Positions 1-64,000 of a stretch of DNA of 64,000 nt are shown here, one piece after another. The stretch is from the NCBI GenBank assembly GCA_951828535.1, contig OX639990.1, positions 2,405,300 through 2,469,299 of the forward strand, written 5' to 3'. Origin of the DNA: an uncultured Candidatus Entotheonella sp. GTDB lineage: Bacteria; Tectomicrobia; Entotheonellia; Entotheonellales; Entotheonellaceae. A program made the position numbers and the translations under genes. Position 1 is the first letter of the stretch. The number at the start of each line of letters is the position of its first letter. The notes beneath the pieces were generated by a model. The model did no database searches and was not told the origin of the DNA. It saw nothing but the letters and a program-made list of their open reading frames with translations.

Positions 1-652
1 CAATGATCGGAACGTCTTGATGGTTGCCCTGATCGAGACATGCCAGATAATCCGTCAGCATGGATTCTCGGTAATCCGGCGGTCGCCCCTCGAGCTGCCA
101 GAGAATCAGACTGCCGTCACTAAGGGCACAGACAACATCGCCACCCTTGCGGGCGGCGACCGCCTGTTCGATAAGGCTGCCGAATTCCATCAGCGTCCGG
201 CGCATGCCCAGCAGGTCACCGGTTACCTGCACGCGCTCGCCGCCGTAATCCAGGTACAGGTCCTCGTCACGATAAAACAGGCTTGGCGTGCTGGTAAACG
301 CTGCTCCTCCACCGTTGCCGTAGTGTAGGACGACCGTGGCGATATTGAGTAGAAAAGCCGGTATCACCTCGTGATGGCTCGGCATGATTTGCGAACCGTC
401 AGCGGCCACGACGGTGACCGTCTCGGGGCGCGGTGGCAGGTCGTAGGTGCGGTTGAGAGGCTCGTGAATGGTAGCAACCAACCAGGAGGTCTTGCTCATC
501 GCAAGTTTGTCAACGAATTCTTGCCAGCGGTCGGATTCCAGATGCAGGCGTTCCACGGCCAAGGCGAGCCGTTTGGCCATGTCATCGGCAACGAGATGCC
601 TCTCAGTAGCCATCTTGGTGATTTGCTGATTCACCTCCATCAAGTCAAGCAT
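1..652 (-). CDS. nurA: NurA-domain nuclease, C-terminus off the left edge
   Basis: The frame is open from an ATG at 652 to the window edge (217 codons, no stop). Two motifs typical of the NurA 5'-3' nuclease fold are visible: AADGSQI near residue 88 and ALSDGSLILW near residue 178, each with an Asp expected to bind metal. The N-terminal 60 residues look helical. NurA normally resects double-strand break ends with the HerA ATPase; HerA may lie beyond the edge. An AGAAAGG Shine-Dalgarno sits 6 bases before the ATG. It follows the mraZ-like gene by 62 bases on the same strand, at the end of a lexA-radA-recA run, which supports a repair role. Family assignment is from motifs only; function in this host is inferred. 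Confidence 0.78.
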   Translation of the reverse strand, partial: MLDLMEVNQQITKMATERHLVADDMAKRLALAVERLHLESDRWQEFVDKLAMSKTSWLVATIHEPLNRTYDLPPRPETVTVVAADGSQIMPSHHEVIPAFLLNIATVVLHYGNGGGAAFTSTPSLFYRDEDLYLDYGGERVQVTGDLLGMRRTLMEFGSLIEQAVAARKGGDVVCALSDGSLILWQLEGRPPDYRESMLTDYLACLDQGNHQDVPII

Positions 653-714
653 GCGAGCCTTTCTTTTGTCCCGGGGTCTGGAATCGTTGGAGCAAATCGC
701 CGCGCTCCACCAGG

Positions 715-1200
715 TTAGGCGCCTGAAAGGGCTGGCTTGAAACTGGGCATGCGGAGCACGTCGCTCAGGGTCGTTTCATGTTCCTCTTCCAAGGCGGCGA
801 GGTGAGAAGACCAAGCCTGACTGCCCCACACCTCCAGGTGATCGTACATACCGACGAGCACGACGTTGTCATTGGCGCCGATGTGCTCTCGCAGCCTGCG
901 GGGTACCAGAAGACGATTGGCGCGGTCCATTTCAACCTCGACCACGTCATACACCACGTGGTGCATGAAGAGCCGGCTTTCACGCTCGCTCAGCCGCTCC
1001 TGCTGAAACTCAAGCAACGCGCGCCAGTGCGGTACGGGAAGAAGCCAAAGGCATCGTTCCTGTTGCGATTTGACCAGCATTGCCCGCTTTGCATCGCTCC
1101 TTTCCGAAAGACTGAACGGCTCCCGGAGGGACGTCGGGACGGAAAAGCGACCCTTGTCATCCAGTTTGCATGCGTATTCACCGGCAAACATTTCCCGCAT
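715..1200 (-). CDS. mraZ: MraZ-family transcriptional regulator (SpoVT/AbrB-like)
   Basis: 161 aa. It opens with FAGEYACKLDDKGRFSVP, the first of two AbrB-like DNA-binding MraZ repeats; the second holds EMDRANRLLVPRRLREHIG. In E. coli MraZ binds its own promoter and represses the division/cell wall cluster. An upstream ATG at 1221 is possible, but GGAAGGAG sits 10 bases before the ATG at 1200 and the family begins close to FxGEY, so 1200 is preferred. The location is unusual: 55 bases after recA and before a NurA gene rather than at the head of mraW-ftsL. It may be a paralogue that regulates something else. Confidence 0.85.
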   Translation of the reverse strand: MREMFAGEYACKLDDKGRFSVPTSLREPFSLSERSDAKRAMLVKSQQERCLWLLPVPHWRALLEFQQERLSERESRLFMHHVVYDVVEVEMDRANRLLVPRRLREHIGANDNVVLVGMYDHLEVWGSQAWSSHLAALEEEHETTLSDVLRMPSFKPALSGA

Positions 1201-1255
1201 GACCGCGCTGCTCCTTCCCATCGAGATTGCCTATCGTCAACGCCCTGGGTCGCAT

Positions 1256-2374
1256 TCAACTGTTTTCCAGTCGATCGCCGTCCTCTTCCACGGAAGCAGG
1301 CTCATACAGATCGTCTTCGGTGCTGGCGGCCTCGGCGGCAGCGGCAAGCTTTTCGCTGGCTACCTGCGGAATGTCGTAGGCTTCACGTATCCGCGCTTCG
1401 ATGGCCGTGGCCATATCGGCGTGTTCTTCCAGATAACCCTTGGCGTTTTCTCTCCCCTGGCCAATACGCTCGCCGCCGTAGGAGAACCAGGAACCGCTTT
1501 TTTGCACCATGTCACGCTGTACCGCCAAGTCAAGTAGTTCTCCGATCGCGCAAATTCCCGTACCGTACAGCACGTCAAACTCGGCTTGCCGGAAGGGCGG
1601 GGCCACCTTGTTTTTGACGATCTTGACCCGAGTACGGTTTCCGAGGACTTCTTGGCCGGATTTGATCGAGTCGATGCGACGGATATCGAGACGCACGGAA
1701 GCATAGAACTTCAGGGCATTGCCGCCGGTCGTCGTCTCCGGGCTGCCAAAGAAAACACCGATCTTTTGGCGGATCTGGTTGATAAAGATCACGCAGGTCT
1801 TCGTTTTGTGGATGATGCCGGTGAGCTTGCGCATGGCCTGCGACATCAGACGCGCTTGCAGGCCCATCTGGGGTTCGCCCATATCGCCGTCGATCTCGGC
1901 TTGGGGCACGAGCGCTGCCACTGAGTCGACAACGACGACATCCAAAGCCCCACTTCGGACCAGGACGTCGGCAATCTCCAATGCCTGCTCACCGCTGTCG
2001 GGCTGTGAGATGAGTAAATTGTCCGTGTTGACACCCAGTCTGCCCGCGTAGGAGGGATCAAGGGCATGTTCGGCGTCGATGAACGCCGCCTCGCCACCGC
2101 TGCGCTGTGCTGACGCTACGACGTGCAGGGCCAGCGTGGTTTTGCCGGAGGCTTCGGGCCCATAGATCTCAACGATACGTCCGCGTGGCAGGCCGCCAAC
2201 CCCCAAGGCAATGTCCAAGGCCAGGGAACCGGTGGGAATGACCGGAATATCCAGGGCTTGGCTCTCGCCGAGGCGCATGATGGCACCCTTGCCGAACTGT
2301 TTTTCGATCTGGCTGAAAGCCAGGCTCAAGACACGTTGTTTCTCGCCTTGTCGATCAGGCGTATGTTTCGTCAT
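1256..2374 (-). CDS. recA: recombinase RecA
   Basis: 372 aa, usual length. RecA forms the ATP-dependent strand-exchange filament on single-stranded DNA and is the co-protease that triggers LexA self-cleavage. Walker A is GPEASGKTT and the family signature [14 protein letters not shown] is intact; the tail is acidic as in other RecA proteins. A longer frame begins at 2413, but the ATG at 2374 has AGGGGAGGAA 6-7 bases upstream and gives the standard [17 protein letters not shown]-terminus. This start lies inside the last 20 bases of radA, so translation is probably coupled to radA. An mraZ-like gene follows on the same strand. Confidence 0.97.
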
Positions 2375-3830
2375 GTGTTTTTCCTCCCCTTCTCCGAAAT
2401 GGTGCCGAAGCAACCACGTGTCTATCGCGTTCCTTCAGACTGCTGATAGATGGCCCCGGCGGCAGTACCATTTGCAGTGCCTCCGAGACCGTCCGAATCC
2501 CGATGCTTTTAATTCCAGCCACCATCGAAGCGGCTTGAACATTCGCTTGCGGAATCAGGCAGCGGCGAAAGCCGAGTTTGGCCGCTTCCCGCAAGCGGGC
2601 TTCCACATGCCCCACGGCGCGTACTTCTCCTGTTAAGCCAATCTCGCCCAGGACGACCAGGTCGGCATCGATTACCGCATCCTGCAAGCTCGACGCAACC
2701 GCTACTACGACCCCGAGGTCGATGGCTGGCTCGTTCAAGCTGAGGCCGCCAACGACATTGACGTACACGTCGTTTGTTTGCAGGGGGAGTCCCAGGCGCT
2801 TCTCCATAACCGCCAACAGGAGCAGGAGCCGCTGGTAATCGACGCCGTTGGCAACGCGCCGCGGGTTGCCGAAGACATTTGGACTGCCCAGGGCCTGCAG
2901 CTCGACGAGGAGCGGGCGGGTGCCCTCCAGACTCGCCACCACCACCGAACCGCTGGCTTGTGGCGGCCGTTCGGCCAGAAAGAGTTCCGACGGACTTTCC
3001 ACTTCCATGAGGCCCGCTGATTGCATTTCGAACACGCCAATTTCGTGCGTCGGGCCGAAGCGGTTCTTGACCGCCCGCAACACGCGGTAGCAGTGGTGCC
3101 GTTCACCCTCGAAGTACAGCACGGTGTCCACCATGTGCTCCATGACCCGAGGGCCGGCAATGGTGCCCTCTTTAGTAACGTGTCCAATGATTAAAACCGG
3201 CAGGTCGTGTGTCTTGGCCAGGTTCATCAGTTGGGCGGTGCTCTCGCGAACTTGATTGACGCTGCCTGGTGTCGAGGTCGAATGTTCCGTGTACACGGTC
3301 TGGATGGAGTCGATAATCAGAACGTCCGGTCGCAGTGCTTCAGCCTGAGCGCAGATATGCGTCACGGAAGTTTCGGTCAGAATGTGGATGTTCTGATTCT
3401 GCAAGCCGAGCCGCTCGGCGTGCATGCGGAGTTGGCTGGCCGATTCTTCGCCCGAGACGTAGAGGGCCGCGGAACTGTTGCCCTTGTGAGCCCGACTCAG
3501 ACCGCGGGCGGCTTGCAAAAGCAGGGTCGACTTGCCGATGCCCGGATCGCCGCCGATGAGCACGAGAGATCCGCGCACGATACCTCCGCCGAGCGCGCGG
3601 TCGAATTCCCCAATGCCCGTCAGCAAACGCTCCGCGTCGTCGTGGACGATTTCCGTTAGCGGCAGCGGTGACTGGGTTGTCCCTGGCTGCGTCTGGCGCA
3701 TCGCCGGGGTCGAAATTTGCAGCGTTTCGACAAAAGTGTCCCAACCGCCGCAATCCGGGCAGTGTCCGAGCCACTTGGCCGCTTGCCAACCGCATGCCTG
3801 ACAGTTGTATGCACGTTTTTTCTTGCTCAT
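2355..3830 (-). CDS. radA: DNA repair protein RadA
   Basis: 491 aa. The N-terminal C4 zinc finger uses C10, C13, C24 and C27. The RecA-like ATPase core carries Walker [11 protein letters not shown] and the RadA-specific KNRFG motif; the C-terminal Lon-like domain follows from about residue 290 and ends in a basic tail. RadA is a branch-migration helicase acting on recombination intermediates. It starts 15 bases after lexA stops and overlaps recA by 20 bases, so lexA-radA-recA should be one transcript. Its presence behind lexA suggests SOS induction, unlike E. coli where radA is separate. Confidence 0.96.
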
Positions 3831-3845
3831 GATCCGTATCTCGCG

Positions 3846-4472
3846 TCAGAACACGTGGGGCCGCACGAGGGCAATGACCTTGCCGCAGATGTCTACGTTG
3901 GCGCTGTAAATGGGTGCCATGGTGGGATTTTCCGGCTGCAGGCGAATGGTGCCCTTCTCTCGATAAAAACGCTTGACGGTGGCCTCTTCGCCCATGAGCG
4001 CAACCACAATGTCACCGTTGTCCGCACCTTGTTGTAAACGCACCACCACAATGTCGCCGTCGAGAATTCCGGCGTTGATCATACTGTCGCCGTTGACCCT
4101 CAGGGCGAACGATTCCTGGTTCTTGATCAGGCTTGCATCGAGGGTTAGGGAGCCCTCGTGGTTTTCCGCGGCCATGACGGGCATGCCTGCTGCTACCCGT
4201 CCCAAAATGGGGATATCCACGGTTGTCGAATAGGATGGAGAAGCCGCATTTGAAAGACGGTCGAGGCTGACGATGCCTCTAGAGGTGCGTTGGCTACGAC
4301 GGATGTAGCCTTTCTTCTGGAGTGCTTGCAGATGCAGTCGGACGCCGTTTGTGGAACTGATGCCCAATGCCGCGCCGATTTGTCGGATGCTGGGGGGAAC
4401 ACCGGTTGCACTGGTTTCGCGCTCGATGTAATCGAGCATTTCCTGCTGTCTCGCGGTGAGCTTTGGTCTCAT
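3846..4472 (-). CDS. lexA: SOS repressor LexA
   Basis: 208 aa. The N-terminal winged helix-turn-helix starts LTARQQEMLDYIE and contains PPSIRQIGAALGI. The S24 autoprotease half has the Ala-Gly cleavage bond in VAAGMP, the nucleophile Ser in GDSM and the general-base Lys in ATVKRF. RecA filaments stimulate cleavage and so de-repress the regulon. An ATG at 4499 is also in frame but lacks a ribosome site; the ATG at 4472 follows GGGGCGG and gives the canonical start MRPKLTARQQ. It is the first gene of the leftward repair operon, and palindromes upstream are likely autoregulatory sites. Confidence 0.96.
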   Translation of the reverse strand: MRPKLTARQQEMLDYIERETSATGVPPSIRQIGAALGISSTNGVRLHLQALQKKGYIRRSQRTSRGIVSLDRLSNAASPSYSTTVDIPILGRVAAGMPVMAAENHEGSLTLDASLIKNQESFALRVNGDSMINAGILDGDIVVVRLQQGADNGDIVVALMGEEATVKRFYREKGTIRLQPENPTMAPIYSANVDICGKVIALVRPHVF

Positions 4473-4541
4473 AATCCGCCCCGCTGTTGACATTGCCATG
4501 AGGGATTGGGGAGGTTCCGTTTCCCCGTATGCTGCAGAGGC

Positions 4542-4586
4542 CTACCTACCAATCAGGCAGGTAGTGCACAAATGAGCATACTGCTC
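4542..4586 (-). promoter_or_regulatory. candidate LexA operator region
   Basis: Two inverted repeats lie 70-115 bases before lexA: CTACCT (4542-4547) with AGGTAG (4559-4564), and a perfect GAGCA-TAC-TGCTC at 4574-4586. LexA usually represses its own gene, so these are the natural operator candidates. Neither matches the E. coli CTG-N10-CAG or Bacillus GAAC-N4-GTTC box exactly, so which one LexA binds cannot be decided here. Confidence 0.4.
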
Positions 4587-4607
4587 GAATAGGCATGTGT
4601 CAATGGG

Positions 4608-4629
4608 CGGGCCAAATTATTTTGGCGGG
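4608..4629 (-). terminator. hairpin between minE and lexA
   Basis: GCCAAA at 4611-4616 pairs perfectly with TTTGGC at 4621-4626 around a TTAT loop, with partial extension on both sides. It lies 7 bases beyond the minE stop. It could end the dnaA-min transcript, but no U-run follows, so it may instead be part of lexA control. Confidence 0.35.
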
Positions 4630-4635
4630 TTGACC

Positions 4636-4980
4636 CTAACGTCGGTGACGCCGCGTGGAAGGGCGCGGCATGGCCTTCATGGTAGCGGGTGATTTTGAAC
4701 CGTGGGATCGAGTGTTGATGCGAAGTGGAATGCTGGCGATCAGCTTGTCCTGATCCATGGTGCGGTCGAGTTGGATGGTAATGTCTTCCTGGTCGAGGTC
4801 CAGGTGTTTGGCAATTACCTCGATGATTTCGTCACGCAGTCGTTCCAGGGCGTTGTAACCGACGCTCGCGCGGTCGTATGTCAAAGCCAATTTCAAACGT
4901 TCTCGCGCTGCCTGTCTGCTTGGGTGAGCATCGTCCTCCGACAGGCCGAACCCAAAGATTTTGCTGATGAGTTTCTTCAC
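4636..4980 (-). CDS. minE: cell division topological specificity factor MinE
   Basis: 114 aa, starting with GTG. Residues 1-90 match MinE: a short N-terminal amphipathic stretch (MKKLISKIFGF), the anti-MinCD segment RERLKLALTYDRA, and the dimerisation half ending in SIPLRI. MinE stimulates the MinD ATPase at the membrane and drives Min oscillation. A basic, low-complexity tail of about 25 residues after SIPLRI is longer than in E. coli MinE (88 aa). It follows minD by 37 bases and is the last gene of the dnaA-min run. Confidence 0.94.
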   Translation of the reverse strand: MKKLISKIFGFGLSEDDAHPSRQAARERLKLALTYDRASVGYNALERLRDEIIEVIAKHLDLDQEDITIQLDRTMDQDKLIASIPLRINTRSHGSKSPATMKAMPRPSTRRHRR

Positions 4981-5017
4981 GGGGAAGCCCCTTGCAGGAG
5001 GTATCCGGGGTAGCGGG

Positions 5018-5818
5018 TTATTTGCTTTTGAACATATGAAACAGCCGTTGAAACATATTCGACTTGTCGTCGATTGTCATAAACGGCACCTCCTCACCCT
5101 GCATGCGCCGTGCGATGTTCCGATACTCCTGACCGGCTGGCGACTCGTCGGGGTTCAGGGTGGCCAGCGCACCGCGGTTGCTGGACACAACGATGTATTC
5201 GTCCTCAGGAACGATGCCCAAGAGGTCGACTGCCAGAATTTCCATTACGTCGTTGATGCCGAGCATGTCGCCGCGGCGCACCATTTCCGGCTGCAGACGG
5301 TTGATCACGAGGTGAATATCCTGTTTGTCGCGCGACTCCAGCAAGCCAATGACGCGGTCGGCATCACGGACCGATGAGACGTGCGGCGTCACGACGATGA
5401 TGACGTTATCAGCACCGATAGTGGCTGTTTCGAAACCGCCTTCGATACCCGCTGGCGAGTCAATGATGACGTAGTCGCAAAGCGACCGCAGATCGTCGCA
5501 AACCTTGCGCATAGCATTTGGGCTCACCGCAGTCTTGTCACGTGTTTGGGCTGCCGGCAGCAACTGTAGAGAGGGGATGCGCCTGTCGCGGATACAGGCC
5601 TTTGAAAGGTCGCAACGCCCCTCCACCACGTCGACCAGGTCGAAGACGATGCGATTTTCCAAGCCCATGACGATGTCCAGATTACGCAGCCCCACATCCG
5701 TATCCACCGCAATCGTCTTTTTGCCGAGCTCTGCAAGCGCTGCGCTGACGTTGGCACTCAGAGTGGTTTTGCCAACCCCTCCCTTGCCGGAAGTTATGGT
5801 GATAACTTGTCCCGTCAC
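5018..5818 (-). CDS. minD: septum site-determining ATPase MinD
   Basis: 266 aa, GTG start with AAGGGGGA 6 bases upstream. The deviant Walker A KGGVGKTT lies at residues 11-18, switch I DTDVGLRNLD follows, and the C-terminal amphipathic membrane-targeting helix NMFQRLFHMF is present. MinD binds membrane as an ATP dimer, recruits MinC to block FtsZ rings near poles, and is released by MinE. It is 12 bases after minC and 37 bases before minE. Confidence 0.97.
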   Translation of the reverse strand: MTGQVITITSGKGGVGKTTLSANVSAALAELGKKTIAVDTDVGLRNLDIVMGLENRIVFDLVDVVEGRCDLSKACIRDRRIPSLQLLPAAQTRDKTAVSPNAMRKVCDDLRSLCDYVIIDSPAGIEGGFETATIGADNVIIVVTPHVSSVRDADRVIGLLESRDKQDIHLVINRLQPEMVRRGDMLGINDVMEILAVDLLGIVPEDEYIVVSSNRGALATLNPDESPAGQEYRNIARRMQGEEVPFMTIDDKSNMFQRLFHMFKSK

Positions 5819-5830
5819 AGACTATCCCCC

Positions 5831-6502
5831 TTATAGAGAGACTCGGCCTCGCTCCCAGGATTCGACCACGATTTGGTTCTGGTCGATGCGTGCCAACTCG
5901 GGAACCGCCGTCGTCACCGGTCGCACATCAGGCGACCGGGCAATGTATCCGGCGATTCGCAATTGAATGGGAGAGAGATGCAGCGCAGCAATCACAGCGT
6001 CCTCGTGATTGGGCACGCCGGCGTAGGCCGTACCCTTGAGGGAACCCCAAACGATGATGTTATGTCCGGCAATGACCTCGGCCCCAGGGTTGACATCGCC
6101 CATGATGATAAGATGGCCTTCGGAGGCAACCTTCTCGCCGGAACGCACGGTGCGGTGTTCAACCACCGCGGCCTCTTTTTCGTTAAAGATCGGCGTGATC
6201 ACCTTGGGTTGGTCCGGCGCGGGCTGGGGCCGGCTGATGCCCTCGACCCTACTGGCAGCGGAAACGACGCCCTGTAATGTAAGCCCGTGGCGCGCGAGCA
6301 CCACACCGAGTTGTTCCATTTCGTGTTGTAGAACTGGCCGCGTGTCTACCTCAAGAAATACTTTTGCATCGGCAAAAAAGGCGGGCGATTTCTGGATGTG
6401 TTCCTCCACCTCGACCAGAAGCTGTGACAGGGGTACTTCCCAGTCCATGCACACCAGCAGACCGTAATCCACGCCCGTAAATCTGATTCGTGATTTCGAC
6501 AT
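5831..6502 (-). CDS. minC: septum site-determining protein MinC
   Basis: 223 aa. The N-terminal FtsZ-antagonist domain covers about residues 1-105. A linker with prolines leads to the C-terminal beta-helix that binds MinD, visible as VRSGEKVASEGHLIIMGDVN and ending near AGVPNHEDAVIAAL. MinC blocks Z-ring assembly away from midcell. It starts 25 bases after dnaA stops, so it probably shares the dnaA transcript. Confidence 0.95.
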   Translation of the reverse strand: MSKSRIRFTGVDYGLLVCMDWEVPLSQLLVEVEEHIQKSPAFFADAKVFLEVDTRPVLQHEMEQLGVVLARHGLTLQGVVSAASRVEGISRPQPAPDQPKVITPIFNEKEAAVVEHRTVRSGEKVASEGHLIIMGDVNPGAEVIAGHNIIVWGSLKGTAYAGVPNHEDAVIAALHLSPIQLRIAGYIARSPDVRPVTTAVPELARIDQNQIVVESWERGRVSL

Positions 6503-6527
6503 GTCTGCTTGTCGTGACCCCCTTAAT

Positions 6528-7919
6528 CTAACTCTGGAGCACGCGAATGAGTTGCTCGACTTCCTCCTGAAAATTCCAGTTTTCTTTTAGCATCCCTTTT
6601 ATTTTATTACAGGCGTGTATGACAGAGGTGTGATCGCGGTCGCCATACGTCTTGCCGATGTGCGGTAGCGATGCGTCGGTCAGTTGACGTGTCAGGTACA
6701 TGGCAACATGTCGGGCGTGCGCGATGTCTTTGTGGCGCCTTTTTGAGCGTAGTAAGGCAGTCTTGATGTGATAGTGATCCGCGACGACGCGCTCGATTTC
6801 AGCGATCGTGATCGGTTTGTCTTCTCCCTCTGCCAAGTCGCCGAGCAAGCTCTTGGCCAGTCCGAGGGTGATCTCCTGCCCGGTTATGGAGGCGAACGCT
6901 TCCACCGTGGTGAGCGCGCCCTCGAGCTTGCGCGCATCGCTGCGAATCAGACGGGCGATATACAACACCACGTCATCGGGCAACTCGAACTGTCGGTACT
7001 CCGCCTTCCTCTTGAGGATGGCGATCTTGGTCTCCAGGTCCGGCGGCTGCAGATCGGTTACCAGACCCCACTCGAAGCGTGACTGCAGACGTTTTTCCAG
7101 TCCCGTCATGGCCTTCGGCAGTTTATCGCTGGTCAGCACGATCTGCTTGTTGGCGTTGAACAGCACGTTGAAGGTGTGAAAAAATTCTTCCTGGGTGCGC
7201 TCCTTGCCGATGAGAAACTGCACGTCATCAACGAGGATCACATCGTTTCTGCGGTAACGATTGCGGAAATCCTCCATCTTGTCATGGCTTAGTGCACCGA
7301 CGAGATCATTGAGGAATTTTTCGGATGAAACGTAGCAGGTCACTAAATGCGGGTGGTGCTGTTGAACGTAGTGGCCAATGGCGTGCAGCAAGTGGGTTTT
7401 GCCCAAGCCAACGTCGCCGTATACGAAGAGGGGATTGTACGTGCCCGCCGGATGCCGCGACACCGCAAGGCAAGCGGCTTGCGTAAACTGATTGCTTGAG
7501 CCGACGACAAACGTTTCAAAGGTAAAGCGGGAATTGAATTGTGTGTATCCGCTGCTGGCGCTGGGTGGCATGACCACCTCGGCCACCGGCTCTGGTTGCG
7601 GGGTAGGCTCGGCCTTTGGTTCGCCCACAACGATAAAAATCTGGTAGGGAATGCCAGTGATCTGCTGCAACAAGTCAACGAGCAGACCGTGGTAGTGCTC
7701 AAGAACCCAGTCGCGAACGAATTTATTGGGGGCTGCCACACGCAACATGCCGCTTGAGCCCGAGAGCAGGTAAAGTGGCTTGAACCAAGTGCTGAATTTG
7801 GTATCGTCCACATGCTCGCGAACAATTTGCAGCACCTTGAGCCAGATTATTTCTGCGTCATCATTACGACGTCTGTCTATATGGCCCGCTTCGTTCTCGG
7901 CCAATAGCTTCTCGCTCAA
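6528..7919 (-). CDS. dnaA: chromosomal replication initiator DnaA
   Basis: 463 aa. The order is: domain I (residues 20-95), a short linker, AAA+ domain with Walker A GDVGLGKTH and Walker B ILVDDVQFL, and the C-terminal DNA-binding domain IV with the signature RDHTSVIHACNKI. DnaA-ATP binds DnaA boxes and opens oriC. No ATG is available near the expected N-terminus; a TTG at 7919 follows AGGGG by 8 bases and is chosen. dnaN, recF and gyrB, the usual followers, are absent; minC-minD-minE follow instead. Confidence 0.97.
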   Translation of the reverse strand: MSEKLLAENEAGHIDRRRNDDAEIIWLKVLQIVREHVDDTKFSTWFKPLYLLSGSSGMLRVAAPNKFVRDWVLEHYHGLLVDLLQQITGIPYQIFIVVGEPKAEPTPQPEPVAEVVMPPSASSGYTQFNSRFTFETFVVGSSNQFTQAACLAVSRHPAGTYNPLFVYGDVGLGKTHLLHAIGHYVQQHHPHLVTCYVSSEKFLNDLVGALSHDKMEDFRNRYRRNDVILVDDVQFLIGKERTQEEFFHTFNVLFNANKQIVLTSDKLPKAMTGLEKRLQSRFEWGLVTDLQPPDLETKIAILKRKAEYRQFELPDDVVLYIARLIRSDARKLEGALTTVEAFASITGQEITLGLAKSLLGDLAEGEDKPITIAEIERVVADHYHIKTALLRSKRRHKDIAHARHVAMYLTRQLTDASLPHIGKTYGDRDHTSVIHACNKIKGMLKENWNFQEEVEQLIRVLQS

Positions 7920-8497
7920 CGAGATACCCCTATACAGTCGCCTTCCTTCCCGTGCAGGTACGAGACACGCTTATATATTCCGACAGAGATAATTTGTCAA
8001 TAACCATCCCAAGGCGGCACGTTATGACTCTAGAGCTTTTCCACAGATTGAGAAAAACCTTGTGAATGACAAAATGAGCAAATTCTGCACGAAAGTTCTA
8101 GGTATTGTGAGGGCTTCGCGGGACTACGTACAAGGGGGACACAACAAATATGGAGCTACGTCTTATTGGGTCTCAATTATTTGATCAGTATTCATCAGTA
8201 ATATGGTTGTGGACGTCCAACTGCAATATGCGTTTACAGTTCTTCATCCATGAACATGAATCTATCATGGTAGACGACCTACAAGGCGGGATTTCTGACC
8301 AGCCATAAACATCTATTTTGAAGTGGCTGTGTAGGGTAAGACCGTTATGGCGTTGGCTCAATACTGGGCATGCAGGACAGACGAAAATCCACCATGCTTG
8401 TGCGCTGCACTCTAGCCTATCCCGGCTAGCATGTCCAGACAGACCTGAACGGGCGAATTTGCAGGGGTGATATTGACACGTTTTCGGCCTGCTGCGT
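7920..8497. other. candidate chromosomal origin (oriC) upstream of dnaA
   Basis: A 578-base gene-free stretch, visibly more A+T-rich than its surroundings, lies directly upstream of dnaA. It holds one consensus DnaA box (8037-8045), a one-mismatch box on the other strand at 8071-8079, an AT-rich tract around 8170-8205, and a hairpin (8412-8417 with 8424-8429). The nine genes to its left all point left while the nearest ones to its right point right, as expected if forks leave in both directions. Position, composition and gene polarity agree, but box clustering is weak, so the origin call remains an inference. Confidence 0.5.
8037..8045 (+). promoter_or_regulatory. DnaA box TTTTCCACA
   Basis: Exact match to the TTWTNCACA consensus, 118 bases upstream of the dnaA start codon. 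It may serve in origin function, in dnaA autoregulation, or both. Confidence 0.55.
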
Positions 8498-8557
8498 ATG
8501 GTACAGGCTCACCTCGTGTCGAGCGATTCCAACACTCCAGTGCAAAGGAACGTCCCT

Positions 8558-9781
8558 GTGGAACGGATTCCGTACGTCATCATCGGCGGCGGCTTGGCAG
8601 CCACCGCGGCCATTGACGCCATTCGCCGCCGCGACAAGACGGGGCGTTTGGTGTTGATCGGTGCCGAGGTCCATCTGCCCTATGATCGTGTGCCGTTATC
8701 GAAGGATTACTTGCTGGGCCGTATGGAGCGAGAGGACGTGTTCCTCCGCCGGCCGCGATTCTACGAGCGCCACCGGGTGGAACAATTTCTGGGGCAGTCG
8801 GCGACGGTGGCGGACGTGAGCACGCGCACCGTCACGCTCGACGATGGCAGCGAGGTGGGGTTTGAGAAGCTGTTGCTGGCCACCGGAGGGCGTCCGCGCC
8901 GGTTGTCGATAACGGGCGCCGACCTGGACGGCATCTATTACCTTCGCACCCTTGAGGATTCTGACGCCTTGCGAGCCGCCATGTCCAATGCGCGGAGAGC
9001 AGTCGTGGTAGGCGGCGGTTTTATTGGTTGTGAGGTCGCAACTGCGTTCGCCCAATCGGGTTTGCAGACGACCCTGATCGAAGTCACCCCGGCGCCGTTG
9101 AGTCTGGTGCTCGACGCCGAAACCAGCGCCTTCATCACGTCGTTCCTGAGCCAACAGGGCGTCACGCTGCGCACCGATACGGCAGCGGCGCAATTCGTCG
9201 GCGCGCAGGGCCGTGTCGAGCGGGTGGTCACGAACGGCGGCGAAGATATCGAAGCGGACGTGGTGGTCATCGGGGTGGGTATTGCCCCAAACACCGAACT
9301 GGCTGTTGCTGCCGGGCTCAGCGTCGATAACGGTGTGGTGGTGAACGAATATCTTGAGGCGGCGGATGCCATCTACGCCGCCGGTGACATCGCGCGCTAC
9401 TACAGTCCGACCCTGGGGCGCCATCTGCGCGTCGAACACTACGACGTGGCGCTGCAGCACGGCCGCACGGCTGGCGCAAACATGGCAGGCGCCCATCTTG
9501 CCTACACGGAGCTGCCCTATTTCTTCTCCCACATGGGCGCCCTGCACATCGATGTCATCGGCGATATGAGCGTCCGTCATCAGTGCGTGCGGCGCGGCCC
9601 CCTGAGCCTGGAGCCCGGATTCGCGCAGTTCTACTTCGCCGATGGTTTCCTGCAAGCGGCCCTCTTCATCAACGGCAAGCCTGACCTTCTGCAGGCTGCC
9701 CGTGAGCGTATCGCGCAGCGGCGTCCGGTGACTGACCCCGCGGCATTTGCTGACGAGACGCGGGAGCTGACCGCCTTGTAA
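8558..9781 (+). CDS. FAD-dependent ferredoxin/rubredoxin-reductase-like oxidoreductase
   Basis: 407 aa. The N-terminal FAD Rossmann motif IIGGGLAATAA, the NAD(P)H Rossmann motif VVGGGFIGCEVA near the middle and the FAD-contacting YAAGDIARY near residue 290 identify the two-dinucleotide-binding flavoprotein family (ferredoxin reductase/AIF type). Such enzymes move electrons from NAD(P)H to a ferredoxin or rubredoxin, or act in oxygenase systems; no redox-protein partner lies nearby. The longer frame from 8498 has no ribosome site, whereas GTG at 8558 follows AAAGGA and sits just before the FAD motif. It is the first rightward gene after the origin candidate. Confidence 0.85.
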   Translation: MERIPYVIIGGGLAATAAIDAIRRRDKTGRLVLIGAEVHLPYDRVPLSKDYLLGRMEREDVFLRRPRFYERHRVEQFLGQSATVADVSTRTVTLDDGSEVGFEKLLLATGGRPRRLSITGADLDGIYYLRTLEDSDALRAAMSNARRAVVVGGGFIGCEVATAFAQSGLQTTLIEVTPAPLSLVLDAETSAFITSFLSQQGVTLRTDTAAAQFVGAQGRVERVVTNGGEDIEADVVVIGVGIAPNTELAVAAGLSVDNGVVVNEYLEAADAIYAAGDIARYYSPTLGRHLRVEHYDVALQHGRTAGANMAGAHLAYTELPYFFSHMGALHIDVIGDMSVRHQCVRRGPLSLEPGFAQFYFADGFLQAALFINGKPDLLQAARERIAQRRPVTDPAAFADETRELTAL

Positions 9782-9860
9782 AACTGCTTCCCCAATGCCT
9801 CCCACTCCTTGCGCGGGGCTATTACGCAATGTAGGTCAAGGCTTTGCGCGCCGCTGTCGA

Positions 9861-9890
9861 TTGAATAGCCGCTCGCCGTCGTGATATAGT
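9861..9890 (+). promoter_or_regulatory. sigma70-type promoter for the small membrane protein cluster
   Basis: TTGAAT (9861-9866), an 18-base spacer and TATAGT (9885-9890). Initiation would fall about 10 bases before the ATG at 9909, giving a very short leader. Confidence 0.5.
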
Positions 9891-9908
9891 GGCGCACACG
9901 TCGCAACC

Positions 9909-10205
9909 ATGGGTTCGCCTTCTTGCCTCCAATTCCATCCTGTCGTGAGGAACGGTGTGATCTTTATCGTCTTGCTGATGCTGGGCTCGTTGGTACTGGT
10001 TTTTTTGGGACTGGTTACCGACGTGACCATCCGCATGCAGGACACCTCGCCGCTGACCCACCTGGTGCTGACCTACGCCGGCTTATTGGTGACGCTGCTC
10101 TCCCACATTGTTGCCTTTGGCTACATTATCGGACTCCGCAACCTCATCCAGTTCGGCCCGCCCGAGGAGGAAGAAACGCAGAACATTGCCGGAGATGCCG
10201 TGTAG
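9909..10205 (+). CDS. small two-span membrane protein, unknown function
   Basis: 98 aa. Two hydrophobic segments are visible, about residues 15-38 and 52-76, then an acidic tail (PPEEEETQ). No motif is recognised. It is followed after 15 bases by another small membrane protein and then by an HlyD-family gene, all on the same strand, so the three may form one envelope unit. A GTG about 15 codons in could be the true start. Confidence 0.55.
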   Translation: MGSPSCLQFHPVVRNGVIFIVLLMLGSLVLVFLGLVTDVTIRMQDTSPLTHLVLTYAGLLVTLLSHIVAFGYIIGLRNLIQFGPPEEEETQNIAGDAV

Positions 10206-10220
10206 CCGGGGGCAGGTGCC

Positions 10221-10442
10221 GTGGGGCTCGACGCCAAAAGCAGTGCCATCATCGGCCTCTTCCTGTTTCTCATTTTCTCTCAGCCCGTACACGCCAACGG
10301 CGGGCATTTGCATTTGGGCGGCATGTTCTTCCTGTTGTTTGGCGCCCTTGCCTTCGTGACCGGACTGGTTACGGTGATCTATTTCTTGTTGCGTGCCACC
10401 CCCGAGGACATCGACGATGACGACGAACATGAGCTGGATTAA
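10221..10442 (+). CDS. small membrane protein with acidic C-terminus
   Basis: 73 aa from a GTG start preceded by GGGGGCAGG. A possible signal or first membrane segment (residues 8-25) leads to a short His/Gly stretch (NGGHLHLGG) and a second membrane segment (35-57). The tail DIDDDDEHELD is strongly acidic. No family recognised. It precedes the HlyD gene by 62 bases. Confidence 0.5.
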   Translation: MGLDAKSSAIIGLFLFLIFSQPVHANGGHLHLGGMFFLLFGALAFVTGLVTVIYFLLRATPEDIDDDDEHELD

Positions 10443-10504
10443 CGAGGAAGTATCGGACTGATGACAGAGCGCAGCCGCCAAGCGGACGAGACAGGGGGAC
10501 GGGT

Positions 10505-11872
10505 ATGAGGGCGGGAAGCCGGCAATTTGCCGCGGTGGGGGCCATACGCCGCGCCCTGGGACGGCCGTATCTGCTCATGGCCGCGGTGGTCCTGATCATC
10601 GGGGCAATCTGGTTTTCCCGCCTGGCCTTGCAGGAATTCCTTCTCCTGGACCGCTTGGTGAATGTATACACCAACGACGCGCAAGTCAGAATGGACTCCT
10701 ACGCCATCACCCCGGTGGTGACCGCCAAAGTGCTGGAGGTTCTGGTTACCGAGGGCGACAGAGTGAGCAAGGATCAGGTGTTGGTGCGTCTGGACCAGGA
10801 GGACGTGCTCACGGAACTGCGCCAGGCGCAGGCCATTGCCGAGGGTATCGCGCAGCAGGTGGAGGAATTGCGCCTCGAACTGCCGCTGGCCATTGAGCAG
10901 GCTCGGCACAAGATCGATCGTGCCGCGGCTGCGTTGGAAATCAGCCAGCAGGCCGCTCAGCGTGCCCAGGTACTGCTCGACGTGCAACGCGACCGCGTCG
11001 CCAAGATGGTGGCCGAGCAGCAGGCCGGCCTGGAGGCTGCACGGGCGCGGCTGCGGGAGCAGGAGGCCGCCCTGCGCGAAACGGAAATGGCGCTCGGACG
11101 GACCCGCAGCCTGTTTGACGAGGGGATTGTGTCGGAGGAACGTCTGGACGCCGCGCTCATGACCTTTGAACGCGTGCAGGCACGACTGTCGGTGGCTCAG
11201 GAACAGGTGCGGCAGGCGCAGCAACACTACCCGTCGGGGGATTCGCCGGAAATGATCCGGGTGCACGAAAAAGATACCCACGGCGCCGCGGCACAAGTCG
11301 AGGAGCACCGCGCGGCACTGGGTCTGGCGCGCACCGAGTTGCGTCTTGCGGAGTTGGGTCAGCAGCGCCTGAAGGTTCTGAAAGCGCGGCACGAAGAAGC
11401 CAAGGCGCGGGTGCAAGCCCTCGACCTAAAGCTGTCCAGAACGGTGCTGCGCAGTCCGAGCGACGGCGTCGTCGGTTACAACGGGATCGAGCCCGGGGAA
11501 ATGGTGAAGGGTGACCCTAGCGATCCGCCCATCATGGTCATCCATGACCCCCAGAGCCTGTATGTCACTGCCAACGTCTGGGAATCGGACATCAGCCGTG
11601 TGCGCATTGGCCGCCCGGCGGAGGTCTGGGTCGACGCTTATCGCCTCCATGTCTTGGGACGCGGCAAGCCGTACCGCGGGCGCGTGAGGCGTATCAACCC
11701 TACCACCGCGGCCGAAATGTCGGGTTTGCCCCCCGAACGCTTCTTCACCCGCCGCGAGCAAAAGGTCCCCGTTAAGATAGCCATCGAGGACGCCGACCCC
11801 GGCTTCCGGGCCGGCATGCTGGCTGAAGTCCTGATCCTCGTGGATGACGGGGCTATCGCTGAAGAACAATAG
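10505..11872 (+). CDS. HlyD/EmrA-type membrane fusion protein
   Basis: 455 aa. One N-terminal membrane span (about 22-42) is followed by the first half of a lipoyl domain (VVTAKVLEVLVTEGDRV), a long helical hairpin of about 200 residues rich in Glu, Gln, Ala and Arg, the second lipoyl half (SDGVVGYNGIEPGEMV) and a beta-barrel domain. Such periplasmic adaptors link an inner-membrane pump to an outer-membrane channel. Neither a pump nor a TolC-like gene is adjacent; the upstream neighbours are two tiny membrane proteins. Start ATG follows GGGGGACGGGT. Confidence 0.85.
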   Translation: MRAGSRQFAAVGAIRRALGRPYLLMAAVVLIIGAIWFSRLALQEFLLLDRLVNVYTNDAQVRMDSYAITPVVTAKVLEVLVTEGDRVSKDQVLVRLDQEDVLTELRQAQAIAEGIAQQVEELRLELPLAIEQARHKIDRAAAALEISQQAAQRAQVLLDVQRDRVAKMVAEQQAGLEAARARLREQEAALRETEMALGRTRSLFDEGIVSEERLDAALMTFERVQARLSVAQEQVRQAQQHYPSGDSPEMIRVHEKDTHGAAAQVEEHRAALGLARTELRLAELGQQRLKVLKARHEEAKARVQALDLKLSRTVLRSPSDGVVGYNGIEPGEMVKGDPSDPPIMVIHDPQSLYVTANVWESDISRVRIGRPAEVWVDAYRLHVLGRGKPYRGRVRRINPTTAAEMSGLPPERFFTRREQKVPVKIAIEDADPGFRAGMLAEVLILVDDGAIAEEQ

Positions 11873-11889
11873 GCGGGTGGCGCAAGCTC

Positions 11890-13071
11890 CTACCCCACCA
11901 CGTGTTGTTCGCGCAGGGTTTTCAGATCAGATTCACCATATCCCAGGCTGGATAAAATCTCATCGGTGTGCTGCCCCGGTTGCGGCGCCAAGTGGCGGAA
12001 ACGGCCCGGCGTGTCACTGAGCTTGATGCCCATGCCGACTTGGCGGTCGAGCTGGCCCTCCCCTGACGAGCCCTCATGCTGCACGAGCATGCCGCGGTGC
12101 TGCACTTGCGGGTCCTCAAATACCTCCGACAGGGTATTGACCGCACTGACGCAGACGTTTTTGTCAGCCAGATAGGCTAGCCAGTCGTCGCGGCTGCGCC
12201 GCCGGAAGACGGCCTGCAAATCTTCGCGCACTTGGGCTTCTTCGGGTGTGGGGCCGCGGGTCAGATGCTCGGGACCGCGCGAATACTTCGACAGATCGGG
12301 TCGGCCCAGGGCCTCGCACAGGTTGCTCCACAGCCAAGGCTCGCTGCTTCCCACCGACAGCAGCTTGCCGTCCTGCGTTTCGTACGTGGTGTAGAACGCA
12401 TACCGACCGCTGTATGGCCCCTGGCCGCGCCGCGGCAGCACGCCGCCGTCGAAGAACGGCACCATCAGCGGGGTGGCGGCGAGCATGGACAGGGTGGCGT
12501 CGAGATGCGACACGTCCACGTGCTGACCGCGCCCACTATTGCCGCGGGCGTACAAGGCCAGCAGAACGCCGACGGCGCCGTGCATGGCGGCACCGCCGTA
12601 ATCGGCGATCAGGTTGAGGGGGATGGCGGGTGGACGGTCGGCCTCGCCAATCAGGTCCAGCACGCCGCTCATGGCGAGATACGTCACGTCCGCGCCCGGC
12701 AGGTCGCGGTACGGGCCGGTTTGGCCGTAACCGCTGAGCGAGCAATAGATGAGGCGGGGATTGATCCGGCTGAGGGTGGGGTAATCGGCGTTGTGCCGCT
12801 GCATGACGCCGGGTCTGAAGCTTTCCACCAACACGTCGGCGCGGCCGGCCAGTTGGTGCAAAATCTCCTGACCGGCAGCGCTGTCTAAGTCCAGACCCAG
12901 GCTCTTCTTGTTGCGGTCCAGATAGGCGCTAGCAACCGACCGTTTGTCCGCAGCCGGCGGTTCGATCTTCAGCACTTCAGCGCCCATGCAGGCCAGTAGC
13001 ATGGTGCAGAAGCTTCCAGGAGAGGCCCCGGATACTTCCAGAACCGTGACGCCTTGCAACGCATCTGTCAT
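11890..13071 (-). CDS. CaiB/BaiF family CoA-transferase or acyl-CoA racemase
   Basis: 393 aa. The N-terminus GVTVLEVSGASPGSFCTMLL and the motif SGYGQTGPYRDLPGAD are family hallmarks; D128 is the expected catalytic Asp of class III CoA-transferases. The surrounding sequence (YLAMSGVLDLIGE) looks most like alpha-methylacyl-CoA racemase, but the His that precedes this Asp in racemases is Ala here, which weakens a racemase reading. Substrate unknown. It starts 11 bases after a small zinc-motif protein gene on the same strand. Confidence 0.85.
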   Translation of the reverse strand: MTDALQGVTVLEVSGASPGSFCTMLLACMGAEVLKIEPPAADKRSVASAYLDRNKKSLGLDLDSAAGQEILHQLAGRADVLVESFRPGVMQRHNADYPTLSRINPRLIYCSLSGYGQTGPYRDLPGADVTYLAMSGVLDLIGEADRPPAIPLNLIADYGGAAMHGAVGVLLALYARGNSGRGQHVDVSHLDATLSMLAATPLMVPFFDGGVLPRRGQGPYSGRYAFYTTYETQDGKLLSVGSSEPWLWSNLCEALGRPDLSKYSRGPEHLTRGPTPEEAQVREDLQAVFRRRSRDDWLAYLADKNVCVSAVNTLSEVFEDPQVQHRGMLVQHEGSSGEGQLDRQVGMGIKLSDTPGRFRHLAPQPGQHTDEILSSLGYGESDLKTLREQHVVG

Positions 13072-13082
13072 CTGTCCGGCTT

Positions 13083-13388
13083 CTAATCGAGGTCGAAGGG
13101 GCGCAACGGGCGCTCGGTCGGCGTTTCCTCAGCCTCTTTGCGAAGTTCCTGAAACTTCTTGCCAAGCAAAGCCTTGCGCGCCTTTTCCTCTTCTACGGCT
13201 TGCTGGAAGCGGCCATCCTTTTGCTTCTCCCGCTCCCGCAGGTCCTGCAGGGATTGTTCAAAGGAGGCGCCGCCGGCTTTGACGCGATTTTCGCTGGCGT
13301 ACAGGATCTTCAGCGTTTCGCGATCGACCACCAGGGTCGCCTGACAGCAAGGACAGGTGAGTTTGGCTGATTCGTTGTCCGCAGCCAT
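13083..13388 (-). CDS. small CPCC-motif coiled-coil protein, unknown function
   Basis: 101 aa. A single CPCC near residues 12-15 suggests half of a zinc ribbon, perhaps completed by dimerisation. Residues 40-90 are charged and helical (EREKQKDGRFQQAVEEEKAR), likely a coiled coil. A GGGGGAGATATC ribosome site precedes the ATG. It is co-oriented with, and 11 bases ahead of, the CaiB/BaiF gene. No function can be assigned. Confidence 0.7.
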   Translation of the reverse strand: MAADNESAKLTCPCCQATLVVDRETLKILYASENRVKAGGASFEQSLQDLREREKQKDGRFQQAVEEEKARKALLGKKFQELRKEAEETPTERPLRPFDLD

Positions 13389-13476
13389 GATATCTCCCCC
13401 TTGAAAAGCATACGCGATGCGCGGTCGAGAAACGGCTCATTGTATCCCGGTATCGCCTTGAATACAAAAGTCCGCG

Positions 13477-13506
13477 TTGTCATGGCGCCGCGGTCAAGCG
13501 TATAAT
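13477..13506 (+). promoter_or_regulatory. strong sigma70-type promoter of pheST
   Basis: TTGTCA (13477-13482), an 18-base spacer, then a perfect TATAAT (13501-13506). Predicted initiation near 13513 leaves a leader of about 34 bases, too short for a pheM-like leader peptide or T-box, so attenuation is not evident. Confidence 0.75.
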
Positions 13507-13546
13507 TGCCGCGCTCAACAGCCCCATTTCACTGCCGGAGAACAGC

Positions 13547-14596
13547 ATGCCAGTGAGCGATCAGAACCCGTTGGTTGACCAGTTACGCGAGGTGCATACG
13601 GAGGCGCTGGAGCGCCTGGGACAGGTGAGCGACCTCACCGCGCTCGACGGTTGGCGGGTGCACTACCTGGGCCGCAAGGGCGCGCTGACGCAGGTGATTC
13701 GGGGTATCGGAACCCTGCCAACGGCGCAGCGGCCGGAGGTCGGGCAGGTATCGAACGAGGTCAAGAGCGCTCTGGAAGAGGCTTTCGAGGCTCAGGTCGG
13801 GGCGATCAAGCAGGCCAAGTTGGCTAAGACCCTGTCGCGGGAGCGGGTCGACGTGACCCTCCCCGGCTATCCGGTGAGCCTGGGGCGGCTGCACCCCAGC
13901 ACCCAGACGTTGCGCGAGATCACCGCCATCTTCGGCGAAATGGGCTTTCAGGTGTTCGACAGCCGTGAGGTGGAAAGCGACTACTACAACTTCGAGCTGC
14001 TCAACATCCCGCCCTATCATCCCGCCCGCGATATGTGGGATACCTTTTACATTAACGAGCGCGTGGTGTTGCGCACCCATACCTCGCCGGGTCAGATTCG
14101 CGCCATGCAGGCCTTTCATCCCGACCCCATCCGGGTGATTCTGCCGGGCATGTGCTACCGCTACGAGGCCATCACCGCCCGCTCGGAGATCATGTTCCAC
14201 CAAGTGGAGGGTCTGGCGGTCGGCGAGAACATCACCATGGCCGACCTGAAGGGCGTTCTGGTCAACTTCGCCCGCCGCATGTACGGCGCCGAGCGGCAAG
14301 TGCGCTTCCGCTGCAGCCACTTCCCCTTCACCGAGCCGAGCGTCGAGGTCGACATGGATTGCATCGTCTGCAACGGCGACGGCTGTCCCCTGTGCAAGCA
14401 GACCGGCTGGTTGGAGATCCTGGGTGCCGGCATGGTGCATCCCGCCGTGCTGCGCAACGGCGGCTACGATCCGGAACGCTTCAACGGCTTCGCCTTCGGC
14501 ATGGGGCCGGAACGCATCATGATGCAGAAGTACGGCATCGACGACATCCGCTACTTCTTCAGCAACGACCTCCGTTTCCTCGAACAATTCGGATAG
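13547..14596 (+). CDS. pheS: phenylalanine--tRNA ligase alpha subunit
   Basis: 349 aa. An N-terminal coiled-coil region (residues 1-90) contacts tRNA; the class II core follows with motif 2 (MCYRYEAITARSEIMFHQVE) and motif 3 (FAFGMGPERIMM). A C-x2-C-x5-C-x2-C-like cluster (CIVCNGDGCPLC) lies near residue 275 as in long PheS forms. It charges tRNA-Phe as an alpha2-beta2 complex with PheT, encoded next. ATG follows GGAGAACAGC. Confidence 0.96.
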   Translation: MPVSDQNPLVDQLREVHTEALERLGQVSDLTALDGWRVHYLGRKGALTQVIRGIGTLPTAQRPEVGQVSNEVKSALEEAFEAQVGAIKQAKLAKTLSRERVDVTLPGYPVSLGRLHPSTQTLREITAIFGEMGFQVFDSREVESDYYNFELLNIPPYHPARDMWDTFYINERVVLRTHTSPGQIRAMQAFHPDPIRVILPGMCYRYEAITARSEIMFHQVEGLAVGENITMADLKGVLVNFARRMYGAERQVRFRCSHFPFTEPSVEVDMDCIVCNGDGCPLCKQTGWLEILGAGMVHPAVLRNGGYDPERFNGFAFGMGPERIMMQKYGIDDIRYFFSNDLRFLEQFG

Positions 14597-14608
14597 ACCA
14601 CTGCAAGT

Positions 14609-14655
14609 GATTCGTGGATCGTGAAGCGTGGTTCGTTTCTCGCTGTTCACGAATC
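14609..14655 (+). repeat. hairpin in the pheS-pheT spacer
   Basis: GATTCGTG at 14609-14616 pairs with CACGAATC at 14648-14655, with further GATCGTGAA/TTCAC complementarity inside. The sequence resembles short REP-like palindromes built from repeated CGTGA/TTCG units. It lies just before the pheT ribosome site and could tune PheT translation or stabilise the upstream mRNA. Confidence 0.4.
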
Positions 14656-14675
14656 GCTGCCTTAAGGACCTAAGC

Positions 14676-17129
14676 ATGCGCGCGCCGCTGAGTTGGTTGA
14701 AAGATTATGTGGACATTACGATACCCCTCGACACCCTCGTGGACCGCATGACGATGGCCGGCCTGGAGGTGGGCGGGGTCGAGCATATCGGGGCCGACTG
14801 GCGGCGCGACAAGCTGTTCGTCGGCGAGGTGGTGGCCGTCAGCGCGCATCCACGTGCCGACCGGCTGGTGCTGGCGACGGTGGCTTACGGTCAGGGCGAT
14901 CCCCAAACGGTGGTCACCGGGGCGCCGAACCTGAAACCGGGCGACCGCGGCCAGAAGGTGGCTTTCGCGGTCGAGGGCGCGCAATTGCGGGACGGATACA
15001 GCGAGACGCCGCGCCTCCAGACACTCAGCCGCACCAGCATCCGCGGCGTGGAGTCGGCCGGCATGGTCTGCTCGGAAAAGGAGCTAGGGCTGTCCGACGA
15101 CCACACTGGCGTGATCATTCTCGACCCCGACCTGCCGGTGGGACAGCCGTTAACGGACGCGCTGGGGGACACCGTCCTGGACGTCGAGCTGACACCCAAC
15201 CTGGCGCGCGCCAACTGTATCATCGGATTGGCGAGGGAAATCGCCGCCCTCACTGGCCAGCCCTGGCGCGCCGGACCTGCCGATGCCGCCACCGGACCCC
15301 ATGCCGCTGCCACCGCGTATGGCTCCGTGGCCAGCGCCGACGCCGACCTGTGCGCCCGCTACTCGGCTTCCCTGATCGAGAACGTCACCATCCAGCCCTC
15401 GCCGCCGTGGATTCAGCGGCGTCTGCAATACGCCGGCCAGCGCCCGATCAACAACATCGTGGACGTCACCAATTACGTCATGCTCGAAACCGGTCAGCCC
15501 CTTCACGCCTTCGACTACGAGACGCTGCAGGGCGTCGTCGTGGTGCGGCGGGCGCGCCGGGGCGAGACGATGCAAACCCTGGACGGCGTCGAGCGCGAGC
15601 TGACCACCGACATGCTGCTGATCACCGATGATTCCGGCCCCATCGCCCTTGCCGGCGTCATGGGCGGTTCGGCGACCGAGGTGACCGAGGACACCCGGCA
15701 CATCTTTCTGGAGTCGGCGAATTTCAATTTCGTCAATATCCGCCGCACCTCCCAGCAGTTGCGCCTGCACAGCGAGGCGGCGCAACGCTTTGGCCGCGGG
15801 GTGGACCCGGACCTGACGGTCCCGGCCCTGCTGCGCGCCTCCCGGCTCATGGAGACCTTGGGCGGCGGTACCCTGCACCCCGAGATCGCCGATACCTACC
15901 CGGCGCCGCCGAGTCCCAAGACCATTACGCTGCGCGCCGCGGAGGTCACGCGCATCCTGGGCATGGCATTCAGCCCCACCGATATGGCGCGAATTTTGAC
16001 CTCCCTGGAATTCGGCTGTACGACGCATCACGCGAATGGCGACACCTCCCTGGAAGTCGTCGTACCGAGCCACCGCCTCGACGTCTCCGAGCCCGCTGAT
16101 CTGATCGAAGAAATCGCCCGCATCCACGGCTACGACGAAATCCCGACGACGTTGATCCACGACGTGCTGCCGCCGCAACGCTCGCAGCCCCACCTGGACG
16201 GTCTGGAGCAAACCCGGGACATCCTGGTTGGCTGCGGCCTGACGGAAATCCTCTCCTATTCCCTGTCCAGCCTGGACAGCATCAACCGCGCCCGTGCCGA
16301 AGGGCCGCCGCCAGCGGCGGAGGATTACATCAGCCTGGCCAACCCGATTAGCCAGGAGCGCCAGCTTCTGAGGCAATCGCTGCTGCCCAGCCTGCTGGAA
16401 ACCCTGAGCACCAACCGGCGCTACCGCCAGCGCATGGCGCTGTTCGAGATCGGGCGGGTGTACTGGCCGCAGGCCGGGGAGGCGTTGCCGCTGGAGCAGC
16501 GCTATCTCGGTATCGCCGTCACCGGCCCGCTGCTGTCCCGTTCGTGGCACGACGCCGACGAGCCGCCGCAGTTCGGTTGGACGCACCTCAAGGGCATTAT
16601 TGATACTTTATTGCAGCGCCTCAACGTGCCGCAGGTGCGCTTCACCGCTGCGGCCCACGCTGCCTTGCATCCGGCGCGCACCGCTGCCCTGTCTATCGGC
16701 GGCGCACCGCTTGGTATTGCCGGCGACGTGCATCCGCAGGTGTGCGAACAGTTCGATCTGGCGGATCAGTCGGTGGCCGTGCTGGAGCTGAACCTCGACC
16801 TGCTGCTAGCGCATCGCCAACCGCGGCGCTACCAGCCCATCTCGCGCTTCCCGGCCGTTCTGGAGGACGTGGCGCTGGTGGTTGACGACGACTTGCCCGC
16901 CCAGGCCGTGGAGGACGCCATTCGCACTGCCGGCGGCGAGTGGCTGCGCGAGGTGACACTCTTCGACCTGTATGTCGGCGAGCCGATTCCGGCCGGCAAG
17001 AAAAGCCTGGCGTATGCGCTGACGTTTCAGGCCGACGACCGCAGTTTGACCGAGGACGAGGTGCGCGTGCTGTACCGGCGCATCCAGGAGCACACCGCCG
17101 CCGAGCTGGGCGCCGCGATGCGCGAGTAG
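14676..17129 (+). CDS. pheT: phenylalanine--tRNA ligase beta subunit
   Basis: 817 aa. Domains in order: EMAP-like tRNA-binding domain (about 40-150, VGEVVAVSAHPRADRL), B3/B4 editing domain (around 215-400), B5 (about 410-480), the catalytic-like core, and a C-terminal FDX-ACB anticodon-binding domain starting ISRFPAVLEDVALVV. It edits mis-charged Tyr-tRNA-Phe. The frame extends upstream to 14628, but the ATG at 14676 has AAGGA 7 bases before it and gives the canonical MRAPLSWLKDYVDI. Confidence 0.95.
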   Translation: MRAPLSWLKDYVDITIPLDTLVDRMTMAGLEVGGVEHIGADWRRDKLFVGEVVAVSAHPRADRLVLATVAYGQGDPQTVVTGAPNLKPGDRGQKVAFAVEGAQLRDGYSETPRLQTLSRTSIRGVESAGMVCSEKELGLSDDHTGVIILDPDLPVGQPLTDALGDTVLDVELTPNLARANCIIGLAREIAALTGQPWRAGPADAATGPHAAATAYGSVASADADLCARYSASLIENVTIQPSPPWIQRRLQYAGQRPINNIVDVTNYVMLETGQPLHAFDYETLQGVVVVRRARRGETMQTLDGVERELTTDMLLITDDSGPIALAGVMGGSATEVTEDTRHIFLESANFNFVNIRRTSQQLRLHSEAAQRFGRGVDPDLTVPALLRASRLMETLGGGTLHPEIADTYPAPPSPKTITLRAAEVTRILGMAFSPTDMARILTSLEFGCTTHHANGDTSLEVVVPSHRLDVSEPADLIEEIARIHGYDEIPTTLIHDVLPPQRSQPHLDGLEQTRDILVGCGLTEILSYSLSSLDSINRARAEGPPPAAEDYISLANPISQERQLLRQSLLPSLLETLSTNRRYRQRMALFEIGRVYWPQAGEALPLEQRYLGIAVTGPLLSRSWHDADEPPQFGWTHLKGIIDTLLQRLNVPQVRFTAAAHAALHPARTAALSIGGAPLGIAGDVHPQVCEQFDLADQSVAVLELNLDLLLAHRQPRRYQPISRFPAVLEDVALVVDDDLPAQAVEDAIRTAGGEWLREVTLFDLYVGEPIPAGKKSLAYALTFQADDRSLTEDEVRVLYRRIQEHTAAELGAAMRE

Positions 17130-17167
17130 GCCGCTTCTGGCCGGCAAGCTTTGAAGAAGGAAGGGAC

Positions 17168-18616
17168 ATGACTGACGTGACGTTCAAGCCAGCGGCTGAG
17201 CTGGCGCAATCGATCCGGGACCGGCAGATCGGCTGCCTGGAGCTTCTCGATCATTACCTGGAGCGCGTTAACCAATTCAACCCGCAGCTCAATGCCATTG
17301 TCGTGCTGGACGCCGACCGCGCCCGCGAGCGCGCCCGGCAGGCCGATGCGGCATTGGCGCGCGGCGAGGTCTGGGGGCCGCTGCACGGCGTGCCGATGAC
17401 GTGCAAGGAGTCGTTCAACGTGGCGGGGCTGCCGACGACGTTTGGCTCGCCGCAGTTGAAGGACAACGTCGCCGCCGAGGACGCGCTGGCGATCCAGCGG
17501 CTGAAGGCGGCCGGAGCGGTTATCTTCGGCAAGACGAACGTGCCGCTATGGCTGGCAGATTTCCAGAGCTACAACGACGTCTACGGCACCACCAACAACC
17601 CGTGGGACCCGCAGCGCGGCCCCGGCGGCTCGTCCGGCGGCTCCGCGGCGGCGCTGGCGAGCGGCATGACGGCGCTGGATATCGGCTCGGACATCGGCGG
17701 CTCGATCCGCAATCCGGCCCACTTCTGCGGTGTCTTCGGGCACAAGCCAACGTGGGGCCTGTTGCCGCCCCGAGGTCACGCCACGCCGGGTGTCCTGGCG
17801 CAGTCGGATCTTTCCGTGATTGGCCCGTTGGCGCGTAGCGCGTCGGACCTCGAACTCAGTGTGCAGGCCACCGCCGGTCCCGACGAGCTGCAGCGGGCCG
17901 GTTATCGGCTGGACCTGCAAGCGCCCAGCCAAACGGCGCTGGCCGATTATCGGGTAGCGGTGTGGAAGAATGACGACATCGCGCCGGTGAGCCAGGAGGT
18001 GATTGGGAAAGTCGAGGCCGTTGTCGAGGCTATTTCACGGTCGGGGGGCACGGTGGACGAAACGGCCAGGCCGGGCTTCGTGGCGCGGGAGGCGCATGAC
18101 ACCTATCAGCTGCTTCTGCAAGCCACGCTGGCGGCTCGGCAACCGGGAGACGATTACGCCAAGATGCAGGCGGACGTCGCGGCCCTGAGCGCCGATGACC
18201 ATAGCGACCGCGCCCGCACGCTGCGGCGGCAGACCGCCAGCCACTGGGAATACGCGAAGGCCAATGAGGCACGCACCCATCTGCGCTGGGCCTGGCATGA
18301 CTTTTTCAAGACGCATGACGCGCTGATTACGCCGATCATGGCGACGCCGGCGTTCGAGCACGACCACCAGCGTTTTGAGAAGCGGACCATCGAGGTAGAC
18401 GGCGTGCCGCAGCCGTATTTCCGGCAGATTTTCTGGGCCGGCCTGGCGATCTGCGCCTACCTGCCGGCCACCATCGTGCCGGGGGGGTTGAGCGCCGACG
18501 GCCTGCCCATCGGGGTGCAAATCATCGGGCCGGAGTTCGGCGACCTCAAAACCATCGGCCTCGCCAAGCTGCTCGAAAGCGCCGGTTTCGCCTTCACCCC
18601 GCCGCCCGGTTACTGA
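17168..18616 (+). CDS. amidase-signature family hydrolase
   Basis: 482 aa. The Ser-cisSer-Lys triad is visible: K80 in MTCKESF, the Gly/Ser-rich signature GPGGSSGGSAAALASG (cis-Ser near 155) and nucleophile S179 in SDIGGSI. Members hydrolyse amide bonds of many small molecules; GatA is a relative, but no gatB or gatC is near and the C-terminal half is not GatA-like. The AAGAAGGAAGGGAC ribosome site supports the ATG at 17168. It follows pheT by 38 bases. Confidence 0.9.
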   Translation: MTDVTFKPAAELAQSIRDRQIGCLELLDHYLERVNQFNPQLNAIVVLDADRARERARQADAALARGEVWGPLHGVPMTCKESFNVAGLPTTFGSPQLKDNVAAEDALAIQRLKAAGAVIFGKTNVPLWLADFQSYNDVYGTTNNPWDPQRGPGGSSGGSAAALASGMTALDIGSDIGGSIRNPAHFCGVFGHKPTWGLLPPRGHATPGVLAQSDLSVIGPLARSASDLELSVQATAGPDELQRAGYRLDLQAPSQTALADYRVAVWKNDDIAPVSQEVIGKVEAVVEAISRSGGTVDETARPGFVAREAHDTYQLLLQATLAARQPGDDYAKMQADVAALSADDHSDRARTLRRQTASHWEYAKANEARTHLRWAWHDFFKTHDALITPIMATPAFEHDHQRFEKRTIEVDGVPQPYFRQIFWAGLAICAYLPATIVPGGLSADGLPIGVQIIGPEFGDLKTIGLAKLLESAGFAFTPPPGY

Positions 18617-18631
18617 CGCCCGTTTCCCACC

Positions 18632-19864
18632 TTACGACGGCGTTTTCTCCATGTCCGGCGCGTGGTGCGCCGGGATGGCGAAGCGCCCGTTGCCGGTTTG
18701 CTCCGCGGCCGCCGCGGCGCGCTCGTTTTCCATGATCTTGGACAGCACCGCCTGGTTGGCGCGCTGGAACGAGTCGCGGTGTTCCACCACGAACTGGCGC
18801 GAGTCGTGGTACGCTGTCAGCATGCCGTTCACCTGCGGAATGACGTAGCGGGCCACCAGGTCCCAGCTGCGCAGCGTGTTCTCCCGATTCGCCCAATCGT
18901 GCACAAAGCCGATGACCGTTCCGAAGCCGCCGGTCAACTCCGTCATGCGGTGGATGGCGGCAACCAGATCGTCGGGTGTGCCGATCACCGACGCCGAATC
19001 CTCGCCGAACGCCGTCTTGTCCACCGCCTCGTCCGGGTCGCTGAACGGATCCGTGCCGGGCCGCATGAGGGTGCCGACGGTGTACTCGTTGTGCCAGTGC
19101 ATCAGCCCTTCCCGCGCCTCCTTGCGGGCCTGCTCGCGTGTCTCGGCGACGTGCCACGACATGACGATGCGCCAGTCGCGGCGGTCCATCGTGTTGCCGT
19201 GCTTGGCCGCCGATTCCTCCGCGAAGCTCCACTGCAGCGGCAGGGCTTGCAGCCCCTCGGTAGACATCGAGCCGATCGACAGTATCCCCGTGCCGTGCTT
19301 GCCCGCTAGGGTCATGCCGGACGGGCTGATGATGGAGGCGACGGCAAAGGGTAGGTCCTCCTGCAGCGGCAGCAGGTGCAGACGCGCGTCGCGCAGGGTG
19401 AACCAGTCCGACTCGTAGCTGAAGCGCTCTTCGCCGCGCAGCAGGCGCCGGATGACGCCAAGCGCCTCGTCCTGCCGGTCGCGTTGCACCATGGGGTCGA
19501 TGCCCAGCGTATGGGCGTCGGAAGGCAGCGCCCCCGGACCGGAGCCGAAGATGGCGCGGCCGCCCGTCATGTGGTCGAGCTGCACGATGCGCTGCGCGAC
19601 GATGAAGGGGTGATGGTACGGCAGCGACACCACGCCCGTGCCGAGCTTGATGCGATGGGTGCGCTCGCCGGCGGCCGCCAGAAACATCTCCGGGGAGGCG
19701 ATCATCTCCCAGCCCGTTGAGTGATGCTCCCCGCACCAGAACTCGTCGTAACCGAGCTTGTCCAGGTGTTCCACGAAATCCAGGTCACCGCGAAATTGCA
19801 GCGTCGGATTCTCGGCAATGGGGTGGTGCGGGGCAAGAAAGGCGCCAAATTGAAGCCTGGGCAT
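18632..19864 (-). CDS. LLM-class flavin-dependent oxidoreductase (luciferase-like)
   Basis: 410 aa. TIM-barrel luciferase-like monooxygenase: the opening FGAFLAPHHPIAENPTLQF, the active-site segment CGEHHSTGWE and VSLPYHHPFIVAQRIVQLDH are typical. Such enzymes use FMNH2 and O2 on varied organic substrates; the substrate here is unknown. A longer frame begins at 19903, but the ATG at 19864 has GGAGGTTCACC before it. It converges on the amidase with a 15-base gap. Confidence 0.88.
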   Translation of the reverse strand: MPRLQFGAFLAPHHPIAENPTLQFRGDLDFVEHLDKLGYDEFWCGEHHSTGWEMIASPEMFLAAAGERTHRIKLGTGVVSLPYHHPFIVAQRIVQLDHMTGGRAIFGSGPGALPSDAHTLGIDPMVQRDRQDEALGVIRRLLRGEERFSYESDWFTLRDARLHLLPLQEDLPFAVASIISPSGMTLAGKHGTGILSIGSMSTEGLQALPLQWSFAEESAAKHGNTMDRRDWRIVMSWHVAETREQARKEAREGLMHWHNEYTVGTLMRPGTDPFSDPDEAVDKTAFGEDSASVIGTPDDLVAAIHRMTELTGGFGTVIGFVHDWANRENTLRSWDLVARYVIPQVNGMLTAYHDSRQFVVEHRDSFQRANQAVLSKIMENERAAAAAEQTGNGRFAIPAHHAPDMEKTPS

Positions 19865-20109
19865 GGTGAACCTCCAAGTGTGTTGTGCAAAACAAAGCGG
19901 CACTATAGTGGCGAGCCGGAATATCGTGAAGCCAGCGCGGTGGATGGGGATTTCTAGCGCATTTTGCTTGCTGCGTCAAAATCAGGCGGTGCAGCCTGAT
20001 GAAGCCCAAGGGCACGGTTATGCCAACGCCCCGCAAGCTAACCACCAACGTGCTTTTGGGACGTCCGATTCTGGTTTGCCTTTTGTCAGCGTCAAGCAGT
20101 CAGACCGTG

Positions 20110-20409
20110 TTATTCAGGTAGGTTCGGCAAATTACTGGAAATTTCCTTTTTCCACCTTTCAACAGCAATGTTTAATGCTCGAGAAAAGGCTTCCGCTTGC
20201 TGATGGGACATGACCACGCGGGCTTTCTTTTCGCGTATGGGATTACCGGTCTCATCTTCTGCGATCTCGAAAAACAAAAACCGGAAGTCCCAAGGCGAAG
20301 TTCCTATTTCCACATGATTCGAATAGGTTGAGATATATTCTGCCGCTTGGCGCTGGGGAAGCTCCCCCACATTTACAGGCTTGTCCTGTGCGGCTCGTCT
20401 TGTAGCCAT
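20110..20409 (-). CDS. DUF3467-like protein
   Basis: 99 aa. The pattern YSNHVEIGTSPWDFRFLFFEI followed by a late VVMSHQQAEAFSRAL matches the DUF3467 family, whose function is not established. It overlaps the end of the upstream XRE gene by 37 bases in another frame and has its own strong ribosome site (GAGGAAGAAG), so it is the third member of a toxin/XRE/DUF3467 unit. Confidence 0.72.
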   Translation of the reverse strand: MATRRAAQDKPVNVGELPQRQAAEYISTYSNHVEIGTSPWDFRFLFFEIAEDETGNPIREKKARVVMSHQQAEAFSRALNIAVERWKKEISSNLPNLPE

Positions 20410-20969
20410 AATGCTTCTTCCTCGGGATGAGTTGTTGCGGTAAAAGGAAATTCGTCCCGCTGAATGAATGAGCGAGTTGAGTAGTGCTCTGCGATGCCGT
20501 AGTGGGTTTCGGTGGGTGAGGCGAATATCCAGTTCCGCTCTGATACCGCAAGGGTTTCATCTAGACTGTCGACACGGAATGCTTTTTCGAAAGGCTGTGC
20601 TGTGTGCACAGTTTTCTCAAAGTGGTCATCCTTAAAGCTGACGACACGAAAAGTTTCAGGATTAAACGCAGCTTCACGGTGCGCCAATTCGCTGAACGAG
20701 ACAAACTGCACTAGTAGCCCGACATCGAAGGCCGCCGCCAGCCGGTATAGCGTCCGTAATGAAAGCGGGTCGCGGCCTGGCTGTTCGATGTGTGAGATGC
20801 GAGCCTGCGGGATACCACAGCGCTCGGCGAGTTGGGCTTGGGTCCAGTCGCGTGCTTTTCGGAGCGCCCGGATTTGGAACGGGATTTCGATAGATAGTTG
20901 CGCTTCTGTGTAGCCGTCCCGGTACGCTTTGTTCCGCAGCTTTTGCCAGAGCTTAGAAATCGAACTCAT
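20373..20969 (-). CDS. XRE-family antitoxin-like regulator with C-terminal extension
   Basis: 198 aa. A Cro/C1-type helix-turn-helix spans about residues 28-85 (IRALRKARDWTQAQLAERCG and RISHIEQPGRDPLSLRTL). The remaining 110 residues are not recognised and are much longer than in a standard HigA. It overlaps the 3' end of the HigB-like toxin by 17 bases, so toxin precedes antitoxin as in higBA. It probably neutralises the toxin and represses the unit. Confidence 0.85.
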   Translation of the reverse strand: MSSISKLWQKLRNKAYRDGYTEAQLSIEIPFQIRALRKARDWTQAQLAERCGIPQARISHIEQPGRDPLSLRTLYRLAAAFDVGLLVQFVSFSELAHREAAFNPETFRVVSFKDDHFEKTVHTAQPFEKAFRVDSLDETLAVSERNWIFASPTETHYGIAEHYSTRSFIQRDEFPFTATTHPEEEALWLQDEPHRTSL

Positions 20970-21327
20970 GGGTGCCGGCCCTCCCTTCTCCTATTTCGTT
21001 ACGACGCTCTATAGCCGTGTCGTATGCGTTTGTCGGATTATACCGGCGGTCTTTATGGATACAGCCACACAGGAATATCACACTTCTGCTGCTGGGCGCG
21101 ATATAACAGAATACCCGATGCGGGACTCTGTTTTCACCAAACCATCGCGCTTCAAGCAGCTGTTGAAATTTACGAAAATGCGGCATTTCGAGTCGATCAA
21201 GATTCCGGGCGATGCGCATGAATCTGTCTGCTCTTGCCTGGTTTTTCTGTGATAGCTCTGCATACCATTCCGATACTGGCAACTTCCCCTCTGCGCTTTG
21301 ATATTCCCGAAAGTTCCAACCCGCCAT
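20953..21327 (-). CDS. HigB/RelE-type (phage Gp49-like) toxin
   Basis: 124 aa. The sequence GKLPVSEWYAELSQKNQARA, the basic centre RWFGENRVPHRVFCYIA and the tail KDRRYNPTNAYDTAIERRNEI fit the Gp49-like/HigB branch of RelE ribosome-dependent mRNA interferases. The reading begins GTG-ATA-ATG; the ATG is chosen, ribosome site weak. A+T-rich sequence flanks it. Paired with the overlapping XRE gene. Confidence 0.82.
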   Translation of the reverse strand: MAGWNFREYQSAEGKLPVSEWYAELSQKNQARADRFMRIARNLDRLEMPHFRKFQQLLEARWFGENRVPHRVFCYIAPSSRSVIFLCGCIHKDRRYNPTNAYDTAIERRNEIGEGRAGTHEFDF

Positions 21328-21395
21328 TATCACTTTTTTCTAATAAAAGACAATCTGAAAAAGATTGATTGCAAAATTGGTTGCCCGTCCTTCTG

Positions 21396-22319
21396 TCACC
21401 GCACCTCGAACACCAGTTTGCCGCGCAGGTGGCGGGCTTCGCTGACGCGGTGGGCGGCGGGCGCTTCGGCGAGGGGGTAGCGGGTAATGTGGGGCGGCCA
21501 GACGGCACCAGTGGCGAGCAGGTCGAGCATGCGTTCCAGGTGGGGCCGGTCGCGGCGGACGTTGGGGCGCAGGGTGTGCACGTCGGTGCGGGTCGGTTGG
21601 TAGCCCTCCGGCGCCGGGGCGATCCACACGAGGCGGCCGCCGGGCTTGAGGACCTCGTAGGAGCGCACCTGGACCTCGCCGCCGACGGTGTCGAACACTA
21701 TGTCGCAGTCGGAAACCGTGCGGGTGAAGTCCTCGGTGTGGTAGTCGATGATCCGATCGGCGCCGAGGCTGCGGACGTAGTCGTGGTTGTCGGGGCTGGC
21801 GGTGGTGATGACCGTGGCGCCGAGGTGTTTGGCGAACTGGATGGCGAACCCGGCGACGCCGCCGGCGCCGCCCTGGATGAGGATGGTCTCGCCGCCGGCG
21901 AGCTTGGCCTCGTCTTCGAGCGCCCACAGCGCCGTGAGGCTGGTCAGCGCCAAGGCCGCGGCTTCGGCGTGACCGAGGCTGTCGGGCTTCTTGGCGATGA
22001 TGGCGGCCTTGACGGTGAGCTGTTCGGCGTAGGCGCCTTCCACGCCCTGGTCGAGCACCCCGAACACGGGGTCGCCGACGGCGAGGTCGCTGACGCCCGG
22101 CCCGGTGCCGCTGACCACGCCTGAAAAGTCGCGGCCCAGGATGTAGGGGAAGCCGGGCACCGTGTACCCGCCGCCGAGCCGCACCTTATAGTCGGCCGCG
22201 TTGACGCTGGCGGCATGCACGTCCACCACCACGTCGCCCGGCCCAGCCGTCGGGTCCGGCGCCTCGCCGTAGTGCAGCATCTCCGGCCCGCCATGCCCTG
22301 TTAACAGAACCGCCTTCAT
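21396..22319 (-). CDS. zinc-free MDR NAD(P)H quinone oxidoreductase/enoyl reductase-like
   Basis: 307 aa. GroES-like N-terminus (HAASVNAADYKVRLGGGY) and Rossmann cofactor motif IQGGAGGVAGFAIQFAK near residue 145 define the quinone-oxidoreductase branch of medium-chain dehydrogenases; the zinc ligands of alcohol dehydrogenases are absent. It likely reduces a quinone or enone with NADPH. It begins 33 bases after an SDR gene on the same strand, forming a two-gene redox operon. Confidence 0.87.
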   Translation of the reverse strand: MKAVLLTGHGGPEMLHYGEAPDPTAGPGDVVVDVHAASVNAADYKVRLGGGYTVPGFPYILGRDFSGVVSGTGPGVSDLAVGDPVFGVLDQGVEGAYAEQLTVKAAIIAKKPDSLGHAEAAALALTSLTALWALEDEAKLAGGETILIQGGAGGVAGFAIQFAKHLGATVITTASPDNHDYVRSLGADRIIDYHTEDFTRTVSDCDIVFDTVGGEVQVRSYEVLKPGGRLVWIAPAPEGYQPTRTDVHTLRPNVRRDRPHLERMLDLLATGAVWPPHITRYPLAEAPAAHRVSEARHLRGKLVFEVR

Positions 22320-22352
22320 AGTTTTGTCCCTCTTTTGTCTTTACTGGCTGCT

Positions 22353-23126
22353 CTACTGCGCGGTCATGCCGCCGTCGATGACCAACTCGGTGCCGGTGAC
22401 GTAGCGCGACTCGTCTGAGGCCAGGTACAGCATGCCGTAGGCGATGTCGTCGGCGTTGCCCAGGCGGCCGATAGGGGTGCGGTCCAGACACCACTGGTAC
22501 CGCCCGACTTCGTTGTTGTAGCCGTCGTCGGTAAGCGGCGTGCGGCAGAAGCCGGGATGGATCGAGTTGACCCGGATGTGGTCTGCCGCGCACTGTATCG
22601 CGGCCGTTTTGGTGAAGGTTCGGATGGCGCCCTTGGCGGCGTGGTAGGCGGTGGAATACGGGCTGCCGACGATGCCGTAGATGGACGAAATGTTGATGAT
22701 CGAGCCGCCGCCGGCCTTGCGCATTTCCGGGATGGCGAATTTCGTGCCCAGGAAGACGCCCTTGGCGTGCACGTCCATCTGGCCGTCCCAGATGTCGACG
22801 GTGGTTTCCTCTATCCGCTTGCGTGCCGCGGTGCCGGCATTGTTGACCATGACGTTCAGGCCGCCGAAGCGCGATACCGCGGTTTGCACGGCCTCCTGCC
22901 AGTCTTCCTCGCTGGTGACGTCAAGCCGCACGAACAGGGCGTCGCCGCCGTCTGCCTGAATCTGCTCCGCGGTCCGTTGCCCCTTGTCCTCCAGGATGTC
23001 GGTGAGGACGACCTTGGCGCCGTGCTGCGCAAACAGACGCGCCGCGGCGCCGCCGAATCCCATCACCTCGTCTTCCACGCCAGCCGCCGCCCCGGTGATC
23101 AGGGCCACCTTCCCCGCCAATCGCAT
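22353..23126 (-). CDS. SDR-family oxidoreductase with expanded nucleotide loop
   Basis: 257 aa. NNAG, Ser in NISSIYG, the YxxxK catalytic pair in AYHAAKG and the ending ELVIDGGMTAQ are classical SDR features. The glycine-rich cofactor motif is unusual: between TGAAAG and the next Gly pair it carries extra residues (VEDEVM), where families normally have TGxxxGxG. Start 23126 is chosen because AAGGAGG precedes it by 8 bases; the frame extends to 23219 without support. It heads the SDR-MDR operon and is divergent from another SDR. Confidence 0.88.
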   Translation of the reverse strand: MRLAGKVALITGAAAGVEDEVMGFGGAAARLFAQHGAKVVLTDILEDKGQRTAEQIQADGGDALFVRLDVTSEEDWQEAVQTAVSRFGGLNVMVNNAGTAARKRIEETTVDIWDGQMDVHAKGVFLGTKFAIPEMRKAGGGSIINISSIYGIVGSPYSTAYHAAKGAIRTFTKTAAIQCAADHIRVNSIHPGFCRTPLTDDGYNNEVGRYQWCLDRTPIGRLGNADDIAYGMLYLASDESRYVTGTELVIDGGMTAQ

Positions 23127-23341
23127 TGCGCTTCCCTCCTTGCCAACAGGCCGTGTTGTCCAAACGTATCGCCCGAAAATGCAGGGGCGTAGTGTAGGGA
23201 GATAGCGGGGGAGCGTCAAATCGTCCGGCGGCGGCGGTTTCTGGTGTCGCTACGGGCTTTGATGTATATAGAGCGCGCCGCAGCGGCGACGGCAGCAACC
23301 ACACCGGACATAACGCCGCACGACTTCATCAAGGAGGAGAC

Positions 23342-24091
23342 ATGGGCAGGCTGGACGGAAAAGTGGCGATCATCAGCGGCGGCGCGCGCGGGCAGGGCGA
23401 GGTAGAAGCAGAGCTTTTCGCCAAGGAAGGTGCCAAAGTGGTGTTTGGCGACATCCTGGACGAGGAAGGCAAGCAGGTCGAGGCGGCCATTCGCCAAGCC
23501 GGCGGCGAGGCCACCTACGTTCACCTCGACGTGACCCAGGAGGCGGATTGGCAGCAGGCCGTGGCCATCGCGGTGTCGACGTACGGCAAGCTGGACATCC
23601 TGGTGAACAACGCCGGTATTCTGCGGCGCGATGGCATCGAGGAGACGACCAAGGAGCTGTGGGACACGATTCTGGCGGTGAACGCCACCGGCGTGTTTCT
23701 GGGCACCAAGTACGCCATTCCGGAAATGCGCAAGGCGGGTGGCGGCTCGATCGTCAATATCTCGTCGATTTCCGGCATGGTGGCTCTCGGCGGGCCGGCC
23801 TACAACGCCTCCAAGGGCGCCGTGCGGGTGTTTACGAAGGTGACGGCCGTGCATCATGCCGATGACAACATTCGCTGCAATTCCATCCATCCGGGGCCGG
23901 TGCGCACCCCCATGACCGAGAGCACGTATTCCGATCCGGAAATGCTGGAACGACGCTTGCGTGACATGCCCCTGGGCCGCTTGGGTACGTCTGAGGACAT
24001 TGCCTATGGGGTGTTGTATCTGGCGTCCGACGAGGCCGCCTACATGACGGGGGCGGAATTGGTCATCGATGGGGGATATACGGCACAGTAA
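23342..24091 (+). CDS. SDR-family oxidoreductase
   Basis: 249 aa. The cofactor loop SGGARGQG (residues 12-19), NNAG near 87-90, Ser in NISSISG, and YNASKG (Tyr/Lys) are intact; the C-terminus is ELVIDGGYTAQ. Such sequences are commonly annotated as glucose 1-dehydrogenase or 3-oxoacyl-ACP reductase-like, but the substrate cannot be told. AAGGAGGAGAC precedes the ATG. It resembles the divergently transcribed SDR at 22353 (about 40-50 percent by eye), suggesting local duplication. Confidence 0.9.
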   Translation: MGRLDGKVAIISGGARGQGEVEAELFAKEGAKVVFGDILDEEGKQVEAAIRQAGGEATYVHLDVTQEADWQQAVAIAVSTYGKLDILVNNAGILRRDGIEETTKELWDTILAVNATGVFLGTKYAIPEMRKAGGGSIVNISSISGMVALGGPAYNASKGAVRVFTKVTAVHHADDNIRCNSIHPGPVRTPMTESTYSDPEMLERRLRDMPLGRLGTSEDIAYGVLYLASDEAAYMTGAELVIDGGYTAQ

Positions 24092-24101
24092 GGGGGCCGA
24101 G

Positions 24102-24956
24102 TTAATTCAGGTAGTGATTAAGGGCCTTTTCCTTGGCCATGGCGCGCAGCTTGTTGCGGGCGCGGGTCTCGATCTGGCGAACCCGTTCGCGGGACAGGCC
24201 GAGTTCCCGCCCGATGGCCGCCAGGCTCTTGGGGGTGTCGTCGAAACCGAAGCGGGCGCGCAGGATTTTGGCCTCGCGCTGTTCGAGGCGCTTCAGGAGT
24301 TGCTGCATTTCCTTGGCCATGGAAGCCTGAAAATAGATGTCCTCGCTGGAAGGCAGGGTGCTCGACTGCAGGAAGTCGAGTTGGGTGATGTCGCCATCCT
24401 CTTGAATCGGCGCATCCAGAGACAGGTAAGGACGGTACACGCGGAGCAGGTCCTGGATGTCCATCTCCTTCATATCCAGGGCGTTGGCCAGTTCGGCCAC
24501 CGTTGGCTCGGTGCCCATCGCGCGTTGCATCTCATCGAATTTCTGGCGCAGCTTGGAGAGCGCCTCGGCCTGCTTGATGGGCAGGCGGACGGCGTTGCCG
24601 CCCTCGGCAATGGCGTGCATGATGGCTTGGCGAATCCACCACACGGCATAGGTGATGAAGCGCACGCCGCGCTCCGAGTCGAATTTCCCGGCGGCGTGCA
24701 GCAGGCCGAGGTTGCCCTCGTTGACGAGGTCGGAGAGGGGCAGGCCGTAGCCCTGGTACTTGCTGGCCACCTGCACGACGAAGCGCAGGTTGCGCTCGAC
24801 CAATTCGTGCAGCGCCTCGGTGCTCCCGGTTTTGATGCGCTGACCCAGGGCGACTTCTTCTTCGGGGGTGGGTACGGACCTGCGACGAACCTCCACCAGA
24901 TATGCGGATAGAGAACTGGGGGTAATGGCGTCGAAACCGCGTCGCGGTGTACTCAT
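24102..24956 (-). CDS. sigma70-family RNA polymerase sigma factor (RpoS/RpoD-like)
   Basis: 284 aa. Region 1.2 (SLSAYLVEVRRRSVPTPEEE), 2.1-2.4 (NLRFVVQVASKYQG, DLVNEGNLGLLHAAGKFD, FITYAVWWIRQAI), region 3, and region 4.2 helix-turn-helix (AIGRELGLSRERVRQIE) are present. Region 1.1 and the large non-conserved insert of primary sigma are missing, so this is a group 2-like alternative factor. ATG at 24956 follows AAGGA; an upstream frame to 25040 is unsupported. It ends 10 bases from the convergent SDR. Confidence 0.9.
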   Translation of the reverse strand: MSTPRRGFDAITPSSLSAYLVEVRRRSVPTPEEEVALGQRIKTGSTEALHELVERNLRFVVQVASKYQGYGLPLSDLVNEGNLGLLHAAGKFDSERGVRFITYAVWWIRQAIMHAIAEGGNAVRLPIKQAEALSKLRQKFDEMQRAMGTEPTVAELANALDMKEMDIQDLLRVYRPYLSLDAPIQEDGDITQLDFLQSSTLPSSEDIYFQASMAKEMQQLLKRLEQREAKILRARFGFDDTPKSLAAIGRELGLSRERVRQIETRARNKLRAMAKEKALNHYLN

Positions 24957-25064
24957 GGCATTCCTTCGAGGAGGGTATCGTGAAAGGGAGGGAAGGTGTT
25001 CATGTTGCTGAATACCGGTCCTTCCCGGAGGGTGTCTCAATCCTAGGTTGGCCGAAACGTGAAG

Positions 25065-26324
25065 TCAATATCGTGACTGGCGGATTAAGATGGAGTCGCG
25101 CTCGAGCTCCATTACGAAGTCGAGGGGCTTGAAGGGAGCAGGTGGATCGTCCAGACTGCCCCAGGATTGCGTGAGGCTTGTCAGCAGGGTGTCCTGATGG
25201 GTGCGCAGAGCGGAGCGGCGGCTGCCCTGATTGAGCAGCGCGAACCACACCGGTCCGTGCCTGCGGGTAAAGATGACGCCACCCAGGGTGCTGACGTTCC
25301 GCAGGGTGCCCGTTTTGACGACGGCGTGCGATGGCAGATTGCGTCGTGCGATGGTGCCTCTATCGCGTCCGGCGATGGGAAAGACATCCGAGATGTTCAG
25401 GCCGTCGGGTTGCAGCGTGTTGTGAATGGCCATGAACAGGGCGCAGACCGCTCGGGGAGATATCTGATTGCTCCTGTCGATCCCGGAGCCGTTGTTCAGG
25501 CGTAGTTCGTTTTTGCTTACGCCCGCCGCCTGGGCGGCTATTTGCCGCATTTTGCCGCTTCCGCCTACAGCGATGGTGAGCATTGTGGCCATGGCGTTGT
25601 TGCTGTAGATGTTCATGCGCTTGAGGATGTCGAATAGCGGCAGTGAGCGGTGCCGGATGAGCGGTATCTGTCCGTCCGGCGCCTTCGCCACTTTCACGGG
25701 GCCGGAAATGGCGACGCGCGGCTTGGGTGTGCCCTTGGGCAGCGCGCGGTATTGCACCTTGGCGCTCTTGGGCCAGACGGCGGCGTTCAGTCCCCGTTTG
25801 AGCAGGCCGCCGGCCTTGGCGGGCTCCATGACGAAATTCATGTAGAACCTGCCGACGATGAGCAGGCTGCCGTCGACCCGCGTGATACCGACCTGCTCCA
25901 GGGTGTTGCCCAGCACGATGGCGTCTTCCCAGACGAAAAACGGATCGCTGCCGCCGTAGACCACGAGATCACCGTGCAAGACGCCCTTGCTGATGGTGCC
26001 GATGGCCCCGATCAGCGTGGGGAAGCGGTGCAGAGGCCCCCAGGTGCGGAGGGCGGCCAGGGTGGTGGCGACTTTGGTGAGGGATGCGGCCGGCAACGGC
26101 ACGTTGCCTCGATGGTGCAGCAGGACCGACTGCGCTGATTGCAGCCACACGCCCTGCGCGTTCTGGGTTCTGCCGTGCTTGGCGGTGTTGGCGAGATAAC
26201 GCTGCAGGGCCTGCCAGGCAGCGCGGTCATGCTCTTCCGGCAGCGCGGTTGCGGGCGTCAGGACGAGGCTCAGGAGAACGAACCATACAGCCGCCGATGC
26301 CAAGTGCCGAAGCCTTTTGCTCAT
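25065..26324 (-). CDS. D-alanyl-D-alanine carboxypeptidase/endopeptidase, S13 (PBP4-like)
   Basis: 419 aa. An N-terminal signal peptide (residues 1-28) is followed by the penicilloyl-serine active site: SLTK (nucleophile S81), SNN in the middle and KTGT near the C-terminus. S13 enzymes trim or cleave peptidoglycan crosslinks in the periplasm. It is shorter than E. coli DacB, so the insert domains are reduced. Start 26324 is supported by AAGGA 9 bases upstream and by the signal peptide; the frame to 26420 is unsupported. Confidence 0.88.
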   Translation of the reverse strand: MSKRLRHLASAAVWFVLLSLVLTPATALPEEHDRAAWQALQRYLANTAKHGRTQNAQGVWLQSAQSVLLHHRGNVPLPAASLTKVATTLAALRTWGPLHRFPTLIGAIGTISKGVLHGDLVVYGGSDPFFVWEDAIVLGNTLEQVGITRVDGSLLIVGRFYMNFVMEPAKAGGLLKRGLNAAVWPKSAKVQYRALPKGTPKPRVAISGPVKVAKAPDGQIPLIRHRSLPLFDILKRMNIYSNNAMATMLTIAVGGSGKMRQIAAQAAGVSKNELRLNNGSGIDRSNQISPRAVCALFMAIHNTLQPDGLNISDVFPIAGRDRGTIARRNLPSHAVVKTGTLRNVSTLGGVIFTRRHGPVWFALLNQGSRRSALRTHQDTLLTSLTQSWGSLDDPPAPFKPLDFVMELERDSILIRQSRY

Positions 26325-26437
26325 TGGCGAATCCTTGGTTGATTGCGCATGGTCGCTGGAAATGACAGGCTTGTCATCGTGATCGGCGGTGTTGAAACGG
26401 GTCTGAGGATGAACTCTCAAGCAGATGAGAAAACTTA

Positions 26438-27991
26438 ATGAAGCAGGATACGCGACAACAAGCCGAGAATCAACCCCTGTCAGAGGACTGCACCCTGGCG
26501 ATGGACACCAAGACGATGCGGGAGCTGGGATACCGCATCGTCGACATGATTGCCGATGATCTGACCCATCCCACCCGCCGGCCGGTGTTCCCTCCGGCCC
26601 AGACGCGCGAGGCGATGGAGGCGGTCTTTGGCGGCCCGGTTCCGCGCGGCGGCATGGACGCCGACGATCTGCTGACGATCATCCGCGATCAACTGCTGCC
26701 CGCGGCGGGCAATCCCAACCACCCGCGCATGATGGCGTACGTCCTTTCCGCCTCTACGCCTCTGACGGGGCTCATCGAGGCGCTGGTCAGCAGCATCAAG
26801 CTGCGTCCGACCACGTGGAAGAACCAACCGGCGAGTTGCCAGATCGAGGTTACGGTGGCGCGCTGGCTCGGCGACATGGTGGGCTTCTCCGACAACGCCG
26901 CCGGCTACGTCACCACCGGCGGTTCGTGGGCCAATCTGGTGGCCCTGGCTGTCGCGCGGGTGCACCGGGCCGGTTGGAACGTGCGCTCCGAGGGCGTTGC
27001 GCAGCGCCCGGTGCTAACGGCTTACGTCTCCAGCGAAGCCCACTCGTGTATCGACCGCAGCGCCGAGCTTCTCGGCATGGGCGCCGCCCAACTGCGCAAA
27101 ATCTCGGTGGATGACGGTTTCCGCATCGATCTGGACGCCCTGGAGTCGTCGATCCAGGCCGATGTCCGCACCGGCTGCAAGCCGTTCTGCCTCATCGGCA
27201 ACGCCGGCACGGTGAACACCGGCGCCGTCGATCCCCTCGACCGCCTGGCCGATATTGCCCAGCGCTGCGACATGTGGTTCCACGTCGACGGCGCATACGG
27301 CGCCCTTGCCAGCCTTGCCCCCGAAGCGCGCCATCTGTTTAAGGGGCTGGAGCGTGCCGACTCGCTCACCCTCGACCCTCACAAATGGCTGAATACCCCC
27401 TTCGAGGCCGGCTGCATCCTCACCAGGGAATGGCGCGACCTCGGCGACACCTTCAGCCTCATTCCGCCCTACCTGCGCGGCGCCATGGGCAGCGAGCACA
27501 ACCAGTACGAATACGGCTTCGAGCTGAGCCGCACCGACCGCGCCCTCAAAGTCTGGTTCGCCCTGCGACAGTACGGCGTCGACCGCTACGCCGAGTTGAT
27601 CGCCAATCACCTCGCCCTCGCCCGCTACCTCGCCGACCACATCGAGGCCGCCGCTGATTTTGAGCTGGTGACCCCCGCCGTGCTGAGCATCTGTTGCTTC
27701 CGCTACGTTCCGCCCGATCTGACCCCTGGCAGCCCGCCTGTCGAAACCTACCTCAACACCCTCAATCAGGCCCTCGAAATGGCTCTCGCTGCCGACGGCC
27801 GCGCCCTCGTCTCCGGCACCGAGCTCAACGGTGCTCGTGTCCTACGCGCTTGCATTGTCAGCCATCCCGTCACCCGCGCCAGCGTGGACGAAACCCTTGC
27901 GCTGCTGCGGCAATTCGGCCGGGAACTTGACCGCAATATGCGCGGCAGACCTCAGGACATTGAAGACATTCGGGCACTGGAGCGGCTGTGA
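26438..27991 (+). CDS. PLP-dependent group II (aromatic-L-amino-acid-type) decarboxylase
   Basis: 517 aa. The PLP lysine lies in LDPHKWLN (K316), with the aspartate contact HVDGAYG and the TTGGSWANLVAL phosphate-binding region upstream. It belongs to the DDC/glutamate decarboxylase-like fold-type I group; the start region HPRMMAYV and PTTWKNQPASCQIE resembles aromatic amino acid decarboxylases. Substrate unknown. It is divergent from the PBP4 gene. Its stop overlaps the next start as GTGA. Confidence 0.88.
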   Translation: MKQDTRQQAENQPLSEDCTLAMDTKTMRELGYRIVDMIADDLTHPTRRPVFPPAQTREAMEAVFGGPVPRGGMDADDLLTIIRDQLLPAAGNPNHPRMMAYVLSASTPLTGLIEALVSSIKLRPTTWKNQPASCQIEVTVARWLGDMVGFSDNAAGYVTTGGSWANLVALAVARVHRAGWNVRSEGVAQRPVLTAYVSSEAHSCIDRSAELLGMGAAQLRKISVDDGFRIDLDALESSIQADVRTGCKPFCLIGNAGTVNTGAVDPLDRLADIAQRCDMWFHVDGAYGALASLAPEARHLFKGLERADSLTLDPHKWLNTPFEAGCILTREWRDLGDTFSLIPPYLRGAMGSEHNQYEYGFELSRTDRALKVWFALRQYGVDRYAELIANHLALARYLADHIEAAADFELVTPAVLSICCFRYVPPDLTPGSPPVETYLNTLNQALEMALAADGRALVSGTELNGARVLRACIVSHPVTRASVDETLALLRQFGRELDRNMRGRPQDIEDIRALERL

Positions 27992-28248
27992 CAGCATCCG
28001 AGCGTCCCCTGCAACGATTCTCCGATGCGTATCTCGAGCGCTGTCATGAGCTGTCTCCCGAGGACATCGTTCGTTTCCTGGACGACTTCCGCAGACTCCA
28101 CGGCGCCGCAACCACCCGGTCGCGACTCATCAGTCTGAAAGTGCCCGAACCGTTGCTGGCAGCGTTCAAGGCGAAGGCGCGGTTGCACCAGGTGCCTTAC
28201 CAAACGCAGATCAAGAACCTCATGCAGGCATGGATGGAGGAGCCGTAG
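27988..28248 (+). CDS. BrnA/CopG-like ribbon-helix-helix protein without a toxin
   Basis: 86 aa from GTG, overlapping the decarboxylase stop by 4 bases. The C-terminal half, with ISLKVPEPLLAAFKAKAR followed by YQTQIKNLMQAW, matches the BrnA/CopG antitoxin ribbon-helix-helix pattern. The toxin gene normally encoded just before brnA is missing: the previous gene is the decarboxylase and the next is a nucleoside hydrolase. It may be a solitary regulator of this operon. Confidence 0.65.
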   Translation: MTASERPLQRFSDAYLERCHELSPEDIVRFLDDFRRLHGAATTRSRLISLKVPEPLLAAFKAKARLHQVPYQTQIKNLMQAWMEEP

Positions 28249-29190
28249 ATGCAGAAGCACCGAGTCATCCTGGACTGCGACCCGGGCCGAGATGACGCTC
28301 TGACCATTGCGATGCTGCTGGCTTCGACGGCGGAGACCGAACTCGTCGGTATCACTGCGGTAGCCGGCAACGTGCCACTGGCGTTGACGTACCGCAATGC
28401 GCGATTTGTCTGTGAGTTGTGCGGCTTTCCGGGCGTGCCGGTGCTCGCGGGCGCCGACAGGCCGCTGGCGCGAGAACCCGTGACCGGCACGCGGGCGCAC
28501 GGAGAAAGCGGGCTGGAGGGCATGGAGGTGGACATGCCGCCGGTAGCGGTCGAACCGGGCGCCGCGGTCGCCTTTATGAAGGAAACGCTGCGCGCTGCCG
28601 AGGATGACGAAATCACCCTGGTTGCAATCGGTCCGCTGACCAATGTCGCGATTCTCGCTGCACAATCTTCGGATCTCCTGCCAAAAATTCGGCAGATCGT
28701 CCTCATGGGCGGGGCGTCGCGGGCCGGCGGCAACGTGACGCCGGCGGCCGAGTTCAACATCTACGCCGACCCGCACGCTGCGGCACGGGTTTTCGAATGC
28801 GGACGTCCGATGACTGTCGTCAGCCTCGACGCTACCCATCAAGTGCTCGCCAGCCCCACTCACGCCGAGCGTCTGGCGCGCGCCGGCGGCGAACCGGCGC
28901 GGCGCCTGGCCGCCCTGCTGCGCCCCGCCGCCCACAGCCGCGCGGCCCGCTTCGGTCCGGACCGCCTGCCGATTCACGATCCCTGCACCATTGCCTGGCT
29001 ACTGCAACCGGCGTTGTTCCGGGCCGAACCCGTCCCGGTCGCCGTGGAGACCGAGGGTGCGCACACCCTGGGCGCTACCGTGGTGGATTGGTGGGGCGTG
29101 ACCGGCAAGCCGCCGAACGCGCACTGGGTAACAGCGGTCGACGGCGAGGGCGTTCTCCACTTTCTGATCGAGCGCATCGGGCGGCTGTAG
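28249..29190 (+). CDS. inosine-uridine preferring nucleoside hydrolase family protein
   Basis: 313 aa. The Ca2+-binding N-terminal cluster DCDPGRDDA (residues 9-17), AIGPLTNVA, AEFNIYADPHAA and the late IHDPC motif are the family signatures; the conserved Asp residues are all present. It releases bases from ribonucleosides for salvage. The ATG directly abuts the stop of the preceding RHH gene and has GGAGGAG upstream, so the two are translated from one message. Confidence 0.92.
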   Translation: MQKHRVILDCDPGRDDALTIAMLLASTAETELVGITAVAGNVPLALTYRNARFVCELCGFPGVPVLAGADRPLAREPVTGTRAHGESGLEGMEVDMPPVAVEPGAAVAFMKETLRAAEDDEITLVAIGPLTNVAILAAQSSDLLPKIRQIVLMGGASRAGGNVTPAAEFNIYADPHAAARVFECGRPMTVVSLDATHQVLASPTHAERLARAGGEPARRLAALLRPAAHSRAARFGPDRLPIHDPCTIAWLLQPALFRAEPVPVAVETEGAHTLGATVVDWWGVTGKPPNAHWVTAVDGEGVLHFLIERIGRL

Positions 29191-29294
29191 CCCGCGGCCG
29201 TTGGGTTCCATGGAGACGCACTGTCTTCATTCGGCGCTTACGCAGTTTGGACTTTGAAGGACCCTTTTCGGGTTCGCTCTGGAAGAAAGCCAGT

Positions 29295-29355
29295 AAGCTG
29301 AGGGGACTTTCAATAGATTGACTCGTCATTACTGGACGTTTCTCCCCCTCAGCTT
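29295..29355 (+). repeat. 11-bp perfect inverted repeat downstream of the nucleoside hydrolase
   Basis: AAGCTGAGGGG (29295-29305) and CCCCTCAGCTT (29345-29355) enclose 39 bases. It could be a long-loop terminator for the operon or the ends of a tiny miniature element. No U-run follows. The rest of 29191-29405 holds nothing recognised. Confidence 0.4.
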
Positions 29356-29405
29356 CCGATAAGGGCGGTTATGTCAATCTGACACAAAGAAGGTATGAAT
29401 GGACC

Positions 29406-30615
29406 TAAAGTGAATTCACTTTGACAGCAAGAATTTCTCAAACTCCGGATCGAGCTCGAACGTTGGCCATAAACGTGAGACCAACTGTTGGGAATGGGCG
29501 CTGATTCGTTCAATGAAACCCTTGCAGGCATCGAAGAGATGGCGCATTGAGGCATGACAAAAGTTGCGCGTCACCTCTTCGCGCATCCCCTTCCACAGAC
29601 CTTCAATCGGATTCAAGTCCGGACGGTAGGCAGGCAGCGTCATCAGGGTAAAGCCCAACTTAGCCGTCGTCGCTTGTACGTCCTTGGACCGGTGCCACGG
29701 GGCACCCGTCCCAGATGAGCACAACCGAACTTGGCTCATCGCCTATCCAGTCGGCAACATGGTGCAAAAACTCGATCGTGTGGGCTTGATTGCAGGCGCC
29801 CTCGTTGCAGATGAAACACTGTCCATGCGAGAAATCGTAGGCGCCGTACCAGTTGATGCGCTCAGCCAAAGAGGCACTGCCGCTGGGACACCAAGCCGGT
29901 TTGTCCCGGGGTGCCCAGGTGTAGCCCAGGTCCATATCGCGGTGCAGGTGGGCCTCATCGACATAGATCAAGCGAACCTCCTGTCGGCAAACCTGCTCAT
30001 ACAACGCCTGAAACGCTTCAACAAAGGCCGCACGGCGCAGCGGGTCGGCTTTCTGGAGGGCCTTCTGGCCTTTCTTCCAACTCAGGTTGTGAACTCGCAC
30101 GATTCGGTACAAGGCGCCGCGACTGTAGGCACGGCCCAAGGTTTGCCTGATCCAACAGGGCAGCTTTCTCAGCGTCCAGGCATGACCGGGCAGGCCATGG
30201 TCAAACGGGTCGGTCTCGGCAACCGTGTGGACGATCTGGTCGAGTTGCTCCTGGGTAAAAAGGGGCGACGTCCCCCGGTGTGGCGATAGGCCACTCCTTC
30301 GGGGCCAGTCAGGTTATAGCGGTGCACCCAATTCAGGACGGTCTCCTTTGTGCGCCCGGTTTGTGCTGCCCAGGTGGTGGCATTGGTTTGCTGGGTTGCG
30401 ATCATGTAGAGAGCCAGGAAGCGCTCTCGGCTACGCCGATGTTGGACGTGCACCGACAGGCGTCGCAAGTCATCCGGGGTCTGGCCCCATGTGTTCAGGT
30501 CGGGTCGAACCATTGCTGCCTCCGTTATCTGTGGCAAAGAAACGCTCTCAAATGGTCCTACCACGCCGTCGCTCCTTATGTCCAGAATTCTTGATCTCAA
30601 TGGAGATTCACTTTA
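29406..30615 (-). mobile_element. IS630-type insertion sequence with TA flanks
   Basis: The ends share TAAAGTGAAT in inverted orientation (29406-29415 and 30606-30615); over 26 bases 20 positions agree. TA dinucleotides at 29406-29407 and 30614-30615 fit the TA target duplication of IS630/Tc1-type elements. The single transposase frame reads leftward and its stop lies inside the left terminal repeat. The element is about 1.2 kb and inserted between a nucleoside hydrolase operon and a lipoprotein gene. Confidence 0.85.
29416..30513 (-). pseudogene. IS630-family transposase with two frame breaks
   Basis: Starts at an ATG (30513) after GGAGGCAGC. The first 80 residues are a helix-turn-helix (TWAAQTGRTKETVLNWVHRY). 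The reading then shifts -1 at a C4T5 run near 30257-30265, which may be programmed slippage. The DDE domain follows, with the first Asp in IYVDEAHLH. At 29703-29708 one extra G separates the second Asp (IWDG) from APWHRSKD, and the last part holds the Glu in NPIEGLWKGM. The +1 shift inside the catalytic region suggests an inactive copy unless it is a sequencing error. Confidence 0.85.
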
Positions 30616-30630
30616 AGTACGCTCAGCTGG

Positions 30631-30930
30631 TCAAGGGTCACTGCAGTTGACGACGACGTCATCCCTTTCGCAGTCGATTTCCCACTCCCCATGGTGCCAC
30701 TCGCCGTAGCAGCGTCCGGGGCCGATGGGGTTGTCGAAGGACAGGTCGTCATTGAAGTCTACGAGTAAGCGGTGCTCGAGAGCATGTTCCAGGGCGCTCA
30801 GCTCACCTCTGGATAGTCGCCTTCCGGGCGCCAGGTCGTAACACAGAGGGTGATCCGCGTGGTAGTGATCCTCGACGACACAACCGCTCAGGACCGCGAG
30901 CAGGAACAGGAAAAGTGTTGCTCTTTTCAT
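30631..30930 (-). CDS. small lipoprotein, unknown function
   Basis: 99 aa. The signal peptide MKRATLFLFLLAVLSGC has a lipobox (LSGC) at residues 14-17. The mature part has several His, Asp and Cys residues (CYDLAPGRRL, HHGEWEIDC) but no recognised domain. AAGGTG precedes the ATG; the longer frame to 31029 has no signal-peptide logic. Its stop is only 15 bases from the IS end, so the C-terminus may have been altered by the insertion. Confidence 0.65.
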   Translation of the reverse strand: MKRATLFLFLLAVLSGCVVEDHYHADHPLCYDLAPGRRLSRGELSALEHALEHRLLVDFNDDLSFDNPIGPGRCYGEWHHGEWEIDCERDDVVVNCSDP

Positions 30931-31034
30931 GGCGGTCACCTTTGCTTGTAAGGCAGGCAGTGATGCCTGCTTTGCATGGCTGTACGCTCGACGACGTCGG
31001 CGACATCGTAGGATTAAATGGGATAGCAAACGCT

Positions 31035-31766
31035 CTACCGGTAACGAATACCCTCGTCACGGCGATAGCCCAACGTGGCAAGGATACCAAAGACGATCGC
31101 GTAGCCGGCCAGCCATAGCCAGGATTCGACCGGCCAGGGATTCCCCAAGACGGCCGCCCAGGTCAGTTCGCCGATATGGCGGGTCGGCAAGACATGGGAG
31201 ATGCTGTTCAGGAAGTCGGGCATGCTCTCTGGCGGGATAAACAGGCCGCCGGCAAAAGCAAGCGTCAGATGGAGGATGTTGGCGGCGGGAAGGGCAGCTT
31301 TGGGCGTGAACCAATAACCGATTGCGATCCCCAATAACGACATCGGAAGCGCACCCAGAAATACGCTCGCCAGCATGCGCCCCCAGGCGCTTGACGGCAT
31401 GCCAGCGTCGGTCGCAAGCAGCGCGACGCCGATCAGGATAGCGATGGCAACTGCTGCGAAGACGATCGCGGTGAGGACCGCGGCGACGAACCGCGTCACG
31501 GGCGACACCGGGAGAACGTGGGCAAACTGCTCCCATGGCGATTCACGTTCATTGGCAATGCCGACCCCGAACTGGAAGAAAGCGACGCCCAGAGCCGCGA
31601 AGATGCTGTACGACCCCAAAAGGAAGTTGGCCGTCTGGCGCGAATCGATAACCGAAAGACCGACAAAGATGAAGATGATGCTGGGTGTCAAGACCGTCAA
31701 CAATGAGTAGGCAGGCGTCCGGACCAGGGTCAGCATCTGTGCACGAAAATGTTCGATAACAAGCAT
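31035..31766 (-). CDS. ABC-2 type transporter permease
   Basis: 243 aa with six hydrophobic spans and the ABC-2 layout (N-terminal FRAQMLTLVRTPAY, then the central FIPPESMPDFLNSISHVLPT segment typical of the family). It would form the membrane channel of an exporter with the ATPase encoded just upstream, whose stop overlaps this start as TGATG. Substrate unknown; ABC-2 exporters move drugs, lipids or polysaccharides. Confidence 0.9.
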   Translation of the reverse strand: MLVIEHFRAQMLTLVRTPAYSLLTVLTPSIIFIFVGLSVIDSRQTANFLLGSYSIFAALGVAFFQFGVGIANERESPWEQFAHVLPVSPVTRFVAAVLTAIVFAAVAIAILIGVALLATDAGMPSSAWGRMLASVFLGALPMSLLGIAIGYWFTPKAALPAANILHLTLAFAGGLFIPPESMPDFLNSISHVLPTRHIGELTWAAVLGNPWPVESWLWLAGYAIVFGILATLGYRRDEGIRYR

Positions 31767-32689
31767 CAGCTGATGTTGCCCTCGGTGATTGCGACAAACG
31801 CCTCCTCAAGGCTGGCCGGGCGTACCTGGAGTTCGGAGAAAGGGACCCCGTGCGTAACGAGGGCGCGAACCACGGCGTCCGCGTCGTACGCAAGGATCGC
31901 TACTTCTTCGCCGATACGCTCGACCCGTGTCACACCGGGAAGGCCCTCGCGCGCCTCGCCGCGGTAGGTAATACGGCTTTGCCCAACCTGGGCGCGGATT
32001 TCGTCGACCGTCCCCTCGGCCACCGCGCGACCCTCGCATATGACGACGACCCGCGTGGCCAAGGCTTCCGCCTCCTCCAGGTAGTGGGTGGTGAGAACAG
32101 CGGTTCCGCCGGTGCTCCGGTAGCGGAGAACGGCCTGCCAGAGAGTCTGCCGTGCCGTGACGTCGAGACCGGTGGTCGGTTCGTCCAGGAACACGAGATC
32201 GGGATTGCCGACGAAGGCGAGCGCGACGGCGAGGATGCGTTTTTGGCCTCCGCTGAGACCGCCCGCTTGGCGCTGCCACACCGCCTGCAAAGGAAACCGC
32301 GCAAACAGATCGGCGTCTGACAACGGCGTTGCGTAGTGGGCACGCACCAGTCGGATGATTTCAGAGACGCGCAGATTATTGGGAAAGCCGCTTTCCTGGG
32401 GGGTGAGGCCGATTCGCCGACGCACTGCGACATCCTGGGGATTGCCACCCAGCACTTCCACCGATCCTGAATCGGCGCGGCGAAGGCCGGTCATGATGCC
32501 AATGGCTGTGGTCTTCCCCGCGCCATTGGATCCGAGGAAGGCATGGATTTCGCCCGCCGCAAGCGTCACGTCGAGGCCCGACAGAGCGCGTACTGTACCG
32601 TAGGCCTTGTGAATGCCGTCGAGCCGCACGGCAGCCAACGTTTTACAGGCTAGCGCGCCCCCCTGGCCGGCGTTGTCGCTCATAGGCAA
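31766..32689 (-). CDS. ABC transporter ATP-binding protein
   Basis: 307 aa. Walker A GSNGAGKTT, signature LSGGQ, Walker B LVFLDEP and the H-loop TTHYLEEAE are intact; the last 80 residues form the C-terminal extension common in drug and lipid exporters (DrrA/CcmA type). Start is either TTG at 32689, 5 bases after GGAGG, or ATG at 32683. Coupled to the ABC-2 permease by a one-base overlap. Confidence 0.92.
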   Translation of the reverse strand: MPMSDNAGQGGALACKTLAAVRLDGIHKAYGTVRALSGLDVTLAAGEIHAFLGSNGAGKTTAIGIMTGLRRADSGSVEVLGGNPQDVAVRRRIGLTPQESGFPNNLRVSEIIRLVRAHYATPLSDADLFARFPLQAVWQRQAGGLSGGQKRILAVALAFVGNPDLVFLDEPTTGLDVTARQTLWQAVLRYRSTGGTAVLTTHYLEEAEALATRVVVICEGRAVAEGTVDEIRAQVGQSRITYRGEAREGLPGVTRVERIGEEVAILAYDADAVVRALVTHGVPFSELQVRPASLEEAFVAITEGNIS

Positions 32690-32823
32690 TGGATCCTCCC
32701 CCCTCTATTCGTTGGTGAGCAAAAGGGGTGTCGTCAATCCGCAGGACTTCAATCCAGATCGTGGTGGCGCATCTTCCCCGCCCTGAAAGGCCACAGCAGA
32801 GCCGAGAGGGCGGGACCCCGTAC

Positions 32824-33126
32824 TTACTCGGCGGCCCCGGCGCTCTGCGCATCGAGGCGTCCTTCGGGGCGTGAGACGCGGCGGTCGAAGCTCATGATGG
32901 CTTCAAGCACCGCATCGAAACGCCGATTGACATCCGCTTGGTGCGCATCGGAGCGGGCGTTGGTCTCCGCCTGCATGCGGTCCATGCGGTCAAACACGTT
33001 GTCGAAGCGCGCATGGGTCTCGGCCTGTAAGCGGTCAATGCGCCCGTTGACCTGGTTGAACATCATGACCATTGCCACCAGCACGCCTACCAAGGCGGCG
33101 ATGTTGCCGCGTGTCTTCCAGTCCAT
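32824..33126 (-). CDS. single-span membrane protein with coiled coil
   Basis: 100 aa. One hydrophobic segment (about residues 8-24) is followed by a heptad-like repeat with the phrase RxQAETxARxD twice (RLQAETHARFD, RMQAETNARSD), predicted coiled coil. The role is unknown. It lies 8 bases after the lipoprotein gene at 33135. Confidence 0.55.
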   Translation of the reverse strand: MDWKTRGNIAALVGVLVAMVMMFNQVNGRIDRLQAETHARFDNVFDRMDRMQAETNARSDAHQADVNRRFDAVLEAIMSFDRRVSRPEGRLDAQSAGAAE

Positions 33127-33134
33127 GTCTTCTT

Positions 33135-33650
33135 CTAATTGCCGGCCCTCACGAAAATGGCGTTCTCGATGCGCTCAAAGGCGTTCTGATAGACCGCGGC
33201 ATCAAGGATTGGTGCATCGTGCCGGCTGGTCTGTCCATGCACGCCGGAGTCTTGGCGGGTGGTGACGAAATTGAGCCGCACCCTGGACCGGTTGCCAATT
33301 TGTTCAATGAACGCCGTCGCTTTTGTTTGTACCACGCTGGTCACGTCCGACCATACCATCAAGTCCGGCAATATCGTCAGCCGTGCGGGAAACGTCGCGC
33401 GGTCACTCGTGGCGGGGCTTTCCGTGGTGATGAGCCCGGTGTCGAGGTCGGCGCTGTTGACGATGTAGCCAAGGTCCTGGAACACCGACATGGTGCTGGC
33501 GAACACGACAGCCTTGTCGTGCTCGAACTCGCGCGTCTGCAGGCTCTGGATTTCCAGCGGCGTCAAAACAGGGCCCGGCGGGGTGCAGCCGGCCAGAAAG
33601 ACCAGCCCTATGGCGACGGCCACCGGCAGCATCTTGCGGTTTCGTTTCAT
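33135..33650 (-). CDS. lipoprotein, unknown function
   Basis: 171 aa. Signal peptide with lipobox LAGC at about residues 19-22. The mature protein begins with helix-like residues and contains VFQDLGYIVNSADLDTGLIT, a pattern seen in uncharacterised Gram-negative envelope lipoproteins, and ends AFERIENAIFVRAGN. It is co-oriented with a second lipoprotein 16 bases upstream; the pair probably acts at the outer membrane. Confidence 0.7.
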   Translation of the reverse strand: MKRNRKMLPVAVAIGLVFLAGCTPPGPVLTPLEIQSLQTREFEHDKAVVFASTMSVFQDLGYIVNSADLDTGLITTESPATSDRATFPARLTILPDLMVWSDVTSVVQTKATAFIEQIGNRSRVRLNFVTTRQDSGVHGQTSRHDAPILDAAVYQNAFERIENAIFVRAGN

Positions 33651-33666
33651 GGCCTCTCCTTCGGAC

Positions 33667-34083
33667 CTAGAAGTCGGAGGTCCTGCTTCGGAAGTCCGTC
33701 ACCACGTCGCTGCTGTCAAACTTGATGATGAGCGTGATCATCCGCGAGCCGCTCTCGAAGCCGGAAGCCGACGAGCTCTGACCGCCGAGGATGACCGTCC
33801 AGTAGCCGGAGCGGCTCGACGACTGCGACACCTGGGCGGCCCGCTGGTAGGTCCAGACCTCACGGCCGCTGCCGTCCCGGGTGGTGATGTTCGGCGCGCC
33901 GAAGGTCTCCAGCACCTCGGCCTTGGTCGTCTGGCCGACGACCAGGTGCATCTGGATGTTCCCCTGGGTCAGGGCGGCGTTTCGTTCCGTAAGGGGTTGC
34001 GGCGCTGGCACGCATCCGGGCAATACCAAGCAGAGGCCGATGACGAGAATCAGCCACAACACCGATGGGACGCGCGATTTCAT
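33667..34083 (-). CDS. BamE/SmpA-like lipoprotein
   Basis: 138 aa. Signal peptide and lipobox LPGC near residues 21-24. The segment GQTTKAEVLETFGAPNITTR resembles the SmpA/OmlA (BamE) fold, where Gly-x-Pro starts a conserved turn, and EVWTY follows. BamE-like domains also occur outside the BAM complex, so assignment to outer-membrane assembly is uncertain. ATG at 34083 follows GGAGGCAGG; the longer frame to 34119 is not needed. Confidence 0.72.
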   Translation of the reverse strand: MKSRVPSVLWLILVIGLCLVLPGCVPAPQPLTERNAALTQGNIQMHLVVGQTTKAEVLETFGAPNITTRDGSGREVWTYQRAAQVSQSSSRSGYWTVILGGQSSSASGFESGSRMITLIIKFDSSDVVTDFRSRTSDF

Positions 34084-34151
34084 AACCTGCCTCCGTTTAT
34101 CATGGGTCCTCTGCCGCACGCGGGTTCCTGTCGTCTCGCCGGCGGCGAGTA

Positions 34152-35804
34152 TTACACAGCCCCTTCCAACTGCACCAGCGGCTGGAATTTCTCGGCCAGT
34201 TCGCCGTAAAAATCCTTGCCCTCGTGGTTGATGACGATGAAGGCGGGGAAGTCTTTGACGTCAATGCGCCAGATGGCTTCCATGCCGAGGTCTTCATACT
34301 CCAGCACTTCGACGTTCTTGATGCTGTGCTCGGCGAGGCGGGCGGCGGGGCCGCCGATGGAGCCGAGATAGAAGCCGCCGTGGGCGCCGCAGGCCTGGCC
34401 CACCTGCGCCGAGCGGTTGCCCTTGGCCAGCATCACCATGCTGCCGCCGAGGCTTTGGAAGGCGTCCACGTAGGCGTCCATACGACCGGCGGTGGTGGGG
34501 CCGAAGGAGCCGGAGGCGTAGCCGTCGGGCTTCTTGGCGGGACCGGCGTAATAAATGACGTGGTCTTTGATGTACTGCGGCAGCCCGTCGCCCGCGTCGA
34601 GCCGGTCCTTGAGGCGGGCGTGGGCGATGTCGCGCGCCACCACCATGGGGCCGCTGAGGGCCAGGCGAGTGCCGACCGGATACTGACGCAGACGGGCGAG
34701 GATGTCGGGCATTGACTGGTTGAGGTCGACGGCCACCACCTCGCCGCTCAGGTCGTCTTCCGTGACCTCCGGCAGATACTGCGCCGGGTTGGTTTCCAGT
34801 TGCTCCAGGAAGACGCCTTCGCTGGTGATCTTGCCGAGGATCTGCCGGTCCGCGGCGCACGACACGCCGAGGCCGACCGGGCACGAGGCGCCGTGGCGCG
34901 GCAGCCGGATGACGCGTACGTCGTGGGCGAAATACTTGCCGCCGAACTGCGCCCCGATGCCGGTTTGCACGCACAGCTCGAAGATTTTCCGCTCCAGCCC
35001 GACGTCACGGAAGGCGCGCCCCAGCTCGTTGCCCGAGGTCGGCAGGTCGTCCAGGTAATGCGTGCTGGCCAGCTTGACCGTCTTGAGCGTCAACTCCGCG
35101 GACAGGCCGCCGATGACCAAGGCCAAATGGTAGGGCGGGCAGGCGGAGGTGCCGAGGCTGCGGATCTTCTCGGCGATGAACTTGAGCAGCGACGCCGGGT
35201 TCAGCAGCGCCTTGGTTTCCTGGTACAGAAAGGTCTTGTTGGCCGACCCGCCACCCTTGGCAATGAACAGGAAGCGGTATTCGCCGCCCAGCTCGGCGTA
35301 CAGCTCGATCTGCGCCGGCAGGTTGGTGCCGGTGTTCTTCTCGCTGTACATGTCGAGCGGCGCCATTTGCGAGTAGCGCAGGTTGCGCTCGTCGTAAGCC
35401 TGATAGATGCCCCGCGACAGCGCCTCGGCGTCGTTGGCGAAGGTGAAGACGTTCTCCCCCTTGTAGCCGATGGCGATGGCCGTGCCCGTGTCCTGGCAGC
35501 CGGGCAGCACGCGGCTGGCGGCAATGTTGGCGTTCTTGAGCAATTCGAGAGCCACGAACCGGTCGTTGTCGGAAGCCTCGGGGTCGTCGAGGATGGCGGC
35601 CAACTGTTTGAGATGGCTGCTACGCAGCAGGTGGGCCACGTCGTCCATGGCCTCGCGGGCGATCAGCGTCAGCGCCTCGGGCGCGACTTGCAGAATCTCC
35701 TGATCGCCAAACGCGGCGGTGGAGACATAGTCGGAGGTGAGCTGCCGGTATGGCGTCGTATCGGCGTGGTGCTCAAACAACGCCTGGTACTGGAACGCGG
35801 CCAT
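34152..35804 (-). CDS. fumarate hydratase class I (iron-sulfur)
   Basis: 550 aa, the length of single-chain FumA/FumB enzymes. The three [4Fe-4S] cysteines are expected in [17 protein letters not shown] and GVSCAAD. The N-terminal catalytic and C-terminal Fumerase_C domains ([27 protein letters not shown]) are complete. It interconverts fumarate and malate in the TCA cycle. AAGGAG precedes the ATG. It starts 29 bases after the protease gene upstream and is the metabolic outlier of an envelope gene run. Confidence 0.94.
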
Positions 35805-35833
35805 CGCTTCGATTCTCCTTATCTAATGGTTTC

Positions 35834-38632
35834 TTAACCGTCTTCCGGGTGCTCCCCCAGGTAGAAAATCAGCGACCAGGCATCGAGGGTGCCGATGTTG
35901 CCCTCAGCGGCGTCGATGACGTTGAGCGTCCATTCGCCGCTTGGCGACTCGCCGTAGAAGGCGTTACTGAGGATCGTCCAGTCGAGGGGATTCAGGACGC
36001 CCTTCAGGGCGTCGTTGAACACCGGATTGATGATGCTCCGGGTGCCGGCCGGCGAGATCAGTTCAACGCCGAGTTCGCGGGGATTGGCGTGGGTCACCTC
36101 GAGGCGCAGTTGTACCGCCTCGATGTTGGCGGTGCGGGACAGGCCCGTGACATTCTGGGTCTGCGTCAGGCCGCCGCCGTCGTGGTCCGGTATGGTGCCC
36201 TTGGCGGCCAGCTGGACGGGAGCGCTCTCGGTGAACACGCCCAGGCTGTTCGGGGTATGGGTGGCTGCAAGGGCCACCGCGGCGTCCACGTCGATGGCGC
36301 CGAAGCCGTACCAGTTGTGGAAGTGGTAGCCGGAGGCATTGGTGATCCAGCCGTGCTGCAGCACCGCCGGGGTGCCGCCGAACGCCACCCGCACGCGGGG
36401 GATGTCGGCGTCCAGCCGGCGCGCCGTCTTGGCGAGGATGTGCTTCACGTCGCGCCAGGTGAGCGCGGGCTTCGTCTCCAGCAATAGCGCGACGGCGCCG
36501 GACGTGTTGGGGGCGGCGGACGAGGTACCGTTGAAGATGCTGGTGTAGTCGCCCAGCGGGTTGGCTTCCCGGTCGCTGCCCAAGGGCCCGCCGTATAGCC
36601 CATAACCGCGGTCGGTGCCCATCTGGTCGGTGGTGATCATGGCCGGTTGGCGCCTGCCATATTCCCCCGCCGGGACCACGACCCACAGGGTGGCGCCGGC
36701 CGACGAGTAGCTCGAGCGCTTGCCGTCGGCGCTGAACCCGCCCGCCACGATGACGTAGGGCAGGTTGTTCTCGCCGTCCCGATTGGCGGCGGTGCAGCCG
36801 AGTTCGACGCTGAGATCGAGCAGCGGCGCGACCGGCTGTCGATCGGCGTCCAGCTCTGTGCAGTCGTTGAAGTCGTTGCCGGCCGCCTTGACGTACAGAG
36901 CGCCCCGGCCTTCGCGCAGCCGGGTAACGCCGACCCGGAACAGTTTCCTCTGGTCGTCAGGCAGGTTCTCTGCGCTGCCGATGGAACCAAAGCTCATGTT
37001 GAAGACGTGCACGTCGTCGGATCGCGGGTTCGCCTCGCTCATGCCGAGAGCATCGAAGAGAATGGTTTCCTGAGCGGATGAAGCCAAAAGGTTGAAACTG
37101 CGAAGACTCGCCGCCGGCGCCACGCCGCGTCCGCCAACACCGTTGCTGGCCGCCGCGGCGATCAGGCCCGCCACGCTGGTGCCGTGATCGCCCATTACCG
37201 TCGGCAGGAACGGATCATCGGCCTGCGCGCCGTGCCAGATGGGGGCGTTGAAGTTGTACGACAGATTGAGTTCGACGTTGGCGGCGAGGTCCGGGTGGCA
37301 GATTTCCAGACCGGTGTCCACCACCGCCACCTGCACATGGGCTCCGGTTGGACCGTCGACTAGCGTCTGCCTCATGTTCAGGTCTTGGCCGGCCACCCCG
37401 CCGTCGGCAGCGAAGGACGCCTGGCCGGTGTTGTTGAGCGACCACTGCTGCCCGAACAGGGGATCTTGGGTCCCCGGCTCGGTGTCTCGCCTGGAGCCCG
37501 TGCAGGTGGTGGGGATACGGTTTCCGTCGGTCAGAAAAACGGCGGTGTAATCTACCGCGCCGCAGCCGACCAAGGCCGGGTCCTCACCCGGAGCCGCCCT
37601 GGCGCAGAAATAGAAGTAGTTGGTTTTGCCGCGGACCAGATCGTTGAAGGGAACCCAGATCGGGCCGCTGAGCCACCAACCACCCTGCTCCAGGACAGGC
37701 ACCCGCAGCACGTCCAGGCCCGTCAGGTCGGGTGATGAGGAAAACAGGTCGTCTGTCGTCGTATACAAAACGGCCCGGGTTGAGGATGCAGCGACGTCGC
37801 CGATATTGGTCACATGCACAACAAAGCTGACGGCGTCTTCCTCCAGACGATGAATCAGGAGGAAGGCCTCCAGAGCCGCGTATGGCGGCTGCGGATGCCG
37901 GGCGCCGAGGTCGCGGATGACGATGTCTACCGAGGGCGTCGGGCCGATTTCGCCTCTGCCGGCAACCGAGGCAATCTCGAGTGTGATGGTTTCGTCGTAT
38001 TCCGCTTCCAGATCGCGAATCGGCGTGACCGTCGTCGTGGCGCGGGTGCTGCCCGCGGCGACGGTGACTTCGGCGCTGGCGAGGTCGAAGTCGCTGCCTA
38101 GCACCGCCGTGCCGGTGGAGGCCAGGGCAACGGTCAGCGCGCCCCTGACGGGCTGGCTCAGATTCGCCGTGACGATGAGCGGCCGGCGGTCTTCGCCCTC
38201 GTCCACCTCCGTGGAGGCTACCGAGAGGGTCACCGTGGCCACCGCCTCCACGGTGATGCGGAAGGTCAGCGACGCCGAGTCCGGCTCTTCTGCATCGCCG
38301 TCGGTCGCCGTGTAGGTGTATAGGATGGCGGCCTGCGGCGCGGTGGGGGTGCCGGACAGCACCCGCGTCGCCGCGTCGAAGGTCAGGCCTGCCGGTAGGC
38401 GTGGAGAAAGGCTGTAGGTCAGCGTCCCGTCGCCGCCGCTGGCCTCGGGCAGCGTCTCGCCGTCGATGGCCAGGTTCTGGTCGTAGCTCTTGTCCGGGAC
38501 GCTGCTCTCCCCGAAGGTCGGTGCTAGGTCCGTGGGGCCACTGCCGCCGCAGCCGGCGACGCCCAGGATTAGGGCGACCACCAGGAACATGGCCGGAACC
38601 GGGCTGCCGCCCATGGCGCTAGCGCGGTACAC
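35834..38632 (-). CDS. subtilisin/kexin-like (S8) lipoprotein protease with P domain
   Basis: 932 aa. A lipobox (VAGC) ends the signal peptide. Next come an Ig-like putative-Ig repeat (about 35-130), Calx-beta-like repeats (130-245) and a CARDB-like segment. The S8 catalytic domain starts near 400: Asp in VAVVDTGLE, His in GDHGTSVAGL, oxyanion Asn in KAAGND, Ser in FNGTSSAAPNTSG. A proprotein-convertase P domain closes the protein (SGEWTLNVIDAAEGNIG). No N-terminal prodomain is present; it seems to be the overlapping upstream gene. GTG start at 38632 follows GAGGGG. Confidence 0.92.
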   Translation of the reverse strand: MYRASAMGGSPVPAMFLVVALILGVAGCGGSGPTDLAPTFGESSVPDKSYDQNLAIDGETLPEASGGDGTLTYSLSPRLPAGLTFDAATRVLSGTPTAPQAAILYTYTATDGDAEEPDSASLTFRITVEAVATVTLSVASTEVDEGEDRRPLIVTANLSQPVRGALTVALASTGTAVLGSDFDLASAEVTVAAGSTRATTTVTPIRDLEAEYDETITLEIASVAGRGEIGPTPSVDIVIRDLGARHPQPPYAALEAFLLIHRLEEDAVSFVVHVTNIGDVAASSTRAVLYTTTDDLFSSSPDLTGLDVLRVPVLEQGGWWLSGPIWVPFNDLVRGKTNYFYFCARAAPGEDPALVGCGAVDYTAVFLTDGNRIPTTCTGSRRDTEPGTQDPLFGQQWSLNNTGQASFAADGGVAGQDLNMRQTLVDGPTGAHVQVAVVDTGLEICHPDLAANVELNLSYNFNAPIWHGAQADDPFLPTVMGDHGTSVAGLIAAAASNGVGGRGVAPAASLRSFNLLASSAQETILFDALGMSEANPRSDDVHVFNMSFGSIGSAENLPDDQRKLFRVGVTRLREGRGALYVKAAGNDFNDCTELDADRQPVAPLLDLSVELGCTAANRDGENNLPYVIVAGGFSADGKRSSYSSAGATLWVVVPAGEYGRRQPAMITTDQMGTDRGYGLYGGPLGSDREANPLGDYTSIFNGTSSAAPNTSGAVALLLETKPALTWRDVKHILAKTARRLDADIPRVRVAFGGTPAVLQHGWITNASGYHFHNWYGFGAIDVDAAVALAATHTPNSLGVFTESAPVQLAAKGTIPDHDGGGLTQTQNVTGLSRTANIEAVQLRLEVTHANPRELGVELISPAGTRSIINPVFNDALKGVLNPLDWTILSNAFYGESPSGEWTLNVIDAAEGNIGTLDAWSLIFYLGEHPEDG

Positions 38633-39206
38633 GACGCGGCCCCTCGGTCATCAACCGCACGTCGACGACGCCCGGTAGACCTTCGATGGCGTGGACGGCG
38701 TCCACCGGGTTGGCCTGCGGCGACAACTGCACGATGGCGAACCCCAGCATGGGATACGCCTTGCCGCCGGCGCCGTCGACCGCAGCGACGATCTGGTCGA
38801 GCCGTCCATCGTCCTCCAGCTCGACTCGCAGGCCGCCGGACAGCCGAACGAAGCGGTTACGCTTGGGGTCGAAGGCCACGTAGTGTAGCGGGGCATCCAG
38901 GGAGACGTGCAGGGTGCGCGTGACGCCGCGGTGGAACACCCGATAGACGCGAAAGTCGCCCTCAATGGCGACGCGGATACGCACGTCACCCATGTAGACC
39001 TCGCCGGGCGCCGCCGCGCCGGTGGACATGACCAGCAAGGGCCGTTCGATGGTCGCCGAGCGCATGACGTGCAACGGCGCGTCCTGGGCCTGCGCGGCGG
39101 TGTGGGCGCCCGCCAGAAACAACAGCGCGGCGGATAATGCTCCCAGACATCGCCGCGGCGCCTTGCGTACGGTCATCGTCGCTGACTTCATTTTTTTATG
39201 GTTCAT
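38619..39206 (-). CDS. secreted S8 prodomain-like protein (candidate chaperone/inhibitor)
   Basis: 195 aa with an N-terminal signal peptide ending near AAQA. The C-terminal 40 residues (FAIVQLSPQANPVDAVHAIE then LPGVVDVRL) look like the prodomain end of S8 proteases, where a beta-strand pair folds and inhibits the enzyme. The gene overlaps the S8 protease start by 14 bases, so the two are translated together. It probably folds or inhibits the protease in trans. No catalytic residues are present. Confidence 0.65.
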   Translation of the reverse strand: MNHKKMKSATMTVRKAPRRCLGALSAALLFLAGAHTAAQAQDAPLHVMRSATIERPLLVMSTGAAAPGEVYMGDVRIRVAIEGDFRVYRVFHRGVTRTLHVSLDAPLHYVAFDPKRNRFVRLSGGLRVELEDDGRLDQIVAAVDGAGGKAYPMLGFAIVQLSPQANPVDAVHAIEGLPGVVDVRLMTEGPRRVPR

Positions 39207-39220
39207 CAGGAACCCCCCAA

Positions 39221-39236
39221 CCCCCCTCTCGGGGGG
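39221..39236 (-). repeat. six-base-pair G/C hairpin before the prodomain gene
   Basis: CCCCCC (39221-39226) and GGGGGG (39231-39236) around TCTC, 14 bases upstream of the ATG at 39206. In the message it would fold just ahead of the start codon and could limit translation of the prodomain-protease pair. Confidence 0.4.
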
Positions 39237-39382
39237 CTTCGTCGTACATAGTGGTTACCGGAGTGCAAACAAAATTGCCGTCTCGAAGGTTCATGCCGCA
39301 TAAGCGAACGACAGCAATTCAGGATTGGTCAGCACCATATCCAGCGTCACCTTATGGAAATAGACCTTCCAAGGGCCAAACT

Positions 39383-39461
39383 GTCATTCCGGCGTACGCC
39401 GGAATCCAGCGATTTCGTTCCCTGGCAAGCCCGTCTGGACTTCGGCTTCCGCCGGAGTGAC
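39383..39461. repeat. dispersed palindromic repeat pair
   Basis: A 27-base unit with a perfect 20-base palindrome core (39386-39405) is followed by a second unit in inverted orientation (39435-39461), matching at 22 of 27 positions. The GTCATTCCGGC...CCGGAATCCAG layout is the well-known type of small intergenic repeat found in many GC-rich Gram-negative genomes. It may be non-autonomous mobile sequence. Confidence 0.65.
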
Positions 39462-39855
39462 GCGGACGCAATCGCAAGCCAGGTTGCAGGTTCTAAACAA
39501 CCTTGAAATGCTCCAGGCTAATTGATACCCGCCAAATTTATCAGACTCGCGTCGGCACGCGCAAAGTGTTCGGATGCCTTGCAGGAGCGGCAGGCGGCGA
39601 TCAGCCTTGTCCCAGGTGCACGCTCATCGGCCCGATAGCTCCCCAAAGGACGCCTCGCCCAAGGGGTGCCGTCCAGAGCTGTCCCGGACAACCAACCGCA
39701 GTCGTGCCGAACAGGACGTGGCCCGGCTGAGCCCCTACGGTTGCTTGACGCACCCGGGGCAATTCGCTACATTAGCGCCCCAACGCTTGCGCCAGGACAG
39801 CCCGCTCAAGGCGTTTTCCCCCAAAGATTTTCCCTCCCTGTCGTAAGGAAACAGC

Positions 39856-40842
39856 ATGACGAAAGAGCGAATTCTGAGTGGCATGCGGTCGTCCGGCGCG
39901 TTGCACCTGGGCAATCTTCTCGGCGCCCTGCAAAACTGGGTGCAGTTGCAGAAGGATTACGAGGCCTTCTACTTCATCGCCGACTGGCACGCCCTGACCA
40001 CCGGCTACGCGGACACGGCTCAGATTCGGACCTGGGTGCGGGAAATCGCTATCGACTACCTCAGCGCCGGGCTCGACCCGGACGAGAGTGTGCTGTTCGT
40101 CCAGTCCCAGGTGCCGGAGCACGCCGAACTGCACCTGCTGCTGTCGATGCTGACGCCGCTCGCCTGGCTGGAGCGCGTGCCGACGTTCAAGGAGCAGCAA
40201 CAAGAGATCAAGGACCGCGAGCTCAACACCTACGGCTTCCTCGGCTACCCCTTGCTGCAAACTGCCGACATCATCATGTACAAGGCCAACTGGGTGCCCG
40301 TGGGCGCCGATCAGGTGTCACACGTGGAGCTCAGCCGCGAGATCGTGCGGCGCTTCAACCACACCTACGATCGCGCGGTCTTCCCGGAGCCGCAGCCGAA
40401 GCTGACCGAGGTGCCCAAGCTGCCGGGGCTCGATGGGCGCAAGATGAGCAAGAGCTACGACAATGTCATCTACCTGTCCGACAGCCCGGACACGCTGTCG
40501 AAAAAGGTCAAGGTGATGATGACCGACCCGGCGCGCAAGCGGAGAACGGACCCCGGCGACCCAGAACTCTGCCCCGTGTTCGACTTCCATCGCATCTACA
40601 GCACCGAGGCGGACCGGCAGGAGGTGGCGCACGGCTGCCGCACCGCGGGCATCGGCTGCATCGATTGCAAGGGCAAGGTGATCGACCGCATGGTGGAGGA
40701 CCTGCAGCCCCTGCACGAGAAGCGCGCCCACTACACGGCGCACCCGGACGAGGCGATGGACGTGATGCGCGACGGCAGCCAGCGCGCCCGCCAGGTCGCG
40801 CAGGAGACGATGGCGGAAGTGCGCGACGCCATGCACATCTGA
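39856..40842 (+). CDS. trpS: tryptophan--tRNA ligase
   Basis: 328 aa, a usual length for bacterial class I TrpRS. HIGH-like GALHLGN at residues 14-20 and KMSKS at about 197-201 are present, along with the FYFIADWHALTT start of the Rossmann core. The C-terminal anticodon-binding helices are complete. It charges tRNA-Trp. AAGGAAACAGC precedes the ATG. A repeat hairpin follows, then lspA and rluD. Confidence 0.95.
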   Translation: MTKERILSGMRSSGALHLGNLLGALQNWVQLQKDYEAFYFIADWHALTTGYADTAQIRTWVREIAIDYLSAGLDPDESVLFVQSQVPEHAELHLLLSMLTPLAWLERVPTFKEQQQEIKDRELNTYGFLGYPLLQTADIIMYKANWVPVGADQVSHVELSREIVRRFNHTYDRAVFPEPQPKLTEVPKLPGLDGRKMSKSYDNVIYLSDSPDTLSKKVKVMMTDPARKRRTDPGDPELCPVFDFHRIYSTEADRQEVAHGCRTAGIGCIDCKGKVIDRMVEDLQPLHEKRAHYTAHPDEAMDVMRDGSQRARQVAQETMAEVRDAMHI

Positions 40843-40860
40843 GCGGGCGCACGGCAGCAT

Positions 40861-40891
40861 CCCTCTCCTCCTGGGAGAGGGCAGGGTGAGG
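40861..40891 (+). repeat. CCCTCTCC...GGAGAGGG repeat hairpin between trpS and lspA
   Basis: CCCTCTCC (40861-40868) pairs with GGAGAGGG (40874-40881), followed by the tail GCAGGGTGAGGG. The same kind of unit occurs at 56321-56355. It is a common intergenic repeat and may end trpS transcription; its tail supplies the lspA Shine-Dalgarno. Confidence 0.6.
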
Positions 40892-40897
40892 GTAGGC

Positions 40898-41392
40898 ATG
40901 CAGATACGCAGCAGATGGCGCCTGTTGGGCTGGGTTGCCGGCCTCGTGCTGGTCCTCGATCAAGCCACCAAGCTCCACGTGCACAACACCTTCGCGTTGT
41001 ACGAATCCCGCCCGCTGGTGGAGAACTTCTTCGCCCTCACCTACGTGCGCAATTCCGGTTCCGCCTTCGGCCTGCTGGCCCGCTACAACCCGGACGTTCT
41101 GCGTATCTTCTTTCCGGCCGTCACCGTGCTGGCGGTGGTGCTCCTGGTGTGGTACCTGTCGCGCCTGCCTGCCTCCCAGACCCTGACGCTGTGGGGCGCC
41201 TGCCTGGTGATCGGCGGCGCCGTCGGCAACGGCATCGACCGCTTCCGCATCGGGCAGGTGATCGACTTCCTCGACGTGCACTGGTACGACGTCTACCACT
41301 GGCCCGCCTTCAACGTGGCGGACAGCGCCATCTGCGTGGGCGTGGGGCTGCTGGTCCTCGACGCGTTCCGTACCGCGAGGGTCGAGAGCTGA
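40898..41392 (+). CDS. lspA: lipoprotein signal peptidase (signal peptidase II)
   Basis: 164 aa, four membrane spans. The catalytic Asp pair sits in GNGIDRFRIG and NVADSAICVG, with the conserved NSGSAFG near residue 50. It cleaves lipoprotein signal peptides before the lipidated Cys; this window encodes several substrates. ATG at 40898 is preceded by GAGGG of a dispersed repeat; a GTG 12 bases upstream is the only alternative. Its stop overlaps the probable start of rluD. Confidence 0.94.
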   Translation: MQIRSRWRLLGWVAGLVLVLDQATKLHVHNTFALYESRPLVENFFALTYVRNSGSAFGLLARYNPDVLRIFFPAVTVLAVVLLVWYLSRLPASQTLTLWGACLVIGGAVGNGIDRFRIGQVIDFLDVHWYDVYHWPAFNVADSAICVGVGLLVLDAFRTARVES

Positions 41393-42351
41393 GCACGGGC
41401 CAACAGTTCACCCTTGTTGTCGCGGCTGAAGACGCCGGCATGCGGCTGGACAAGTACCTGGCGTCGCGCCTCACCGATCTGTCCCGCACGCAGGTCCAGC
41501 GGCTCATTCAGGAGGGCCAGGCGGCCGCCGCGAACGGCCCGGCATCCGTCAACTACCGGGTGTGCGAGGGCGAAACCATCGACTTGCACGTCCCGCCGCC
41601 GCGTCCCTCCGATCTTGCCGCTGAGCCCCTGGCGCTCAACATCCTGCACGAAGACGACGATCTGCTGGTGATCGACAAGCCGGCCGGGCTGGTCGTCCAT
41701 CCGGCGCCCGGGCATCCCAGCGGCACGCTGGTCAACGCGCTGCTGTTTCACTGTCGGTCGCTCTCGGGGATCGGCGGCGAGGAGCGTCCGGGCATCATTC
41801 ACCGGCTGGACAAGGACACCTCCGGGCTGCTCCTGGTGGCCAAGCACGACCGCAGCCACCGCCAACTGGCGGCGCAACTCAAGGCGCGCAAGCTGCAACG
41901 GCGCTACCAGGCGCTGGTGCACGGCGCGATGCCGGCGCAAGAGGGGACGATCGACGCGCCGGTTGGCCGCCATCCTACCCAGCGCAAGAAAATGGCCGTC
42001 GTGGCGCGCGGCGGCCGGGAAGCGCGTACTCACTACCGGGTGCTCGAAGCGTGGGGCGCCCTCAGCCTGTTGGAATTGGCCTTGGAGACGGGCCGCACGC
42101 ACCAGATCCGTGTGCACCTGCTTTCCCTCGGCCACCCCGTGCTGGGCGATGCCATCTACGGGCCCGGTGCCCGCCGCTGGCCGGGCCAGCCGGCGCTGGA
42201 GCAGGCTATGCAGTCCTTTCCGCGGCAGGCGTTGCACGCCGCGCAGGTGCGGTTTCAGCACCCGACGCACGGTGGCTGCATGACGTTTTCGTCGCCCGTT
42301 CCGACGGACATGGCGATGCTTCTGGCGCAGTTGCGCGGACCTGCTGGTTGA
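41389..42351 (+). CDS. rluD: 23S rRNA pseudouridine synthase RluD-like
   Basis: 320 aa. An N-terminal S4 domain (MRLDKYLASRLTDLSRTQVQ) precedes the RluA/RluD catalytic domain with HRLDKDTSGLLLVAK (catalytic Asp) and ETGRTHQIRVHLLSLGHPVLGD cut here as two conserved blocks. It modifies uridines in helix 69 in E. coli. No ATG/GTG lies at the expected N-terminus; a CTG at 41389 overlaps the lspA TGA, with GAGGG 8 bases before. ATG at 41440 is the alternative, but it would trim residues before the S4 domain. Confidence 0.88.
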   Translation: MSTGQQFTLVVAAEDAGMRLDKYLASRLTDLSRTQVQRLIQEGQAAAANGPASVNYRVCEGETIDLHVPPPRPSDLAAEPLALNILHEDDDLLVIDKPAGLVVHPAPGHPSGTLVNALLFHCRSLSGIGGEERPGIIHRLDKDTSGLLLVAKHDRSHRQLAAQLKARKLQRRYQALVHGAMPAQEGTIDAPVGRHPTQRKKMAVVARGGREARTHYRVLEAWGALSLLELALETGRTHQIRVHLLSLGHPVLGDAIYGPGARRWPGQPALEQAMQSFPRQALHAAQVRFQHPTHGGCMTFSSPVPTDMAMLLAQLRGPAG

Positions 42352-42494
42352 GACGCGGCGCGTTTCGTCCTGTATTCCGTGGTGCGCGTCGTGTACTATA
42401 GGCCCTCCCGGCCCATTCCAGGGCATGAATGGTATCCAGCACGCCTCACAGTCGGCGCTGCCGAGTCCTTACGATTACCTGAGGAAGTGATCTT

Positions 42495-43484
42495 ATGTCT
42501 GTTGACGTGCAAGAAATTGGCGCTGAAGTAGAAAAGCACACCCATATCGTGCAGAGCCTGACGCACGAAATGGAGCAGGTGATCGTGGGTCAGCGCTACA
42601 TGATCGAACGGCTTCTGATTGGCCTTCTCGCCAACGGCCACGTGCTTCTGGAGGGCGTGCCGGGACTGGCCAAGACGCGCTCCGTGACCACCCTGGCGCA
42701 GGCCCTGCAGGCGGAGTACCAGCGGGTGCAGTTCACCCCTGACCTGCTGCCGGCGGACCTGATCGGCACCCTCATCTACCAGCCGCAGACGGGCAGCTTT
42801 CAAGTGCGCAAGGGTCCGGTGTTTGCCAATCTGGTACTGGCCGACGAGATCAACCGCGCACCCGCCAAGGTGCAGAGCGCGCTTCTGGAAGCCATGCAGG
42901 AAAACCAGGTGACGATCGGCGACGACAGCTTTCCCCTGCCGCAACCCTTTCTCGTGCTCGCCACCCAGAACCCGCTGGAGCAGGAGGGCACTTACCCCCT
43001 GCCGGAAGCGCAGGTCGATCGCTTCATGCTGAAGCTGCACATCCCCTACCCCAGCCGCGATGAGGAACTGCAGATCCTCGAGCGCATGGCCCACACGCAG
43101 TCCCATATTGAGGTCAAGTCGGTGGTCAGTCCGGCCGATATTCTGCAACTGCGCGAGGTGGTGGATTCGATCTATCTGGACGACAAAATCAAGCAGTACA
43201 TCGTTGATATCGTGTACGCCACGCGCGAGCCGCAGGACTACCAGCTGGACCTCGGCCACTACATCGAATACGGCGCCTCGCCGCGCGCTACCATCTATTT
43301 GGCGCTGGCGTCTAAGGCAGCGGCTTTCCTGCACGGCCGCGGCTACGTCACGCCGCAGGACGTCAAGTGGATCGGTATGGACGTTTTGCGCCACCGTGTC
43401 CTCATCACCTACGAAGCGGAAGCCGCGGACGTGACGGCCGAGCACATCGTTCAGCAGATTTTCGATCACCTGCCGGTGCCTTGA
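42495..43484 (+). CDS. MoxR-family AAA+ ATPase
   Basis: 329 aa. Walker A-like GVPGLAKTR, Walker B LADEIN, sensor-1 ATQNP and the LDRFML-like QVDRFML segment identify MoxR. It is a chaperone-like ATPase that acts on von Willebrand factor A proteins and, in aerotolerance (Bat) operons, supports stress tolerance and envelope integrity. It heads a run of eight co-oriented Bat-type genes. ATG follows GAGGAAGTGATCTT. Confidence 0.93.
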   Translation: MSVDVQEIGAEVEKHTHIVQSLTHEMEQVIVGQRYMIERLLIGLLANGHVLLEGVPGLAKTRSVTTLAQALQAEYQRVQFTPDLLPADLIGTLIYQPQTGSFQVRKGPVFANLVLADEINRAPAKVQSALLEAMQENQVTIGDDSFPLPQPFLVLATQNPLEQEGTYPLPEAQVDRFMLKLHIPYPSRDEELQILERMAHTQSHIEVKSVVSPADILQLREVVDSIYLDDKIKQYIVDIVYATREPQDYQLDLGHYIEYGASPRATIYLALASKAAAFLHGRGYVTPQDVKWIGMDVLRHRVLITYEAEAADVTAEHIVQQIFDHLPVP

Positions 43485-43526
43485 GCCGGCGTCGGCCGGC
43501 TGGGCTCTGCGTTCTGATCTCCTGGC

Positions 43527-44405
43527 ATGCTTCCACCCGACATTCTCAAGCACGTGCGCCAGATTCATATCCGCACCAGCCGCCTGGTGCGGGATGTCCT
43601 GGGCGGCGAATACCACAGCGCCTTCAAGGGCCGGGGGATGGAATTTTCCGAGGTGCGGGAATACGCGCCGGGCGACGAAATTCGCACCATCGATTGGAAC
43701 GTCACGGCTCGCCGCGGTCAGCCGTATGTCAAACAGTACGTGGAAGAGCGAGAGCTGACCGTCATGCTGCTGGTGGACCTGAGTGCTTCAGGTCGCTTCA
43801 GCAGCACGGTTCGGCTGAAGGCGGAGGTGGCCACCGAGTTGTGCGCCGTGCTGGCGCTCAGCGCGGTCATGAACAATGACCGGGTGGGCCTCATCCTGTT
43901 CACGGATCGCGTCGAGAAATTCGTCCCGCCGCAGAAGGGCAAGCGCCACGTGCTGCGGATCATCCGGGATGTGCTGTATTTCCAGCCCCGGCAGCAGCGC
44001 ACCGACATCGGTTCGGCGCTGGAATACCTGCTCCGCATCAGCCGCCGCCGAACCGTTTGCTTCCTGGTGTCCGACTTTCTCACGCCGGGCTATGACCAGC
44101 CGCTGCGCTTGGCGTATCGGCGTCACGACGTGATTCCGGTTAGCGTTACCGACCGGCGCGAGATGTGCCTGCCGCGGGTCGGTTTTGTCACCCTGCGGGA
44201 CTTGGAGAGCGGCGCTCTGATGGTGCTGGATACCAGCAGCAAGGCGGTGCGGGAGGCGTACCAGCAGCGGCGCACAGCGATGGTCGAGCAGCGGCGGCAA
44301 CTGTTCCAATCCATTGGAATCGACGAGATCGAGGTATTTACGGACCGGCCGTACATGCCGTCCCTGGTGCGGTTCTTCCGCAAGCGGGAGCGGCGCTGGC
44401 ATTAG
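43527..44405 (+). CDS. DUF58 domain protein of the MoxR/Bat operon
   Basis: 292 aa. The DUF58 signature GEYHSAFKGRGMEFSEVREY and PGDEIRTIDWNVTAR lies near residues 28-62; a VWA-like fold with VDLSASGRF (metal-site DxSxS) follows. DUF58 proteins pair with MoxR ATPases in most bacteria. No good ribosome site is seen before the ATG, so the start is provisional. 20 bases separate it from the next gene. Confidence 0.9.
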   Translation: MLPPDILKHVRQIHIRTSRLVRDVLGGEYHSAFKGRGMEFSEVREYAPGDEIRTIDWNVTARRGQPYVKQYVEERELTVMLLVDLSASGRFSSTVRLKAEVATELCAVLALSAVMNNDRVGLILFTDRVEKFVPPQKGKRHVLRIIRDVLYFQPRQQRTDIGSALEYLLRISRRRTVCFLVSDFLTPGYDQPLRLAYRRHDVIPVSVTDRREMCLPRVGFVTLRDLESGALMVLDTSSKAVREAYQQRRTAMVEQRRQLFQSIGIDEIEVFTDRPYMPSLVRFFRKRERRWH

Positions 44406-44425
44406 GGAATCCCAACGGGGAATGG

Positions 44426-45496
44426 ATGATGACTCGTCTTGGCGGAGTGTTTCGGATTATTGACCGTGGCGGGCGGTTCACTTGGCTGGTGATTCTGGCA
44501 TGCCTTGTTGCCCTGATGGCAATACAGGCGGCTGCACAGGAACCGGGTGTCGCGATCGAGGAATCGCTTGAACAGCACGTCGCTGAGGGCAACGTGATTG
44601 TCACCCTGGCCGCCGACCGGCGCAGCATGGGGATGGCCGATCAACTGCGGCTGACCCTGTCGGTCACCGCGCCTGCTGACAAGGGCGTCATCTTCCCGGA
44701 GATCTTCGACCGCCTCGGCCCCTTCCTGGTGCGCAACGACTTCGTACCCGACCCCGAAATGTTGGATTCGCAACTGCGCCAATGGAAGCGGGAGTATTTG
44801 CTGGAAGTCGAGGAGGTCGGCGAGCTTGCCATTCCGCCGCTGACGATTACGCTTCTCGAAGAGGGCGCCGCCGAGGACGTGGAGCCACAACAGCTGACCA
44901 CGGAGCCGTTCCAGATTGTCGTCACCTCCATTCTGCCGGAAGGGGCTGACCTCAAGAAACCCAAAGACATCGCGCCGCCGGTCGAACTGGCTTGGCGTGG
45001 CCTGCCGATATGGGCGTGGATCGCCATCGCCGCAGCGCTCGTGCTCCTTGTGCTGGCGATCTTGTGGTGGCGGCGCGCGCGTCGCCGGCGTCTGCTTCGC
45101 GGTGAGCCGTCGCAACTGGCGCACGTGTTGGCCCTGGCCGCCCTGGACCGGTTGCAGAGCGACGACCTCATCACCCTGCAACGCATCGAGGAATTCTACG
45201 TGCGGGTGTCCGGCATCCTGCGGTACTACATCGAATGGCGCTTTGGCCTGCGCGCCCCGGAGCAGACCACCGAGGAGTTTCTCGAAGCCATGCTCGTTGC
45301 CGGTGGGCCCATCGCCACGCACCGCGATGTGCTCAGCGCCTTCCTGGAACACTGTGACTTGGTGAAATTCGCCCGCCACCAGCCCGCCTCCGACGACATG
45401 CACAACGCTCTGCAACGGGCGCGCGACTTCGTCGAGCAGACGGCGGACCCGGAGTCCCTCGTCAGCGCCGAAGCGGCGAGGGCCTACGCTGCATGA
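44426..45496 (+). CDS. membrane protein of the Bat operon (DUF4381-like)
   Basis: 356 aa. A signal anchor (about 20-40) precedes a periplasmic beta domain (NVIVTLAADRRSMGMADQL), a second membrane span (about 200-222) with basic residues after it, and a cytosolic helical tail (EFYVRVSGILRYYIEWRFG). This layout is that of the small membrane partners found between DUF58 and the VWA genes. Two adjacent ATGs (44426, 44429) follow GGGG. Its stop overlaps the next start as ATGA. Confidence 0.8.
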   Translation: MMTRLGGVFRIIDRGGRFTWLVILACLVALMAIQAAAQEPGVAIEESLEQHVAEGNVIVTLAADRRSMGMADQLRLTLSVTAPADKGVIFPEIFDRLGPFLVRNDFVPDPEMLDSQLRQWKREYLLEVEEVGELAIPPLTITLLEEGAAEDVEPQQLTTEPFQIVVTSILPEGADLKKPKDIAPPVELAWRGLPIWAWIAIAAALVLLVLAILWWRRARRRRLLRGEPSQLAHVLALAALDRLQSDDLITLQRIEEFYVRVSGILRYYIEWRFGLRAPEQTTEEFLEAMLVAGGPIATHRDVLSAFLEHCDLVKFARHQPASDDMHNALQRARDFVEQTADPESLVSAEAARAYAA

Positions 45497-46452
45497 GCCT
45501 GGAGAGTCCTTTGGCGCTGCTGGGGCTTCTTTTGGTGCCGCTCGTTCTCTTCTTCAGCCGCCGGCGTCAGCGGCCTGCCGCCATCGGCTATTCCGCCCTG
45601 CACGATCTGACCACCCTTCCCCGCTCCCTCATGACCCGCCTGCGCGAGGCGATGCCGCTGCTGCGCGCCGTCGTGCTGGTTCTCTGCGTGGCGGCCTTGG
45701 CGCGCCCGCAGCAAGGGCTCGAAGCCACCAAAATCTACAGCGACGGCATCGCCATCGTCATGGTGGTGGATATCTCCAGCAGCATGGCGACGCCCGATGC
45801 GGTTCTCGACGGCGAGGTAAGCAACCGGCTGGAGCTCGTCAAGCGGACCTTCCGGGATTTCGTGCGCGGCGGCGCGGGCCTGCGCGGCCGGGACGGCGAC
45901 CTGATCGGCATGGTGACCTTCGCACGATACGCCGACAGTGTCTGCCCCCTGACCCTGGACTACGAGACGCTGTTGTCACTGCTCGATCAGGTGGACATCG
46001 TGCCGCAGGCGGAAGAGGACGGCACCGCCATCGGCGAGGCGATTGCGCTCGGCATCGAGCGTCTGCAGGGCAGCCAGGCGCCCAGCCGCGTCATGATCCT
46101 GCTCACCGACGGCACCAATAACGCCGGCGCCACGCCGCCGCTGCAGGCCGCGCAAATCGCGCAGGCACTCGGCGTCAAAATCTACGCCATCGGCACCGGC
46201 AACGAGCGCGCCATCGACGAGTTGACCCTCCTGGAAATCGCCGCCCGCACCGGCGGGCAATACTTCCACGCCACCGACGACGAGGCACTGAACCGTATTT
46301 ACGCCGCCATCGACCGGCTGGAAACGACCGCCACGGTCTCGGAGCATTACCAACAATACGCCGAGCGCTTTGCCTGGTTTCTGCTTCCCGCCCTGGGCTT
46401 GTTGCTGCTGGAAATGGCCCTCGTCAACACCCGCTTCCTCTCCATCCCGTAG
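45493..46452 (+). CDS. von Willebrand factor A domain protein (BatA-like)
   Basis: 319 aa. An N-terminal membrane span pair (residues 5-20 and 55-75) precedes the VWA domain; the MIDAS motif starts VVDISSSM with T and D residues downstream (LLTDGTNNAG), and a last span (about 290-310) follows. Likely works with the second VWA protein as a membrane complex controlled by MoxR. ATGA overlap with the preceding gene. Confidence 0.91.
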   Translation: MSLESPLALLGLLLVPLVLFFSRRRQRPAAIGYSALHDLTTLPRSLMTRLREAMPLLRAVVLVLCVAALARPQQGLEATKIYSDGIAIVMVVDISSSMATPDAVLDGEVSNRLELVKRTFRDFVRGGAGLRGRDGDLIGMVTFARYADSVCPLTLDYETLLSLLDQVDIVPQAEEDGTAIGEAIALGIERLQGSQAPSRVMILLTDGTNNAGATPPLQAAQIAQALGVKIYAIGTGNERAIDELTLLEIAARTGGQYFHATDDEALNRIYAAIDRLETTATVSEHYQQYAERFAWFLLPALGLLLLEMALVNTRFLSIP

Positions 46453-46466
46453 CGCGAGGGCCGGCG

Positions 46467-47486
46467 ATGCGTTTTGCGGCTTTGTCTTACGTGCATTTGC
46501 TGTGGCTGCTGCCCGCGCTGCTGATGCTCTACGTCTACGGCTTTGCCCGCAAACGCCGTGCGCTGTCGGCCTTTGTCGACGCCGCGGTGGCGCCGCGGCT
46601 CACTACCGATCTTCGCCGTAGCCGGGAGTGGCTCAAGGCGTTGTGCCTGCTCGGTACCGTGGCTGCCATGATCGTGGCGCTGACGCAGCCGCAGTGGGGG
46701 CGGCGCTGGCAGGACGTGCAGCGTCGCGGGCGCGACGTGATGATCCTGCTCGACGTGTCGCGCAGCATGCTCGCCGAGGACGTGTCGCCGAGCCGCCTGG
46801 CGCGCGCCAAAGTGGATATCCGGGAACTCGTGCAGGTCATGCGCGAGGAAGGCGGGCACCGGTTGGGGTTGGTGGTCTTTGCGGGCCGCGCCAGCCTACA
46901 ATGCCCGCTGACGCTGGATTACAACTTCTTTCTGCGGCGGCTTACCGAGGTCGGGCCGCATACCGCCGGCCGCGGCGGCAGCCTGGTCGGCGATGCGATC
47001 CGCCACGCGCTGCGCGGCATGGATACGTTGGCCCACCATTACAAAGACATTATCTTGATCACCGACGGCGACGATCACGACAGCTTTCCCCTCGAAGCGG
47101 CAGCCTCGGCGGCCAAGCAGGGGGTTTCCATCTATGCAGTCGGGGTTGGTGATGCAGATACCGGCGCCCGCATTCCGGTGCGCGGCGCGGACGGGCGTCT
47201 GACCTACGTGGAGCACCAGGGTCGGGAGGTGCGCTCGCGCCTGCGGCAGGGCCTGCTGTTGGAAATGGCGCAGATGACCGGCGGCGCTTACGTGCCGGCG
47301 GGTACCCGCCCCATCGAGTTGGATCGCATCTACACGGAACGCATCGCTCCGAAGGCGCGCCAGAACATGGGACACGACCGACGTGAGCGCTTTGTGCACC
47401 GCTTCCAGTGGTTCGTGCTGGTGGCCCTTGGGCTGTTGGCGCTGGAGTTGTTCATCCCGGAAAGCGCGGCGCGTCGGGAGGCATGA
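46467..47486 (+). CDS. von Willebrand factor A domain protein (BatB-like)
   Basis: 339 aa. Two N-terminal spans, a VWA domain with MIDAS ILLDVSRSMLAED and ITDGDDHD, then a C-terminal span (about 310-328). Its MIDAS has the DxSxS residues. It sits 14 bases after the BatA-like gene. Between it and the TPR gene is a 370-base stretch that holds a decayed toxin. Confidence 0.9.
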   Translation: MRFAALSYVHLLWLLPALLMLYVYGFARKRRALSAFVDAAVAPRLTTDLRRSREWLKALCLLGTVAAMIVALTQPQWGRRWQDVQRRGRDVMILLDVSRSMLAEDVSPSRLARAKVDIRELVQVMREEGGHRLGLVVFAGRASLQCPLTLDYNFFLRRLTEVGPHTAGRGGSLVGDAIRHALRGMDTLAHHYKDIILITDGDDHDSFPLEAAASAAKQGVSIYAVGVGDADTGARIPVRGADGRLTYVEHQGREVRSRLRQGLLLEMAQMTGGAYVPAGTRPIELDRIYTERIAPKARQNMGHDRRERFVHRFQWFVLVALGLLALELFIPESAARREA

Positions 47487-47650
47487 CGCGGCGGTGCGGG
47501 TAGGAAAGAAACATTTACCCAGGACGAATCGTTTTGATACGCTTCGTGGGAACCCATGCTCAGTATGACCGCCTGAATGTGGGGGAGGTGTGAGATGGCC
47601 ACTACGAAGATCAAGCGAATCCGGACTACGAACCTGGTACCGTTACGCCC

Positions 47651-47824
47651 AGCTTCCTCAAAAAAGTTGCGCGGCTCAGCATCGGAGAGGCGCTGAGGGG
47701 ATCCAGGCTGGGCGAGTTCTGGAAGTATCGGATCGGCGATTACCGTGTCAGCGCCCGGATCGAAGACGCCGCGGTGCGCGTTCTCGTGGTGAGGATTGGC
47801 AACCGGCGAGACGTGTATCGGTGA
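47651..47824 (+). pseudogene. RelE-type toxin remnant inside the Bat operon
   Basis: In this frame 57 residues read as the C-terminal half of a RelE/ParE-like toxin: [34 protein letters not shown] and the end [12 protein letters not shown]. An ATG at 47595 with GGGGGAGG upstream begins a different frame, as if the antitoxin start and the toxin end remain after a deletion. No intact start for the toxin exists. It lies between the BatB and TPR genes. Confidence 0.65.
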
Positions 47825-47859
47825 CGGTGTGCTGGCGTTCTACAGTCCGAGGTCTACCG

Positions 47860-48657
47860 ATGCGACTCAATTTGCTCCGAACCTGCTCTATCTTGTTGGG
47901 GCTGCTTGTGGCGGGGCCGGCGGGCGCAATGTCGCCTGACGAGGCCGTTCGGCAGGGCAATGCCTTGTACGACGCGGGCAACTTCGACGAGGCGCAGCAG
48001 CAGTATGATGCGGCGGCGCAAGCCCTTCCCGACACCGCGGCGGTTCACTTCAACCTCGGCAATGCTTTGTTCAAGCAGCAGCGGTTCGATGCTGCCGTTG
48101 AACACTACGCGCGCGCCTTGACGACTGTCGCCCCGGGGCCGGCCGGCCTGGAGGGGCGGCTCAAATACAACCTTGGCAACATCGCCTACCAGCGGGCGTT
48201 GCAGGCGCTGTCGGACGCTCAGGAAGCCCTTCCCCACCTGCAATCTGCCATGACCTATTACCGCGACAGCCTGGAGGTGAATCCGCAGCAGCAGGACACT
48301 CGTTACAATCTGGAATTGGCGCACACGCTTCTGCGGCAGCTTCAACAACAGCAACCGCAATCTGCCGAAGCCTCACGGTCGGAGCCGAGCCAGCCATCCG
48401 ACTCGCAGCAGGCGAATGCGCCCGCAGATCAGCCGCCCGTGGCGCAGGCGGGCGGCGGGCCGCCGCCACAAGGCGGCAGTGACATGGCAGCCGCCGACAG
48501 ACCTGAAGCGGCCCCGCAGGAAGCGCGGACCTTGGAGCCGGAAGAGGCGGCTCGCTTGTTGCGCAGCATCCGAGAACGCGCTCGCGAGGCAGACCGCCAG
48601 CGCCGGCAATGGCAACGCACCGGTGCACCGGGAGAACCGGTTGACAGAGATTGGTAA
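47860..48657 (+). CDS. TPR-repeat protein (BatC-like)
   Basis: 265 aa. Signal peptide (1-23, ending AGAMS). Tetratricopeptide repeats occupy residues 26-165 (QGNALYDAGNFDEAQQQYDA, FNLGNALFKQQRFDAAVEHY). The last third is rich in Gln, Pro, Ala and Ser and ends in a charged helix (READRQRRQW). It would be a periplasmic scaffold for the VWA complex. GAGG precedes the ATG. Confidence 0.88.
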   Translation: MRLNLLRTCSILLGLLVAGPAGAMSPDEAVRQGNALYDAGNFDEAQQQYDAAAQALPDTAAVHFNLGNALFKQQRFDAAVEHYARALTTVAPGPAGLEGRLKYNLGNIAYQRALQALSDAQEALPHLQSAMTYYRDSLEVNPQQQDTRYNLELAHTLLRQLQQQQPQSAEASRSEPSQPSDSQQANAPADQPPVAQAGGGPPPQGGSDMAAADRPEAAPQEARTLEPEEAARLLRSIRERAREADRQRRQWQRTGAPGEPVDRDW

Positions 48658-48660
48658 GGG

Positions 48661-50583
48661 ATGATGGCGCCGAGACGTATTCTGATGATCTGCGCACTGC
48701 TGCTTGGCCTCGCGGTGGCGCCGCATGCAGCCCTTGCCGAGGCCGTGTCGGTACATGCTGAACTCGCCGAGTCCGAAATTTTTCTCGGCGAAAGCGTCGA
48801 GTTGAAAGTGCGTATCGAAGGGGTTCGCCAAGCCATGCCGCCGGACGTGCGGCATCCCGACATAGCGGTGAGCTTCGAGGGTGGGCAGACGTTCAGCGAC
48901 GTCACCTTTGCGATTGTCAACGGCCAGACGCGGCAGGTTGAAACGTTCGGCTACACGGCGCGCTACATCCTGCGCCCGCAGCGTGCCGGGGTGCTGTCCA
49001 TCCCCGCCCTTGCGGTCAAGCACGACGGCCGGATTTATCACGGCAACGCCCTCCAATTGATGGTGCGGCGACTGACGGAGCAGGACCTGTTGTTGGTCGA
49101 GGTGAGCATCGACAAGCCGAGCTACGTGTTGGGGGAAACGGTGACCGTGACGCTCGACTTGTCGCTGCGTAAGCTGGCCGTCAACGGCGCGGTGCAGGAC
49201 ATCGATCCGTTCTTCCCCAACCGCCCGCCGGAGTTGCAGATTCCCTGGTTTGAAGGCATCGAGGATTGGCGCACGGCCGACCTGGACGCCTTCGTGCGTC
49301 CGCTGCTGGGGCGCCGGCGGGCCGGGTTTTACATTAACGACTACACCGAGGCGGCGGCGCTGCGGCCCGATAGGCTGCGCTTCACCTTGCCGCGCCAGAA
49401 TTCGCGGCGCACGATGGCGAGCGGCACCTGGGACTATTTCACGTATCGGTTGCAAAAACACTTTCGTCCGATGCGGTCGGGGGTGCAAAGCATCCCGGCG
49501 GTATTTGTGAAAGCCATCCTGCCGGTCGAGATCGACGCCGAGGGCCGGGCGCAGCGTACCGAGCAGGTGGTCGCCGGCAGCCCGCCGGTGCGCGTCGATA
49601 TCCGGCCGCTGCCGGAGGCCGGGCGGCCTGATAGCTTCAGCGGTGCCATCGGACGGCTGCGGCCTGAGGTGAATGCCTCGCCCACCTCGCTGAAGGTCGG
49701 CGACCCTTTCACCCTGTCGGTGGTTCTGCATCAGGAAGGCGACGGCCTGCCGGAAACCATTCAGCCGCTACGCCTGCACGAGCGGCCGGACCTGACGCGC
49801 GATTTCAAGGTGCATCCCGACCCGCACGAGGTGAGCACCCTGGAGCGCGCCAAGCGATTCGCCTACACCCTGCGCCCGCGGCACGCCGCCGTGCGGGCCG
49901 TGCCGCCGCTTGAGGTGGCCTATTACGACACGGAGGCCGGACGCTATCAGGTGGCGTGGAGCGAGCCGGTACCCCTGCAGGTCGAGGCGGCCAACACGTT
50001 CCGGGTGTCGGACGTGATCGCCGCGCCTGGCAACGGGGCGGCGAACGTCATCGGTCCGCAACTCGGCGGCGGTCTGCTGGCCAACTACGTGGGTGTGGAC
50101 ATGTTGACGCCGCAATCGGCGCGAATTCGGATGACGCCGTTGCTCGGCGCGTTGCTGGGGGTGCCGCTGCTGGCCTTTGTGGCAGTACTGCTGGCGAGAC
50201 AATGGACGACGCCAAGCCCACGTGGCGATAGGCACCGCCGTCGCAAGGCTGTCGCGCGTGCCCTTGGCGAGTTGCGGGACCTGGTGAACCGGCGCCGCGG
50301 CTTGCCCGAGGCCGATCTCTGCGAGGGGGTGCAGCGTATCCTGAGCGGCTACTTCAGCGACAAGTGGCGGCTGCCGGCGGCCGGTTTGACGATCGACGAT
50401 ATCACACGGCGCCTCAACGCCTGCGATGTGGACCCGCGGCTCGTCGAGCGCACCGCCGCGCTGCTGCGCCTCTGCGACGCCGCCCGCTACGCGCCGGGGA
50501 AACCGGGCGCGGATCGGGTAAGCGGATTGCCGGAGGACGCCGAACGGCTCATTCGCAGCCTGGAAGCCGGCCTGTCGTCGTGA
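48661..50583 (+). CDS. batD: BatD-like oxygen-tolerance protein
   Basis: 640 aa. Signal peptide (1-26), then repeated beta-sandwich BatD domains (VSVHAELAESEIFLGESVEL; VSIDKPSYVLGETVTV), a C-terminal membrane span (about 500-520) and a cytosolic tail. BatD proteins of Bacteroides and related operons are periplasmic/membrane parts of the aerotolerance system. It begins 3 bases after the TPR gene; its stop overlaps the next GTG. Confidence 0.9.
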   Translation: MMAPRRILMICALLLGLAVAPHAALAEAVSVHAELAESEIFLGESVELKVRIEGVRQAMPPDVRHPDIAVSFEGGQTFSDVTFAIVNGQTRQVETFGYTARYILRPQRAGVLSIPALAVKHDGRIYHGNALQLMVRRLTEQDLLLVEVSIDKPSYVLGETVTVTLDLSLRKLAVNGAVQDIDPFFPNRPPELQIPWFEGIEDWRTADLDAFVRPLLGRRRAGFYINDYTEAAALRPDRLRFTLPRQNSRRTMASGTWDYFTYRLQKHFRPMRSGVQSIPAVFVKAILPVEIDAEGRAQRTEQVVAGSPPVRVDIRPLPEAGRPDSFSGAIGRLRPEVNASPTSLKVGDPFTLSVVLHQEGDGLPETIQPLRLHERPDLTRDFKVHPDPHEVSTLERAKRFAYTLRPRHAAVRAVPPLEVAYYDTEAGRYQVAWSEPVPLQVEAANTFRVSDVIAAPGNGAANVIGPQLGGGLLANYVGVDMLTPQSARIRMTPLLGALLGVPLLAFVAVLLARQWTTPSPRGDRHRRRKAVARALGELRDLVNRRRGLPEADLCEGVQRILSGYFSDKWRLPAAGLTIDDITRRLNACDVDPRLVERTAALLRLCDAARYAPGKPGADRVSGLPEDAERLIRSLEAGLSS

Positions 50584-51383
50584 GCTGCCTGCCCTTCCTT
50601 GCGGCCCTGTTGCTGCTGCCGGCCCTGCTGGCCGCCCAGCCGCAGACGATGACCCACCCGGAGCAACTCGACCTTCTCACCCTGGCCAACCGGGCTTTTG
50701 AGCAGGCCCTGAGCAGCGGCGATCCCCGGCAGGCCGAGGGGTACTACCGGCAGGCCATCAAGGGCTATGAGCGCCTCATTAATGCCGGGGCGCAAAACGC
50801 CAAGCTGCATTACAACCTCGGCAACGCCTACTTGCGTGTCGACGACCTCGGCCGAGCCATTGCGCACTACCGCCGCGGCCTGCGCCTGGAACCCGGCAAC
50901 CGGCGCCTGCAAGCCAACCTGCGCCACGCTCGCAGCCTGCGGGTTGACAAAGTGGCGGCCGGCAACCGGTCGGCGGTCCTGCCGTCCCTGCTGTTCTGGC
51001 ACGACGATCTCCGTCTGTCCACGCAGACGACGCTCGCCGTCCTCGCATTTCTACTGGTGTGGGCCGGCGCCTTTGCCCGCCTTTTCCGGCGCCGTGCTCG
51101 CGTCGTGTGGCTGATTGCCGGCGCTGCCCTGCTCTGCCTGCTGTTCACGGCCTCCGCGCTGCTGGTGCATCACCGCAACACGCCGGGGCGATACGGCGTC
51201 GTGGTGGCGAGGGAAGCCGCGGTGCGCAAAGGCAACGGCGACAGTTACGCGCTTCAGTTGGCGCAGCCGCTGCACCCCGGCACGGAATTCACGATCCTGG
51301 AAACGCGTGGGGACTGGCTGCACACACAGCTTGAGAACGGCATCCAAGGCTGGATTCGCCGCGGGCACGCTGTGGTGTGGTGA
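50580..51383 (+). CDS. TPR plus SH3-like protein (BatE-like)
   Basis: 267 aa from GTG, overlapping batD as GTGA. Signal peptide, one to two TPR motifs (LHYNLGNAYLRVDDLGRAIAHY), two membrane spans (about 143-160 and 175-195), and a C-terminal SH3-like domain starting VVVAREAAVRKGNGDSYA and ending GWIRRGHAVVW. The 3' end has a diverged second copy at 52557. It is the last gene of the Bat operon. Confidence 0.88.
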   Translation: MSCLPFLAALLLLPALLAAQPQTMTHPEQLDLLTLANRAFEQALSSGDPRQAEGYYRQAIKGYERLINAGAQNAKLHYNLGNAYLRVDDLGRAIAHYRRGLRLEPGNRRLQANLRHARSLRVDKVAAGNRSAVLPSLLFWHDDLRLSTQTTLAVLAFLLVWAGAFARLFRRRARVVWLIAGAALLCLLFTASALLVHHRNTPGRYGVVVAREAAVRKGNGDSYALQLAQPLHPGTEFTILETRGDWLHTQLENGIQGWIRRGHAVVW

Positions 51384-51398
51384 ATTCGTGAGTTTGAC
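51312..51398 (+). repeat. left copy of an 87-base direct repeat (batE 3' end)
   Basis: The last 72 bases of batE plus 15 bases beyond its stop are repeated at 52557-52643 with 78 of 87 positions identical. The two copies flank the vapBC module. See the remnant at 52557. Confidence 0.8.
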
Positions 51399-51740
51399 GG
51401 GGAAATCCGGCGGGAGTACCAGAGAGTGGGGGCGATTGCGGGTCTGTGCGGGTGATGGCATAAGGTCCGCATGGCCAAGCCGGGGATGCCCCCGAGCATT
51501 GTTCAACTGAAGGTCTGCCTGCTGGACATCAGACCGATGATGCGGCTCCGGGGCCTGCCCGCCCGAGGACTGCGGCAGCAGCGCGGGATACCTGGTGCAG
51601 CGGGACGAAGCGAAAAGTAAGGCCCCATCTCTGCAAAACAAATCGTACCACCTATGCGGACATGTGGAGGGGCAGGAAACACGGGGCGTTTGGTGATGGT
51701 GCTGCAGCGTACGCCGAACGATCCCCTTGCGCACAATGCC
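51384..51740. other. gene-free interval before vapBC
   Basis: 357 bases between the batE stop and the vapB promoter. Leftward and rightward frames are short and show no protein-like pattern. It begins the segment enclosed by the batE direct repeats. Confidence 0.5.
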
Positions 51741-51790
51741 TTGAACGCCGTCTGAATATACGTATACTCTGATTGAGTATTGGTATACAT
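51741..51790 (+). promoter_or_regulatory. vapBC promoter and palindromic operator
   Basis: TTGAAC (51741-51746), 16 bases, TATACT (51763-51768) form a plausible promoter. A perfect inverted repeat ATACTC-N5-GAGTAT (51764-51780) overlaps the -10, and GTATAC occurs twice. VapB-type antitoxins repress their own operons through such palindromes. Confidence 0.55.
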
Positions 51791-51813
51791 AAGTAAGAGG
51801 TGGACAACTCGCA

Positions 51814-52041
51814 ATGAAGCAAAAACTCACCATCACTGTGGACGCCGACCTGCTTCCGATCGCTAAGCGGTACGCCCGCTCACAGGGCGTGTCCCTGTCG
51901 TCGCTCATCGAGCAGTCCCTCAGGGAGGTCGCCGGAGAGCATGCGCCGTCCTTCTCCTCGCGCTGGCGGGGCAAGTTTCGAGCGGCGGGGCGTGAAGACG
52001 ACCCGCGTTACGACGCGCTGGCCAGGAAGTATCTCCAATGA
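51814..52041 (+). CDS. VapB-like antitoxin
   Basis: 75 aa. The N-terminal half (KLTITVDADLLPIAKRYARS, then LSSLIEQSLREVAGE) is a ribbon-helix-helix DNA-binding region of the DUF6364 type; the C-terminal half would wrap the toxin. ATG lies 23 bases after the operator. It overlaps vapC by ATGA, the normal antitoxin-toxin coupling. Confidence 0.88.
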   Translation: MKQKLTITVDADLLPIAKRYARSQGVSLSSLIEQSLREVAGEHAPSFSSRWRGKFRAAGREDDPRYDALARKYLQ

Positions 52042-52445
52042 TACTTCTGGACACCGATGTGCTCATCGACATCGCCCTCGACAGGCGTCCGCACGCCAGC
52101 TCCGCCTCGGAGCTCCTCGATCGGATTGAGCACGGTGCTGAGAGCGCATGCATCGCGTGGCATTCCGTATCGAATCTTTATTACATCGTAGCGCCAGCAC
52201 GTGGCGGGGTGAGCACCCGCGATTTTATCGTCGAATTGACCCGCTTCGTGGGGGTGGCAATCACCGATACCGAGGCCCTCCGTTACGCCGCGGCGCTTCC
52301 GATGGCTGACTTCGAGGACGCGATGCAGGTAGCTGCCGCCCGTGCCTGCGGCGCTCGGCACATCGTCACGCGAAACGTCAGGGACTACGAACGCTCTCCC
52401 ATCCGTGCGGTCGATCCCCAGGAGGCGCTCAGTGGGTTGTTCTGA
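52038..52445 (+). CDS. VapC-like PIN-domain toxin
   Basis: 135 aa. PIN fold: the first Asp in LLDTDVLIDIA (D5), acidic residue E25, DFEDAMQ (D91/D94) and the end HIVTRNVRDY. These would form the Mg2+ site of an endoribonuclease that cuts tRNA or rRNA when the antitoxin is lost. It follows vapB with a 4-base overlap and is followed after 111 bases by the batE 3' fragment. Confidence 0.9.
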   Translation: MILLDTDVLIDIALDRRPHASSASELLDRIEHGAESACIAWHSVSNLYYIVAPARGGVSTRDFIVELTRFVGVAITDTEALRYAAALPMADFEDAMQVAAARACGARHIVTRNVRDYERSPIRAVDPQEALSGLF

Positions 52446-52556
52446 CGCCAAGCGGTGCCGATCCTGACCACTCAGTACGCCTCTCCAGGTCTGCACCTCC
52501 TTTGATGACGCAGCGCCATGACGGTCGAAGGCTCATTCGGGATCGGAAGGCGCGGC

Positions 52557-52643
52557 GACTGGCTGCACGTTCAGCTCGAGAACGGCACCCAAGGCTGGAT
52601 TCGCCGCGGGCACGCCGTCGTGTGGTGAATTCATGATTTTGAC
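52557..52643 (+). pseudogene. duplicated 3' fragment of batE
   Basis: It encodes GDWLHVQLENGTQGWIRRGH and the terminal AVVW with the same stop as batE. Compared with the left copy, most differences are silent third positions, so this copy diverged under selection before or after transfer. It has no upstream gene body. It marks the right edge of the segment holding vapBC. Confidence 0.75.
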
Positions 52644-52754
52644 ATTGTGGTATCATCTTTTGTAGGTGGGCGCTGGCAGGGTTGCGACCACCGCAAAGAG
52701 CCCAAGCAATCCGCGTGCAATCGCCACCCCGAATCAGAGTTGGAGGAGACCGTC

Positions 52755-53585
52755 ATGGAAGCAGCCTTCATCACGCTACTGGTGTTGTCAGCCGGCATCT
52801 TCATCGTCGGCATGATCGGCGGCTACATCCCGTTGTACAGGGAGTGGAGCGGTGACAAGTTGTCGTTGATGGTCGCCTTCGGCGGCGGCACCCTGCTCGC
52901 CGCGGCGTTGTTCCTGATGCTGCCGGAAGGCTGGGAGCACATCGAGGAGGGTCTGCCGTGGGCCGATGTGGAGGCCGGCTTCGTGGCGGCGGTGGCGATC
53001 ATGGCCGGTTTTCTGCTCATGTACCTGCTTGAAAACCTCGCGCTGCCGCATCTCGGCCACGACCATGAAGAACACCTTGGCCACAGCGGGGCGGCGCACG
53101 CGGCCGAGTCGGCGAGTGAACGCGCCGTGCATCAGGTGGGCGGCCTGAGCGCCTTCATCGCGTTGTCCATGCACACCCTTATCGACGGCGTGGCGCTCGG
53201 CACGGCGGTGACAGGCGGCGAGGATTTCGCCCTGGGCGGTTTGGTGTTCGTGGCGATCATCTTCCACAAGATGCCGGCGGCGTTCTCACTGACCTCGGCA
53301 TTGAAGGCCGACCACTACCCGAATCGCACGGCCCTTGCCTACCTCGCCATTTTCAACGCCATGGTGCCGGTGGGTGCGGTGCTGGCCTTTGTGGTGCTTT
53401 TCGGCCTGCCCGTGTGGCTGTTGGGGGCCATGCTATGCTTTTCGGCCGGCACGTTTATCCACGTGGCCACCAGCGACTTGTTGCCGGTCATCCACAGGCA
53501 GCATAGCGGCAAGGGACTGCTCAGTGCTGTGGTCATTCTGGGGGTCTTGTTCATGGCGGCATTCGGCTGGATAGGCGTTGGCTGA
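52755..53585 (+). CDS. ZIP-family divalent metal transporter
   Basis: 276 aa, eight hydrophobic spans. The signature helices hold HTLIDGVALG and FHKMPAAFSL, the metal pathway of ZIP proteins; a His-rich cytosolic loop (HLGHDHEEHLGH) lies between spans 3 and 4. It probably imports zinc, iron or manganese. ATG at 52755 follows GGAGGAGACC; the frame to 52647 adds no signal-like sequence. Confidence 0.92.
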   Translation: MEAAFITLLVLSAGIFIVGMIGGYIPLYREWSGDKLSLMVAFGGGTLLAAALFLMLPEGWEHIEEGLPWADVEAGFVAAVAIMAGFLLMYLLENLALPHLGHDHEEHLGHSGAAHAAESASERAVHQVGGLSAFIALSMHTLIDGVALGTAVTGGEDFALGGLVFVAIIFHKMPAAFSLTSALKADHYPNRTALAYLAIFNAMVPVGAVLAFVVLFGLPVWLLGAMLCFSAGTFIHVATSDLLPVIHRQHSGKGLLSAVVILGVLFMAAFGWIGVG

Positions 53586-53715
53586 GCGTGATGTGTGATA
53601 TGATCTGTTGTTTTCCGGGCCTGCCGCCCGGGAGCCCACAAAGGCGTGGGAGGCCAATCCCCGCTTTTCGCGGGGACGTGCTTTGTTCGAACACCCCACC
53701 GAGGAGGATTGAGGG

Positions 53716-54825
53716 ATGAAGCAAGAAGAAACGCTGCAGCGCCAAAACGACAACCCCATGTCGCGGCGGACATTTGTGCAGGCCGCTGCTTCCCTGGCCG
53801 CAGTCACGGCGATGGCATCGGACGCCTTCGCACGCAATTTCAGCCCGGGCGCGGATCCGGTGCGCTACCCTGAGCCCGACGTCGTGCCTCTCGATAAACG
53901 CTTCAAATACAAACTCGGCAACACCCCCATCATGCGCCTGTACACCGGCACGCTGTGGGCCGAGGGTCCGGCCTGGAACGGGGTGGGGCGCTACCTGCTG
54001 TGGAGCGATATTCCCAGCAACGAGCAGCTGCGCTGGATTGAGGAAGACGGTCACGTGTCCCGGCAGTTCCGTTACCCCTCCGGCAACAGCAACGGCAACA
54101 CCTTCGACTACCAGGGGCGGCAGATCGCCTGTGAGCACGGCAACCGGCGCGTGGTGCGCTACGAGTATGACGGCACCATTACCGTGCTGGCCGATTCGTT
54201 CGGCGGCAAGCCGTTCAATGCGCCGAACGACGCCGTGGTGCACCCCAACGACGGCGGCATCTGGTTCACCGACCCCGGCTACGGCAGCCTGATGAACTAC
54301 GAGGGCAACAAGGCGGATACGGGCTCGGTGCAGCCCTACCAGAAGGAAGCCATTTACCGCATCGACGCCCAGACGGGCAACACCGCCATGGTGACGGACG
54401 AAATTTACAAGCCCAACGGCTTGTGTTTTTCGCACGATTACACCAAGCTGTACGCTGCTGACACCGGCGCTTCGCACTATCCGGGCGCACCGCAGGACAT
54501 CAAGGTGTGGGATATCGTCGACGGCACGGGCCTGAAGAACACACGGCAGTTCACGACCATGGAGTTCGAGGGCAAGGCCGGTTTTGCCGACGGCATCCGG
54601 GCCGACGTGGACGGCAACATCTGGGCCAGCGCCGGCTGGGTTGGCGACGGCTACGACGGCGTGCACATCTTCGCGCCGAACGGCGATCGCATCGGTCATA
54701 TCCGCCTGCCCGAAATCTGTTCCAACGTGTGTTTCGGCGGCACCAAGCGCAACCGTCTGTTCATGACGGGCAGCCAGTCGCTCTACGCCGTCTACGTTGA
54801 AACGAAGGGCGCTCACATCTCCTGA
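53716..54825 (+). CDS. Tat-exported SMP-30/gluconolactonase-like protein
   Basis: 369 aa. Tat-like signal with SRRTF at residues 16-20 and a hydrophobic stretch ending SDAFA. The six-bladed propeller shows EGPAWN, NAPNDAVVHP, IWFTDPGYG and KPNGLCFSHD, with calcium/substrate residues of the SMP-30 family. It likely hydrolyses a lactone in the periplasm. GAGGAGG precedes the ATG. Confidence 0.9.
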   Translation: MKQEETLQRQNDNPMSRRTFVQAAASLAAVTAMASDAFARNFSPGADPVRYPEPDVVPLDKRFKYKLGNTPIMRLYTGTLWAEGPAWNGVGRYLLWSDIPSNEQLRWIEEDGHVSRQFRYPSGNSNGNTFDYQGRQIACEHGNRRVVRYEYDGTITVLADSFGGKPFNAPNDAVVHPNDGGIWFTDPGYGSLMNYEGNKADTGSVQPYQKEAIYRIDAQTGNTAMVTDEIYKPNGLCFSHDYTKLYAADTGASHYPGAPQDIKVWDIVDGTGLKNTRQFTTMEFEGKAGFADGIRADVDGNIWASAGWVGDGYDGVHIFAPNGDRIGHIRLPEICSNVCFGGTKRNRLFMTGSQSLYAVYVETKGAHIS

Positions 54826-55033
54826 TGCATCCCGCCTGATTTGGCTTCGGCCGGGGCTGCTCCCCGCTGCTCCGGCCGGGTCAGCCCCTCCCTGCACGAA
54901 AACGGGTTCCTATTCGTATAGAAGCCTGCCAGGTCACCGGTTACCTGTGTACAAATACCGGAAAATCGGCAAATCACAGATGTGCCGAATCCATGATGGA
55001 CTGAGAGTTATTACTGTCAAAGTAAGGATCAAT

Positions 55034-56278
<1,245 letters not shown>

Positions 56279-56320
56279 GGTCCGATTCGTTGATCCATGT
56301 GAAGCAGGGTTGCCCCGTTA

Positions 56321-56355
56321 GACCCTCTCCCTGAGGGAGGGGTTGGGGAGGGGGC
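56321..56355 (+). repeat. CCCTCTCCC...GGGAGGGG repeat hairpin after the helicase
   Basis: CCCTCTCCC (56323-56331) pairs with GGGAGGG (56335-56341), then TTGGGGAGGGGG. The same repeat type as at 40861, placed again just past a gene end, where it may serve as a terminator. Confidence 0.55.
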
Positions 56356-56499
56356 ATCCTGCTCCCTCCCTATGTCAATCATCCCGCACTCATACCCGCC
56401 AGTAATTCTTCGACCCTGGTCGCCACCCCGTACCGAGCCGGCGACTCCCCTACGCTGATGGCGCCGACTGTTACCAACATGAATCTGAGGCTGCGGACT

Positions 56500-56793
56500 G
56501 GTGGCGACGGACGGCACGACGATCAAGATTTGGTGAAGCCGTAGCGTCTGTTCAGCTCAAGAATGGTATGTAGGTACACGTTGGTCTTGCCGGTCCCCGG
56601 TCTCCATCTGCACGGTGAAATCGCCGGAATCCAGGGCGTCGGAGGGAGGTAAGCCGTTGCGGAGTTGGGTAGCCTTCAGGTTGTCGAGGATTTCCGTATC
56701 AAGCGGGGTAAGCCGGCTACCGATGCCGAGGTCGTCTTCGGCAAAGGCGAGTGGCCATTGGGAATTCCCGGCATCTCTCGTAGCGGTGAACTC
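56500..56793 (-). pseudogene. remnant of a type III restriction enzyme Res (helicase) subunit
   Basis: Reading leftward from 56793 the frame gives FAEDDLGIGSRLTPLDTEIL, NLKATQLRNGLPPSDALDSG and FTVQMETG; an extra base at 56595-56598 then shifts it to TGKTNVYLHTILELNRRYGF. A further change near 56525 shifts to LIVVPSVA. This is the Walker A region (METGTGKT) of type III Res subunits. Both ends are missing and two frame breaks are present, so the gene is dead. Confidence 0.75.
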
Positions 56794-56804
56794 GGTGCGT
56801 CACA

Positions 56805-56909
56805 CTTCCTGGCCGCGGAATCGGTAAAGAGTTGGACTTTCTCGGCGAATTCGATCATGTCATTCACGTAGAAACGCCATTCCCGCGGCCCTTGATCGGC
56901 ATCAGACAT
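56805..56909 (-). pseudogene. truncated HepT-like HEPN toxin
   Basis: The first 35 codons after an ATG at 56909 (REWRFYVNDMIEFAEKVQLF) match the start of HepT toxins, then the similarity stops abruptly at the boundary with the Res remnant. The HEPN catalytic Rx4-6H part is absent. It overlaps the mntA stop by 8 bases, the usual gene order. Confidence 0.65.
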
Positions 56910-57192
56910 GAATGGCCTCTCGCTCGATATACGGGCGCAGTTCCGGGCGTAGCGCCTTGTCGGTGACCAGATCAACGGAGAGCCCCGTCAGGTCTTCCAG
57001 GTAGAATTGCACGCCGAAATAGCGCTTGAACGTAGCCGGCCCGTCAAAACGGATCAGAATGTCCATGTCGCTGTCAGATGTGGCCTCATCGCGAGCGGTT
57101 GAGCCGAAAAGCGCGATATCGACAACACCGAAACGCTGCGCCAGGACCGATTTGTGCGCTCTCAGTAGTGTTAAGGCGCGCTCTTTATCCAT
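56902..57192 (-). CDS. mntA: MntA-type minimal nucleotidyltransferase antitoxin
   Basis: 96 aa. The nucleotidyltransferase motif GSTARDEATSDSDMD (residues 30-44, with DxD at 42/44) is complete, and SVDLVTDKALRPELRPYIER follows the family pattern. MntA silences HepT by adding AMP to a Tyr near its HEPN site. Its toxin here is truncated, so the antitoxin is an orphan. Confidence 0.87.
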   Translation of the reverse strand: MDKERALTLLRAHKSVLAQRFGVVDIALFGSTARDEATSDSDMDILIRFDGPATFKRYFGVQFYLEDLTGLSVDLVTDKALRPELRPYIEREAIHV

Positions 57193-57362
57193 CGCTTCGC
57201 CCTTTTCCCGATTTGCCCGGCCCGCCCTGTGTCCAGGCGCCGGGCTTTGCTACCATGCGTCAGTCTGTCGGTCGTCGTTTCCCTGCAAGGCAGCGTCTGT
57301 TGCTGCCTGTCAACGTGTAGCACGACGTGCTTACAGCGGTCAATGCGAAGCAAGGTCGCCGC

Positions 57363-58925
57363 ATGTCACAGATGCTGAAATCCAGCGCCGCCATGGCGGC
57401 CGCCACGATTGCCAGCAGGGTTCTGGGCTTGCTCCGGGAAATGGTCTACGCGCATTTCCTGGGCGCCGGTCCGGTCAAAGGCGCGTTCGACCTCGCCTTC
57501 ATGATTCCCAATCTCTTCCGCCGCCTGCTCGGCGAAGGGGCGCTCACTGCGGCCTTCCTGCCCCTCCTGAAGGACAAAGAGGTGGCGGAGGGCGAGGCGG
57601 CCATGTGGCAGATGGCCAACGCGGTGATCTCCGGCTTCCTGGTGACCGCGCTGGTGGTGATTGCTGGGGTCCTGTTCGGCGTCAGCGGCTATCTGGCGTG
57701 GGCCAATCCGCAGGGCGATGTGCGGCTCATGCTGCAGCTGCTCGTCGTCATGTTCCCGTACATGGGCTGGGTGTGCCTGGCGGCGATTTTCATGGGCATG
57801 CTCAACGCGCGGGGCTTTTTCTTCATCCCCGCCCTGGGCGCCGCGCTGCTGAACGTGGTGATGATCACCGCGGTGCTGGTGTTCGCCCGACGCATGACGG
57901 GCGGCCTGGAGCGGCAGATTTTCGCCCTGGCCTACGGCGTTCTGGTCGCCGGCGTCGCGCAGGCCGCCTACCAGCTTCCGACCCTGTACCGCACGGGCTT
58001 CCGCTATCGTTGGGTAACGCCGTGGCGCCACCCCTCGGTTTGGGTCATTGCGCGCATCATGATACCGGGCACGGTGGGGGTGGCGGCGTTCCAGCTCAAC
58101 ATGCTGGTGACGCAGGGCGTCGCCTTTCTGATCAACCCGGAAATCATCGCCTCGTTCAACTACGCCGTGCGCCTGATGGAGTTCCCGCAGGGCGTGGTGG
58201 GCGTGTCTCTGTTCACCTTCCTGCTGCCAACCCTGTCAGGCCTGGCGGCGGAACAGCGCTTCGACGACTTCAAAGCCACCCTGACGCAGGGGCTGGGCTA
58301 TCTCGTTTATATCAACGCCTTCGCCGCGGCCATGGCCTTCGTGCTGGCCGTGCCGATCGTGCGCCTCATCCTGGAGCGTGGCGCCTTCGATCCTCTGGCG
58401 ACGCAGCGCACGGCCCTGCCGCTGGCCTGCCTCGCCCTCGGCCTGATCGCTTTTTCGTGCGTGGGCAGCCTGACGCGCGCCTTCTACGCCCTCGGCGAGG
58501 TCAGGGTGCCCGTGCGCCTCAGCATTCTTTGCCTGGGCTTGAACCTGGTGTTCGCCCTGATCCTCATCGTTCCCTTTGAACAAGCCGGCTTGGCCACCGC
58601 CAACACCCTCAGCGCCGTGTGCCAGGTGGCGCTGCTGGTGCGCGCCTTGCGCCGCCACATGAATGGCCTTGACCTGCGCCGCCTGCAGCGCGAATGCGGC
58701 TGGATTGCGCTGGCTGCGATCATCTCCGGCGCGGTGGCCTGGGGCGTTCTGGCGTGGTGGGAGCTGCGGTTTGACGCCGGTTCCGTCGGCGTTCGCCTCG
58801 GCGCGGTGTTCGTGCCTATGCTGGCCGCGGGCTTGGTGTATGGGGGCGTTACCTGGTGGATGCCGCTGGCGCCGGTGCGGGACATCGCCGGCATCCTGAG
58901 AGAAAGGTTCGTGCGGCGGCAGTGA
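57363..58925 (+). CDS. murJ: lipid II flippase MurJ
   Basis: 520 aa with about 14 membrane spans. The N-terminal ASRVLGLLREMVYAHFLGAG and FMIPNLFRRLLGEGALTAAF blocks are MurJ signatures, with the conserved Arg residues of the lipid II cavity. It moves lipid II across the inner membrane for peptidoglycan synthesis. ATG at 57363 follows AAGGTCGCCGC; the preceding 12 codons are not family-like. Confidence 0.95.
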   Translation: MSQMLKSSAAMAAATIASRVLGLLREMVYAHFLGAGPVKGAFDLAFMIPNLFRRLLGEGALTAAFLPLLKDKEVAEGEAAMWQMANAVISGFLVTALVVIAGVLFGVSGYLAWANPQGDVRLMLQLLVVMFPYMGWVCLAAIFMGMLNARGFFFIPALGAALLNVVMITAVLVFARRMTGGLERQIFALAYGVLVAGVAQAAYQLPTLYRTGFRYRWVTPWRHPSVWVIARIMIPGTVGVAAFQLNMLVTQGVAFLINPEIIASFNYAVRLMEFPQGVVGVSLFTFLLPTLSGLAAEQRFDDFKATLTQGLGYLVYINAFAAAMAFVLAVPIVRLILERGAFDPLATQRTALPLACLALGLIAFSCVGSLTRAFYALGEVRVPVRLSILCLGLNLVFALILIVPFEQAGLATANTLSAVCQVALLVRALRRHMNGLDLRRLQRECGWIALAAIISGAVAWGVLAWWELRFDAGSVGVRLGAVFVPMLAAGLVYGGVTWWMPLAPVRDIAGILRERFVRRQ

Positions 58926-59040
58926 GCCGGATCATCGCTGCTTGGTGCGCCGGGTATTGGTGCTATGATACGGACTTTATGCAACATCACCGAACCCGCC
59001 GCAGCCGCCTTGCCGCGGCATGACCAGAGGAGGCAGAAGC

Positions 59041-60213
59041 ATGCTTGGCAATTTCTCGGTGCTCTACGCCGGGCACGTCTTGGAGGGAGAGAACATCGGC
59101 TTCAACGGCACGCCGCACGACGACCGCACGTGGGATAATGAGCGGCTGGCCCTGTCATTCAGCATCGCCAAGGACCTGGCCTCGCGCATGGAAGACCTGG
59201 GCTACGACACGCTGTGGATGGCCGAGCATCACTTCCAGCGCGAGGGATACGAAACGATCCCGAATCTGATGATGCTGGGCGTGTGGCTGTCGCAGTTCAC
59301 CCAGCGCCTGAAGTTCGGCTGCGGCTTCAACATCCTGCCGATGTGGCACCCTATCCGGCTGGCCGAGGACTTCGCCATGGCCGACATCCTGACGGGCGGC
59401 CGGGTGATCTTCGGGGTGGGGCGGGGCTATCACACCCGCGAGGTGGAAGCCTTCGGCGCCCCGATGCTCGATGCCGACGCCAATCGCGAGCTGTTCGAGG
59501 AGCAGTTCGAGATCATCATGAAGGCGTTCAATGAGCCGTCGTTTTCGCACCGCGGCAAGCACTACACCCTGCCGCCCGAGGTGCCCTACCGCGGCTACCA
59601 ACTGCAGGACATCACCCTGGTGCCGCGCCCCTTCAATCTGCCGGTTGAGACGTGGCAGCCGATGGTCAGCGGCTCCGAGCGCGGCCTCAACTTCATGGCC
59701 AAACACGGCATCAAGGGGGTGATTCTGGGAACGGCGGCCAAGTATATCGAGGGCTGGATGCAGCGTTTTCAGGACGTCAACGCCCGCCACGGACGAGATT
59801 TGGCGCTGGGTGAGAATCTGGCGCTGGGCCTGTGGTGCTACCTCGATTCGAGCGCCGAGAGCGCCAAGCGGACGCTGGAGCCGATCTTCGAGGAGCACGT
59901 CAAGTTTGCCGCGCCGCTCGGCATGCTGCGCTACAACGAGAAGCAGATGAAGGCCACCGGCCCGGCCGGCGTGGCCACCCACATCGCGGCAGGCAGCAAC
60001 TTCGAAGAGGTCATCAACAACCGCGCCTGGTTCGCCGGCACGCCGCCGGACATGGTCGCCTACCTGCAAGAACTGCAAGAGCGCTATCCCGGCCTGGAGC
60101 ACATCCTCATCGGCTTCCCCATGGGCCTGTCGAACGCCCAGTTCCAGGACCAACTCGCCTGCTTCGCCGAGGCGGTCATGCCGGCTTTCAAGCCAGCAAC
60201 CGTTTCGGTTTGA
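59041..60213 (+). CDS. LLM-class flavin-dependent oxidoreductase
   Basis: 390 aa. Luciferase-like TIM barrel with EDLGYDTLWMAEHHFQREGY and MWHPIRLAEDFAMADILTGG; the substrate pocket regions differ clearly from the LLM gene at 18632. It uses FMNH2 and oxygen on an unknown compound. ATG at 59041 follows GAGGAGGCAG. Downstream is an imperfect GCCCGGCGGC/GCTGCCGGGC stem (60221-60260). Confidence 0.88.
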   Translation: MLGNFSVLYAGHVLEGENIGFNGTPHDDRTWDNERLALSFSIAKDLASRMEDLGYDTLWMAEHHFQREGYETIPNLMMLGVWLSQFTQRLKFGCGFNILPMWHPIRLAEDFAMADILTGGRVIFGVGRGYHTREVEAFGAPMLDADANRELFEEQFEIIMKAFNEPSFSHRGKHYTLPPEVPYRGYQLQDITLVPRPFNLPVETWQPMVSGSERGLNFMAKHGIKGVILGTAAKYIEGWMQRFQDVNARHGRDLALGENLALGLWCYLDSSAESAKRTLEPIFEEHVKFAAPLGMLRYNEKQMKATGPAGVATHIAAGSNFEEVINNRAWFAGTPPDMVAYLQELQERYPGLEHILIGFPMGLSNAQFQDQLACFAEAVMPAFKPATVSV

Positions 60214-60317
60214 TCCTTGGACGCCCGGCGGCGCGGCCTTGCACCGACCGCTGCCGGGCGGCATCCGCCCCTTCCGCTTCTACAAAATCAAGCTTAGCCT
60301 TCGCTTGCTTACAACAT

Positions 60318-60323
60318 TATAAT
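60318..60323 (+). promoter_or_regulatory. -10 element of a possibly leaderless promoter
   Basis: A perfect TATAAT ends 7 bases before the ATG of the nucleotidyltransferase-like gene. Transcription from it would begin at or next to the ATG. No convincing -35 is visible. Confidence 0.4.
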
Positions 60324-60330
60324 TGTATAT

Positions 60331-60816
60331 ATGATACCGGCGTTTATCACCGTAAACGGTTCCCCTTGGGAAGTCCTGCCACCGGGGATACACCAAGCCA
60401 CACTTGACGAGATTGAGAAACGATTTGCAACGAACACATGGCGATACGAACTGTTCAATGGATTGGTCGACGCTGCCAACAGGCTACGTTTTGCCGGTTG
60501 CAGTTGCAAATGGATCTATTTGAATGGAAGTTACGTCACGAGGAAACCCCAGCCTGGCGACTTCGACGCGTGCTGGGACCCAGCGGGCACCGATCCGGAC
60601 AAACTTGATCCTGTCTTTTTCGATTTCAGAAACAGACGTGCCGCGCAAAAGGCAATGTTCAACGGCGAGTTTTTCCCATCCACGTCGATCAGCAACGACG
60701 TGGGTCAGACCTTCGTCGAGTTCTTTCAACTCGATCGCTTTACCGGCGGAAAAAAGGGGATTGTTTCCGTTTTTCTCCCAGCAGACCCTCTTCTTCAGCG
60801 AAAGGCAGATTCATGA
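60331..60816 (+). CDS. DUF6932-like minimal nucleotidyltransferase
   Basis: 161 aa. YLNGSYVTRKPQPGDFDACW contains the nucleotidyltransferase pattern GS (66-67) followed by DFD (77-79), as in the DUF6932 family and other MNT proteins. No ribosome site is seen. Sequence composition is clearly A+T-richer than the flanking genes. The stop overlaps the next ATG as ATGA, so it is coupled to an XRE regulator. Probably a toxin or antitoxin enzyme that modifies RNA or protein with a nucleotide; target unknown. Confidence 0.72.
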   Translation: MIPAFITVNGSPWEVLPPGIHQATLDEIEKRFATNTWRYELFNGLVDAANRLRFAGCSCKWIYLNGSYVTRKPQPGDFDACWDPAGTDPDKLDPVFFDFRNRRAAQKAMFNGEFFPSTSISNDVGQTFVEFFQLDRFTGGKKGIVSVFLPADPLLQRKADS

Positions 60817-61271
60817 TTCTCAGCGACAAGCAGATGCACGTCTCGAGAACAGCCCTCGCAAAGCTCGAATCAGCTCTTGGCGCCCTAAGAAGCCAATCCG
60901 ACAGCCCTGAATGGGTAAGAAAAATGGAAATCGATGCCCTTGAAAGCCAAATCGAGGACATCCGGGCAGACATGATACGGTACGAAAACCTGCGTGCCGG
61001 ACGGGTCGACTTCCCGGACTCCTGCTCGCTCGAAGAACTGCCGACCCGATTGATCGAAATCCGAATCGCCAGCCATTTGACCCAGACCGATCTCGCCGGA
61101 AAACTTGGTTTGAAGCCACAGCAGATACAGCGTTACGAAGCTTCCCATTACAGTGGAGCAAACCTTGCTAGATTGACCAACGTTGCAAAGGCCCTCCTTC
61201 ACGACAAGGAAATGCCGGTCAAACTGGGCGATCTGGAAAGAAGAAATGAAATAAACCCCTCACCAAAATGA
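60813..61271 (+). CDS. XRE-family regulator with N-terminal helical region
   Basis: 152 aa. Residues 1-75 are helical and charged (KLESALGALRSQSDSPEWVR). The helix-turn-helix lies near 80-135: RLIEIRIASHLTQTDLAGKL and QQIQRYEASHYSG. It overlaps the nucleotidyltransferase gene by 4 bases. It likely acts as antitoxin and repressor of the unit. Confidence 0.8.
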   Translation: MILSDKQMHVSRTALAKLESALGALRSQSDSPEWVRKMEIDALESQIEDIRADMIRYENLRAGRVDFPDSCSLEELPTRLIEIRIASHLTQTDLAGKLGLKPQQIQRYEASHYSGANLARLTNVAKALLHDKEMPVKLGDLERRNEINPSPK

Positions 61272-61295
61272 GGCCCTTGACTTGTCACAAAACAG

Positions 61296-62111
61296 ATGGC
61301 CAAGAAAGCTCAGCGACGTCACGACCCCTACGAGACGGTTTCAAGAGCAGAATGCGAATACCCCGATCTCCCCTGTCATTCGCAGCCGAGACCTTCACTG
61401 GAAGCCAGAACGTGCTTTGAACCTTATGAGGAATGCCCGTTGAATTCGGAAACCGCCCTGAAGCAGGCCCTGGCCCGATCCTCAGTCATACCGGAACAGA
61501 TCGCCACGCTCGTGAATAATCCTGGGCTTTTCTTTCCCGATCTGCCAGACAACCAGCGAACCCAGATCGCCTCCGCCTTGTTCCACCTGACGATCAAACA
61601 GGCGTGGAGCGTTACCTTCCTGTTCCAGAACGGACATTATGAGGCAGGCTTGGCCCTGGCACGCTCGGTCCTCGAAGCCTTCTGCAGGGGAAAATGGATC
61701 AAATACCATGCAAAGACAGGAGCCATTGAAAGCTTCTCATCCAACAAGTTCCCCGATATGTCTTATCTCATCAAGAAAACACTGAGTTGCGTTCTTGATC
61801 CTGACGGGCAAGCGGATGAGTTTTTCTCAACAGTCTACCGGCGCCTGAGCGAATACGCACATGGCGGGGTTCACATGTTCGAGATGCAATTGTCCGAGAC
61901 CGGCATTGCCTCAGAATACAACTTGGAAGAACTGAGAGATGTTCTGAAGATTTCAGATGTCATGCAGCTACAAGCAGCTACCGAACTACTCGACTTCACT
62001 CGTTGCAAAGACGATGACTACTGCCGAACATTGAAAGAAGAACACACTCAGTGCAAACGGTTTCAAGCCGATCTTGGAAGAATAATGGACCTTGTTCAAG
62101 AAATTGTCTGA
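61296..62111 (+). CDS. HEPN-like DUF5677/DUF6988-type protein
   Basis: 271 aa. The block ALFHLTIKQAW and ARSVLEAFCRGKWIKY (122-137) match the DUF5677/DUF6988 type of all-helical proteins. RLSEYAH (R183 to H189) fits the Rx4-6H motif of HEPN ribonucleases. It begins 24 bases after the XRE gene, on the same strand and in the same A+T-richer segment. A role as an RNase effector is inference. Confidence 0.65.
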   Translation: MAKKAQRRHDPYETVSRAECEYPDLPCHSQPRPSLEARTCFEPYEECPLNSETALKQALARSSVIPEQIATLVNNPGLFFPDLPDNQRTQIASALFHLTIKQAWSVTFLFQNGHYEAGLALARSVLEAFCRGKWIKYHAKTGAIESFSSNKFPDMSYLIKKTLSCVLDPDGQADEFFSTVYRRLSEYAHGGVHMFEMQLSETGIASEYNLEELRDVLKISDVMQLQAATELLDFTRCKDDDYCRTLKEEHTQCKRFQADLGRIMDLVQEIV

Positions 62112-62299
62112 CCGGCCGGCATAACCTTGCTTCCGGCTCAAGAAGTTACTCATCCCATCGCCACTCTCACAGCTCGACAAAGTTGCTGGCCCAGATACCA
62201 CGCTAGCCTACCGTGCTACGGTTTCCTGTGTAACGCACCTGACGCCGGTAGGCCAGGGCATGCTCACGTTTCGTCCAACCAGTTGTTCAGAGCCATCCG

Positions 62300-63532
62300 T
62301 CACGCGCCGTCCGCCTCCAGGATGGCGTGCAGCAGCACGTCGCAGCCGGCGGCGGTGTGCTCCGGGGTCGCGTCTTCGATCTCGTTGTGGCTGATGCCGT
62401 CCTTGCAGGGGATGAAAATCATCGCCGCCGGGCACACGTTGGCTACGTACTTGGCGTCGTGACCGGCGCCGCTGATCACGTCCATGTGCGTCAGGTCCAG
62501 GTTTTGGGCGGCACGGCGGACGGCGGCGACGCTGCCGGCGTCAAAGGGCGTCGGCGGCGCGTACCAGATTTCATCAAGCGCGGCGGTCAGCCCCATGGCC
62601 GTCTCGACCTCCGCCACGGCTTCCCGCAGGGCATTGGCCATGGCTGCCAGGGCCGCGTCGTCGGGGTGCCGCAGATCGACCGTGAAATTTACCCGTCCGG
62701 GTATGACGTTGCGCGAGTTGGGGTGTACCCGCAGGTCGCCAACCGTGCCGACGCCATGCGGCGCCTGCGCCAGGGCGGCCTGTTGCACGGCGGTGACGAT
62801 CTGCGCGGCGCCGCACAGGGCGTCGCGCCGCCGCGGCATGGGGGTCGTGCCGGCGTGCGATTCCATCCCTTCGATCGTGCAGTCGAACCAGCGCTGTCCT
62901 TGCAGTCCCTGCACCACGCCGATGATGCACTCGTTCGCTTCCAGCAGCGGCCCCTGCTCGATATGCGCCTCGAAGAAGGTGTGTACCGGCTGGCCGCCGC
63001 AGGGCCGCGTGCCGGCGTAGCCGATGCGGTCCAGTTCCTGGGCCACGGTGACGCCGTCGTGGTCGGCCCGCGTCAGGCCGTATTCGAGGCTGAACTCGCC
63101 GCCAAACACGCCTGAGGCCAGCATGGCGGGGGCGAAGCGGCAGCCCTCCTCGTTCGTCCACGCCACCACCTCCACGGGGCGTCGCGTGGTGTGGTTGGCG
63201 TCGTTGAGGGTGCGGATGACCTCCAGGCCGGCGAGCACCCCATAGGCGCCGTCGAACTTGCCGCCGGTGGGCTGGGTATCGAGGTGGCTGCCGGTCATCA
63301 CGGGCGCCAGGGTCGGATCGGAGCCGGCGCGGCGGACAAAGATGTTGCCCATTTGGTCCACCTCGACCGTGCAGCCGGCCTCGTGTGCCCAGCGCACGAA
63401 CAGGTCCCGGCCCTCGCGGTCCACGTCGCTCAGGGCCACGCGGCAGACGCCGCCGCGCGGCGTTTCGCCAATGCGAGCCAGGGTCATCAGCGACTCCCAC
63501 AAGCGCGCGCCGTTAATCCTCAGGTCAGCCAT
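62300..63532 (-). CDS. M20-family amidohydrolase (N-carbamoyl-L-amino-acid hydrolase/allantoate type)
   Basis: 410 aa. Metal ligands are visible in GSHLDTQPTGGKFDG and TNEEGCRFAPAM (Glu pair), and the second half has EAHIEQGP and a late HNEIED motif. The family cleaves N-carbamoyl or ureido amides in nitrogen catabolism. No hydantoinase or allantoinase gene is adjacent. A 188-base gap before it holds nothing recognised. Confidence 0.9.
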   Translation of the reverse strand: MADLRINGARLWESLMTLARIGETPRGGVCRVALSDVDREGRDLFVRWAHEAGCTVEVDQMGNIFVRRAGSDPTLAPVMTGSHLDTQPTGGKFDGAYGVLAGLEVIRTLNDANHTTRRPVEVVAWTNEEGCRFAPAMLASGVFGGEFSLEYGLTRADHDGVTVAQELDRIGYAGTRPCGGQPVHTFFEAHIEQGPLLEANECIIGVVQGLQGQRWFDCTIEGMESHAGTTPMPRRRDALCGAAQIVTAVQQAALAQAPHGVGTVGDLRVHPNSRNVIPGRVNFTVDLRHPDDAALAAMANALREAVAEVETAMGLTAALDEIWYAPPTPFDAGSVAAVRRAAQNLDLTHMDVISGAGHDAKYVANVCPAAMIFIPCKDGISHNEIEDATPEHTAAGCDVLLHAILEADGA

Positions 63533-64000
63533 GTTGCTTCCTTTCTTCAGTACGGGCTATCACGTGTCAGCCAGAAGGCGTATCATCAGATGGGCGGTCG
63601 TATCATCAGCGCTGCCGTGGCTAGGGGTTGTGATTGGGAATGCTCTTGGTATTCCAAGATATGCCACGTATGGCATTTGCAGGAACTAGAAGGACTCAAA
63701 TGGTACGGAGGCCAGAAATGTTCGCTACCCTTGTTGGTACTAACACAACCTCCACCGCGTACGAAGCACTGTTCACAAGCCTCTATGATATTGCATGTGT
63801 CTACGGATTCGAACCACCTGATATCGAACTACGGGTGAAGCCGAACTAGCAAATATCACTTCATGGGTGGACCCTTGAACAAAAAGGGCCTCGTGACAAG
63901 AACTCAGATTTTTTCCTTGCCGTGACAGCCCCGGAGGTGCCAAGTATATCGCCCATCCCTGTAATGAAAACCATAGACGGGCCTCTATTTGCAGTTGTGG
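63533..64000. other. largely unassigned right end
   Basis: A+T-richer sequence beyond the amidohydrolase start. It holds a small CTTGG-TATT-CCAAG palindrome (63644-63657) and a short reading frame listed separately. After that frame stops at 63849 the same frame stays open to the window edge. Confidence 0.4.
63700..63849 (+). CDS. small hypothetical protein, uncertain
   Basis: 49 aa. AAGGA lies 5 bases before the ATG at 63700, and the sequence (EALFTSLYDIACVYGFEPPD) reads like a helical protein. After its TAG the same frame continues open and protein-like (NSDFFLAVTAPEVPSISPIP), so the two parts may belong to one decayed or interrupted gene. No homologue recognised. Confidence 0.35.
   Translation: MVRRPEMFATLVGTNTTSTAYEALFTSLYDIACVYGFEPPDIELRVKPN

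Follow-up and report, generated by a model that had tools for sequence, protein, structure and literature searches.

The segment and its surroundings

Three intact open reading frames lie in a row on the + strand of a 64,000-nucleotide stretch of DNA from an uncultured Candidatus Entotheonella sp. (the window, with positions counted from its first nucleotide). Gene 1 (60331-60816) encodes a 161-residue protein of the DUF6932 family (Pfam PF22014, 1.3e-33) that resembles nucleotidyltransferases (NTases) and carries a GS-x9-DFD motif. Gene 2 (60813-61271), which overlaps gene 1 by an ATGA and belongs to the same operon, encodes a 152-residue XRE regulator (HTH_3, 2e-9), and gene 3 (61296-62111) encodes a protein of 271 residues as called, which matches both DUF6988 (PF22491, 1.1e-12) and DUF5677 (2.8e-6). 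An operator-like palindrome on the same strand (60309-60328) ends 2 nt before gene 1. The composition of the three genes is similar and foreign, with a GC content of ~52% for the segment vs ~64% in its flanks and a third-position GC of 57-58% vs 88% in the flanking genes. The frames, their composition, the overlap and the family assignments had all been pointed out in an earlier note on this DNA and hold up on closer analysis; its further proposal, that the three genes are coupled and make up one new NTase-XRE-HEPN system, fared less well, as discussed below. In PADLOC, genes 1 and 3 fall into two separate candidate families (PDC-M63A, 3.6e-8, and PDC-S52, 1.4e-13, respectively).

The segment occupies a variable slot (60266-62188). 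The DNA on either side (57215-60265 and 62189-63545) is 91% identical to that of a sister genome of the same genus, G002, and the enclosed segment is unrelated. In its place, G002 carries a DUF433-DUF5615 pair (L077:8662-9335) with the same genes on either side. PIN-DUF433 (COG2442) pairs are predicted toxin-antitoxin (TA) modules (PMC2701414), and the DUF5615 protein in the G002 slot shows a weak PIN-like match, which suggests a TA-like pair; from this comparison, the slot appears to be a spot at which TA-like modules are exchanged. Such exchange backs the earlier note's sense of a TA- or defence-like setting, but not the single three-gene system that it saw as the content of that setting.

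The note had also placed decayed restriction and MntA-HepT genes nearby, a description that stands in part. On the - strand at 56280-57192 we observed an MntA-like gene (56902-57192) that is intact, with 96 aa and a match to PADLOC PDC-S09 (4.7e-29), followed by what looks like a broken HepT-like start and frame-shifted type III restriction-like pieces (GTGKT...LNRRYGF, IVVPSVA). The decayed pieces were recognized by eye only, and neither the broken HepT frame nor the type III restriction frames gave a match in Pfam.

PD-lambda-2-like operons that begin with DUF6932

The protein encoded by gene 1 likely has an NTase fold. G66, S67, D77 and D79 are invariant among 18 proteins in an alignment of its family, and in a structural comparison of its AlphaFold model (pLDDT 87.6) with VIA-align, NTases came out on top, MNT antitoxins and AadA among them, although the Z scores were modest (5.1 and below). 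The combination of a GS-x(n)-D-x-D motif with an NTase fold that marks the NTase superfamily is thus found in gene 1, at a modest structural Z. Foldseek by itself returned no significant match for the model, nor did the gene 1 profile find a meaningful match among solved structures. Any enzymatic role for the protein is putative.

Among genomes sampled at one per species, relatives of gene 1 turned up at 28 loci in several phyla, and in all 28 of them the downstream neighbor is homologous to gene 2. In 27, that neighbor is a much longer protein of 420-460 aa, in which the part matching gene 2 is followed by a C-terminal domain. This domain matched Peptidase_M78 (ImmA/IrrE) in five of the six long homologues tested, and all the long XRE proteins that accompany DUF6932 carry HExxH. 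The full arrangement, DUF6932 followed by the long XRE protein and then by a Beta_protein gene, is found in 26/28 loci. The XRE-peptidase partners tested match PADLOC PD-Lambda-2_B (mostly 1e-77 to 1e-88) and the Beta_protein partners tested match PD-Lambda-2_C (1e-33 to 1e-50), with strong matches in nearly all cases for both.

PD-lambda-2 was found in E. coli by functional selection (Vassallo et al., 2022; PMC9519451). It consists of a HigB-like protein A, an Xre-peptidase B and a P4-antitoxin-like protein C; B is toxic and is neutralized by A, and C is required for defence (PMC9519451). The relatives of gene 1 share its plan of a small first gene, an XRE-ImmA/IrrE peptidase and a Beta_protein, and differ from it in that the first gene is NTase-like rather than HigB-like. 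Given the matches of their partners to PD-Lambda-2_B and PD-Lambda-2_C, these loci are, by homology and gene content, PD-lambda-2-like defence operons headed by DUF6932 rather than by a HigB-like gene.

We regard this link as a more interesting result than the three genes of the window. DUF6932 is an unnamed family of which we found no mention in the literature searched, and it is now tied to PD-lambda-2 by operons in which an NTase-like gene, and not HigB, precedes an XRE-peptidase and a Beta_protein shared with that system. These operons allow one to ask if the second component is kept in check by the first, whatever fold the first has.

Some of these loci lie on mobile DNA. A complete DUF6932-XRE-peptidase-Beta operon on an IMG/VR viral contig (L080:3884-6760) directly follows a gene for a 528-aa protein that by eye resembles a phage-type protease. 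On the Acinetobacter pittii plasmid pNDM-AP_882 (L059:1856-7978), a DUF6932-XRE-peptidase operon comes directly after Tn7-like tnsD/tnsE genes, and its Beta gene seems to have been shortened (66 aa annotated) by an IS30-family element adjoining the blaNDM-1 region. On another IMG/VR contig (L081:1875-3361), a DUF6932-like protein overlaps a 319-aa partner that does not resemble XRE, possibly a further type of DUF6932 operon.

A shortened copy behind a conserved operator-like palindrome

The copy in the window is a shortened one. Gene 2 is homologous to the N-terminal third of the PD-lambda-2_B-like XRE-peptidases and ends after the HTH, at 152 aa; we found no remnant of a peptidase domain or a Beta gene in the window, and gene 1 has no match to the HigB-like PD-Lambda-2_A of PADLOC up to an E value of 5. 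The window therefore lacks all three features that define PD-lambda-2, namely the HigB-like first gene, the XRE-ImmA/IrrE fusion and the Beta_protein in third place. The copy retains the order of the genes, their ATGA overlap, the HTH and the greater part of the operator.

Short forms are also found elsewhere, as free-standing two-gene modules of DUF6932 and a short XRE gene on plasmids of the cyanobacteria Oscillatoria, Aulosira, Tolypothrix and Calothrix, and in a genome from the same family as that of the window (G003). The window pair is not one of these. Its gene 1 shares 62-70% identity with members of the main three-gene clade, against no more than 53% with the two-gene forms; in our trees the window copy falls among the three-gene loci, and a topology that joins it to the two-gene forms was rejected (p-AU 1.3e-5 or lower). 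Since it lies inside the three-gene clade, the likeliest account of its short state is a derived loss of the peptidase domain and Beta gene, and the tree indicates that short forms had more than one origin. No near-identical copies of the window genes exist by which selection on them could be gauged. The recurrent peptidase-less forms represent natural minimal versions of the operon.

The palindrome ties the window copy to its relatives at the level of DNA. The family consensus, TTACAACATTATTGTTGTAA, is found at one fixed position just before gene 1 in most three-gene loci and is exact in 15 of them; several more distant members, whether short or long, have a variant in front of them, ACACAAC-N6-GTTGTGT. 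The window version, TTACAACATTATAATTGTAT, agrees with the consensus at 17 of 20 bases; its left arm is intact and the 3 mismatches leave the right arm degenerate. It is the sole site with ≤3 mismatches in the window, where 0 are expected, and likewise in the genome of 3.6 Mb. The palindrome can serve as a DNA marker for DUF6932-type operons. Nine exact matches in viral contigs were set aside as chance, as none adjoins a DUF6932 gene and the contigs are AT-rich.

The palindrome also overlaps a -10-like hexamer, TATAAT (60318-60323), at a position that would suit a leaderless start at 60331. Two of the operator changes in the window turn the TATTGT of the relatives into this perfect -10 hexamer. 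Together with the degenerate right arm, this suggests that the window genes may be expressed more strongly, and repressed less, than those of the relatives.

On balance, we favor the reading that genes 1 and 2 descend, by shortening, from a PD-lambda-2-like, TA-derived defence operon and that gene 3 is separate. The window, in other words, holds a shortened variant of a known operon type and not a new three-gene system. The ancestor would have carried DUF6932, the XRE-ImmA/IrrE peptidase and the Beta_protein behind the palindromic operator; of these, the peptidase domain and Beta gene would then have disappeared in the lineage of the window. Because the palindrome lies across the -10 region and right next to the start codon, an XRE protein bound there would repress its own operon, and we propose that the gene 2 protein does so; genes 1 and 2 are thus probably an autoregulated DUF6932-XRE module. 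The NTase-fold protein would be the TA partner of the XRE protein, either as a toxin with XRE as its antitoxin, by analogy to other NTase/HTH pairs, or as a first protein that tames the second, by analogy to E. coli PD-lambda-2. With the peptidase and the Beta protein absent, abortive defence of the PD-lambda-2 type has probably been lost from the window copy, and the remainder would be a two-gene TA-like module of a kind that also arose elsewhere.

As in type II-like TA systems, genes 1 and 2 are small and overlapping, have a palindrome at their promoter, and belong to a family with a patchy, mobile distribution (plasmid copies, viral-contig copies and slot exchange). The Xress-MNTss system of Streptococcus suis (PMC8406773) and AbiE likewise pair an NTase-like protein with a DNA-binding partner in one operon, and autoregulation is established for them, whereas for genes 1 and 2 both autoregulation and the TA role are putative. 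DUF6932 is furthermore another family, the NTase gene in the window comes first and overlaps by ATGA, and the window XRE protein derives from an XRE-peptidase.

Some findings count against the favored reading. The structural resemblance of gene 1 to NTases is modest, with a best Z of 5.1, and the long branch of the window copy (0.74 in the combined tree) and the degenerate right arm of the palindrome would also fit plain decay. Genes 1 and 2 would then be a non-functional leftover of a PD-lambda-2-like operon next to an unrelated gene 3, an explanation with which the loss of the peptidase and the Beta gene, the long branch of gene 2, the weakened operator and the decayed defence-like genes 3-4 kb away all agree. 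We consider it improbable, however, as both genes are intact reading frames that retain G66, S67, D77, D79, the HTH motif and the ATGA overlap, and as two-gene forms are stable in other lineages.

Gene 3 as a probable independent neighbor

If genes 1 and 2 are a remodeled operon, it must be asked whether gene 3 belongs to it. The earlier note had proposed a neighborhood survey of DUF6932-XRE-DUF5677 triads as a check on its three-gene system, to be refuted if the third gene did not accompany the first two, and the survey with this outcome speaks against the coupling: DUF6988 is present at 0/43 other DUF6932 loci (a few of these with only ~1.5 kb of flank), and DUF6932 is present at none of the six DUF6988 plasmid loci seen. 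The start of gene 3 is also in question. The ATG at 61296 has no ribosome-binding site, and a TTG at 61440 has GAGGA 7 nt upstream and yields a protein of 223 aa, near the length of its relatives; translation probably starts at this TTG, which makes the 24-bp gap to gene 2 doubtful.

The motif on which the HEPN assignment of gene 3 rested, Rx5H, survives by half. H189 is invariant in the DUF6988 family, as are R123, E127, R131, Y187 and G191, among others, but R183 is not conserved, position 183 being P or A in most relatives and position 182 being R, K or S. We therefore rejected R183/H189 as a HEPN active site. Neither Pfam nor a profile search of solved structures gave a HEPN match for gene 3, or, in the latter case, any meaningful match, and a single-sequence model predicts a helical protein at a pLDDT of 38, unusable for the fold.

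These results bear on the idea that the NTase, the XRE protein and a HEPN-like protein act jointly, the NTase modifying a HEPN RNase as MntA does HepT. MntA-HepT offers a precedent (PMC7641770), gene 3 is predicted to be helical, and gene 1 has the GS...DxD motif and a modest structural resemblance to NTases that include MNT antitoxins among the best matches. In the DUF6932 operons, however, the partner of the NTase-like protein is an XRE protein rather than a conserved HEPN protein, and the R-x4-6-H motif of HepT is not conserved in the family of gene 3. With no co-occurrence of gene 3 and DUF6932, and with the operons of the relatives accounting for genes 1 and 2 without gene 3, we find a joint system of this kind very hard to credit.

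Another possibility is that the DUF6988 gene replaced the peptidase and Beta_protein, so that the old XRE operator now controls a rewired operon with DUF6988 as its effector. Gene 3 occupies the exact place of the lost peptidase and Beta gene, lies on the same strand as gene 2 with no terminator-like or + strand promoter-like site between, shares the foreign composition of the other two intact frames, and itself belongs to a PADLOC candidate defence family. Against this, the pairing has been seen once, in none of the other loci surveyed, and the likely TTG start would leave a gap of ~170 nt and give gene 3 its own ribosome-binding site. Such a swap strikes us as unlikely, and the best reading of gene 3 is that of an independent neighbor.

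We suggest that gene 3 is a candidate for single-gene defence, distinct from genes 1 and 2, that arrived in the same exchange slot. It is a member of DUF6988/PDC-S52, a candidate single-gene defence family, by its matches to both models (that to PF22491 being above the cut-off of the model) and by the invariant R/E/R and Y-x-HGG residues, although it is a divergent one. No member of its family was found in 385 other genomes, in phages or in viral contigs, and the relatives found are distant plasmid members, 23-25% identical to gene 3. On those plasmids the DUF6988 genes stand alone, adjoin an AAA ATPase or a UvrD helicase gene, or lie near DRT2.
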